DNA of 40,128 bases from an uncultured Bacilli bacterium (lineage in GTDB: Bacteria > Bacillota_I > Bacilli_A > RF39 > UBA660): positions 1 through 40,128 of the forward strand of contig CALVHY010000043.1 of the NCBI GenBank assembly GCA_944329205.1, in the 5' to 3' direction. Position 1 is the first letter of the stretch; each line of letters begins with the position of its first letter. This document shows positions 1 to 40,128 of the stretch, piece by piece. Position numbers and translations under genes: made by a program. The notes under the pieces were generated by a model. It had not been told where the DNA came from, ran no database searches, and was given only the letters and a program-made list of their open reading frames with translations.

Positions 1-743
1 TTTCGATATACTTCTTCTATTTTTTTCTTATTCTTTATATAATTCTTACTTCCTTTAATCTTTCTTGACAATCCTTGTTGTAATCCCTTTATCTTTCTTT
101 CATATTTATCTAAATATTTTGGATTACCATAATATTCTTTATTACTGGTAACAACTAAGTTTTTTACTCCTATATCTATTCCTACTGAGGTATTATTTCT
201 TCTTTCTGACAACTCTATTTCTTCTTCTACACATACAGACACATAAAATCTATTACCTACTTCTCTAATCGTGGCATTAAGTATTCTTCCTGGTAATTTT
301 TCTAAATTACGATATCCTCTTATCTTAACTTCTTTTAATTTAGGTAATTCAATTACTCTTCTTTTTAAATCTACTTTTATATTCTCATAGACAGTACTTT
401 TATAACTACTAGTAATAAAACTAGTACGAAAGCTTTCTTTAATTCCTTTTTTCTTAAATTTAGGATATCCACCTTGGTGTTTTTCGTGCTTATCAAAGCC
501 TACCATTAAATCAGTAATAGTACTTCTTAATGATATACTATCTACTTCTTTTAAAAAGGGATATTCTTTTTTTAATTTTGGTAACTCTTTCATTAAATCA
601 AATTTAGTTAAGTATTTATTATTTCTTTTTAAATCTAAACAATAATTATAAACGAATCTTGTACATCCAAAAGTTTTATGAATTAATGCTACTTGTTCTT
701 TAGTGGGATATAATCGAAATTGATATGCTTTATGTATCTTCAT
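1..743 (-). CDS. tnpB: RNA-guided endonuclease TnpB (IS200/IS605 OrfB), 5' part, runs off the window
   Basis: About 247 N-terminal residues are present; the 3' end lies beyond base 1. The protein begins MKIHKAYQFRLYPTKEQ, the typical TnpB/OrfB helix-turn-helix start, and has the RuvC-I motif VGIDIGVKN with the predicted catalytic Asp at residue 190. The ATG at 743-741 follows an AAAGGGGG ribosome binding site, and a near-consensus promoter lies just upstream. TnpB proteins of this family are RNA-guided DNA nucleases that help retain IS200/IS605 transposons; their guide RNA usually overlaps the 3' end of the gene, here out of view. No tnpA is visible on the promoter side. Whether the gene is intact cannot be judged, because the RuvC-II, zinc-finger and RuvC-III regions are missing. 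Confidence 0.9.
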   Translation of the reverse strand, partial: MKIHKAYQFRLYPTKEQVALIHKTFGCTRFVYNYCLDLKRNNKYLTKFDLMKELPKLKKEYPFLKEVDSISLRSTITDLMVGFDKHEKHQGGYPKFKKKGIKESFRTSFITSSYKSTVYENIKVDLKRRVIELPKLKEVKIRGYRNLEKLPGRILNATIREVGNRFYVSVCVEEEIELSERRNNTSVGIDIGVKNLVVTSNKEYYGNPKYLDKYERKIKGLQQGLSRKIKGSKNYIKNKKKIEEVYR

Positions 744-769
744 AAGAATTAACCCCCTTTGATAATAAA

Positions 770-798
770 AGTATATCACAAATACATATGTTCGTCAA
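770..798 (-). promoter_or_regulatory. Promoter of tnpB
   Basis: On the minus strand TTGACG (798-793) and TATACT (775-770) are separated by exactly 17 bases. The predicted transcript starts about 20 bases before the tnpB start codon. Upstream (815-831) is a 5-bp TACAC/GTGTA inverted repeat that could be a subterminal hairpin of the IS left end, but it is too short to be sure. Confidence 0.7.
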
Positions 799-896
799 GA
801 ATAAACTTTAAAAATACACATTTTTCGTGTACTTTCCTATAAAATAAAAAAAGCAAGAAAAACGTTCGACAAAATTCGATGCTTATTTTTTAGTAA

Positions 897-920
897 AGAA
901 AAACCAAGCATAAAGCTTGG
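897..920 (-). terminator. Terminator of the rplM-rpsI operon
   Basis: On the minus strand CCAAGC-TTTAT-GCTTGG is followed by TTTTTC, about 15 bases after the rpsI stop codon. It separates the ribosomal-protein operon from the tnpB element. Confidence 0.85.
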
Positions 921-934
921 AATAAGAAAACATA

Positions 935-1351
935 TTAACGCTTTGAGAATTGTGGAGCACGACGAGCTTTTTTAAGTCCGTATTTCTTACGTTCTTTTAC
1001 TCTAGCATCTCTTGTTAAGAAGCCATTTGCTTTTAAAATTTTACGATAAGAATCTTCTCTTGTTTGATCCGTATTCTCATCAAATTTTAATAGGGCTCTT
1101 GCAATACCTAAACGAATAGCTCCCGCTTGGCCAGAATATCCGCCACCGTTTACAGTAACTTCAATATCAAAACGATTGATATTATCTGTAACATCTAATG
1201 GTTGTTTTAAATCCATAACTAGGATCTTGTTTGGGAAATATTCGTTAACATCAACACCATTAACAGTAATATTTCCTGTTCCACCAGTAAGTCTTACTTG
1301 AGCAGAACTTCTTTTACGACGACCTGTTGCGGTCCATACTTGTTTTGCCAT
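935..1351 (-). CDS. rpsI: 30S ribosomal protein S9
   Basis: The 138-residue protein has the S9 signatures [13 protein letters not shown] near the N-terminus, [19 protein letters not shown] in the middle, and a basic tail ending [12 protein letters not shown]. In the family this tail reaches the decoding centre and touches P-site tRNA. Length is normal for S9 (about 130). The ATG follows AGGAGG in the 10-base gap after rplM, so it is the second gene of the conserved rplM-rpsI pair and probably shares the rplM promoter. A hairpin terminator lies directly downstream. Confidence 0.97.
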
Positions 1352-1361
1352 TTAAATCCTC

Positions 1362-1793
1362 CTAATCAATATTTAGGGCTGTAGGTTTCCCTGCTTCGTG
1401 TTTATGTTCTGAACCTGCATAAACAAATAATTTTTTGCCCATAGCTCTTCCTAAAGAATTATGGGGAAGCATTCCTTTAACAGCTCTTTCTACCATTTCT
1501 TCGGGATATTTTTCAACCATTACTTTAGCGGGCCTTTCTCTTAAGCCTCCTGGATAACCAGAGTGATTGTAATACATCTTGTCATTTAACTTATTACCTG
1601 TTAAATTAACCTTTGCGGCATTAATAATGATTACATAATCTCCACAATCTACAGAAGGTGTATAAGTTGGCTTGTGTTTTCCTCTTAGAATAGTAGCGGC
1701 TTTAGTAGCAACTCTACCAAGAGTTTTTCCTTCGGCATCAATTACATACCATTTACGTTCAACGTTTTCTTTTTTTTGCATGAATGTTTTCAT
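1362..1793 (-). CDS. rplM: 50S ribosomal protein L13
   Basis: The protein has 143 residues starting [19 protein letters not shown] and contains the L13 core [20 protein letters not shown] and [19 protein letters not shown]13 is an early-assembly protein of the large subunit. The frame stays open upstream to 1904, but that extension overlaps a consensus promoter and a structured leader. The ATG at 1793 has an AAAGGG ribosome binding site and gives the normal family length (142-145), so I use it. It is transcribed first, with rpsI following 10 bases later. Confidence 0.97.
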
Positions 1794-1813
1794 ATTTTTA
1801 TCCCTTTCATTTA

Positions 1814-1854
1814 GTCTTTTTGCTTCCGCTTTCCCAAGGCATGGCAAAATAGAC
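1814..1854 (-). promoter_or_regulatory. Structured 5' leader of rplM, probable L13-leader autoregulatory element
   Basis: In the minus-strand transcript GTCT-(A)-TTTTGC (1854-1844) pairs with GCAAAA-AGAC (1823-1814), a 10-bp stem with one bulged A, enclosing a GC-richer inner part with a possible small second hairpin. It lies in the roughly 75-base untranslated leader between the rplM promoter and its ribosome binding site. Bacilli commonly carry an L13-binding leader at this point; assignment to that class is by position and fold, not by a covariance search. Confidence 0.6.
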
Positions 1855-1875
1855 AAATAAAATGTACCAGTTAAA

Positions 1876-1904
1876 ATTATATGTAAAATAATGACATTTG
1901 TCAA
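1876..1904 (-). promoter_or_regulatory. Consensus sigma-A promoter of rplM-rpsI
   Basis: TTGACA (1904-1899), 17-base spacer, TATAAT (1881-1876) on the minus strand: both hexamers and the spacing match the consensus exactly. It drives rplM-rpsI separately from the upstream truA cluster. Confidence 0.88.
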
Positions 1905-1927
1905 ATAAAAATTACAAATTTATTTAA

Positions 1928-2269
1928 TTAATTGCGACTTTTATAATTTTCTTTTATAATTCCTTGCTTTTTTAATTCATTTAGTCCTTCTTTTATAGCT
2001 AGTAAAGTTTCTTTTCTTGGTCCATATTTAGTTCTTAAATTTAAAGACTTGCTATAAGCATGAGTTAAAGTAAGTAAATTATAAATGGTATTATTATCAA
2101 TTTGGGCTAGTTCATCATTATTTACTATCAGTTTAAATAGTTCTAGTAAGTCTTTGACGAGGGTTAAAGCTTTTAAATTCGAGTTTTTTTGCTTATTGGG
2201 AGTTCTTAGAAGAGTAATAAATTCCTCGTACTTTTGATAAAATAAATTAACATTATTTGATTTATTCAT
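1928..2269 (-). CDS. Uncharacterised small helical protein downstream of truA
   Basis: A 113-residue protein, rich in Leu, Asn and Lys, with no signal peptide, transmembrane stretch or cysteine pair. It looks all-helical. The most distinctive part is the C-terminal half (LRTKYGPRKETLLAIKEGL). It starts inside the end of truA with an 8-base overlap, so translation is probably coupled, and stops before the rplM promoter. The overlap and the clean frame argue that it is a real gene. I do not recognise the family and assign no function. Confidence 0.7.
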   Translation of the reverse strand: MNKSNNVNLFYQKYEEFITLLRTPNKQKNSNLKALTLVKDLLELFKLIVNNDELAQIDNNTIYNLLTLTHAYSKSLNLRTKYGPRKETLLAIKEGLNELKKQGIIKENYKSRN

Positions 2270-3002
2270 CTACTTCACTTCCATATTCAATTTTATTTAA
2301 ATATAAACCATTGGGGATGGCCGTTTTAAACTGCTTTTTTATTTCGGGATGTTCTAAAGCTTTTTTTATATCTTCAATACTTGCTTTAGTATTAGCAACA
2401 TCAAGCATAGCTCCGATTAAATTTCTAATCATGTATCTATAAAAGCTTTTGCCAATAAATTTTATGAGTAAAATATTATCTTTTTCAATAAATTTTATAT
2501 CATAGATAATACTTTCATAATTAGATCTTTTTCCGGATGTAAAATTTTTAAAGTTGTGAATGCCTACAAATAATTGAGAACATGCGACCATTTTTTTTAT
2601 ATCAGGTTTAGGATCAGGTTGATAATAATAATCAGCATATAAAGGATTATACTGCCCCATATTAATTTTATATATATATTCTTTTTTTAAAACATTAAAA
2701 CGAGGATGAAAGTTTGGGGGGACTTGTTTAATGTTAGTTATGTAAATATAAGGATGCAAAAGACGATTTAAAGCTTTTTGCAAGGATAATAAATCAATGT
2801 TTATACTAAGGTCAAAAGTAGCTTTGGCATCATATGCATGAACACCGCGATCCGTTCTTCCAAAGCCTTTAATAAGAACACTTTGTTTAGCAATAATACT
2901 TAAGGCTTCTTCTATGCTTTTTTGAACAGTATGGTGCTTTAATAAGCGTTGAAAGCCATAAAATTTAGAACCGTCATAGGAAATACTAATTAGATATCTC
3001 AT
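2262..3002 (-). CDS. truA: tRNA pseudouridine(38-40) synthase TruA
   Basis: The 246-residue protein begins MRYLISISYDGSKFYGFQ and carries GFGRTDRGVHA, which contains the catalytic Asp (residue 51). The later NFTSGKRS and YRYMIRNLIGAML segments are also typical. TruA isomerises uridines 38-40 in the anticodon arm of many tRNAs. The length matches the family. The ATG overlaps the stop of the preceding ATPase-like gene by 4 bases. In many Firmicutes the order is ecfA1-ecfA2-ecfT-truA-rplM-rpsI; here ecfT is absent and the two upstream genes are degenerate. Confidence 0.96.
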   Translation of the reverse strand: MRYLISISYDGSKFYGFQRLLKHHTVQKSIEEALSIIAKQSVLIKGFGRTDRGVHAYDAKATFDLSINIDLLSLQKALNRLLHPYIYITNIKQVPPNFHPRFNVLKKEYIYKINMGQYNPLYADYYYQPDPKPDIKKMVACSQLFVGIHNFKNFTSGKRSNYESIIYDIKFIEKDNILLIKFIGKSFYRYMIRNLIGAMLDVANTKASIEDIKKALEHPEIKKQFKTAIPNGLYLNKIEYGSEVDE

Positions 3003-3619
3003 CCATTCTCCTTTAAACGATAGATGGCTTTTAATAGTTCATTACTTTCATAATAATATTTCATATCTATACCTTTAGCTTGAATTAGTTCAATGAATTT
3101 AGTAATTTCCGCTTTATCAAATAAGTCTAATACTTTGGTATAGGCTTCTTCTTTGATGGTATAAGATACTTTGTTTTTATCTATTAATATTATTTCTTTG
3201 GCTATATCCCATAAACTAGTTATATCATTAGTAAAGATAATAATTGTTTTTTTGTAGTCTACAGTTAGTTTCTTCCATAATCTTTTGAAATAACTTTTTT
3301 CTTTGTCTGTAAGCTCTTTATCAAAATAATCGAGAACTATATATTCCTTATTTTCAATTAAAGCTTTAGCAAGACTTACTTTTTTTAAATCACCAATTGA
3401 TAGCTCTGAAGATTTTTTGGTTAATATTTCGTCTTTTAAAAGAGCCATTTTGAGGGAAGAAGTATCTTTGGGACTATTTAAGTATTCTTTTACCGTACTG
3501 TTAAACTTTGTGTCAGTAATAATATTGTAGTTTTTGTTATTTGAAGTTAAATTAATGTTTCCTACTAAACCATAAATGTTACTTTTAGGTTTGCTTTCAA
3601 TAATATTTGCTATTTCCAT
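2999..3619 (-). CDS. Degenerate ABC ATPase, EcfA2-like position, without a Walker A motif
   Basis: This 206-residue protein keeps an ABC signature-like SELSIGDLKKVSLAKAL (71-87) followed by a Walker B-like EYIVLDYFD (92-100). The C-terminal part (ITKFIELIQAKGID, then an NELLKAIYRL end) resembles the tail of EcfA2 ATPases. The P-loop is missing: the expected place reads GLVGNINLTS with no Lys. The residue after the Walker B Asp is not Glu, and the switch region reads TND where THD is usual. It should not hydrolyse ATP in the ordinary way. The frame is clean and overlaps both neighbours (10 and 4 bases), so it is maintained as a gene. Its position before truA is that of ecfA2; homology to EcfA2 is inferred from position and motifs. 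Confidence 0.75.
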   Translation of the reverse strand: MEIANIIESKPKSNIYGLVGNINLTSNNKNYNIITDTKFNSTVKEYLNSPKDTSSLKMALLKDEILTKKSSELSIGDLKKVSLAKALIENKEYIVLDYFDKELTDKEKSYFKRLWKKLTVDYKKTIIIFTNDITSLWDIAKEIILIDKNKVSYTIKEEAYTKVLDLFDKAEITKFIELIQAKGIDMKYYYESNELLKAIYRLKENG

Positions 3620-4212
3620 AAATCATCCACCAATTCTTGATTATTATAATATGTTTTATTTACTAATCCATATAGTTTCAAATTATTTGATAATTCGACG
3701 ATAAAAGGTAAATTAAAACCAAGTTTATTTATTATTTTTTCTTCTTGTAAAACTAATTCTTTTTTCCCTTCCATAATTACACTGTTGTTGTGAATTACAA
3801 TTAAATAATCTAATAAAAGAGTTTCTTCGATTTGGGTAGTATAGTTAATTATACGCTTGTTATTTGTTTTTAAATAAGATATTATTTTTTCTTTAAAGGG
3901 TTTATCTAAATATGTCAGAACATTAAAGAAAACAAATACTTCTTTGTCGCTATTTAAACTTGATAAAATTTGAAGTTTTATCTCATCTATTTTAGATAAA
4001 TCACTTTTACTTTTTAAATCTTCTTCTTTAAATAATTTGTATAAATCATCGGATATATCATAACTTTGGGGGCTACTATCTTTGGTAATAACTAGACAAT
4101 TATTATTAATAAAATATACAGCATCTTCATTATAATTAAAAGATGGAGTGTATAAGATAGTAGTATCTATATCTTGAATATCCTTATCATTTACTTGAAA
4201 CATCACTTTCAT
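3610..4212 (-). CDS. Degenerate ABC ATPase, EcfA1-like position, without nucleotide-binding motifs
   Basis: A 200-residue protein and the first gene of the truA cluster. The middle part EVFVFFNVLTYLD (91-103) lines up with the Walker B/D-loop of ABC ATPases but lacks the acidic pair. YLIVIHNNSVIMEGKKELV (136-154) matches the strand and turn after the H-loop. NKLGFNLPFIVELSNNLK (162-179) closely resembles the C-terminus of EcfA1. No Walker A and no LSGGQ-type signature can be found. With the next gene it forms a pair of ATPase relics in the ecfA1-ecfA2 slot, without ecfT. The conserved C-terminal half suggests a retained structural role, but function is unknown. The ATG follows GGTGAAG. Confidence 0.7.
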   Translation of the reverse strand: MKVMFQVNDKDIQDIDTTILYTPSFNYNEDAVYFINNNCLVITKDSSPQSYDISDDLYKLFKEEDLKSKSDLSKIDEIKLQILSSLNSDKEVFVFFNVLTYLDKPFKEKIISYLKTNNKRIINYTTQIEETLLLDYLIVIHNNSVIMEGKKELVLQEEKIINKLGFNLPFIVELSNNLKLYGLVNKTYYNNQELVDDLWK

Positions 4213-4230
4213 AAATACTTCACCGCTTAT

Positions 4231-4259
4231 ATAATACCAAATTATTGAGAATTTTTAAA
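4231..4259 (-). promoter_or_regulatory. Possible promoter of the ATPase relic-truA cluster
   Basis: On the minus strand TTTAAA (4259-4254), 17 bases, then TATTAT (4236-4231), shortly before the 4212 start codon. The -35 is weak; spacing and position support it. The rest of the 4260-4364 gap shows nothing recognisable. Confidence 0.4.
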
Positions 4260-4364
4260 GTAAAAAGAGAAAATATTACTCAATTTGCGTAACTTTAAGC
4301 AAATTTTAAGGTATTTTATTATTAAAAAGAACCTCTGTTTAGAGTAATGAATAAGGTTTGCCAA

Positions 4365-4403
4365 AAGAAAAGATGTTGGTAAGTTTGCTGTTACTAACAT
4401 CTT
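4365..4403 (-). terminator. Terminator after rpmE
   Basis: AAGATGTTGGTAA (4370-4382) and TTACTAACATCTT (4391-4403) form a 13-bp stem with one non-Watson-Crick pair and an 8-base loop, about 30 bases after the rpmE stop. On the minus strand it runs into TTTCTTTT. The tail is imperfect, but the stem is too long for chance. Confidence 0.7.
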
Positions 4404-4431
4404 GGAATTTTTAAAAACTAAATTTTTATAA

Positions 4432-4644
4432 CTAGTTTTCTTCTTTGTTTAAACCGTATTTACGGTTGAATTTTTCAATATTTCCAGTTTTCTTTACTTT
4501 TCCTTGAGCTCCTGTATAGAATGGATGACATTCACTACAAATTTCAACTTGAATGTTTTCTTTAGTTGAATGGGTTTTAAATGAAGCTCCACAGGCACAA
4601 GTAATAGTGGTTTCTTTCATTTCTGGATGTATTCCTTTTTTCAT
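4432..4644 (-). CDS. rpmE: 50S ribosomal protein L31, zinc-binding type
   Basis: The 70-residue protein starts [19 protein letters not shown] and has the two cysteine pairs CACG and CSEC followed by HPFYTG, the zinc-containing (C+) form of L31 found at the central protuberance of the large subunit. The frame is open for 11 codons upstream, but the GGGAGG ribosome binding site and family homology place the start at 4644. It is monocistronic: its own promoter overlaps the end of the upstream gene and a hairpin terminator follows. Confidence 0.96.
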
Positions 4645-4699
4645 AATTACCTCCCGCCATATCAAATATTTTGACATAGTAAATTCGTTTGTCTTAAGT

Positions 4700-4727
4700 A
4701 TTATATCATATTTTGGCTAGTTTACAA
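4700..4727 (-). promoter_or_regulatory. Promoter of rpmE
   Basis: TTGTAA (4727-4722), 16 bases, TATAAT (4705-4700) on the minus strand. The -35 box coincides with the last codons of the upstream SGNH gene. Confidence 0.65.
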
Positions 4728-5393
4728 GAGTTTTTTTAAATCTTGGTAAATTGCTTTATGGCCTAAATAATTAATATAATAACTATCTTGGCTTAAATAA
4801 TAATCTTTATTCATTAAAAGTTTGTTAATATCAAGAAATAAAAAGTCATTAGTTAAAGCAAGATCGCGAATACTGGCATTAAGTTTTTCAATTGTTAATA
4901 AATCATTTGGTCCCCATGTATAAAGACTAATTATTATTACTTTTTTTTGCGTTAATACCTTAATTATACTTAATAGTTCTTCTAAATCATGTAAGTACTC
5001 ATTTTTTATTTGATTAGTTATCTTGGTGTTAGCTAATTCATCCATGCCGATGGCAATGGTTAATATATCAGCTTGGTTTATAGCTTGTTTTATTTCAATA
5101 GTATTTTCTTTTATGACTATAGATCTGTTTTCTTTAATTTCGTATATAAGTTCTTTTAAAGTCATGCCGGCATTAGCAAATTCATGAATATAACTATTTA
5201 ATTTGTGGTTAGTAAGGTAATCTTGCTTTAAATAATCATTGAAACTATAACCTTCAATACCATAGGGAGTCATACCTAGAGAAAGACCATCTCCAATTGA
5301 AACAATGGTTATTTTGTCAGTTTTGGTAAAAAAATAAATAATAACTGATAAAATAGCTCCAATTAAAGCGATTGCTATTACCTTTTTGCGCAT
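4722..5393 (-). CDS. Membrane-anchored SGNH/GDSL-hydrolase-like protein with altered catalytic residues
   Basis: The 223-residue protein has an N-terminal membrane anchor (about residues 4-22) and then an SGNH-type fold. Block I reads SIGDGLSLG (32-40), block III-like AIGMDEL lies in the middle, and block V reads QDSYYINYLGHKAI (202-215). In active family members the block I motif is GDS with the Ser as nucleophile and block V is DxxH. Here the nucleophile position is Gly35 (a Ser follows two residues later) and the block V His is Tyr206. Either the active site is shifted or this is a pseudoenzyme. It lies just upstream of rpmE, downstream of murA and in the same direction, so a wall-related extracytoplasmic role is plausible but unproven. 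The fold assignment is from motifs only. Confidence 0.72.
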   Translation of the reverse strand: MRKKVIAIALIGAILSVIIYFFTKTDKITIVSIGDGLSLGMTPYGIEGYSFNDYLKQDYLTNHKLNSYIHEFANAGMTLKELIYEIKENRSIVIKENTIEIKQAINQADILTIAIGMDELANTKITNQIKNEYLHDLEELLSIIKVLTQKKVIIISLYTWGPNDLLTIEKLNASIRDLALTNDFLFLDINKLLMNKDYYLSQDSYYINYLGHKAIYQDLKKLL

Positions 5394-5425
5394 CTAACCA
5401 CCTCAAAAAAATATAGTACAGTATA

Positions 5426-6679
5426 CTATATTTCTTTGATTTTGATTTTAGCACCAACTTGCGTTAGTTTCTCTTCAATGTTTTCATAGCCCCTTAGGAT
5501 ATGTTCAACATCATTAATAGTAGTGGTCCCGCTGGCTGTTAGGCCGGCTAGAACAAGAGCTGCACCACCGCGCAAATCCGTTGCTGTTACTTCACAACCC
5601 TTTAACTGGCTAGGGCCAATAATCATGGATGTTAGGCCTTTGACTTTAATGTTGGCTCCCATTTTATTTAAGGAAGGAACATGACCCATGCGATTTTCCC
5701 AAATAGTCTCCTCAAAAAGCGAAGTTCCATTAGCTTGAGTTAATAAAACACTCATAGGTTGACCAATATCAGTAGGAAATCCTGGATAAACTAAGGTTTT
5801 AATGTTAGTTGGTTTTAAATTAGCAACGCGACTAATTAGAATGTTGTCTTTATTAATTTTAATATTTGAACCCATGTCTTTTAACTTGCTGGTTAAAGCT
5901 TCTAAGTGTTTAGGTATTATATTTTTAATTTTTAAATTTTGACCTATTAAAGCTCCTAAAATGATGTATGTTCCAGCTTCGATGCGATCAGGTAAAACTT
6001 GAATGTGGCCCCCATGAAGTTTTTTTACGCCTGAAATAGTTATAGTTTCGGTTCCTGCGCCAGTAATTTGGGCTCCCATACTGATTAAATAATCAGCAAT
6101 ATTTATAATTTCGGCTTCCTTAGCAGCATTATGAATGATCGTTGTTCCTTCGGCAAGAACACTTGCTAACATTAAATTAACAGTGGCGCCAACACTTTGA
6201 AATCTTAAATAAATATCCGTGCCAATAAGTTTATCCGCTTTTAAAATATATTTGTTATTTTCAGTTATAACTTGGGCGCCTAAGGCTTTAAAACCATCAA
6301 GATGAATATCAATTGGTCTTGCACCAATATTGCAACCACCAGGAATGTACATTTCGACATATTTTTCCTTACCAAGTAAAGCTCCCATAAAATAGTAGGA
6401 AGCTCGTAGTTTTTTGGAATGCTCTTCATCAATTAAAGCATTTTTTAGAGAACTAGTGTCAATTTTTAATTCATCATTATTTAAGTTGATCTTGCAATTT
6501 AAAATTTCTAAAATGTCAATTAAAGCATCACGATCAGATATATTAGGAACATTGGTGATAGTAGATATGCCATTAGCGAGAATAGAAGCTGGTATTAAGG
6601 CAACAGCACTATTTTTGGCACCGCCAATTAAAATATCACCGGTTAAAATATGGTTCCCTTCAATTATCATTTGTTTCAT
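5426..6679 (-). CDS. murA: UDP-N-acetylglucosamine 1-carboxyvinyltransferase (MurA, MurZ/MurA2-like)
   Basis: The enzyme transfers enolpyruvate from PEP to UDP-GlcNAc, the first committed step of peptidoglycan synthesis. The 417-residue protein begins with IGGAKNSAVALIPASILA, and the catalytic loop IPGGCNIGARPIDIHL holds the active-site Cys at residue 116, the fosfomycin target in the family. The full inside-out alpha/beta repeats are present at normal length. It has its own consensus promoter and a leader of about 100 bases. It shows that the organism makes a cell wall. The MurA2/MurZ assignment is from wording around the loop and is less certain than the enzyme identity. Confidence 0.96.
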   Translation of the reverse strand: MKQMIIEGNHILTGDILIGGAKNSAVALIPASILANGISTITNVPNISDRDALIDILEILNCKINLNNDELKIDTSSLKNALIDEEHSKKLRASYYFMGALLGKEKYVEMYIPGGCNIGARPIDIHLDGFKALGAQVITENNKYILKADKLIGTDIYLRFQSVGATVNLMLASVLAEGTTIIHNAAKEAEIINIADYLISMGAQITGAGTETITISGVKKLHGGHIQVLPDRIEAGTYIILGALIGQNLKIKNIIPKHLEALTSKLKDMGSNIKINKDNILISRVANLKPTNIKTLVYPGFPTDIGQPMSVLLTQANGTSLFEETIWENRMGHVPSLNKMGANIKVKGLTSMIIGPSQLKGCEVTATDLRGGAALVLAGLTASGTTTINDVEHILRGYENIEEKLTQVGAKIKIKEI

Positions 6680-6710
6680 TATAACACACCCTTACCTCAA
6701 GAAATTTTTG

Positions 6711-6730
6711 GTATAAGTAGGCACTTATAC
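6711..6730 (-). repeat. Hairpin in the murA leader
   Basis: GTATAAGT-AGGC-ACTTATAC is a perfect 8-bp inverted repeat in the murA untranslated leader, about 30 bases before the start codon. No T-run follows on the minus strand, so it is not a standard terminator. Its role is unknown. Confidence 0.5.
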
Positions 6731-6792
6731 TATTTTTTATGATTAATAATTTTTTTGGTGCATATTAAAAATTTTAATAAATTACCAATATT

Positions 6793-6821
6793 ACTATATC
6801 TGTTAATTCTTGCTTTGTCAA
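6793..6821 (-). promoter_or_regulatory. Promoter of murA
   Basis: TTGACA (6821-6816), 17 bases, TATAGT (6798-6793) on the minus strand, in the intergenic region shared with the divergent spoIIR. Confidence 0.82.
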
Positions 6822-6893
6822 ATATTTTTTACAATTTTGGGTTAATTTGAATAAAAATTAGCAAAATATACTTAATTATTATGGGTGAAGATG

Positions 6894-7397
6894 ATGAAAA
6901 AGATTATAGTTTTGCTGTTTTTAATAAGTTTAACTTTTCTTTTTTTTAATAAAGAAGAGGAAATAATTATTCCTAAAAATGCTATTAGATTTAGAGTAAT
7001 TGCTAATAGTAATAGTAGTATAGACCAATTGGAAAAATGGCAGATTAAAGAAGAGGTGGAAAAAAAGATTTATGATCTTATAAACGGGGCTATAAATACC
7101 CAAGAAGTTCGAAGTATTATTGAAGATAATATGGATGTAATTGAACAGATTGTGGATGATTATGGCGTTGATTATCAAATTAATTATGGTGATAATTACT
7201 TTCCGGCAAAAAGTTATAAGGGCATAGTTTATCCGGCTGGTAATTATGAATCTTTAGTAATTACCCTTGGAAGTGGGGTTGGCAATAATTTTTGGTGCGT
7301 TCTTTTCCCACCTTTGTGTTTGCTTGAAGAAAGTAAGGATGATATTAGTGATGTAGAATACCAGCTATATGTTAAAAAATTGCTAGAGGGGTTCTAA
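6894..7397 (+). CDS. spoIIR: Stage II sporulation protein R (SpoIIR)
   Basis: After an N-terminal hydrophobic export segment (about residues 3-18) the protein shows the SpoIIR hallmarks: AIRFRVIANSNSSIDQ, then FPAKSYKGIVYPAGNYESL and NNFWCVLFPPLCLLEE near the C-terminus. In Bacillus, SpoIIR is secreted from the forespore under sigma-F and triggers SpoIIGA to activate sigma-E in the mother cell. I chose the ATG at 6894, because GGTGA lies 5 bases before it; the frame also permits GTG 6885 and ATG 6891. At 168 residues it is shorter than the Bacillus protein. mntP follows 41 bases later, as spoIIR and ywlD/mntP are close neighbours in B. subtilis. It is one of three sporulation-type genes here. 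Confidence 0.93.
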   Translation: MKKIIVLLFLISLTFLFFNKEEEIIIPKNAIRFRVIANSNSSIDQLEKWQIKEEVEKKIYDLINGAINTQEVRSIIEDNMDVIEQIVDDYGVDYQINYGDNYFPAKSYKGIVYPAGNYESLVITLGSGVGNNFWCVLFPPLCLLEESKDDISDVEYQLYVKKLLEGF

Positions 7398-7438
7398 AAT
7401 TTAGGCTTTCTAATAAGATTTGTTAGGAGGTTTTTTAT

Positions 7439-7972
7439 TTGCAAGAATTGTTTAGTATTTTTCTTATTGGAATAGCTCTTTCCATGGATACTTTTTCTTT
7501 ATCACTGGGAGTGGGCATGTTTGGTATAACAAATAAAAAAGCTCTTAAGTTAACGCTTATGGTTGGGGCAATGCATTTTATTATGCCTTTTTTAGGAATG
7601 AATTTGGGAGATAAATTAATTAAAATTTTTGAGATAAAATATGATATTTTATTAGGGTTTGTATTGATAATTATTGCCATACAAATGATTATTGATATTA
7701 TTAGGAAGGAAGAGGAAAAGTTTAATTTGTCCTTGGGCGGAATATTACTTTTTGCTTTTGGGGTTAGTTTAGATAGCTTTTCACTAGGATTAGGATTAAA
7801 AGCAATTACGACAAATATTTATTTGGCTATGAGTGTTTTTGCAATATGTAGTTGTGTTTTTACTTACTTGGGTATCCTTTTAGGTAGAGTTGCTAATAAA
7901 GTGCTTGGGGTATATGCTAATATTTTGGGAGCAATAATCTTATTCATTATGGGGATAATGCATTTAATATAA
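7439..7972 (+). CDS. mntP: Putative manganese efflux pump MntP
   Basis: A 177-residue integral membrane protein with about six hydrophobic helices in two similar halves. Each half carries an acidic signature within a helix: ALSMDTFSLSLGVG near residue 16 and GVSLDSFSLGLGL near residue 105. These are the paired Asp motifs of the MntP (DUF204) family, which exports Mn2+. Translation starts at TTG 7439, 8 bases after a strong TAGGAGG site; no ATG alternative preserves the first helix. The neighbouring spoIIR matches the B. subtilis spoIIR/ywlD region. The related sporulation protein YtaF has the same fold, so substrate assignment is by similarity. Confidence 0.88.
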   Translation: MQELFSIFLIGIALSMDTFSLSLGVGMFGITNKKALKLTLMVGAMHFIMPFLGMNLGDKLIKIFEIKYDILLGFVLIIIAIQMIIDIIRKEEEKFNLSLGGILLFAFGVSLDSFSLGLGLKAITTNIYLAMSVFAICSCVFTYLGILLGRVANKVLGVYANILGAIILFIMGIMHLI

Positions 7973-7996
7973 AAAGCCAAAGTTTTTAGGCTTTGG
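7971..7996 (-). terminator. Terminator of metG
   Basis: On the minus strand CCAAAG-CCTAAAAA-CTTTGG (or the offset AAAGCC/GGCTTT pairing) is followed by CTTTTTATA. The stem includes the metG stop codon. It sits between the convergent mntP and metG, with only 13 bases between their stops. Confidence 0.8.
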
Positions 7997-9518
7997 TTGC
8001 TTCTATCCTTTTAAATAAAATAATAGGCTCATTTAATTTTAAGTTTGTTTCCAAACTACCAAAGTTACCTGTGCTTTCATAACTCTTTTTTTCGGTATTT
8101 AATTCTTCCAGTATTTTCTTGCTAGTATCAGGAATAAAAGGACTTAGAAAAATAGCACAAATACGAATTGATTCTAGTAAATTATATAAAATAGTAGCTA
8201 AGCGATCTTGGGTTGTTTCATCCTTAGCTAGGAGCCAAGGGGTTGTTTCATCTATGTATTTGTTGCAAAAGCGCAGTACTTCCATAATTTCTTCAATAGC
8301 TTCATTTACCTTTAAATTATTCATTTTTTCGTTAACAATGGTTTTAAGAGCGAGAACCTGATTTATTAATTCGTGGTCTAATTGGGTATTTACTTTAGGA
8401 TTGGTTACTATTCCTTTAAAATATTTATGACTCATAGATATGGTTCTAGTTACTAGATTACCTAAGGTATTAGCTAAATCCGTATTGGTCCTAGAAATAA
8501 GGGCCTCTTCAGAAAAATTGCCATCGCTTCCAAAAGGAACCTCTCTTAAAGCATAATATCTGACGGCATCAACGCCGTAGGCATTAATATACTCTCTTGG
8601 ATCTTGGTAATTACCTAAACTTTTGGAAATTTTGCCGCCATCGATTTTTAACCAGCCATGGCCAAATACCTGTTTGGGAAGAGGTAAACCTAAAGCCATT
8701 AACATACAAGGCCAAATTATAGCATGGAATCTAACAATTTCTTTACCAACTAAGTGAAGATCAGCGGGCCAATATTTTTGCATTAAAGTATCGTCTTCAG
8801 GGTATCCTAAAGAAGTAATATAATTAGATAAAGCATCTATCCATACGTAAATTACGTGATGGGGATCAAAGCTAACAGGAATTCCCCAAGTAAAACTTGT
8901 TCTGGAAACACATAAATCTTCAAGTCCAGGCTTAATAAAATTATTTAACATTTCGTTTTTGCGAGATAATGGTAAAATAAAGTTGGGATGACTTTCATAA
9001 TACTTTACTAGGCGATCTTGGTATTTTGATAATTTAAAGAAGTAAGCTTCTTCACTAACTAGTTTAAGGTCACGATCACAGTCGGGACATTTGCCATCCG
9101 GGGCTTGGGATTCGGTCCAAAAGGATTCACATGGTATGCAGTATAATCCTTCGTATGTTCCTTTGTAAATATCACCTTGATCATATAATTTTTTAAATAT
9201 CTTGCCAACTCTTCTTGCGTGATCTTCATCAGTGGTGCGAATAAAATAATCATAAGAAATATTTAGAGATTTCCATAAATCTTTGGCATCGATAATGATT
9301 TTATCAACATATTCTTGAGGTGTTAGTCCAGCTTCCCGGGCTTTTTTCTCGATCTTTTCACCATGTTCATCTGTTCCTGTTTGATAATAAACGTCACATC
9401 CTGTTAACCTTTTGTACCTGGCTATGGCATCGGCAATAATCGTCGTGTAACAGTGGCCAATATGAAAATTAGCACTTGGATAATAAATAGGGGTCGTAAT
9501 ATAATATTTTTCTTTCAT
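7986..9518 (-). CDS. metG: Methionyl-tRNA synthetase
   Basis: The enzyme charges tRNA-Met. The 510-residue protein starts MKEKYYITTPIYYPSANFHIGHCY, with the class I HIGH motif at 19-22, a zinc-knuckle insert CIPCESFW...CPDC at about 125-150, and the KMSKS loop present as KISKS (DGGKISKSLGN). It has the catalytic and anticodon-binding domains but no C-terminal EMAP/tRNA-binding domain, so it is the short form. The frame continues upstream to 9608, but that stretch is T-box leader. AAAGGAGG eight bases before ATG 9518 sets the start. Expression is controlled by the methionine T-box. Confidence 0.97.
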   Translation of the reverse strand: MKEKYYITTPIYYPSANFHIGHCYTTIIADAIARYKRLTGCDVYYQTGTDEHGEKIEKKAREAGLTPQEYVDKIIIDAKDLWKSLNISYDYFIRTTDEDHARRVGKIFKKLYDQGDIYKGTYEGLYCIPCESFWTESQAPDGKCPDCDRDLKLVSEEAYFFKLSKYQDRLVKYYESHPNFILPLSRKNEMLNNFIKPGLEDLCVSRTSFTWGIPVSFDPHHVIYVWIDALSNYITSLGYPEDDTLMQKYWPADLHLVGKEIVRFHAIIWPCMLMALGLPLPKQVFGHGWLKIDGGKISKSLGNYQDPREYINAYGVDAVRYYALREVPFGSDGNFSEEALISRTNTDLANTLGNLVTRTISMSHKYFKGIVTNPKVNTQLDHELINQVLALKTIVNEKMNNLKVNEAIEEIMEVLRFCNKYIDETTPWLLAKDETTQDRLATILYNLLESIRICAIFLSPFIPDTSKKILEELNTEKKSYESTGNFGSLETNLKLNEPIILFKRIEATKA

Positions 9519-9544
9519 TTCTTTTTCCTCCTTTAAAATAAAGA

Positions 9545-9747
9545 AAAAACCATAAACTAAGGACGAGTTAACCCCGTGGTACCACCTTAATTCATGATTT
9601 TTATTCATGCCCTTTTATCATGATAACGGTTGACTAACCGTTTAAACTCCGGAGTCATCTTCCTTATTACTTAGTGTTTATTTTCAGCGACCATAAACTC
9701 TCTTTAAGCTTAAGTAATACGTACTCATTCCTTCAACGTTTAAGATA
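9545..9747 (-). promoter_or_regulatory. T-box riboswitch, methionine specifier, upstream of metG
   Basis: The minus-strand leader contains the T-box sequence AAGGTGGTACCACG (9588-9575), a stem I with an AGTA element (GAATGAGTACG), and a specifier loop GGAAGATGAC in which ATG (9658-9656) is the methionine codon. A stem AACGGTT/AACCGTT follows. The terminator is explicit: CATGAATTAAGG (9596-9585) pairs over 12 bp with CCTTAGTTTATG (9562-9551), then a run of T (9549-9544). In the family, uncharged tRNA-Met binds the specifier and T-box and stabilises the antiterminator, so metG is read when charged Met-tRNA is low. Confidence 0.96.
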
Positions 9748-9752
9748 TTAAC

Positions 9753-9782
9753 ATTATAATATATGATTAATTTAAATGTCAA
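9753..9782 (-). promoter_or_regulatory. Promoter of the T-box-metG unit
   Basis: TTGACA (9782-9777), 18 bases, TATAAT (9758-9753) on the minus strand: both hexamers match consensus, one base longer than the ideal spacer. Confidence 0.8.
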
Positions 9783-9798
9783 GTGTTAGTTGGATTGG

Positions 9799-10314
9799 TT
9801 ATATATCTAATTTTTGAGAAAAGATACTGGCTATTAATTTACCTATTACTAATTCGTCTTTTAAAGGAGACTCACTATACATGATAATTAAACCAATACT
9901 ATCATTTAAAGATATAATGGGAAGAAAAAGAAAATTGCCATTTAATGTATATTCACCAATTGTTAAAGATGTATTTTCTTGCGTTTTAATTTCACGATCT
10001 TCAATTATTTGTAAAAATTCAGGATTTAATAAATGATTTTTTAGATTAGCGCTAAAGCCGGCGGTAGCTATTATTTTTTCCCGATCAGTTATCATGATTT
10101 TATAGTTAAAATTATTATATACTAGTTCACATAAATTACTTGCTAAGTCACTACTAGTAGACATACGATAATATTTTTTTAAAATAATACTGTCATTTTC
10201 CGTAAATATTTCAATATTTTCACCATCTCTGATTCCTAAATTTCTTCTTATTTCTTTAGGTATTACAATTCGTCCTAATTCATCAATTCTTCTTACTACT
10301 CCAGTAGACTTCAA
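9799..10314 (-). CDS. spoVT: Stage V sporulation protein T, AbrB-family regulator (SpoVT)
   Basis: The 171-residue protein has an N-terminal swapped-hairpin AbrB DNA-binding domain (MKSTGVVRRIDELGRIVIPK to about residue 50) and a C-terminal GAF-like domain (about 55-170). That is the two-domain arrangement and length of SpoVT, the forespore regulator of sigma-G-dependent genes in Bacillus. It begins at TTG 10314 behind a GGAG site, the only start that keeps the AbrB motif complete. It lies directly after mfd, as in B. subtilis (spoVC/pth-mfd-spoVT). The specific regulon in this organism is unknown. Confidence 0.93.
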   Translation of the reverse strand: MKSTGVVRRIDELGRIVIPKEIRRNLGIRDGENIEIFTENDSIILKKYYRMSTSSDLASNLCELVYNNFNYKIMITDREKIIATAGFSANLKNHLLNPEFLQIIEDREIKTQENTSLTIGEYTLNGNFLFLPIISLNDSIGLIIMYSESPLKDELVIGKLIASIFSQKLDI

Positions 10315-10414
10315 ATTTTACAACTCCAATCTACTATTAATATAAGCCTTATTGGGAAAAATATACGGAAATAATAAGTAAATTAAGTGGGATTAGACTT
10401 ATCGAGGGGAAAAA

Positions 10415-13400
10415 TTAGGTATTATTATTTCCCGGGAAATAATCTTCTTTAATTAATTCTAAGACAGGGACAAATGTATATAAGAAATGTTTATCGTTTG
10501 GTTTTAGCATCAGAGTTATTTTAATTTTTTGGTTTTGATAAGCAAACTTTAAGTTGGGATTGATATTGTAACTTGCTAAAAATAGTTTATCAGCTTTAAT
10601 ATTACTTGATAATTCTTCGGGTAGTTCTATTTCCACAAATCTTTCTGTTTGGGTTACCTTAGTAATATTTAGAGATCTTGCTAGTTTTTCAAACCATTCT
10701 TCATACATATATATTATAATTGTTTCGTTTACTTTACCAAAACGATCTTCTAATTCTTCTTTTACTTTTTTGAAGCTGGCTAAAGAATCTACTTCGTTAA
10801 TCTTTTGGTGAATTTCAATTTTTATTTCATCATCAGTAGTATATTCATCAGAAATATGGGTGCTTACATCAACTAGTGATGGCAGTTCGTTTTCAGTTGG
10901 AACTTCTTCACCCTTTAAACGTTTCATTTCCTCTTCAATCATTTGCATGTATAGATTTATACCAACAGAATCGACAAAACCGGCTTGTTCACTGCCTAAA
11001 ATATCACCGGCTCCCCGAATGGCTAAATCCCGCATGGCAATTCGATAGCCACTTCCTAGTTCGGTAAATTCTTTGATGGCATCTAGTCTTTTAATGGCAA
11101 TGTCATTTAACATTTTACTTTTATCATAAAGAAGATAAGCATAGGCTATTTTGTTAGAACGTCCTACTCTACCTCTAATTTGGTATAATTGAGATAAGCC
11201 AAACCGATCAGCATTATAAATGATTAAAGTATTAGTATTAGGAATATCAATTCCCGTTTCAATAATAGTTGTACATACTAAAATATCATATTTATAATCA
11301 ATGAAATCTTGCATGATGTTTTCTAGTTCGGTTTTATTCATACGGCCATGAGCACTAATAATTTTAGCTTCGGGGACTAATGATTTGATATGACTTACGA
11401 CGTTATCTAGCTTATCTATGTTGTTGTATAAAATAAATATTTGACCATGTCTTGCTAACTCCTTGTAAATGGCATCTTTAATTATTAAATCATTTTCTTC
11501 TAAGACATAGGTTTGAATAGGATATCTATTTACAGGGGGAGTATCAATAATCGATAAATCCCTTAAGCCGGACATGGCCATTTTCATTGTTCTAGGAATG
11601 GGGGTTGCTGATAAAGTTAAGACATTTACGTCGGTTTTAAATTTTTTGATTTTTTCTTTGTGGGTTACACCAAAACGTTGCTCTTCATCAACCACAAGTA
11701 ATCCTAATTTCTTAACTTGGATATCATCACTTAATAAACGATGAGTTCCGAAAACAATGTCGATGGTGCCTGTAGCTAGACCTTCTATTATTCTTTTGGT
11801 CTCTTTGGGGGTAGTAAATCGATTTAATAAAGCTATTTCGATAGGATAGTCTTTGAATCTTTCTAAAGCGTTTTTATATTGTTGTTTAGAAAGAATCGTG
11901 GTAGGACATAAATATAAGACTTGATGATTATTTAAGACTGTTTTAAACATGGCTCGGAAAGCTACTTCGGTTTTGCCAAAGCCGACATCACCACATAACA
12001 AGCGGTCCATTGGGACAGGATCTTTTAAATCTGTATCTATTTCTTTAATAGCTCTTTCTTGATCTTTAGTGGGGATGTATTCAAAATGGTTGGCAAAATC
12101 GATTTCCATATCATAAGTTTGGTAAGATTCTCCTTTTAAAGCTTTTCTTTCGGCATATAATTTTAATAATTCTTGAGATATATCCTTAATTTTCTTTTCC
12201 ACTGCCCGTTTGGTTTTGGCCCAACTAGAGGAATTTAACTTATTTATTTTGGGTTTAAAACCATCTTTGCTTGTGTATTTTAAAATGGTATTCATTTTTT
12301 CAACCGGTATATATACTTTGTCATTATCAGCATAAAGTATTTCAATATAGTCTTTAGCTAAACCGTTTTTGGTTAAAGTTTTAATACCATTATATATACC
12401 TATACCATGAGCTAGATGAACAACATAATCTCCTTTGTTTAGAGAATTTAAATCTTTGATTTTACTGCCAATTTTATATGAATTTCGATATTTTATGCGT
12501 TCATGATTTACTTTTTCAATATCATTTTCACTGATAACAACTGTTTTATCCACAATAAAACCATGAGATAAATAAGTGTTTTCAATGGTGATTGGCACCG
12601 TGATTAATTCCTTGATTATTTTAATTTGGGATTTTTTGCTTAAGTAAAATATTATCTTATATCCCCCACGATGCCATATTTCCGTTTGTTCTTTTAATTT
12701 ATCAAAATTAGAATGAAAGTTTGGTATTTCTTTGGCTTTTAAGTTTAAAGTGTTTTTTCCTTTGGGATAGTTATCGATAAAGTTAATGTAGATGTTTTCT
12801 TGGGGAGTTATTTTTTCAAGAGAAAACATAAATTTAGTTTCTTTAGGAAGATTTTTGGCGGTGCGAAATTCAAACATCTCTTCTTCTAGTTTTTCGTAGC
12901 TTGCTTTTATTCTAGCTTCATCAATTGTGATAACAAGCGCATCTTTGGCATAATCTAGTAAACTAGATTTTTTATCCGTTTTTATTTCTCCGTTAGTGAT
13001 AAGTTTAATTTCATTTATTTCTTTAATTGACATTTGGGTTGATTCATCAAAATAACGAATGGATTCAATCGTATTACCAAAAAACTCAATTCGAATGGGA
13101 TGGTTTTCTAAAGTTACAAATATATCTAAAACAAAACCTCTTACAGCATATTCACCAGTTGTTGTAACAATAGTGTCTTTCTTGTAATCTAATTTATCAA
13201 GTATTTCAATTAGTTTTTCTCTGTTTATTTCATCGCCCTTTTTTAGAGTTATGTTCATTTTTTCTTGAACTGTTTGATCGGTTAAAAATTTTAAATAACC
13301 CATTAAATTGGTTACAATAATGCCTTTTTTGTTTTTTATTGTCTCTAGGGTATCAATTCTTGTTGTTTTAAGTTCAGGGGAAATAGCAAGAGCCTCGCTT

Positions 13401-13618
13401 GTTATAAAATCATCCATAGGAAAAAGATAAGTATTTTTTTCATAGTTACTTAGGCCGGAGAAAAAGGTGTTTGCTTCATATAAAGTGCTTAAGAGGACAA
13501 TAATGTTTTTCTTTTTTTCTTTAAAAGTTTTGGCCACGTAAAGATAGGCTAACTCATGTGTTAACCCAGTTATCACTAAATTATTATCATATTTAAAATA
13601 TTTGTCTAAAAAGTCCAT
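10415..13618 (-). CDS. mfd: Transcription-repair coupling factor Mfd
   Basis: A 1067-residue SF2 translocase. It has an N-terminal UvrB-like module (about 1-340), an RNA-polymerase-interacting domain (about 385-450, GDYVVHLAHGIGIYNG), and the RecG-like motor with Walker A GDVGFGKT (543-550) and DEEQ (644-647). GRVGRS is in motif VI, and a TRCF C-terminal domain follows. Mfd removes RNA polymerase stalled at lesions and recruits UvrA. It is somewhat shorter than the B. subtilis protein (1177). The ATG follows AAGGTGAT. The C-terminal residues YFPGNNN are encoded by a Noc-type palindrome (10427-10440). It sits between the dUTPase gene and spoVT in a conserved order. Confidence 0.97.
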   Translation of the reverse strand: MDFLDKYFKYDNNLVITGLTHELAYLYVAKTFKEKKKNIIVLLSTLYEANTFFSGLSNYEKNTYLFPMDDFITSEALAISPELKTTRIDTLETIKNKKGIIVTNLMGYLKFLTDQTVQEKMNITLKKGDEINREKLIEILDKLDYKKDTIVTTTGEYAVRGFVLDIFVTLENHPIRIEFFGNTIESIRYFDESTQMSIKEINEIKLITNGEIKTDKKSSLLDYAKDALVITIDEARIKASYEKLEEEMFEFRTAKNLPKETKFMFSLEKITPQENIYINFIDNYPKGKNTLNLKAKEIPNFHSNFDKLKEQTEIWHRGGYKIIFYLSKKSQIKIIKELITVPITIENTYLSHGFIVDKTVVISENDIEKVNHERIKYRNSYKIGSKIKDLNSLNKGDYVVHLAHGIGIYNGIKTLTKNGLAKDYIEILYADNDKVYIPVEKMNTILKYTSKDGFKPKINKLNSSSWAKTKRAVEKKIKDISQELLKLYAERKALKGESYQTYDMEIDFANHFEYIPTKDQERAIKEIDTDLKDPVPMDRLLCGDVGFGKTEVAFRAMFKTVLNNHQVLYLCPTTILSKQQYKNALERFKDYPIEIALLNRFTTPKETKRIIEGLATGTIDIVFGTHRLLSDDIQVKKLGLLVVDEEQRFGVTHKEKIKKFKTDVNVLTLSATPIPRTMKMAMSGLRDLSIIDTPPVNRYPIQTYVLEENDLIIKDAIYKELARHGQIFILYNNIDKLDNVVSHIKSLVPEAKIISAHGRMNKTELENIMQDFIDYKYDILVCTTIIETGIDIPNTNTLIIYNADRFGLSQLYQIRGRVGRSNKIAYAYLLYDKSKMLNDIAIKRLDAIKEFTELGSGYRIAMRDLAIRGAGDILGSEQAGFVDSVGINLYMQMIEEEMKRLKGEEVPTENELPSLVDVSTHISDEYTTDDEIKIEIHQKINEVDSLASFKKVKEELEDRFGKVNETIIIYMYEEWFEKLARSLNITKVTQTERFVEIELPEELSSNIKADKLFLASYNINPNLKFAYQNQKIKITLMLKPNDKHFLYTFVPVLELIKEDYFPGNNNT
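10424..10443. other. Noc-binding-site palindrome (NBS) 1, in the 3' end of mfd
   Basis: The 20-base palindrome ATTATTTCCCGGGAAATAAT contains the exact 14-base sequence ATTTCCCGGGAAAT at 10427-10440. That is the published consensus site of Noc, the ParB-like nucleoid-occlusion CTPase of B. subtilis. It is read here as YFPGNN at the C-terminus of Mfd. Confidence 0.8.
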
Positions 13619-13632
13619 AATTAATCACCTTG

Positions 13633-14145
13633 TTAATAGTTTTTATCTTTAAATCTTTCATATATTATTTGATGTTTTTCTTCTAGTTTTCTTAATATAT
13701 CCTCTTCTTTTAAATTTAGGGAATAAGCTAAATTAAGTATATTGGCAAATATATTTTTGATGTCCTGTTTTTTTAAATGCGTTAATAAATTACTACTTAA
13801 ACTATATATTTTATTTATTTGATGTAATGGATTTGTTTCTATTTCTATATTTTCAAAATCATTAATTTCTAAATTTAATAATCCATAAAAATATAAAATC
13901 ATATTAAGGCAATCGGCTAACTCTTCAAGCATTTTTTCTTTATCCGGCTTTTTCACACTCCAATATTTAAAACATCTAGTTTCATTAATAAATTCGCCTA
14001 TTTCGACTAAAAGCTCTATGCAATTTTTTTCATATAGTTTTGGTTCACTAGCTAAATATTGGCTATTAAATTTTTCATCTAATTTTTTATTTTCATGATA
14101 ATATTTGTTCCATCTTTCTTTTTCTTTAATTAATTGATTGGTCAT
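13633..14145 (-). CDS. Dimeric all-alpha dUTP diphosphatase
   Basis: The 170-residue, all-helical protein carries ELLVEIGEFINETRCFKYWS and, about 20 residues later, EELADCLNMILYFY. This spaced E..E and E..D pattern is that of the dUTPase_2/MazG-like family, which binds Mg2+ and hydrolyses dUTP to dUMP and pyrophosphate, keeping uracil out of DNA. The NETRCFKYWS motif is specific to the dimeric dUTPase group. The ATG overlaps the end of pth by 20 bases and has AAAGGAG. mfd follows after a short gap. Specificity for dUTP is inferred from the motif. Confidence 0.82.
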   Translation of the reverse strand: MTNQLIKEKERWNKYYHENKKLDEKFNSQYLASEPKLYEKNCIELLVEIGEFINETRCFKYWSVKKPDKEKMLEELADCLNMILYFYGLLNLEINDFENIEIETNPLHQINKIYSLSSNLLTHLKKQDIKNIFANILNLAYSLNLKEEDILRKLEEKHQIIYERFKDKNY

Positions 14146-14704
14146 GAGAAATACTCCTTTTATTATATTTATTCATTGTTTTATCAATTCCATCAGTGAT
14201 AAAAGAAGTTATAATTTCATTAAAGGTAGGATATAATTTAGCTAAGGTTTCTAATTCTTCTTGGGTGAATCTACCTAGAACATAATCTTTAGGATCCATT
14301 TCTTTGTTACTTGATATACCAACTTTTAGACGAGCAAAATTGGTACTTCCTAAACGTTCAATAAGGGATTTGATGCCATTATGGCCACCACTACTACTAT
14401 TTATTTTTAGGCGGTATGTCCCGATATTTAAATCTAAATCATCATGAATTACTAATATGTCCTCTAAATTTATTTTATAGAAATTTACAAACTCTATTAA
14501 AGCATTTCCGGATAAATTCATGTAAGTTTTTGGCTTTACTAACAAAACTTTTTCATTATTGATCATCATTTCAGTATATAGGGCTTTCCATTTTTCTTGC
14601 CAATTTGAATTATTTACAAAATGATCAATTACCATAAATCCAATATTATGACGAGTGTTTATGTATTCTTTACCGGGATTACCTAAACCAACAATTAATT
14701 TCAT
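14126..14704 (-). CDS. pth: Peptidyl-tRNA hydrolase
   Basis: It cleaves peptidyl-tRNA that drops off ribosomes, recycling the tRNA. The 192-residue protein starts MKLIVGLGNPGKEYINTRHN. The expected catalytic residues are visible: Asn9, His19 in TRHNIGF, and the Asp of VIHDDLDL near residue 92. SSGGHNGIKSL, also typical, follows. The ATG lies 4 bases inside the end of the methyltransferase gene with GGAGG upstream. Pth (spoVC) before mfd is the Bacillus order, with the dUTPase inserted here. Confidence 0.97.
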   Translation of the reverse strand: MKLIVGLGNPGKEYINTRHNIGFMVIDHFVNNSNWQEKWKALYTEMMINNEKVLLVKPKTYMNLSGNALIEFVNFYKINLEDILVIHDDLDLNIGTYRLKINSSSGGHNGIKSLIERLGSTNFARLKVGISSNKEMDPKDYVLGRFTQEELETLAKLYPTFNEIITSFITDGIDKTMNKYNKRSISHDQSIN

Positions 14705-15411
14705 GGGTTAACCTCCTTAAATATATTTTGATATGTTTTGGTATTTTTATCAATAACAACTGATTTAATCTTAACACCTATACGGGCGTTTTTGTTCATT
14801 TTTAAAAGGACCATTATGGCACTTTTATTTATATCAGAATAAATAAAAGCAATTTCTTTAACGGGAAGTTGGGATTTACTTGCTAAGAGAATGATTTCTT
14901 CTAAACGTTCGGGACGATGGACTAAATAAAATGTTCCATGTTCGTTTAATAAAAAACTTACAATTTCAAATATTTCTGATAAGGTTATGGTTAGTTCATG
15001 TCTAGCAAGGGCTTTTTTTTGATTTTCATTAATTAAAGAGGATTTATTTACTTTGAAGAAAGGAGGATTGCAGGTGATAATGTCAAAATTATTTCCCGGG
15101 AAATAATTTTTTAAGTCTTTGGCATTTATGTTTAGCATTTTAATATTATTTAATTTGTTTTCTTTAATGCTTTTATTGGCTAAATCACAGATTTCCTTTT
15201 GGATTTCTACTCCGGTTATTTCGATATTATGATTTTTACCAATAATTAAAGGTAAGGGAGCATTGCCACTACATATGTCTAATAAATTACGGTCGCTTTT
15301 TTGGGGACGAGTAAATTCGGCGAGGAGGAGGGAATCTAGGGAAAACTTAAAGTAATCAGTATCTTGATATATCTTTAGATTATAATCATATAAATCATTT
15401 AAAACTACCAC
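14701..15411 (-). CDS. yabB: tRNA1(Val) (adenine37-N6)-methyltransferase-like protein (YabB/TrmN6 family)
   Basis: A 236-residue class I SAM-dependent methyltransferase. The SAM-binding motif I is LLDICSGNAPLPLII, followed by EIQKEICDLA, and the N6-adenine signature ITCNPPFFKV lies near residue 115. Translation begins at GTG 15411 after GGAG. It overlaps ricT by one base and pth by four, and yabB follows the ricT region in B. subtilis. A Noc-type palindrome (15091-15104) lies inside the gene and encodes NYFPGNN. The family methylates A37 of tRNA-Val in E. coli; the exact target here is inferred. Confidence 0.87.
   Translation of the reverse strand: MVVLNDLYDYNLKIYQDTDYFKFSLDSLLLAEFTRPQKSDRNLLDICSGNAPLPLIIGKNHNIEITGVEIQKEICDLANKSIKENKLNNIKMLNINAKDLKNYFPGNNFDIITCNPPFFKVNKSSLINENQKKALARHELTITLSEIFEIVSFLLNEHGTFYLVHRPERLEEIILLASKSQLPVKEIAFIYSDINKSAIMVLLKMNKNARIGVKIKSVVIDKNTKTYQNIFKEVNP
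15085..15110. other. Noc-binding-site palindrome (NBS) 2, in yabB
   Basis: ATTTCCCGGGAAAT at 15091-15104, with the symmetry extending over 26 bases (15085-15110), the longest of the five copies. It encodes NYFPGNN in the methyltransferase, the same reading frame as the mfd copy. Confidence 0.8.
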
Positions 15412-16196
15412 TATTCTACTCCTAATGTTACTTCTACTTTTTCATTATCCACTAAAACTTTATAACAACGATTTAAAATATCCACATTGACGACTTCACC
15501 TTCACCTTTAGGGGTAGAGACGATATCGCCTAAACTTGGCATACCCTCACTACAACGAAGATATTCTTCATCTTCGTATGTTAAACAACATAAAAGACGA
15601 CCACATAGTCCGTTTATTTTGGCAGGATTTAGGGCTAAACCTTGGTTTTTCGCCATATTCATTGATACTGAATCAATATGGGTTAAAAAATTAGCACAAC
15701 ATATTTTGCGACCGCAGGTTCCAAGGCCTCCTATTTCTCTTGCTTTGTCACGGGCTCCTATTTGTCTTAATTCAATACGAGTACGATAAATGGCGGCAAG
15801 ACGTCTAGCTAATTCTCTAAAATCAATCCGTTCATCAGCTAAAAAATTGAATATTAGTTGTTTGCGATCAAATGTAAAACTAGCATTTATCATTTTCATG
15901 TCTAAATTTAATTCTTTGACAATTTCCCGACATTGCTTTAAAGCTTGTTCAGCATCTCGTAAATTTTTTAAATATTCATCATAATCTTTTTTGGTAGCTA
16001 TTCGAACAATGCTTTTTAAATCGTCAATATTTTTCATTGTTTCGGGTTTTAAAAAACTGATAACTTTGCCAAATTGAAGTCCTTTTTCAGTTTCTGTTAT
16101 AACAGTTACATTAAGAGGACAACGAATTTTGCTTTTAAAGTTATAAATTTTTCCGTTATCTTTAAAATTAACGCCATATATATAATATCTATCCAT
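15411..16196 (-). CDS. ricT: PSP1-domain protein RicT (YaaT)
   Basis: The 261-residue protein has the PSP1 core (about 60-150) and the cysteine-rich segment GTCGRKICCANFLTH followed by NGLCGRLLCCLTYEDEEY, characteristic of RicT/YaaT. In B. subtilis it forms the RicAFT complex, which carries Fe-S clusters and is needed for RNase Y-dependent mRNA maturation and for competence and sporulation. The start is ATG 16196, 7 bases after GAGG; an in-frame TTG just upstream is less likely. It lies between holB and yabB as in B. subtilis, but yabA is missing. ricA and ricF are not in the window. Confidence 0.95.
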   Translation of the reverse strand: MDRYYIYGVNFKDNGKIYNFKSKIRCPLNVTVITETEKGLQFGKVISFLKPETMKNIDDLKSIVRIATKKDYDEYLKNLRDAEQALKQCREIVKELNLDMKMINASFTFDRKQLIFNFLADERIDFRELARRLAAIYRTRIELRQIGARDKAREIGGLGTCGRKICCANFLTHIDSVSMNMAKNQGLALNPAKINGLCGRLLCCLTYEDEEYLRCSEGMPSLGDIVSTPKGEGEVVNVDILNRCYKVLVDNEKVEVTLGVE

Positions 16197-17052
16197 CAAT
16201 ATTCCTCATTTCTATAATGAATTTATCAAGTAATAATTCCATATTTACATTATAACGCAAATTTTGTAAAAATTTAGCTATAATATTTAATTTTTTGATA
16301 ATAATAGGGTTTTTTTCAGCAGTTTGATAAATTTTAGTTAGTTCAATGTCATAAGGTTTATTTAAATTTTTTAAAAAATGATTATGATATATTTCAAATA
16401 TAATTTTAAACATTACTTCTACTTCGTTTCTTTCAGGTAATTTAGTTAATACTATTTCTTTGTTTGAAAAGACATTGGCGGTTTTTAATTGAGATAAGTA
16501 ATTTTTAATTATTTCTTGATATTCTAAATATTTACTTTCAGTGATATTTAAAGAGGCAAGTAAATTATCATTTTGATAATTAACTACTAGGGTTTGACAT
16601 CTACTTTTAATGGTGGGCATGATTATATCTTTGTTGTTAGTTAAAAAGAAGCCTAGTATGCCTTCATTTGGCTCTTCAAGGAATTTAAGCATAGCATTGG
16701 CACTGCTGCCATTTAATTTTTCAGCATTTTTAATAAGATATATGTTGTATTTGCTGTATATAGGTTTAGTTTCAAAAGCTGTTTTTAAATCTTCAATTTG
16801 AGCTTTTTTAATCATTTGGCCATCAGGTTCTATGGTTATTAAATTGGGAAGATTATTTTTAGTAATTAAATTACATAAATTGCATTTATGACAATCTTCT
16901 TGGTACTCATGAGGACAGTTTATAACCGTTATTAATTTTTTTAAATCAATGATTAATTTATCTATATTGTTAGTTTCAATTAAATAAGCGTGAGCTAATT
17001 TTTTCTCACGAAATTTCATATATATTTCCTCTAATTTATTTTCTACAAACAA
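16189..17052 (-). CDS. holB: DNA polymerase III delta' subunit
   Basis: A clamp-loader AAA+ subunit of 287 residues. LAHAYLIETNNIDKLI opens the domain, a zinc module CPHEYQEDCHKCNLC follows at about 45-62, then SANAMLKFLEEPNEG and the SRC motif in IKSRCQTLVV. The Walker A is not functional, as usual for delta'. The end overlaps ricT by 11 bases, and bofA lies upstream. With DnaX (also in this operon) and delta it loads the DnaN clamp. Confidence 0.93.
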   Translation of the reverse strand: MFVENKLEEIYMKFREKKLAHAYLIETNNIDKLIIDLKKLITVINCPHEYQEDCHKCNLCNLITKNNLPNLITIEPDGQMIKKAQIEDLKTAFETKPIYSKYNIYLIKNAEKLNGSSANAMLKFLEEPNEGILGFFLTNNKDIIMPTIKSRCQTLVVNYQNDNLLASLNITESKYLEYQEIIKNYLSQLKTANVFSNKEIVLTKLPERNEVEVMFKIIFEIYHNHFLKNLNKPYDIELTKIYQTAEKNPIIIKKLNIIAKFLQNLRYNVNMELLLDKFIIEMRNIDG

Positions 17053-17064
17053 ACTACCACATCC

Positions 17065-17250
17065 CTAAATTAGTAAGTAAACAGCGACTAAGCCTAGTAT
17101 GCCTGGGGATCCTAAAACCGTTACTAAAAGTACGGTGATGATATTGATGGGAATAAAGATATTAATCCCGGATAAAATTAAATTTAAACCATATAACATT
17201 ACAAAAGCAAAACACAGTTTACTTAAAACTTTAATAATTGTTTTCTTCAT
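17065..17250 (-). CDS. bofA: BofA-like inhibitor of pro-sigma-K processing
   Basis: A 61-residue membrane protein with two hydrophobic segments. The C-terminal half (INIITVLLVTVLGSPGILGL) matches the BofA family signature PxNxxTxLxxxxLGxPG. In Bacillus, BofA sits in the outer forespore membrane and holds the SpoIVFB protease inactive until the forespore signals. The position between recR and holB is that of bofA in B. subtilis. ATG 17250 has a weak TGTGAT site upstream; a GTG nine bases earlier is an alternative. Identity rests on position plus the C-terminal motif. Confidence 0.82.
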   Translation of the reverse strand: MKKTIIKVLSKLCFAFVMLYGLNLILSGINIFIPINIITVLLVTVLGSPGILGLVAVYLLI

Positions 17251-17286
17251 TTTTATCACATTAAATTATATGTAACTAAAAAAGAT

Positions 17287-17886
17287 TTATTCAGATATTT
17301 TTTTGCGGTCTTCTAAGGCTTTTTCAAGAGTAACATTATCTAAATAATCAATTTCGGCACCTATAGGAATGCCGTAGGATAATCTTGAGATGGTAACTTT
17401 TTGATCTTCTAAGATCTTTTTAATATATAATGTTGTTGCTTCGCCTTCTACCGTTGGTTTTAAGGCTAATATTAACTCGGGATTATTAAGTTTAGATACT
17501 CTTGAAATTAATGAAGATAGATTAATATCTTCGGGTCCAATATCATCCATGGGACTTATGAGACCATTTAAAACATGATACGTTCCATGAAAGGTGCCGG
17601 TTTTTTCTAAAGAAAAAATGCTTTTATAATCTTCAATTACACAGATAATATTATGATTTCTACTTTCGTCTTGACAAATAGGACATATTTCTTGATCAGT
17701 TAAGTGACCACATATTGTGCATCTTGTTAAATTTTTTTTGGCATTTTTGATTGTTTCACTAAAATCAAGAACTTCATCTTCGCTTAGTTCTAAAGTAGCA
17801 ATAGCAAGCCGTTCAGCACTTTTTTCGCCTATTCCTGGTAATTTTTGATAATAGCCGATTAGTTTTTCTAAATCAAGGGGATACAT
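17287..17886 (-). CDS. recR: Recombination mediator RecR
   Basis: The 199-residue protein starts MYPLDLEKLIGYYQKLPGIG with a helix-hairpin-helix. A zinc finger with Cys56, Cys59, Cys68 and Cys71 comes next, then a Toprim domain (CVIEDYKSIFSLEKTG). RecR acts with RecO and RecF to load RecA on gapped DNA. It starts immediately after the ybaB stop without a clear ribosome binding site, suggesting translational coupling. The dnaX-ybaB-recR order is universal in Firmicutes. Confidence 0.96.
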   Translation of the reverse strand: MYPLDLEKLIGYYQKLPGIGEKSAERLAIATLELSEDEVLDFSETIKNAKKNLTRCTICGHLTDQEICPICQDESRNHNIICVIEDYKSIFSLEKTGTFHGTYHVLNGLISPMDDIGPEDINLSSLISRVSKLNNPELILALKPTVEGEATTLYIKKILEDQKVTISRLSYGIPIGAEIDYLDNVTLEKALEDRKKISE

Positions 17887-18186
17887 TTAAAATAAGCCAT
17901 TTAAGGATGAGCCATAAGCGCCCATTTTACTTTCTATTTCTTGATCAATTTTACTAACCGCATTATTAATGGCAATTTTTATCATGTCTTCAAGCATTTC
18001 TTTATCATCATTATCAATAACACCAGCAAAGGTTATTGTTAATTTTAAAAGCTCTTTTTTACCATTCATAGTTACTTTGACCCATTCGGAATTTCCTTCA
18101 AAAGAAGAGTTGTCAATTTCTTCTTTTTGTTTACTTATCTTTTGTTGCATTTTTTGGGCTTGGGCCATTAAATTTTGAATATTCAT
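17887..18186 (-). CDS. ybaB: Nucleoid-associated protein, YbaB/EbfC family
   Basis: The 99-residue protein starts with a coiled N-terminal helix (MNIQNLMAQAQKMQQKISKQKEEI). The DNA-binding hairpin VKVTMNGKKELLKLTI and a C-terminal helix ending MGAYGSSLNGLF follow, all typical of YbaB (YaaK in B. subtilis). Dimers bind DNA without strong specificity. It is located between dnaX and recR. Confidence 0.95.
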   Translation of the reverse strand: MNIQNLMAQAQKMQQKISKQKEEIDNSSFEGNSEWVKVTMNGKKELLKLTITFAGVIDNDDKEMLEDMIKIAINNAVSKIDQEIESKMGAYGSSLNGLF

Positions 18187-18201
18187 TTTATTCCTTCTTT
18201 C

Positions 18202-19830
18202 TTATTCAATTTTTACTTTTTCTTTGTCAAATATATCATACGCGATTTTTTCAATATTATCAACAATAATTTCTTGATCTTCTTCAAAAGTTGGTTCTTC
18301 CATATATTTATATACTTTTTTATTTTTCAAGTTCGTAATATATTTTTGCTTTTCGGCATTCCATCGCGTTTCATCTAATGCGATAAAATGATAGTTAGAA
18401 TTATATTCATTATTAAAAAGATCCTCTATCTTTTTTAATTTGGTATTTATTAGGTTGGATGTTTCAATGACGGATGTAGTCATTATGCCTATTTTATCAC
18501 TGGCAGTAACAATTTGACAATCTATTAATAAATTTAACAAACTTTTATCGGATAAATTATTTATAAATTTTGACCAATCATCTTTTAAAGTCTGTAAATA
18601 ATCCTTTTTAGCATTTACAAAGCAATTATTAATTCTAATATTTATTAATTCGGAAGAGGCAGGAGAAGATGAAATTATTTCCCGGGAAATAATTTGGGAA
18701 TCTTCAGCTTTAGGTTGGTTTAATAATGGCTCAGCAGATGGGGAAATTATTTCCCGGGAAATAATTTGAGATGTTTTTAATTCTTTTTCTAAATTATTTA
18801 GATGCTGATTATTAAAGTATTTTAATAAGGTTATTTCAATTAAAACATAAGGATCAATACTAATATTGATATAATTGGAAATTTCCGCAAGTTCATAGGC
18901 AATTTCTTTTAGATTATTATATGATAAACCGTTATAATCTTTATGCTTTTTATTTTTTATAGCTTCTTGTTCGATTTTTTCAAGCATTTTACGTATTAAC
19001 ACTTTATAATCTATGGCTACTTCTTTAAATTTTTTCATCATACTATCAAAGTTATCAACATCATTTTCTATTATAGTGTTATATAAATCGTTAATCTGCT
19101 TTTTAGATACCGAGCCAAAATGCTCAATTACATCTTTTATCGTAATCGTGGCAGTTTTACTCGATAATTGATCTAAAATACTTAAAGCATCCCGCATTCC
19201 ACCATCACTAATATAGGCAATTTCTTCTAAAGCATCATCATCTATTTTTATTTCTTCCTTAGAAACTACATATTTTAGCCTTTTTAATATATCTTGCAAA
19301 GATATTTTATGGAAATCAAATCTTTGACATCTTGATAAAATAGTTATTGGCACAGCTTCGATATTAGTAGTGGCAAGAATAAAGACAACATGTTTAGGTG
19401 GTTCTTCTAAAGTAAGAAGCAGAGCATTAAAAGCACTAGTACTTAACATGTGGACCTCATCTATAATATACACTTTATATTTAGAATAGGCAGGAGCTAA
19501 TTTAATGTTATTTATAATTTCTCTTATCTCATCAACACCATTATTGGAAGCGGCATCTATCTCAATAATATCAGCGTTTTCTTTAAAATGCTTGCAACTT
19601 TCACATTCATTGCAAGGCCCATCAATTGTTGGATGTTCACAGTTGATTGCTTTAGCAAATACTTTAGCTGTGCTCGTTTTTCCAGTTCCTCTTGGTCCGG
19701 AAAAGATGTATGCATGTGATATTTTGTTGTTTTGAATAGCATTTTTTAATATTGAAATCATATAATCTTGGCCAATTATATTTGAAAAGTCGTTTGGCCG
19801 ATATTTTCGATATAAAACTTTATAATCCAT
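18202..19830 (-). CDS. dnaX: DNA polymerase III gamma/tau subunit
   Basis: The clamp-loader ATPase, 542 residues from MDYKVLYRKYRP. It has Walker A GPRGTGKT (45-52), a zinc module with Cys64, Cys73, Cys76 and Cys79, DEVHML, and the SRC motif LSRCQRFDFH, then the tau-specific C-terminus. ATG 19830 is preceded by GGTGG at good spacing; a GTG at 19842 has no usable site. The linker between the AAA+ collar and the C-terminal domain contains the peptide SQIISREIIS twice, 18 residues apart in unrelated sequence, and each copy is encoded by a Noc-type palindrome (18672-18695 and 18744-18767). Confidence 0.96.
   Translation of the reverse strand: MDYKVLYRKYRPNDFSNIIGQDYMISILKNAIQNNKISHAYIFSGPRGTGKTSTAKVFAKAINCEHPTIDGPCNECESCKHFKENADIIEIDAASNNGVDEIREIINNIKLAPAYSKYKVYIIDEVHMLSTSAFNALLLTLEEPPKHVVFILATTNIEAVPITILSRCQRFDFHKISLQDILKRLKYVVSKEEIKIDDDALEEIAYISDGGMRDALSILDQLSSKTATITIKDVIEHFGSVSKKQINDLYNTIIENDVDNFDSMMKKFKEVAIDYKVLIRKMLEKIEQEAIKNKKHKDYNGLSYNNLKEIAYELAEISNYINISIDPYVLIEITLLKYFNNQHLNNLEKELKTSQIISREIISPSAEPLLNQPKAEDSQIISREIISSSPASSELINIRINNCFVNAKKDYLQTLKDDWSKFINNLSDKSLLNLLIDCQIVTASDKIGIMTTSVIETSNLINTKLKKIEDLFNNEYNSNYHFIALDETRWNAEKQKYITNLKNKKVYKYMEEPTFEEDQEIIVDNIEKIAYDIFDKEKVKIE
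18672..18695. other. Noc-binding-site palindrome (NBS) 3, in the dnaX linker
   Basis: ATTTCCCGGGAAAT at 18677-18690 with 24-base symmetry. It encodes QIISREII on the minus strand. Confidence 0.82.
18744..18767. other. Noc-binding-site palindrome (NBS) 4, in the dnaX linker
   Basis: ATTTCCCGGGAAAT at 18749-18762, the same 24-base palindrome as the copy 72 bases away, again read as QIISREII. Two sites so close could allow cooperative loading. Confidence 0.82.
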
Positions 19831-19856
19831 AATAAAATCCACCCCATATAATTATA

Positions 19857-20291
19857 TCATAACACTATTTTTTTGTCTCTTTTCTTTTGAAAAAAATTAT
19901 TCAAAATTTTAGCGTATATTTGTTCATATGTACATATGTTTGTTTTAATTATTTTTGTCTTGTTATACTCTTTTTTAGTTAATGGCTTGTCTAAAAGATA
20001 ATATACATTTTTTAGACGGGTTTGTTTAATTATGGATTCACACATACTGCATGGTTTTAATGTTACATATAAATCACAATCAAATAAACGCCAGTCTTTT
20101 AGTTTTTTATTAGCTTTTTTAATTGCTATTATTTCGGCATGGCCTAAAACATCATGATTTTTGACCCGTTTATTGTATGCTTTAGCAATAATCTTGTCGT
20201 TTTTGACAATTAAAGCACTAATGGGTATTTCATCTTTTTTAAAAGCTTTTTGAGCTAATTGCATTAAAACATTAATGTACTCTTCTTTCAT
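19857..20291 (-). CDS. tadA: tRNA-specific adenosine deaminase
   Basis: It converts A34 of tRNA-Arg(ACG) to inosine. The 144-residue protein has the zinc deaminase motifs HAE (His51, catalytic Glu53) and PCSMC (Cys81, Cys84), with DEIPISALIV upstream. GGAGTGAT precedes the ATG. The SRP RNA gene lies just upstream and dnaX just downstream, the Bacillus order tadA-scr-dnaX with the RNA on the other side of tadA. The lysine-rich C-terminus is short. Confidence 0.93.
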   Translation of the reverse strand: MKEEYINVLMQLAQKAFKKDEIPISALIVKNDKIIAKAYNKRVKNHDVLGHAEIIAIKKANKKLKDWRLFDCDLYVTLKPCSMCESIIKQTRLKNVYYLLDKPLTKKEYNKTKIIKTNICTYEQIYAKILNNFFQKKRDKKIVL

Positions 20292-20305
20292 TTTATCACT
20301 CCATT

Positions 20306-20384
20306 AAAAAAGTGCACACAAATAGGGATTGATGTGGCTGCTACTTTCCAGTCCTGACCAGGTTACAATATATTTGTTGCACAT
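20306..20384 (-). ncRNA. ffs: Signal recognition particle RNA, small bacterial type
   Basis: The minus-strand sequence contains the conserved SRP domain IV: CTGGTCAGGACTGG, then AAAGTAGCAGCC. The ends pair (GTGCAACAAATA with TATTTGTGTGCAC), giving a single hairpin of roughly 75 nucleotides, followed by TTTTTT before tadA. It binds Ffh and targets nascent membrane and secreted proteins. Many Bacilli have a larger 6S-like SRP RNA with an Alu domain; this one is the short form. Confidence 0.93.
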
Positions 20385-20388
20385 ATAT

Positions 20389-20417
20389 AATTTATCATAA
20401 TTTTACTTTAAAATCAA
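20389..20417 (-). promoter_or_regulatory. Promoter of the SRP RNA gene
   Basis: TTGATT (20417-20412), 17 bases, TAAATT (20394-20389) on the minus strand. The predicted start coincides with the 5' end of the SRP hairpin. Confidence 0.6.
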
Positions 20418-20428
20418 GTGTATTTGAA

Positions 20429-20444
20429 TGTTTCACGTGAAACA
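20429..20444. other. parS site 1
   Basis: TGTTTCACGTGAAACA, a perfect 16-base match to the ParB/Spo0J-binding consensus. First of four in the gyrA-SRP RNA gap. Confidence 0.92.
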
Positions 20445-20494
20445 TTGACGTTTTATTTTAAATTTTTAATTATATTTGTAATATTTTTTTTTGA

Positions 20495-20510
20495 TGTTTC
20501 ACGTGGAACA
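20495..20510. other. parS site 2
   Basis: TGTTTCACGTGGAACA; on the other strand TGTTCCACGTGAAACA, also an exact match to the Bacillus consensus TGTTNCACGTGAAACA. Centre 66 bp from site 1. Confidence 0.92.
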
Positions 20511-20565
20511 TTATTTTTTTATAATTACTTACTTTAATTTTAATTTATAAATTTTTTTATATCAA

Positions 20566-20581
20566 GGTTTCACGTGAAACC
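20566..20581. other. parS site 3 (variant ends)
   Basis: GGTTTCACGTGAAACC: the 14 inner bases fit the consensus and only the outermost pair differs. The symmetry extends to 26 bases (20561-20586). Centre 71 bp from site 2. Confidence 0.85.
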
Positions 20582-20633
20582 TTGATTGAAATATTTAAAT
20601 ATTTTTGAATAAATCCGACTTTTTTACCTTTTA

Positions 20634-20649
20634 TGTTTCACGTGAAACA
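20634..20649. other. parS site 4
   Basis: TGTTTCACGTGAAACA, perfect consensus, centre 68 bp from site 3. A lone DnaA box TTATCAACA (20677-20685) lies between it and the gyrA terminator. Confidence 0.92.
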
Positions 20650-20712
20650 TTTTCATATTTTCCTGTCTTTATAAAGTTATCAACAATTATTTTTATATTT
20701 TTTTTTAGAAAT

Positions 20713-20748
20713 TAAGATAAAAAAAATAATGCTTTATTCAGCATTATT
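20713..20748 (-). terminator. Terminator of the gyrB-gyrA operon
   Basis: On the minus strand AATAATGC-TGAATAAA-GCATTATT runs into a T-run. The stem contains the last codons and stop of gyrA. Confidence 0.85.
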
Positions 20749-23187
20749 TTCTGTTTGTTCTTCCTCAAAATTATCTTCCGATTCTTCTTTGTCTACTAAA
20801 CTAATTGTTGTTACATATTGATCATCTTTTAAATGAATTAGTCTAACACCTTGGGTAACTCTACCTAAAGTATTAATTTGATCTAAAGTCATTCTCATCG
20901 TTGTTCCAGTATTAGTCATAATTACTAATTCTTTATCTTCATCAACAACTTTTACAGCAGCGATATGACCATTTTTATCAGTTATATTTAAAGCTTTGAC
21001 ACCTTTACTACCGCGGCTTGTTTCTCTAAAGTCACTTACTAAAGTCTTTTTTCCGTATCCTTTTTGAGTTACCAACAATATTTTATCATTCTCATTTACG
21101 ACCTCGGCACAAACACATTTGCCACCATCAAGATTGATACCTTTAACACCACTAGCAGTTCTACCCATAGCACGGATCTTATCTTCTTTAAATTTAACCA
21201 TACGGCCATTATCATTACCTAGTAGGATATAATTATTACCATTTGTACGTTTAACAGCGATTAATTCGTCATTTTCTTTTAAATTAATACATATTTTTCC
21301 TGATGTACGTATGTTTGTAAATTCTTCTATAGATGTCTTTTTAACTAAACCTTTTTTAGTAGCAAATAATAGATATTTAGTGTCTTCTTTTGAGGAAATA
21401 CCTAGGATTGAGCTTATTGTCTCTTCTTTTTCAATTGGTATTAAATTAATAATTGGAAGACCCTTAGATTGACGATTAAATTCAGGTATTTCATATCCTT
21501 TAATTCGATAAACTTTTCCTTTATTCGTAAAGAATAAGACATGATCGTGCGAAGATATATTAATAATTTCTTCGACAAAGTCTTCATCATTGGTCGTCAT
21601 TCCTTTAATACCCATACCACCACGTTTTTGAGCTTTGAAGGTATCGGCCGTTGTCCGTTTAATGTAGCCTTTATTAGTCATAGCAATAAGCACATTTTCT
21701 TCTGGAATTAATGATTCATCTTCAATATACTCAATCGCTGTCATATCAATGTCTGTACGACGTTTATCGCCATATTTATCCTTAATTTCTAATAATTCTT
21801 CTTTAATGATATTTAATACTTTTTCTTCTGATGCAAGAATTCCTCTTAATTCATCAATTAGTTTTAATAAATCGTTTAATTCCTCTTCAATTTTATCTCT
21901 TTCTAAGCCGGTTAATCTTCTTAAACGCATTTCTAAGATAGCTTCGGCTTGGATGTCACTTAAATTAAAGTTATTCATTAAGCCTGTCTTTGCTTCTTCA
22001 TCAGACTCTGATGCACGAATTAATTTAATTACGGCATCAATGTGGTCTAAAGCTATTTTTAAACCTTCTAATATGTGTACTCGTTTTTCGGCTTTATCTA
22101 AGTCAAACTGGGTTCTTCTAATAATTACTTCCTTTTGATAATCAATATATTTAGAAATTATATCTTTTAAACCAAGCGTTTTAGGAACACCATTATCAAG
22201 CATTAAGAAGATGATTCCATAGGTTGTTTGAAAAGCCGTATGCTTATATAATTTATTTAAAATAACACTAGCATTAGCATCTTTTTTTAGGGTAATTGTA
22301 ATCTTGATACCATCTTTTAAATCGGCATGATAATCCGTGATTCCCTCTAACACTTTATTGTGAACGAGCTCGGCTACTTTATTTTTAAGTTCTAGTGTAT
22401 TTACACCGTATGGTACTTCATCGACAATAATATACTGTCTACCATTTTTTTCTTCAATGTGCGCACGGCTTCTAATTGTAATCGTTCCACGGCCCGTTTC
22501 ATAGGCTTTTTTAATCCCACTATTGCCGAGAATTAAGGCACCAGTTGGAAAATCAGGGCCTTTAATATACTGCATAAGTCCTAATGTATCAATATCAGGA
22601 TTGTCAATATAAGCAATACATCCATCAATTACTTCCCCTAAATTATGAGGGGGAATATTGGTTGCCATACCAACGGCAATACCCATGGTTCCATTTACTA
22701 AAATATTTGGAAATCTTGATGGTAATACTTCCGGTTCTTTGGTTGTTTCATCATAGTTAGGAAGGAAGTTTACGGTATTTTTATTGATATCCCTTAGTAA
22801 TTCCATAGATATTTTAGCAAGTTTGGCTTCGGTATAACGGTAGGCAGCAGCACCATATCCTTCGATATTACCAAAGTTTCCATGGCCGTCTACTAACATA
22901 TAACGATAGTTGAAGTCTTGAGCCATTCTTACCATAGCCTCATATATACTAGAGTCGCCATGTGGGTGATATTTACCCATAACATCACCAACGATAGTCG
23001 CTGATTTACGATGTTGTTTATCAGGAGTTAAGCCATTTTGAAGCATATCATATAAAATTCTTCTGTGAACTGGTTTTAAACCATCCCTTAGGTCTGGTAG
23101 GGCCCGAGAGACAATAACACTCATGGAATATTCCAAGAATGATTTTTTAACTTCGGTTACAATGTTATTTTGTTCTAATCTATCCAT
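20734..23187 (-). CDS. gyrA: DNA gyrase subunit A
   Basis: The 817-residue breakage-reunion subunit carries the catalytic Tyr118 in [10 protein letters not shown]. The GyrA box reads [11 protein letters not shown] at about residue 515, and a six-bladed C-terminal domain and acidic tail follow. Ser79 and Glu83 occupy the positions of E. coli Ser83 and Asp87, the unmutated quinolone-sensitive type. It begins 10 bases after gyrB behind AGGAGG. With GyrB it introduces negative supercoils. Confidence 0.98.
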
Positions 23188-23197
23188 ATAAACCCTC

Positions 23198-26202
<3,005 letters not shown>

Positions 26203-26283
26203 TTTTTAGCCCCTACTTTGTTGATATTTAAAAATTAATGGTATAATCGTACTCCTATACCTATTAATATTATATCATAAAAA

Positions 26284-26303
26284 AATACCTTTTTAAAGGT
26301 ATT
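26284..26303 (-). terminator. Terminator of comK
   Basis: AATACCTTT-TT-AAAGGTATT, a 9-bp stem flanked by A- and T-runs on both sides. On the minus strand GGTATTTTTTTATG follows. The comK stop codon is inside the stem. It would also work on the plus strand. A possible recF promoter (TTTAAA, 17 bases, TATAAT) begins within it. Confidence 0.75.
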
Positions 26304-26745
26304 TTTTGCTGTTTCGACCTCTTATAGCTGATTCTAGGCGAGTAGCTCGTAATAATTGACGATCAAATTTAGCATAGGTTATATTTAAATCTAATTTTTG
26401 ATTATTTTTAAATATGATGGTAACTTCAGTATTAGATTTGTAAGTATATTTTAAAATGTTTTCAAGGACTAGCCAAATACATAAAGGATTTCGATAAGAA
26501 TGCGTAGGAATTAAAATGATTTTGGCTACTTCATCTAAAATTATGGGAGGTTTATAGCTGGCGCCAATTAAATATGTGCTCCCTTTGCGGCGACCTTCGA
26601 GATCAGAACCATTTAAACAACAATTATGATCAATTATTTTTTGAATAGTTTCATCTATTATTTTTTCACAATGATATTCTAATACTTTGGTTTTTTTACC
26701 ATGGGGTATTAAAGCTAAGGTTTGAGCTTTGATTATATACGGCAT
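26293..26745 (-). CDS. comK: ComK-family competence transcription factor
   Basis: The 150-residue protein resembles ComK along its length. The shared pattern is GRRKGSTYLIGASYKPPIIL (ComK has GRKAGTYEVTKISHKPPIMV), then KIILIPTHSYRNPLCIWL (ComK: IFLFPTLSSTRPQCGWI) and KLDLNITYAKFDRQLLRA. ComK binds DNA as a tetramer at AT-rich K-boxes and switches on DNA-uptake genes in B. subtilis. The protein here ends about 40 residues earlier, so the C-terminus used for MecA control may be missing. ATG 26745 follows AAAGGGGG. It sits between dnaN and recF, an unusual place. Confidence 0.82.
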   Translation of the reverse strand: MPYIIKAQTLALIPHGKKTKVLEYHCEKIIDETIQKIIDHNCCLNGSDLEGRRKGSTYLIGASYKPPIILDEVAKIILIPTHSYRNPLCIWLVLENILKYTYKSNTEVTIIFKNNQKLDLNITYAKFDRQLLRATRLESAIRGRNSKKYL

Positions 26746-26819
26746 GATAATGCCCCCTTTCATGATAGTTATATCACATGAAAAAGGGCTTTTTTGTCGA
26801 ACGATGGAAAAGGCGAAAA

Positions 26820-27938
26820 TTAATAAGTTTTAATAGGAAGAATTAACTGGATTAAAGACTCATCTGTTAAAGATTTAACAATTATTGGCTTGACATCACT
26901 ATTTAATAATAATAATATTTCTTCTTCACCTAAAGTTTTTAAGGCTTCTAACATGTATTTAGAAGAGAAAGATATTTCTAAATGTTCTTTATTATTGGTT
27001 TCAATAAATAATTGTTCTTCAACTTTACCAATTTCTGAGGCATAAGAATTGATGATCATCTTAGTATTATCAAGCGTCATTTTGACAATATTTTTTTCTT
27101 TTCCTTGAGTAAGAAGAGCGGCTCTGTCAATAGCATCATTAAAGTCTTTTTTATTTACTTTGATTATATAAGCAAATTCACTAGGTATTAAGTTAGAAGT
27201 ATTGGGATAATTGCCACTTAGTAAATTGGTTTGAAAGTTTATATTTTTATATTTAAATAATACTTTGTTGTTGAAAATATGCATTTCTAAGTCTGAGGCA
27301 TCCGTGATAATATGCTCTAACTCCATAATATTTTTACCAGGAATAACTATTTCAAGATCTTTTTCAACAGGTGATGCTAATTTGATGTTTTTCTTAGCTA
27401 AACGATAGGAATCAGTAGCAACAGTTTCTAAAATATCTTTAGTAAATTTTAAGTTTACACCAGTTAAAATAGGTCTTAGTTCTTGATTAGATATGGCAAA
27501 TACCGTTTGATTAATTATTGTTTTGAACTCTTCACCATTAATAATAATGGGGTCTTTGTTTACTTCTAATTTAACATCAGGATAATCATTTATGTCTAAA
27601 CAATTTAAGTTGTATTGATTATTGTCAGTATATATTTTTATTTTTAAGCCATCAATTACTTCAAAATTAATTAAATCACTAGGCATTTTGCGAACAATAT
27701 CTACTATATATTTACTTTGAATAATAATTCCTCCCATAGTAGTTATTTGTTTAATATCTTGACTAGCAATTAAAACTTTAATAGTTAATTCAGAATCACT
27801 AGCAGTTAGGTATAAACCGTCTTTGGTTAATTCAAATTTAATACCATTTAAAATGGGAATAACATTTTTAGTAGAGATAGCTTTAATAACATTATTTAAT
27901 CCTTCTAAAATTATATTTTTTTCAATTGTAAATTTCAT
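26820..27938 (-). CDS. dnaN: DNA polymerase III beta sliding clamp
   Basis: The 372-residue protein has the three repeated clamp domains. It starts MKFTIEKNIILEGLNNVIKA, with ELRPILTGVNL at the second domain and ends QLILPIKTY, matching the conserved C-terminal LIMPMR-type peptide that forms part of the partner-binding pocket. I prefer ATG 27938, which has AAGGA six bases before it; the ATG at 27944 directly abuts that site. dnaA lies upstream. Confidence 0.97.
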   Translation of the reverse strand: MKFTIEKNIILEGLNNVIKAISTKNVIPILNGIKFELTKDGLYLTASDSELTIKVLIASQDIKQITTMGGIIIQSKYIVDIVRKMPSDLINFEVIDGLKIKIYTDNNQYNLNCLDINDYPDVKLEVNKDPIIINGEEFKTIINQTVFAISNQELRPILTGVNLKFTKDILETVATDSYRLAKKNIKLASPVEKDLEIVIPGKNIMELEHIITDASDLEMHIFNNKVLFKYKNINFQTNLLSGNYPNTSNLIPSEFAYIIKVNKKDFNDAIDRAALLTQGKEKNIVKMTLDNTKMIINSYASEIGKVEEQLFIETNNKEHLEISFSSKYMLEALKTLGEEEILLLLNSDVKPIIVKSLTDESLIQLILPIKTY

Positions 27939-27944
27939 ATTCAT

Positions 27945-28086
27945 TCCTTCTTTCTAAATTATTTATTATTATTTATTATAGTGTTGGTAATGTTTGTAAC
28001 TTTGTTTAAGCTTGAATTTAAGTTAGTTTTTTTAAAAAATTAGTGTTTATAACTAATAAATTATTAACATTTTTTAAACAAGTTAC
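27945..28086. other. dnaA-dnaN intergenic region with degenerate DnaA boxes
   Basis: Three 9-base sequences differ by one base from TTATCAACA: TGTTGGTAA (27982-27990), TGTTTATAA (28044-28052) and TTATTAACA (28061-28069). In B. subtilis the matching gap (incC) is the second lobe of a bipartite origin. In DNA this AT-rich some one-mismatch boxes arise by chance. No clear promoter with a good -35 was found, although TATAAT lies about 30 bases before dnaN. Confidence 0.45.
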
Positions 28087-29433
28087 TTACAATTTAGCTT
28101 TTATTTCTTTTACAGCTTGAGCCAGCTCTTGATTAGTTAATAGTTCTTGTTCTATTTTATCACAAGCAAATATGACTGTTGAATGATCTCGACCTCCAAA
28201 TTCTAATCCAATTCTAGGATATGTTTCATCTGTTTCGATACGGCATAAATACATAGCTAGTTGTCTTGGATGGGCTACTTTGTTGCTGCGTTTTTTGCCT
28301 TTTAAATCGTCAATAGTTATATGATAATAATCAGCGACAGCTTTTTGAATTTTTGTTATGTTGTTGTTAGAATAAATGTTTTTATTAACAAAATCTTTTA
28401 GGGCTTCACAAGTAAATTCTAAATCAATTGTTTTGGGAACAATCATGGCGGTGTAGGCCATTAAACGATTGATTGCTCCTTCTAAAAAGCGAATATCATT
28501 TTGACAAGCATTAGCAATATATTCAATGCTTTCTTCTTTAATTAGACCAGCAATACTGGTATTTTCAATTTTTTTGCGAATAATTCGACAGCGAAGATCA
28601 AAGTCGGGAGGATATATATCTACAGGTAGGCCCCACATAAATCTCGATCTTAGTCGTTCTTCTAAGATTTTTAAATCATCAGGAGATCGATCACTGCTGA
28701 TAATTATTTGTTTGTTAGATTGATGTAAATAATTAAAGGTATTGAAGAATTCTTGTTGTGTTTTTTCGGCGCCTACAAGATATTGAATATCATCAATAAT
28801 TAAAACATCAACGTTACGATATTTATTTTTAAAGTCATTAGCGTATTCAACTGTATTTTTGGCATTATCAGGATTAGCAATATTAGTGTATTCTGTCATA
28901 AATTCATCACAAGTACAATATAATACTTTGCGATTAGAGTTTTCGGTTATAAAATTACCTATGGCATGCATTAAATGAGTTTTGCCAAGCCCACTTTTAC
29001 CATATATAAATAAGGGATTATGGATGCGCCCGGGAGCTTCGGCCACCGCCATAGCTGCTACTTTAGCAAGTCGATTGGTGTCCCCAACGACAAAATTATC
29101 AAAGTTAAGATTGGGATTGAGATTAGTTTTGAAATTATCGTTAGTAACAATGTTTTTATCAACACTTTCTTCCTCATTAGCTAATATGTCACTTTCTAAA
29201 ACAAAGTCAATATCGTAGTTAATGTTAGTAAGATTAGCTAAAGTCTTTTCAATTAAGGAATAATAATTGTCACCAAGCATTTTTTTATGTATTTCCATGG
29301 GAACTTTAAAGGTTATAGTTTCATTCGTTAAACTGATAATTTCTAAATCATTAAACCAGGCATGAAAAGATGCAGGATTTATTTCTTTGTAAATACTGTC
29401 TAAAAATTCCTTTAATAATTTTTCTTTTCCCAA
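28087..29433 (-). CDS. dnaA: Chromosomal replication initiator DnaA
   Basis: The 448-residue AAA+ initiator has domain I (1-80), a short linker, and Walker A GKSGLGKT (145-152). Walker B is VDVLIIDDIQYL, and the C-terminal domain IV contains the DnaA signature GRDHSTVIFACDKIE that reads DnaA boxes. Translation starts at TTG 29433 after GGGTGAGG, the only start that keeps domain I complete. It faces away from the box cluster at 29531-29824 and is probably autoregulated by it. Confidence 0.98.
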   Translation of the reverse strand: MGKEKLLKEFLDSIYKEINPASFHAWFNDLEIISLTNETITFKVPMEIHKKMLGDNYYSLIEKTLANLTNINYDIDFVLESDILANEEESVDKNIVTNDNFKTNLNPNLNFDNFVVGDTNRLAKVAAMAVAEAPGRIHNPLFIYGKSGLGKTHLMHAIGNFITENSNRKVLYCTCDEFMTEYTNIANPDNAKNTVEYANDFKNKYRNVDVLIIDDIQYLVGAEKTQQEFFNTFNYLHQSNKQIIISSDRSPDDLKILEERLRSRFMWGLPVDIYPPDFDLRCRIIRKKIENTSIAGLIKEESIEYIANACQNDIRFLEGAINRLMAYTAMIVPKTIDLEFTCEALKDFVNKNIYSNNNITKIQKAVADYYHITIDDLKGKKRSNKVAHPRQLAMYLCRIETDETYPRIGLEFGGRDHSTVIFACDKIEQELLTNQELAQAVKEIKAKL

Positions 29434-29524
29434 CTAAACCTCACCCCACAGTCTTTGCATTTAACACTTTAATTGTATCGCATTTTTTTAAGAATTTAAA
29501 GTATAAAATGACATTTTTTTTATA

Positions 29525-29830
29525 AACATGTTATCAACAGTGATTTATCCTTGTAATACCTTATATTTTGGTATTTATCAACACTATCAACATAATTTAA
29601 ATAGTTTTTCTTTTTTATTAACAATTTTAAAAATTAAAATATTTTGTTGATAATGTGGATAACTTTGATTTTGGATACGCAAGAGGCGGTGGGTACTAAT
29701 AATTCTTACTTTTTTTAATTGTTAGTAACTTAAAGTTTATCAACATTTTAATTAAAAAAAAGTGTTAGTAATTGTTTAGATAATTATGATTTGTTTTTTA
29801 GAAATGTTTATTAAATGTTGATAAAAAGTT
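29525..29830. other. Replication origin oriC
   Basis: Between the divergent dnaA and rpmH lie six clear DnaA boxes: TTATCAACA at 29531, 29575 and 29737 on the plus strand; TGTTGATAA at 29645 and 29816; and the perfect TGTGGATAA at 29654. A one-mismatch box, CTATCAACA, is at 29584. Two pairs abut head to tail (29575/29584 and 29645/29654). After the second pair come a GC-richer stretch (29677-29693), TAC-TAA-TAA (29694-29702) resembling DnaA-trios, and an AT-rich tract. This fits the basal unwinding system known from B. subtilis, although the box-to-trio distance (31 bp) is long. Confidence 0.92.
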
Positions 29831-29849
29831 CTAAAAAGTTCTAAAAAAC

Positions 29850-29878
29850 TTGACTTGTGGGGAATATAATATTATAAT
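29850..29878 (+). promoter_or_regulatory. Promoter of rpmH
   Basis: TTGACT (29850-29855), 17 bases, TATAAT (29873-29878). It starts about 25 bases after the last DnaA box, so initiator binding could affect it. Confidence 0.82.
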
Positions 29879-29909
29879 TAAACCACTGAGTTTTTAAGGA
29901 GGTGTCACC

Positions 29910-30032
29910 ATGAAAAGAACATTTCAACCAAATAATCGAAAAAAAGTGAAGAAACATGGATTTTTTGCTCGTAAAGAGACAAATATTTTGAAAAATAGAC
30001 GTAAAAAAGGCCGTAAAGTATTATCTAAGTAA
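29910..30032 (+). CDS. rpmH: 50S ribosomal protein L34, shortened
   Basis: The 40-residue basic protein starts [20 protein letters not shown] and ends [11 protein letters not shown], both diagnostic for L34. Bacterial L34 is usually 44 residues or more; here the middle between the ARK and RRKKGRKV segments is about 4 residues shorter. ATG 29910 follows AAGGAGG. The oriC-rpmH-rnpA-yidC-khpB order is one of the most conserved in bacteria. Confidence 0.95.
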
Positions 30033-30058
30033 CCACTTTTTGTAGTGGTATTTTTTTT
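30032..30058 (+). terminator. Terminator after rpmH
   Basis: ACCACT-TTTTGT-AGTGGT followed by A and eight T. It begins at the last base of the rpmH stop codon. Read-through must feed rnpA, since no separate promoter is obvious, so it probably acts as an attenuator setting the rpmH:rnpA ratio. Confidence 0.8.
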
Positions 30059-30087
30059 CTTACTGATATTTTTTGAGAGGGATGGCA

Positions 30088-30429
30088 ATGAAAAAGTGGG
30101 AAATTGTAAAGAAAAATGAAGATTTTAATGATATAATTAATAAGGGAAAGTGTTTGAGAGGTGTTTATTTTAATATATATTATAAGGATACTTTAACTTG
30201 CTATCCTAAATTTGGGGTAGGTGTTAGTAAAAAGTATGGTACGGCCGTCAAACGAAATAAAGTGAAAAGACAGACGAGATGTTTAATTGATCAGTATAAA
30301 AATTTATTTGCAAAAACATATAATTATATTATAATAATTAAAAAGACCGCGATGAAGGTTAAATATGTGCAAATGGAAGAAGATTTTAAGCATATATTGG
30401 AAAGAGGAATAGAGAATGAAGAAAATTAA
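30088..30429 (+). CDS. rnpA: Ribonuclease P protein component
   Basis: The 113-residue protein contains the RnpA signature VGVSKKYGTAVKRNKVKRQTR, the basic helix that contacts the catalytic RNA and pre-tRNA leader. Upstream is FNIYYKDTLTCYPKFGVGV. I take ATG 30088, seven bases after GAGAGG; the earlier TTG and ATG in frame lack proper spacing. The 3' end overlaps yidC by 14 bases. Confidence 0.95.
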   Translation: MKKWEIVKKNEDFNDIINKGKCLRGVYFNIYYKDTLTCYPKFGVGVSKKYGTAVKRNKVKRQTRCLIDQYKNLFAKTYNYIIIIKKTAMKVKYVQMEEDFKHILERGIENEEN

Positions 30430-31426
30430 GATTGGTATTTTAATATTATTAGTTTTTTCTTTAACCGCTTGTGGTAATAGTAACTATATTGTTGATGAGG
30501 ATAATAATGTGGTTGAATATGAAAAAACAGGTCAGGTATTACAAAAAGATATTTTATGTAAACCGGAAGATGAAGATTTAGATCAACTTTATCAAGAATA
30601 TGGAGATCAAACAAAGATTCCTTATGAAGACTTACCACTTTGTTCGGAATTTAATTTATCTAGTAATAAAGCAGATGGTATTTGGGAAGGTATTTTTGTT
30701 AAACCACTGGCTTATTTAATACTTAAACTAGGATATTTAATTAACAGTTTTGGTCTTGCGGTTATTGGTATTGGTCTTTTAATTAGATTAATTTTGCTAC
30801 CAATTTCAAGGAAAACAATGAGGCAATCTAGTAATATGAAAAAAGCACAACCAGAAATTGCAAGAATTGAGAAGAAGTATGCTGGAAAAAATGATAATGA
30901 AGCAATGTTACAAAAATCTCAGGAAATGATGATGGTTTATAAAAAATATAATATTAGTCCTTTTGGTAGTTGCCTGCTTGCTTTTATTCAACTTCCTTTG
31001 TTCTTTGCTTTTTTGCAAGCTATAAATAGGACACCAGCTATATTTGAAGATACATTTTTAGGACTAACTTTGGGACAAACCCCAATGGTTGGACTTTTTG
31101 AGTATCATCAATGGAGTTATATTATAATTATTGCTTTAATTATATTGACAACATATTTATCATTTAGAAATTCTATGTCAACTACACAAACTGGTAATCA
31201 GGATATGGAAAGACAAATGCAATTTATATTTAAGTTTATGATTATTATGATTTCCGTTGCTTCTTTATATTTATCAACGGCTATAGCCCTTTACTGGGTG
31301 GCAACAAATGGTTTTGTCGTTATTCAAAATTTAATCTTTAAGAAAATTGATGAAAGAGAAGATAAAAAAGATAAATTAATTGTTCCCCATAAGAATAAAA
31401 AGAAAGATAAGAAGAAAGGAAAGTAG
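30416..31426 (+). CDS. yidC: Membrane protein insertase YidC (SpoIIIJ/MisCA type), lipoprotein
   Basis: The 336-residue protein starts with a lipoprotein signal and lipobox LTAC (Cys19 lipidated). An extracellular stretch rich in acidic residues follows. The conserved core comes next: a first helix at about 100-120, the cytoplasmic hairpin with MKKAQPEIARIEKKYAGKND, and further transmembrane segments. The C-terminal tail is Lys-rich. YidC inserts and folds membrane proteins alone or with Sec. In Bacillus the paralogue SpoIIIJ, at this same locus, is also needed for sporulation. The gene overlaps rnpA. Confidence 0.95.
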   Translation: MKKIKIGILILLVFSLTACGNSNYIVDEDNNVVEYEKTGQVLQKDILCKPEDEDLDQLYQEYGDQTKIPYEDLPLCSEFNLSSNKADGIWEGIFVKPLAYLILKLGYLINSFGLAVIGIGLLIRLILLPISRKTMRQSSNMKKAQPEIARIEKKYAGKNDNEAMLQKSQEMMMVYKKYNISPFGSCLLAFIQLPLFFAFLQAINRTPAIFEDTFLGLTLGQTPMVGLFEYHQWSYIIIIALIILTTYLSFRNSMSTTQTGNQDMERQMQFIFKFMIIMISVASLYLSTAIALYWVATNGFVVIQNLIFKKIDEREDKKDKLIVPHKNKKKDKKKGK

Positions 31427-31428
31427 TA

Positions 31429-32037
31429 ATGAATGTAGTTAAAGAGGTAGCTAAAACAAAAGATGAAGCTTTAAGACAGGTTTTAATCAAATTAAATGCG
31501 AAAGAAGAGGAAGTGTCTTATGATTTTAAAGAAATTAAAGGTGGTCTTTTTAAAGGAGTAACTTATGAGTGCCGCGGCTTTTTAAAGATCGATCTAATAA
31601 ATGAAGTTCAAGAATATTTGAGAGGTATTTTAGATGCTATGGGCTTAGAGGTAACTTTCGAAGTTAAAACAAAAGATGGAGTTTCCACGATTAAAATGTA
31701 TACTTCTAATAATCCAATTATAATTGGTAGAAATGGAACAAATTTAGAAGCATTAACAACTTTAGCAAGACAATTTGTAAAAAATATTACAGATAACGGA
31801 CCTAAAATAATACTAGACGTTGAAGATTATAAGGATCGACAAGTAAAAAGATTGGAAAGATTAGCTAAAAATTTGGCTAGAGATGTAGTTAGAACAAAAG
31901 CTGATATTGAAATGGATAACATGAATTCTTATGAAAGAAGAATAGTTCATAATGTTCTTACTGAATTTAAAGGTGTTAAAACCGAAAGTGTGGGAGAAGA
32001 CCCTAATAGACATGTTGTTATAAAATATGATAAATAG
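31429..32037 (+). CDS. khpB: RNA-binding protein KhpB (Jag)
   Basis: The 202-residue protein has three parts. The Jag N-terminal domain is at about 1-50. A KH domain contains IIGRNGTNLEALTTLARQ near residue 100. A C-terminal R3H domain has MNSYERRIVHNVL and ends HVVIKYDK. KhpB forms an RNA-chaperone complex with KhpA and affects cell elongation and division in Gram-positives. It begins 2 bases after yidC, as in most Firmicutes. Confidence 0.95.
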   Translation: MNVVKEVAKTKDEALRQVLIKLNAKEEEVSYDFKEIKGGLFKGVTYECRGFLKIDLINEVQEYLRGILDAMGLEVTFEVKTKDGVSTIKMYTSNNPIIIGRNGTNLEALTTLARQFVKNITDNGPKIILDVEDYKDRQVKRLERLAKNLARDVVRTKADIEMDNMNSYERRIVHNVLTEFKGVKTESVGEDPNRHVVIKYDK

Positions 32038-32062
32038 TGCTTATGTTAGAGCACATTTTTTC
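32037..32062 (+). terminator. Terminator after khpB
   Basis: GTGCT-TATGTTAG-AGCAC followed by ATTTTTTC, beginning at the khpB stop codon. It ends the rpmH-khpB operon and the stretch of conserved synteny. Confidence 0.82.
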
Positions 32063-32116
32063 TTTTTAAGTACGAATTGCAGTTTTTGTCATAAAATATT
32101 TTAGAGGAGGATGTTT

Positions 32117-32428
32117 ATGGCAAAAAAGGTTGTTATTGATCCAGGACATGGGGGTGAAGATCCTGGTGCTAGTGCAAATGGGATCGTCGAAAAAGATTAT
32201 ACTTTAAAAATTAGTCAATATATGGCGGATCGTTTAACAGAACTGGGAATTGAAAATGCTTTGACAAGAAATAGCGATGTTACTTTAGATTCAACCACAA
32301 GACCTAAAACAGCCCAAAGTTTATTTGGTACGGGTAGTGATGTCATACTTGTTTCTAATCATATTAATGCCGGAGGTGGCGAAGGTCAAAGTGTAACAAA
32401 TAAATGTATAACAATTAAAGCCAAATAA
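32117..32428 (+). pseudogene. N-acetylmuramoyl-L-alanine amidase (Amidase_3), truncated
   Basis: The 5' part codes for a good Amidase_3 start, KKVVIDPGHGGEDPGASANG, with the zinc His of DPGHGG and the Glu of IVEKDYTL. VILVSNHINAGGGEG contains the third zinc ligand. After GEG (about base 32385) the match ends: the last residues, QSVTNKCITIKAK, do not belong to the family, and the C-terminal half with the catalytic Glu is missing. CwlD-type enzymes are about 180-240 residues; this is 103. I infer that the gene was cut by insertion or rearrangement at the left edge of the accessory region. ATG 32117 is used, six bases after GGAGG. The missing half is not found in the window. Confidence 0.82.
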
Positions 32429-32451
32429 ATAATAATGAATGGAGAAATGTT

Positions 32452-32802
32452 ATGAATATTAGTTACACTAGAAAAGGTGATTATTTATTACCTAATTTTA
32501 TATTAAAAGATAAAGAACAATATAATATAGGAAAATATGGATTATTAAGACTAGAATATATTAAAAAATATAAGTTAGGATTATTTTTTGATTTACTTAT
32601 GAATGATACTTTAAATGAATATCTTCATGAAATAGATACTAATGTTATGGAGAAAGTACAAATATTAACTAATGAACTAGCTGAAAAAGAAAATATAAAT
32701 GAATATTTAAAACAAAAAAATCAAATGCTTTGGGTAAGCAAAATGAATAATATTAAAAATATAGCAGAAGAAATAATTCTGAAGGAGTATATCTATGTGT
32801 GA
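32452..32802 (+). CDS. tnpV: Transposon-encoded protein TnpV
   Basis: The 116-residue protein matches the TnpV family by its opening MNISYTRKGDYLLPNF, the block IGKYGLLRLEYIKKYK, and NDTLNEYLHEIDT. The ending, VSKMNNIKNIAEEIILKE, also fits. TnpV proteins occur in Tn4451-like and other mobile elements of gut Firmicutes; their function is not known. ATG has AATGGAGAA upstream. It is the first gene after the broken amidase, supporting a mobile origin of the region. No tnpX serine recombinase follows. Confidence 0.88.
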   Translation: MNISYTRKGDYLLPNFILKDKEQYNIGKYGLLRLEYIKKYKLGLFFDLLMNDTLNEYLHEIDTNVMEKVQILTNELAEKENINEYLKQKNQMLWVSKMNNIKNIAEEIILKEYIYV

Positions 32803-33094
32803 TATTACTGATGAAGAATTTGAAAGAATATACTTACCTGTATGTATTAATTATAATAACTATCTAAAAGAATTTGTAATACCAGATGTAGTTGCTTTTT
32901 ATATAGCAGATAGTTTTTATAAGAAAACATTATCTAAAGCACCATTATATAACCATATTAATTCAGCAATAGATGTATTTAATGTAAGTTGTGATATAGA
33001 TAAACTTATACCACCTATAAAGAAAATATTAAGAATAAAATATAATTTAAAAATAGTAAATGATAATCCTATGATATTAAAGAAATTTTATTAA
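32795..33094 (+). CDS. Uncharacterised protein coupled to tnpV
   Basis: A 99-residue, probably helical protein with no signal or transmembrane segment. It overlaps tnpV by 8 bases and has its own GGAG site, so it is probably cotranslated. Notable parts are EFVIPDVVAFYIADSFYKK and a C-terminal LRIKYNLKIVNDNPMILKK. I do not recognise it. The tight coupling suggests it belongs to the same element as tnpV. Confidence 0.65.
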   Translation: MCDITDEEFERIYLPVCINYNNYLKEFVIPDVVAFYIADSFYKKTLSKAPLYNHINSAIDVFNVSCDIDKLIPPIKKILRIKYNLKIVNDNPMILKKFY

Positions 33095-33101
33095 AAGAGA
33101 G

Positions 33102-33133
33102 AACTCTATCGAATCAAATTGATAGAGTTTTTA
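33102..33133 (+). terminator. Terminator after the tnpV pair
   Basis: AACTCTATC (33102-33110) and GATAGAGTT (33121-33129) with a 10-base loop, followed by a T-run interrupted by one A. Confidence 0.75.
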
Positions 33134-33144
33134 TGTGAAATATT

Positions 33145-33188
33145 TTTACTTTTGTACCACTTTTTTTGTTTTGTGGAACAAAAGTAAA
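33145..33188. repeat. Imperfect 16-bp inverted repeat
   Basis: TTTACTTTTGTACCAC (33145-33160) and GTGGAACAAAAGTAAA (33173-33188) pair at 15 of 16 positions around a T-rich centre. A second inverted repeat, TCCCACA/TGTGGGA (33235-33259), follows. The gap holds no gene. It could be a transfer origin, a recombination site or the end of an element, but no relaxase is visible. Confidence 0.7.
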
Positions 33189-33273
33189 TTGATTTGAGAG
33201 TAAAACTATTGTCCAGCCAGCACTGAATTTCTACTCCCACATGAAATTCTTTTGTGGGATTACTCCCAAACCC

Positions 33274-33302
33274 TTGATTAAAAACTAAAATTATGATATC
33301 AT
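33274..33302 (+). promoter_or_regulatory. Probable promoter of the RHH-R-M unit
   Basis: TTGATT (33274-33279), 17 bases, TATCAT (33297-33302). The -10 lies inside the left arm of the large palindrome, so binding there would block transcription. Confidence 0.5.
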
Positions 33303-33329
33303 TATATCAAGATATAATGATATCATAAT
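33290..33329. promoter_or_regulatory. 40-bp palindrome, probable operator of the RHH regulator
   Basis: Two perfect 19-base arms (33290-33308 and 33311-33329) surround AA. Each arm contains the 8-base palindrome TGATATCA (33294-33301, 33318-33325), with centres 24 bp apart; nested TATATC/GATATA lies in the middle. It overlaps the predicted -10 and ends 13 bases before the RHH start codon. That is the expected layout of an autoregulatory operator. No T-run follows, so it is not a terminator. Confidence 0.7.
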
Positions 33330-33342
33330 AAAGAGGGATAAT

Positions 33343-33519
33343 ATGGATAAAATGAAAGAGGAAAGAGTTCCAATTCCATTACGAATACCTAAGGATTTAT
33401 TTAAATTAATTAGAAGAATAGTTAATTCAAAAAAAGAAGAGGAACGTGGATATAGTATAAACAAATTTGTTTTAGAGGCTATAGAAGAAAAAATTAGTAG
33501 AAGTAGTAGGAGTGAATAA
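33343..33519 (+). CDS. Small ribbon-helix-helix-like DNA-binding protein
   Basis: A 58-residue protein starting MDKMKEERVPIPLRIPKDLF. The pattern RVPIPLRIPKDLFKLI (strand then helix) followed by GYSINKFVLEAIEEKI (second helix) is that of the Arc/MetJ-type RHH fold. ATG 33343 has AGAGGG. It is 2 bases from the methyltransferase gene and directly downstream of the 40-bp palindrome. I infer that it represses its own operon, acting as a timing regulator for the restriction-modification genes, a role usually played by HTH C-proteins. An antitoxin-like role is possible, but no toxin is evident. Confidence 0.78.
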   Translation: MDKMKEERVPIPLRIPKDLFKLIRRIVNSKKEEERGYSINKFVLEAIEEKISRSSRSE

Positions 33520-33521
33520 AA

Positions 33522-35330
33522 ATGAAAAGAGCAGACATTATTTCTAAAATAGGAAGAAAATATTTAAAAAGTAATATAGAAAATGATGAATTTAGCTATA
33601 AAAAAGGCTTACAAGCAATTGGCAAAAATTATTTAGACTATTTATCTGAAGACGCGAAGAGAATGTATAAAGATTTGGATATCAGATTTGAAAATCAAAA
33701 AATGTCGATTTTAATTGAAACGAAGCAAAATTTAAATGGGACTGATTTAAAAAATGGTTTAATCCAGTTACAAAATTATATAAACTTTGAAAGAGAAATG
33801 AATAATAATCAAATTGTAGCAATACTAGCTAGCACAAGTAAGGATGAAATATACGTTTGGTATAATATTAATGATTCAATTACTTTAGAAAACTATCAAA
33901 AAAATGAAAGGACTATAAAATCATTTGAAGAGTACTATGATATTTACTATGGAACAACAAATGATAAATTGGCTTTAATACAAAATACATATAGCTTGAA
34001 TGAATTATTACACAAATACGGAATAAATGAGAAAATAAGAAGTCAATTTGTAGGTACTTGCCTTTTGGCATTAAAGAATGGATTAATATATGAAAATTTA
34101 TCTACTGCTCAAATTATTGCAGGTGTTGAAAGTAAATTAACAAATTTGTTAGAGAAAGATTTAAATAAGGCTTATAAGTTGAGCATTTTAAAAACTAAAG
34201 TATTAAATTCTCAAGATGTACGAGAATTAAAAGATTATGAATTCCAAGATATTTTAAATCATATAAAGAAAGATATACTTCCATCTATTAACGATAAAAG
34301 TACCATGGGACAAGATTTATTAAATTTATTCTTTACGACTTTCAATAAGTATGTCGGTAAAACAGACAAAAATCAAGCATTCACTCCAGATCACATTGTA
34401 CATTTTATGTGTAGAGTTACTGGTGTTAATAGAAATTCTGTTGTATTAGATCCGTGTTGCGGTTCAGGAGCTTTCCTAGTTAGAGCTTTAACAGATGCAT
34501 TAGATGACTGTGATACAGATGAGCAAAGGAATCACGTTAAACAGAAACAAATATATGGAATCGAGTATGAAGAAACAGCATTTGGTTTGTCTACAACAAA
34601 TATGTTAATTCACGGGGATGGCAATTCTAATATTATTCAAGGTTCCTGTTTTTCAGAAGATAATTATACAGATGCAGGTATAAATGTAGTATTAATGAAT
34701 CCACCTTATAATGGTCAAAGAAAGCATTGCAATCCTAAATATGTGGAAACATGGAATGAAAAAGTGACTACAGATCCATCCAAAGGATTTCATTATGTAT
34801 ATTATATTGCTTCAAAAATTAAAACTGGCAAATTGGCTGTTTTACTACCAATGCAATGTGCTATCGGAGCATCAGCTGATTTGCAATATTTTAAAAAGAA
34901 AATGTTAGAAGAACATACATTAGATGCAGTATTTTCATTACCAGCAGATATGTTTTATCCAGGTGCAAATGCCGTAGCATGTTGTATGGTATTCAATTTA
35001 GGTGTAAGGCACGAAAATTCTCCAATAAAAGAAACATTTTTTGGGTATTTCAAGGATGATGGATTTATAAAAAGAAAGAATTTAGGAAGGCTAGAACGAG
35101 AACCAGGTATATGGAATAAAATAGAAAGTAAATGGTTACAATTGTATAGAGAAAGAAAAACTGAAGTTGGATTATCTGTTGTAAAAAAAGTTGGGCCAAA
35201 TGATGAGTGGCTTGCTGAAGCATATATGGAAACTGACTATTCTAAACTTAATAAATATGATTTTCAAAAAGTGATTAATGAATATCTTGGCTATAGAATT
35301 GCAAATGGAGGAAACATATGGCAAAGTTAA
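33522..35330 (+). CDS. Fused restriction-methyltransferase, BcgI-like A subunit
   Basis: A 602-residue protein. The N-terminal region contains DIRFENQKMSILIETKQNL; Asp53, Glu66 and Lys68 form a PD-(D/E)xK-like pattern. The central and C-terminal parts are an N6-adenine methyltransferase of gamma (HsdM) type, with motif I DPCCGSGAFLV (310-320) and catalytic NPPY (393-396). A nuclease N-terminus fused to HsdM-type methylase, followed by a separate S gene, is the arrangement of type IIB BcgI (A 637, B 341 residues); here 602 and 328. It should both methylate and cut DNA. There is no separate hsdR. The subtype is inference. Confidence 0.87.
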   Translation: MKRADIISKIGRKYLKSNIENDEFSYKKGLQAIGKNYLDYLSEDAKRMYKDLDIRFENQKMSILIETKQNLNGTDLKNGLIQLQNYINFEREMNNNQIVAILASTSKDEIYVWYNINDSITLENYQKNERTIKSFEEYYDIYYGTTNDKLALIQNTYSLNELLHKYGINEKIRSQFVGTCLLALKNGLIYENLSTAQIIAGVESKLTNLLEKDLNKAYKLSILKTKVLNSQDVRELKDYEFQDILNHIKKDILPSINDKSTMGQDLLNLFFTTFNKYVGKTDKNQAFTPDHIVHFMCRVTGVNRNSVVLDPCCGSGAFLVRALTDALDDCDTDEQRNHVKQKQIYGIEYEETAFGLSTTNMLIHGDGNSNIIQGSCFSEDNYTDAGINVVLMNPPYNGQRKHCNPKYVETWNEKVTTDPSKGFHYVYYIASKIKTGKLAVLLPMQCAIGASADLQYFKKKMLEEHTLDAVFSLPADMFYPGANAVACCMVFNLGVRHENSPIKETFFGYFKDDGFIKRKNLGRLEREPGIWNKIESKWLQLYRERKTEVGLSVVKKVGPNDEWLAEAYMETDYSKLNKYDFQKVINEYLGYRIANGGNIWQS

Positions 35331-36304
35331 GTGATATATTCTACATTTATACTGGAAGTAAATTAGATTTTGATAAACAACAAATTGATGAAAATGGTAT
35401 TAACTTTGTTTCAAGGAATTCAAATAATAATGGTGTGGTTGGTAAGGTTACCCCAGACAAAAATACAAAGATTTTTAAAAAAGGAGATATTACAGTCCCA
35501 CTTGGAGGCTCATATCTTTTGTCAGCATTTGTTCAAGATGAAGATTTTGTTACTGCACAAAATGTTGATGTATTGCGTCCGAAGAAATATATGAGTGATA
35601 TCCAAAAATGGTTTTACTGTTATGTTTTAAGAGAAAATAGATTTAAGTTTTCTGCTTTTGGTAGAGAAGTAAACAAATATATTCAAGATATAGAAGTTCC
35701 AGATGAATTTCCTGAGTGGGTTGATGAGAGTGAATTACTATTACCCCAGACTGATAATAATATAAGTAACTGTTCAGATTTTACTTTTCAAAAATGGCAA
35801 TATTTTAAAGTTAGTAAATTATTTGATATAGAAAGAGGAACTATTACATCTTTAAATGAAGTTGAGCCTGGATTAGTACCTATTGTTTCAGCTACAGATA
35901 AAAATCAGGGGATTGCATATTATGGAAACGTTGAATCAAAATATATTAATTGTTTAACTGCATCATTCAATGGTGTTGGTACTGGATATATTTCATATCA
36001 TGATTACCCGTTTAATGCTAATACAGATTGTGGAGTGTTAATTCCTAAATTCAGTGAATTTAATACATATACTGCTATTTTTGTTACTACTGTTATGAAC
36101 AAATTTAAATATAAATACAGCTATGGTAGAAAATTATCGCAAGATCGTTTATCTGAAGAGTTAATTAAACTTCCGGTATTATGTGATTCTTATGATAATC
36201 CAATAATAGATAAGAATTCGACTTTATCTGATGAAGGGTATATTCCAGATTGGAAATATATGGAAACATACATTAAAGACTTACCATATGGTGATATAGT
36301 ATAA
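35318..36304 (+). CDS. DNA specificity subunit, BcgI B-like (S subunit)
   Basis: A 328-residue protein with two target-recognition domains. The first (about 1-135) includes LSDIFYIYTGSKLDF and SAFGREVNKYIQDIEVP. The second (about 155-310) begins FKVSKLFDIERGTITSL and includes SYGRKLSQDRLSEELIKLPV. The paired pattern of TRD plus short helix is that of type I and IIB S subunits, which read a split recognition sequence. GGAGG precedes ATG. It overlaps the methylase by 13 bases, consistent with translational coupling and a fixed complex. The sequence recognised cannot be predicted. Confidence 0.87.
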   Translation: MAKLSDIFYIYTGSKLDFDKQQIDENGINFVSRNSNNNGVVGKVTPDKNTKIFKKGDITVPLGGSYLLSAFVQDEDFVTAQNVDVLRPKKYMSDIQKWFYCYVLRENRFKFSAFGREVNKYIQDIEVPDEFPEWVDESELLLPQTDNNISNCSDFTFQKWQYFKVSKLFDIERGTITSLNEVEPGLVPIVSATDKNQGIAYYGNVESKYINCLTASFNGVGTGYISYHDYPFNANTDCGVLIPKFSEFNTYTAIFVTTVMNKFKYKYSYGRKLSQDRLSEELIKLPVLCDSYDNPIIDKNSTLSDEGYIPDWKYMETYIKDLPYGDIV

Positions 36305-36353
36305 AAAATTTAAGATAAGTTATAATTTAATAAAATAAAAAAAATATTACTAA

Positions 36354-36512
36354 TATTACAGTGTAAGTCATCAAAAGTTGAAAAGTATCAGAGATTTATT
36401 AGTAACTAATTTAGAAAGTTATCATAATTCTGAATCTTTGAATCAACTGCTTGAATGCATTAGTAATAATGTTGAAACGTTTAGAAATATGTTTATAAAA
36501 TATTTAAAATAA
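36354..36512 (+). pseudogene. Possible remnant of a coding region in the S subunit-helicase gap
   Basis: A 52-codon open stretch ends TFRNMFIKYLK and stop. It looks coding (DLLVTNLESYHNSESLNQLLECI), but it has no ATG near its start or ribosome binding site and no recognisable family. It may be the tail of a lost gene. Just before it, 36305-36353 is AT-rich filler with no signal that I can see. Confidence 0.25.
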
Positions 36513-36531
36513 TAAGAAAAAATGATATAAT
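36503..36531 (+). promoter_or_regulatory. Probable promoter of the helicase leader
   Basis: TTTAAA (36503-36508), 17 bases, TATAAT (36526-36531). The -35 is weak and the -10 perfect. Predicted transcript start is near 36538, giving a leader of about 70 bases. Confidence 0.5.
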
Positions 36532-36548
36532 ATTTGTGAATTAAAAGG

Positions 36549-36592
36549 AGCGCTAGTACAGGATTATAATGGTTTTGTATTGCGCTTTTTTC
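36549..36592 (+). promoter_or_regulatory. Attenuator-like terminator hairpin in the helicase leader
   Basis: AGCGC-(T)-AGTACA (36549-36560) pairs with TGTATT-GCGCT (36576-36586), 11 bp with one bulge and a G-T pair, followed by six T (36586-36591). This is the form of an intrinsic terminator, yet it lies between the promoter and the helicase ribosome binding site (36599-36603). The loop holds the start codon of a short leader ORF. Confidence 0.7.
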
Positions 36593-36631
36593 GTTGTTGG
36601 AGGTATGTATGGAATTAAAAATAGATGGTAA
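36569..36631 (+). CDS. Possible 20-residue leader peptide overlapping the helicase start
   Basis: The frame MVLYCAFFVVGGMYGIKNRW starts at ATG 36569, five bases after AGGA, and reads through the 3' arm of the terminator hairpin. It ends at 36631, inside the helicase gene in another frame. A ribosome translating it would open the hairpin and then reach the helicase start, so it could regulate both read-through and translation. It is only a prediction from layout; the peptide has no known relative. Confidence 0.4.
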   Translation: MVLYCAFFVVGGMYGIKNRW

Positions 36632-39578
36632 TATTTGTAATTTTAATTATGATGAATGTAATAATATTTATGAATGTAATTTGATTAGAGATTCTTGGAA
36701 AAATAATTTAAATAATCGATTAATAGAAGAAAAATTAAGAAATCCACAAAAAGGTGCTTTATATGCATTAAAATCATTCTATACTATTGATAATAAAGAA
36801 GCAACTATTGTAATGCCTACAGGAACAGGCAAAACTGAAACTATGCTTTTATATATAGTTAGCGAACGTTTAAATAAAACTATAATAGTTGTTCCTAGTT
36901 CGTTACTTAGAGAACAAACCTTTAACAAATGTAAAACAATGGGATTGATAAAAAAATTTGGTATTTTAGAAGACAATGGAATATTACCAAATGTTAGTAT
37001 GATTAAACATATACCAAGTTCTGCTGATGTTTTAGAAGAAATATTAGAAAAATCCAACATAATAATAACTACTATTAATATAGTTTCAAAATTTAATGAA
37101 GAATATATGGGACTTTTAAATAAGTTTTGTTCTGATGTTATTATAGATGAAGCACATCATATTGCTGCAACGTCATGGAATAAATTTAAAAATTATATGA
37201 AGAATAAAAGGATTGTGCAATTTACTGCTACACCATTTCGAAATGATAATAAAAAAATAGATGGTAAAATAATATATAACTATCCATTAAACTTGGCACA
37301 AAAAGAAGGTTATTTTACTAAAATTAAATTTTTTCCAGTTATTGAATATGATTTAAAAAATTCAGATTTAGCAGTAGCAGAAAAAGCTATTAAAGTTTTG
37401 CAAAATGATTTGGATAAAGGATTAAATCATGTTATGCTCGTAAGGGCAGGCACACAAGTTCGTGCCAAGCAATTATATGATGATATTTACAATAAATTTT
37501 ATGATAAGTACAATCCTGTCTTAATTATTAGCAATAATTCTAAAAGTTCAAATAAAGAGAATTTAGCAAAATTAAAATCATTTGAAGCAAAAATTGTAGT
37601 TTGTGTTGACATGTTTGGAGAGGGAATAGATATTCCTAATTTGAAAATAGCTGCTATTCATGATAAATACAAAAGTTTACCAATAACATTACAGTTTGTC
37701 GGAAGATTTGCAAGAGTAAATGGAATCAAAATAGGTGAAGCTTCATTGATTGCAAATATAATCAAAGATGACGTTAATGATGAAATTAAAACATTGTATT
37801 CTCAGGATTCAAATTGGGATTATATAATAAGTGATTTATCTAAAACAGCAATTGAAAAAGAAATATCTTTCCAAGACTTTATGGATAATTTTGATAAAAA
37901 ACAGTTGAGTGAAATTTCTATTAAACAATTGATGCCTAAAGTAAGTATGATTGCTTATAGAACAAAAATAAATGAATGGAGAATAGAACAATGGACAAAG
38001 ATATTTAATGAAGATAAATCGGTGATTTCAATAAATAAAGATAGTAATTTGTTTGTTATTGTTCAAGCTGTAGAATCGGCATTAGGATGGACTTCAAACA
38101 AGGCTATAACTAACAAGAATTTAGAACTACATGTTGTATATTGGAATAAAGACAAAAATGTAGTCTTTATTAATTCAACTAATAAATCAGCACCTAAATT
38201 AATAGCAGAAAAGATATTTGAAACAAAAGAAATAATAAAGGGAGATATTACTTTTAGACCATTACACGGTATTAAGAGATTAATGATGGCTTCAGTTGGA
38301 TTAAGAACTAGATTAAATGGACCTATTAGATATAAAATGTTTACTGGGGTAGACATCGCTGATGCTATATCACAGGCAGAAGCCGGCCAGGCTATAAAAT
38401 CAAATATTTTTGGAACAGGTTTTAATGGTGATGGAAGAATTTCTATTGGATGTTCATACAAGGGGACCATATGGTCAAAATGGGTTGAAACAATAGATTT
38501 TTGGAAAGAATGGTGTGATGACATAATAGATAAGATTAATGACGATACAATTAATACAACAGATATATTAAAATCGGCTTTAGTTCCCGAGGTAATAGAA
38601 AATAGACCTAAGTTAATTCCGATAAGCATTGAATTTCCAATGGAATTAGAATTAGAAGAGTTTGATAAATATAGCATTCAAATTGGTGTTAAGGAATATG
38701 ATATTTACGAGCTAGAAATTAATATCGTTGATAATTTAAATTGTAACGAAAATATAAAGTTTACTATTGATACTATTGACGGAGAATCTTACTTATTTGA
38801 ATTATTAATAAAAAATAAATCCTATCAATATATTAATAATTCTGGTAAAAAAATAGAATTGTACAGAAACGGGATTTATATAGATAAAATAGAAAACTAT
38901 TTTTATGATAATCCACCACTTATTTATTTTGAAAATCAAAGTTCATTGGAAGGAAATTTATATACTCAATCAAAAGATAAAATTCCAGAGTGTTTTGATA
39001 TATCAAAAGTAACTAAATTGGACTGGACGGGTACAGACATTAGTAAAGAGTCGCAAACAAAGGAAAAACTAACTGATTCTATACAATATAAAATTATTCA
39101 AATGCTTAAAAAAGCAGAGAAATATAGCATTATTTTTGATGATGATGGTTCTGGAGAAATTGCTGATATTATAGCTATTTATGAAAATGAAAACAATGTG
39201 CAAATAGAATTTTATCATTGTAAATATAGTAAAGAAAAGACTCCTGGTAAAAGGGTTTCAGATTTATACGAAGTTTGTGGTCAATGTCAAAAGTCAATAA
39301 AATGGAAATCGGATCCCAAAAAAATGATTGATAGAATGTTAGCACGTGAATCTAAAGCTTTCGAGGATGGTTATTCTAGAATAGAATTAGGTAGTAAAGA
39401 AGAATTATATAAAATTAAACAAATGATGCGAATAAAAAAATGTAAGTTATCAATAAAAATTGTTCAGCCAGGAGTAGCTTCTGACATAATTAGTGAGCAA
39501 ATGTATTATTTATTATGTTGCACGCAATCTTTTCTTTTAGATACATATACAGTAGATTTATCATTAATTTGTTCTTAA
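36609..39578 (+). CDS. SF2 DEAD/DEAH helicase with C-terminal nuclease-like domain, probable defence protein
   Basis: A 989-residue protein. The motor has Walker A MPTGTGKTE (70-76), DEAH (180-183), TATPFR (206-211) and motif VI LQFVGRFARV near 365, as in restriction-type helicases. A long middle region (about 450-830) has no motif I recognise. The C-terminal region has FDDDGSGEIADIIAIYEN (843-860) and VQIEFYHCKYS (864-874). The spaced Asp/Glu and E...K residues suggest a PD-(D/E)xK-like nuclease. I start at ATG 36609 behind TTGGAGG. It follows the R-M genes in the same direction, but from its own promoter. A defence role is inferred from neighbours and architecture; I cannot name the system. 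Confidence 0.82.
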   Translation: MELKIDGNICNFNYDECNNIYECNLIRDSWKNNLNNRLIEEKLRNPQKGALYALKSFYTIDNKEATIVMPTGTGKTETMLLYIVSERLNKTIIVVPSSLLREQTFNKCKTMGLIKKFGILEDNGILPNVSMIKHIPSSADVLEEILEKSNIIITTINIVSKFNEEYMGLLNKFCSDVIIDEAHHIAATSWNKFKNYMKNKRIVQFTATPFRNDNKKIDGKIIYNYPLNLAQKEGYFTKIKFFPVIEYDLKNSDLAVAEKAIKVLQNDLDKGLNHVMLVRAGTQVRAKQLYDDIYNKFYDKYNPVLIISNNSKSSNKENLAKLKSFEAKIVVCVDMFGEGIDIPNLKIAAIHDKYKSLPITLQFVGRFARVNGIKIGEASLIANIIKDDVNDEIKTLYSQDSNWDYIISDLSKTAIEKEISFQDFMDNFDKKQLSEISIKQLMPKVSMIAYRTKINEWRIEQWTKIFNEDKSVISINKDSNLFVIVQAVESALGWTSNKAITNKNLELHVVYWNKDKNVVFINSTNKSAPKLIAEKIFETKEIIKGDITFRPLHGIKRLMMASVGLRTRLNGPIRYKMFTGVDIADAISQAEAGQAIKSNIFGTGFNGDGRISIGCSYKGTIWSKWVETIDFWKEWCDDIIDKINDDTINTTDILKSALVPEVIENRPKLIPISIEFPMELELEEFDKYSIQIGVKEYDIYELEINIVDNLNCNENIKFTIDTIDGESYLFELLIKNKSYQYINNSGKKIELYRNGIYIDKIENYFYDNPPLIYFENQSSLEGNLYTQSKDKIPECFDISKVTKLDWTGTDISKESQTKEKLTDSIQYKIIQMLKKAEKYSIIFDDDGSGEIADIIAIYENENNVQIEFYHCKYSKEKTPGKRVSDLYEVCGQCQKSIKWKSDPKKMIDRMLARESKAFEDGYSRIELGSKEELYKIKQMMRIKKCKLSIKIVQPGVASDIISEQMYYLLCCTQSFLLDTYTVDLSLICS

Positions 39579-39630
39579 ATAAGGAATCAAAGAAATTTAT
39601 CAGGTTTTTAAATGAGTAGGAGATGTTATA

Positions 39631-39978
39631 ATGTATCAATTGATAAAAATTTTTAGTTATTTAATAAGACAATTCTTGTTGCCAAACCCATTTATTAATT
39701 TATTTAAAGACTCAGGAACAGCAGAAATTATTAATTGGATTTTTGGTGGCGTGCTTGTTCCACTTGCATATTTTTTAACTGGAACATGGTATGACGGAGG
39801 AGCAAAAGCTATTGGAAGTTTTGGCTTTCTAATTAATTATGCAATATTAACTGGGCTGTTTTTGCTAATAACTAAATTTATCATTAACATTTATTTGGTA
39901 GCGTTTTTATTTACTAGTGGATATATCGTATTGTGTATAGTTGAAAGTAAACTATTTAATAGAAAAACTAGTTTTTAA
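39631..39978 (+). CDS. Small integral membrane protein of unknown function
   Basis: A 115-residue protein with about three hydrophobic helices: WIFGGVLVPLAYFLTG, FGFLINYAILTGLFLL and IYLVAFLFTSGYIVLCIV. There is no signal peptide, catalytic motif or known domain that I recognise. It starts at ATG 39631 after TAGGAG, 52 bases after the helicase, and may be cotranscribed. A membrane partner or effector for the helicase is possible but unproven. From its stop to the IS3 element (39979-40047) I see only AT-rich DNA with ATGTCGAA repeated twice. Confidence 0.6.
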   Translation: MYQLIKIFSYLIRQFLLPNPFINLFKDSGTAEIINWIFGGVLVPLAYFLTGTWYDGGAKAIGSFGFLINYAILTGLFLLITKFIINIYLVAFLFTSGYIVLCIVESKLFNRKTSF

Positions 39979-40047
39979 CATTTATTTAGATATATTTTTA
40001 AAACTTATAATAAATAGTATGTCGAATTATGTCGAACTGGACTGGAT

Positions 40048-40128
40048 TGTCAACACTTTTTTAGACAATTTTTATAAGGACAAACTTAATCGATATGCTA
40101 CTGGCGTTTGATAATTTAAAGAGCCATG
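40048..40128 (-). mobile_element. End of an IS3-family insertion sequence, rest outside the window
   Basis: On the minus strand, bases 40128-40072 encode HGSLNYQTPVAYRLSLSL and stop. SLNYQTPxxYR is the typical C-terminus of the IS3-family OrfB integrase (after the DDE domain). The 24 bases beyond the stop lead to TGTCAACACTTTTTTAGACA (from 40048), with the TG start expected of an IS3-type terminal repeat. It marks another mobile boundary. The exact family member and the other end are not visible. Confidence 0.75.

Follow-up and report, generated by a model that had tools for sequence, protein, structure and literature searches.

Two overlapping genes in the window (the whole 40,128-nucleotide stretch of DNA from an uncultured Bacilli bacterium analysed here) were identified as the orthologues of EcfA1 (orfB) and EcfA2 (orfA) by gene order, profiles, structure search and a protein tree, and both are under strong purifying selection and are not pseudogenes. 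By membership they are descendants of EcfA1 and EcfA2, and their sequences suggest that they are not functional ECF ATPases. The pair descends from the two ATPase subunits of a group-II ECF vitamin transporter and, by its motifs, has become a pair of pseudo-ATPases. The best explanation, which we consider fairly probable, is an obligate EcfA1-EcfA2 heterodimer that was repurposed as a nucleotide-independent scaffold and had this function before EcfT was lost.

The minus strand carries, in this order, rpmE, a gap of about 220 nt, orfB, orfA, truA, a 113-aa gene, rplM and rpsI, and the ancestral operon order is kept at this locus except for ecfT (Table 1). The ancestral position of ecfT is between orfA and truA; in the window orfA directly adjoins truA, whose start lies inside the orfA stop in a 4-nt overlap. 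The claim of the initial annotation that ecfT is gone is supported by this adjacency and by the lack of a CbiQ (EcfT) match in the genome of the window, one MAG of about 93% completeness. Both reading frames are clean, and the identical 10-nt A1/A2 overlap was found in 42 of 50 EcfT-less and 33 of 34 EcfT-bearing loci (75/84). Such coupling favours equimolar synthesis, which fits the expectation for an obligate heterodimer. The fast-evolving gene of about 110 aa that follows truA is found in the sub-branch of the genus to which the window belongs, with counterparts of 21-33% identity in L094 and L096-L098, in tandem in L098. Many congeners carry a membrane-anchored protein of 430-500 aa just upstream of orfB, which is absent in the window; these proteins form one family with no Pfam match (sequence DYWWRIIRINGDGTVRLIYNG...; L085 7883-9319, L088 7437-8906, L096 3905-5188 and similar). 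The SpoIIR and putative MntP genes of the window point to sporulation genes in a reduced genome.

Table 1. Positions of the orfB-orfA-truA unit and of other features in the window.
Feature	Positions	Strand	Length	Remark
OrfB/TnpB-type IS605 gene	1-779	-		cut by window edge
rplM + rpsI	935-1904	-		downstream end of ancestral ecf operon
gene after truA	1928-2269	-	113 aa	no family match
truA, tRNA pseudouridine(38-40) synthase	2262-3002	-		constant downstream neighbour of the pair
orfA	2999-3619	-	206 aa	EcfA2-derived pseudo-ATPase
orfB/orfA overlap ATGGAAATAG	3610-3619	-	10 nt	encodes W-K-stop of orfB and M-E-I of orfA
orfB	3610-4212	-	200 aa	EcfA1-derived pseudo-ATPase
candidate promoter of orfB-orfA-truA unit	4231-4259	-		TTTAAA-17-TATTAT with preceding TG; consensus match only
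hairpin	4370-4403			candidate orfB-orfA-truA promoter sits below it
SpoIIR	6885-7397	+		
putative Mn efflux pump (MntP)	7439-7972	+		
T-box leader	9556-9745	-		upstream of methionyl-tRNA synthetase-like gene
small bacterial SRP RNA	20295-20393	-		

The descent of the pair was traced by several comparisons. The best NCBIfam match of orfB was ECF_ATPase_1 (1e-12, residues 71-199 onto 136-269) and that of orfA was ECF_ATPase_2 (1.1e-10, residues 53-196 onto 125-274), both matches lying mainly in the C-terminal half and scoring far under the curated cut-offs; ECF_ATPase_1 was matched by all 27 genus copies of orfB. Profile search of PDB sequences ranked EcfA1 chains first for orfB and returned mixed ABC proteins for orfA, EcfA2 among them. 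The AlphaFold2 models of orfB (pLDDT 90, pTM 0.84) and of orfA (pLDDT 84, pTM 0.73, with the C-terminal 40 residues weaker) are ABC-type folds, as the initial annotation had proposed, and their best PDB fold matches were EcfA1 8bms_A and EcfA2 8bms_B, respectively. A protein tree of the C-terminal halves parted the A1 and A2 rows with a single change (SH-aLRT 99), and orfA and orfB can be aligned to each other over most of their length. The EcfA-like C-terminal regions reported for both genes are thereby borne out, and in orfA the N-terminal domain has also left a remnant, in compacted form.

Alignment to intact orthologues showed that Walker A and the catalytic Glu are missing from both proteins, in line with the initial annotation, and that the H-switch is missing too. 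In orfA there is no GxxGxGK[ST], the P-loop is replaced by YGLVGNINLTSNN, and the conserved IYGLMGN stands at its position as the N-terminal remnant; Walker B reads VLDY against LDE, in which the Asp is kept and the catalytic Glu is changed to Tyr, the H-switch reads TND against THD (His to Asn), and the signature reads LSIGD against LSGGQ. In orfB Walker A is absent, Walker B is FFN against LDE (D to F, E to N), the H-switch is YTTQ against THD (His to T), and the signature is LSKID against LSGGQ. None of Walker A, the Walker B Glu, LSGGQ and the H-switch was found in either protein in any sampled genus copy, and the Walker B Asp alone persists in most genus copies of orfA; the sampled genus copies have these substitutions in common. 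Half of the core, the C-terminal domains and the 10-nt gene overlap have been retained: orfB keeps the EcfA1-type C-terminal domain (EEKII..LGFNLPF..ELS..L..YG....ELV..LWK), and orfA keeps the EcfA2-type tail ELLKAIYRLK. Across the EcfT-less genera the strongest constraint falls in the C-terminal domains (A1 P169, F170, S175, L178, Y181 and W199; A2 K197, Y200 and R201), with A1 P169, S175, L178 and Y181 and A2 K197 and R201 conserved at 100%, although most residues conserved in EcfT-less A1/A2 are also conserved in intact EcfA, and conservation of A1 W199-K200 and of A2 M1-E2 is partly forced by the overlap of the reading frames.

The conversion is not confined to this genus. The search of 385 genomes of the order returned EcfA2-like proteins of widely differing length, and a profile built on the C-terminal region of EcfA1 matched 370 of the 385 genomes, about 335 of them at E < 1e-15. 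Pfam CbiQ detected EcfT in 89 of these genomes, but a count of EcfT loss from Pfam CbiQ alone was rejected as an overestimate, since iterated profiles revealed a divergent EcfT of 213-227 aa adjoining A2 in g39, g50, g60 and g77, some of which Pfam had missed; EcfT state was therefore scored by gene order. These short diverged EcfT genes stand beside decayed EcfA1/A2 in L219, L220, L222, L226-L227, L230-L231, L184 and L214, and the loci of the four genera are possibly intermediate non-transport ECF modules. The loci of the motif table, which were drawn from homology matches and not at random and whose frequencies are thus not unbiased, fall into a graded series: EcfT present with both ATPases complete (7 loci); EcfT present with catalytic residues missing from at least one of the ATPases; EcfT gone with A1 and A2 near full length and dead; and EcfT gone with both shortened, to 200/206 aa in the genus of the window and 145-157/181-187 aa in g33, g38 and g47. 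A1-A2-truA was kept in 51 sampled EcfT-less loci from 23 genera, none of which had the full Walker A, Glu and His set in either subunit, and neither subunit was complete in 19 of 35 EcfT-bearing loci. In the tree of truA, rplM and rpsI most EcfT-less rows fell into one 45-row clade (SH-aLRT 99), inside which the g107 and g113 rows still have EcfT, while the clade excludes the EcfT-less g42, g71 and one g82. At least 6 changes of EcfT state and 8 of the A1 catalytic set are needed on this tree, and A1 and A2 shorten progressively along it. Motif loss and EcfT loss are both recurrent across the order, and motif loss often came before EcfT loss, because the EcfT-bearing relatives show graded decay. 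To call the pair a relic understates a conversion that is recurrent and order-wide and not a local oddity.

Could the pair still serve transport? It would then dock on a strongly diverged, unrecognised T-like or S-like membrane protein from another locus and serve, independently of ATP, as a passive lid or as a platform for assembly. Relatives do combine EcfT with dead ATPases, and a T protein more diverged than the short EcfT of the four genera could escape detection. On the other side, no CbiQ match was found in 34 of the 36 genus genomes, and the genome of the window gave no match to PF12822 and PF07155, the two S-component families that the search covered; PF12822 S-components exceeded the cut-off in just 6 of the 385 order genomes. 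Moreover, the N-terminal half and the Q-loop region beside the EcfT docking groove are mostly lost, and the EcfT-less loci have nothing between A2 and truA. We regard a surviving transport role as rather unlikely, although it is the strongest of the alternatives. Two congeners, G010 (L082, 6255-8939) and G012 (L083, 2072-3964), have, at another locus, an intact S-A-T ECF module of the riboflavin type that contains one EcfA and an S gene matching PF12822 and PF07155; G012 is also the congener whose truA has lost its neighbouring dead pair.

The neighbourhood of truA had led to the suggestion of an RNA-related role, in which the pair would bind TruA or tRNA/ribosome and tune RNA modification. 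In almost every EcfT-less locus sampled, truA does lie directly downstream, as a rule with an overlap or a gap of a few bases, and in Mycoplasma EcfA1A2T contacts GatC, an example of an ECF module that touches a translation enzyme (PMC13047044). However, the linkage of the pair to truA is ancestral (PMC8046335), G012 has truA without the pair, and an A2-TruA fusion was seen in no locus. RNA binding was also considered from charge and gained no support, the net charge being -8 for the acidic orfB and +4 for orfA, which is only slightly basic. An RNA-related role is accordingly unsupported, and we judge it improbable; what stands of the earlier proposal is the conserved pair without catalytic motifs, for which a scaffold role appears plausible. 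The cluster of upstream genes of about 100 aa in relatives, which we take by sequence recognition only to encode SpoVG, YabP, YabQ, DivIC-like and Veg proteins, was rejected as the new partner; it is absent in the window and not found in all loci.

Another possibility is a nucleotide sensor with non-canonical nucleotide binding, for which the good Walker A in A1 of the EcfT-less g78, g88, g55, g109, g119 and g89 and the Walker B Asp of orfA could be taken as signs. No P-loop is present in either subunit in the genus of the window or in g33, g35, g38, g47 and g84, which rules out sensing as the function that these pairs have retained in common, and this reading seems to us quite improbable.

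Conservation was analysed in 36 genomes of the genus, among whose named relatives is Candidatus Caccenecus. Both genes were present without internal stop in 28 of them at 47-68% identity, which rules out a spurious ORF or chance resemblance. True absence in all eight remaining genomes was rejected: six lack truA as well and in G014 truA is cut by the contig end, so that missing or cut contigs account for seven absences and only G012 is left, in which truA stands at a rearranged site without the pair as the only apparent loss among the congeners. The dN/dS values (YN00), for which the conclusion rests on low-dS pairs only, were 0.06-0.24 for A1, 0.05-0.18 for A2 and 0.11-0.19 for truA in close unsaturated pairs; those of orfB and orfA were mostly 0.05-0.2 and about at the level of truA. 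Values for orfB/orfA/truA were 0.11/0.18/0.11 (G028-G030), 0.09/0.05/0.12 (L139-L140), 0.06/0.06/0.14 (L148-L149), 0.14/0.13/0.18 (L132-L134) and 0.15/0.14/0.18 (L129-L130). Distant pairs gave roughly 0.2-0.6, which is saturation-biased, and one A1 pair gave 0.84 (L131-L133, dS 0.38). The earlier view that the genes are not decaying agrees with these values far from 1 and with the absence of frame breaks in all 28 genus copies. That the pair is a slowly dying remnant of the ECF operon, with frames that stay open chiefly because they serve truA as translational leaders, would suit the shortening across the order, the apparent loss in G012 and the tight translational coupling to truA, but it is strongly disfavoured and very improbable, because a leader would not select amino acids, whereas the dN/dS is like that of truA and invariant residues are seen class-wide.

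When an ECF transporter works, ATP drives the EcfA-EcfA' dimer to close, and this closure shifts the EcfT coupling helices, which sit anchored in grooves of the two ATPases (PMC10368641, PMC4820897). Such closure is impossible here because the P-loops, the catalytic residues and EcfT are all absent. Under the scaffold explanation, the half-core and the C-terminal domains that remain would still hold the two proteins together as an EcfA1-EcfA2 heterodimer, and this static heterodimer may bind another cellular protein as a scaffold or adaptor without need of nucleotide. The function was probably present in the ECF module already, because EcfT-bearing relatives often carry dead ATPases. The orthology, the low dN/dS, the generality over 23 genera, the constraint in the C-terminal domains and the contrast between 370 of 385 profile matches and 6 genomes with PF12822 all speak for this explanation. 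Against it, the proteins keep shrinking, and the loss of the pair at truA in G012 means that the function is not indispensable everywhere.

The pair shares with group-II EcfA1/EcfA2 (TIGR04520/TIGR04521; PDB 5jsz, 8bms, 4huq) the gene order, the 10-nt overlap, the C-terminal sequence and the best structural matches. It differs in length (200/206 aa against about 270-290 aa) and in the lack of Walker A, the catalytic Glu, the H-switch, LSGGQ and EcfT, and S-components are few or none in the order. Among ABC exporters there are heterodimers in which one nucleotide-binding site is degenerate, with catalytic residues lost, while the other stays active and the transmembrane domains are kept, whereas here both sites are dead by motif and there is no known transmembrane partner. 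ECF parts have been recruited to new tasks in the EetB-FmnA-EcfAA' FAD exporter of Listeria (PMC9973259) and in the Mycoplasma GatC with an S-component domain (PMC13047044), but those modules keep the T subunit and, as far as described, working ATPases. The S-A-T modules of G010 and G012 are ECF parts of the same genus at a separate locus; unlike the pair, they have intact LSGGEKQR/DEATSMLD and their own T and S genes. No report of EcfT-less EcfA pairs or of ABC pseudo-ATPase scaffolds was found in the literature searched, which is not proof of absence.

Tentatively, we propose that in this order of reduced gut Bacilli the ECF motor may have been turned, on many occasions, into a soluble EcfA1-EcfA2 pseudo-ATPase complex that works without ATP and whose new cellular function, unrelated to vitamin import, would have been gained beside transport and have persisted after EcfT and every ATPase motif had gone. 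The motor is what defines an ABC ATPase, and this ABC heteromer has retained its identity throughout the order after repeatedly losing motor, membrane anchor and cargo. This suggests a second, ATP-independent role of EcfA1-EcfA2, which may be hidden in ordinary Bacilli too. The graded series, from active pairs with EcfT through dead pairs that have and then lack EcfT to truncated ones, is a natural dissection of the surfaces that this role needs.
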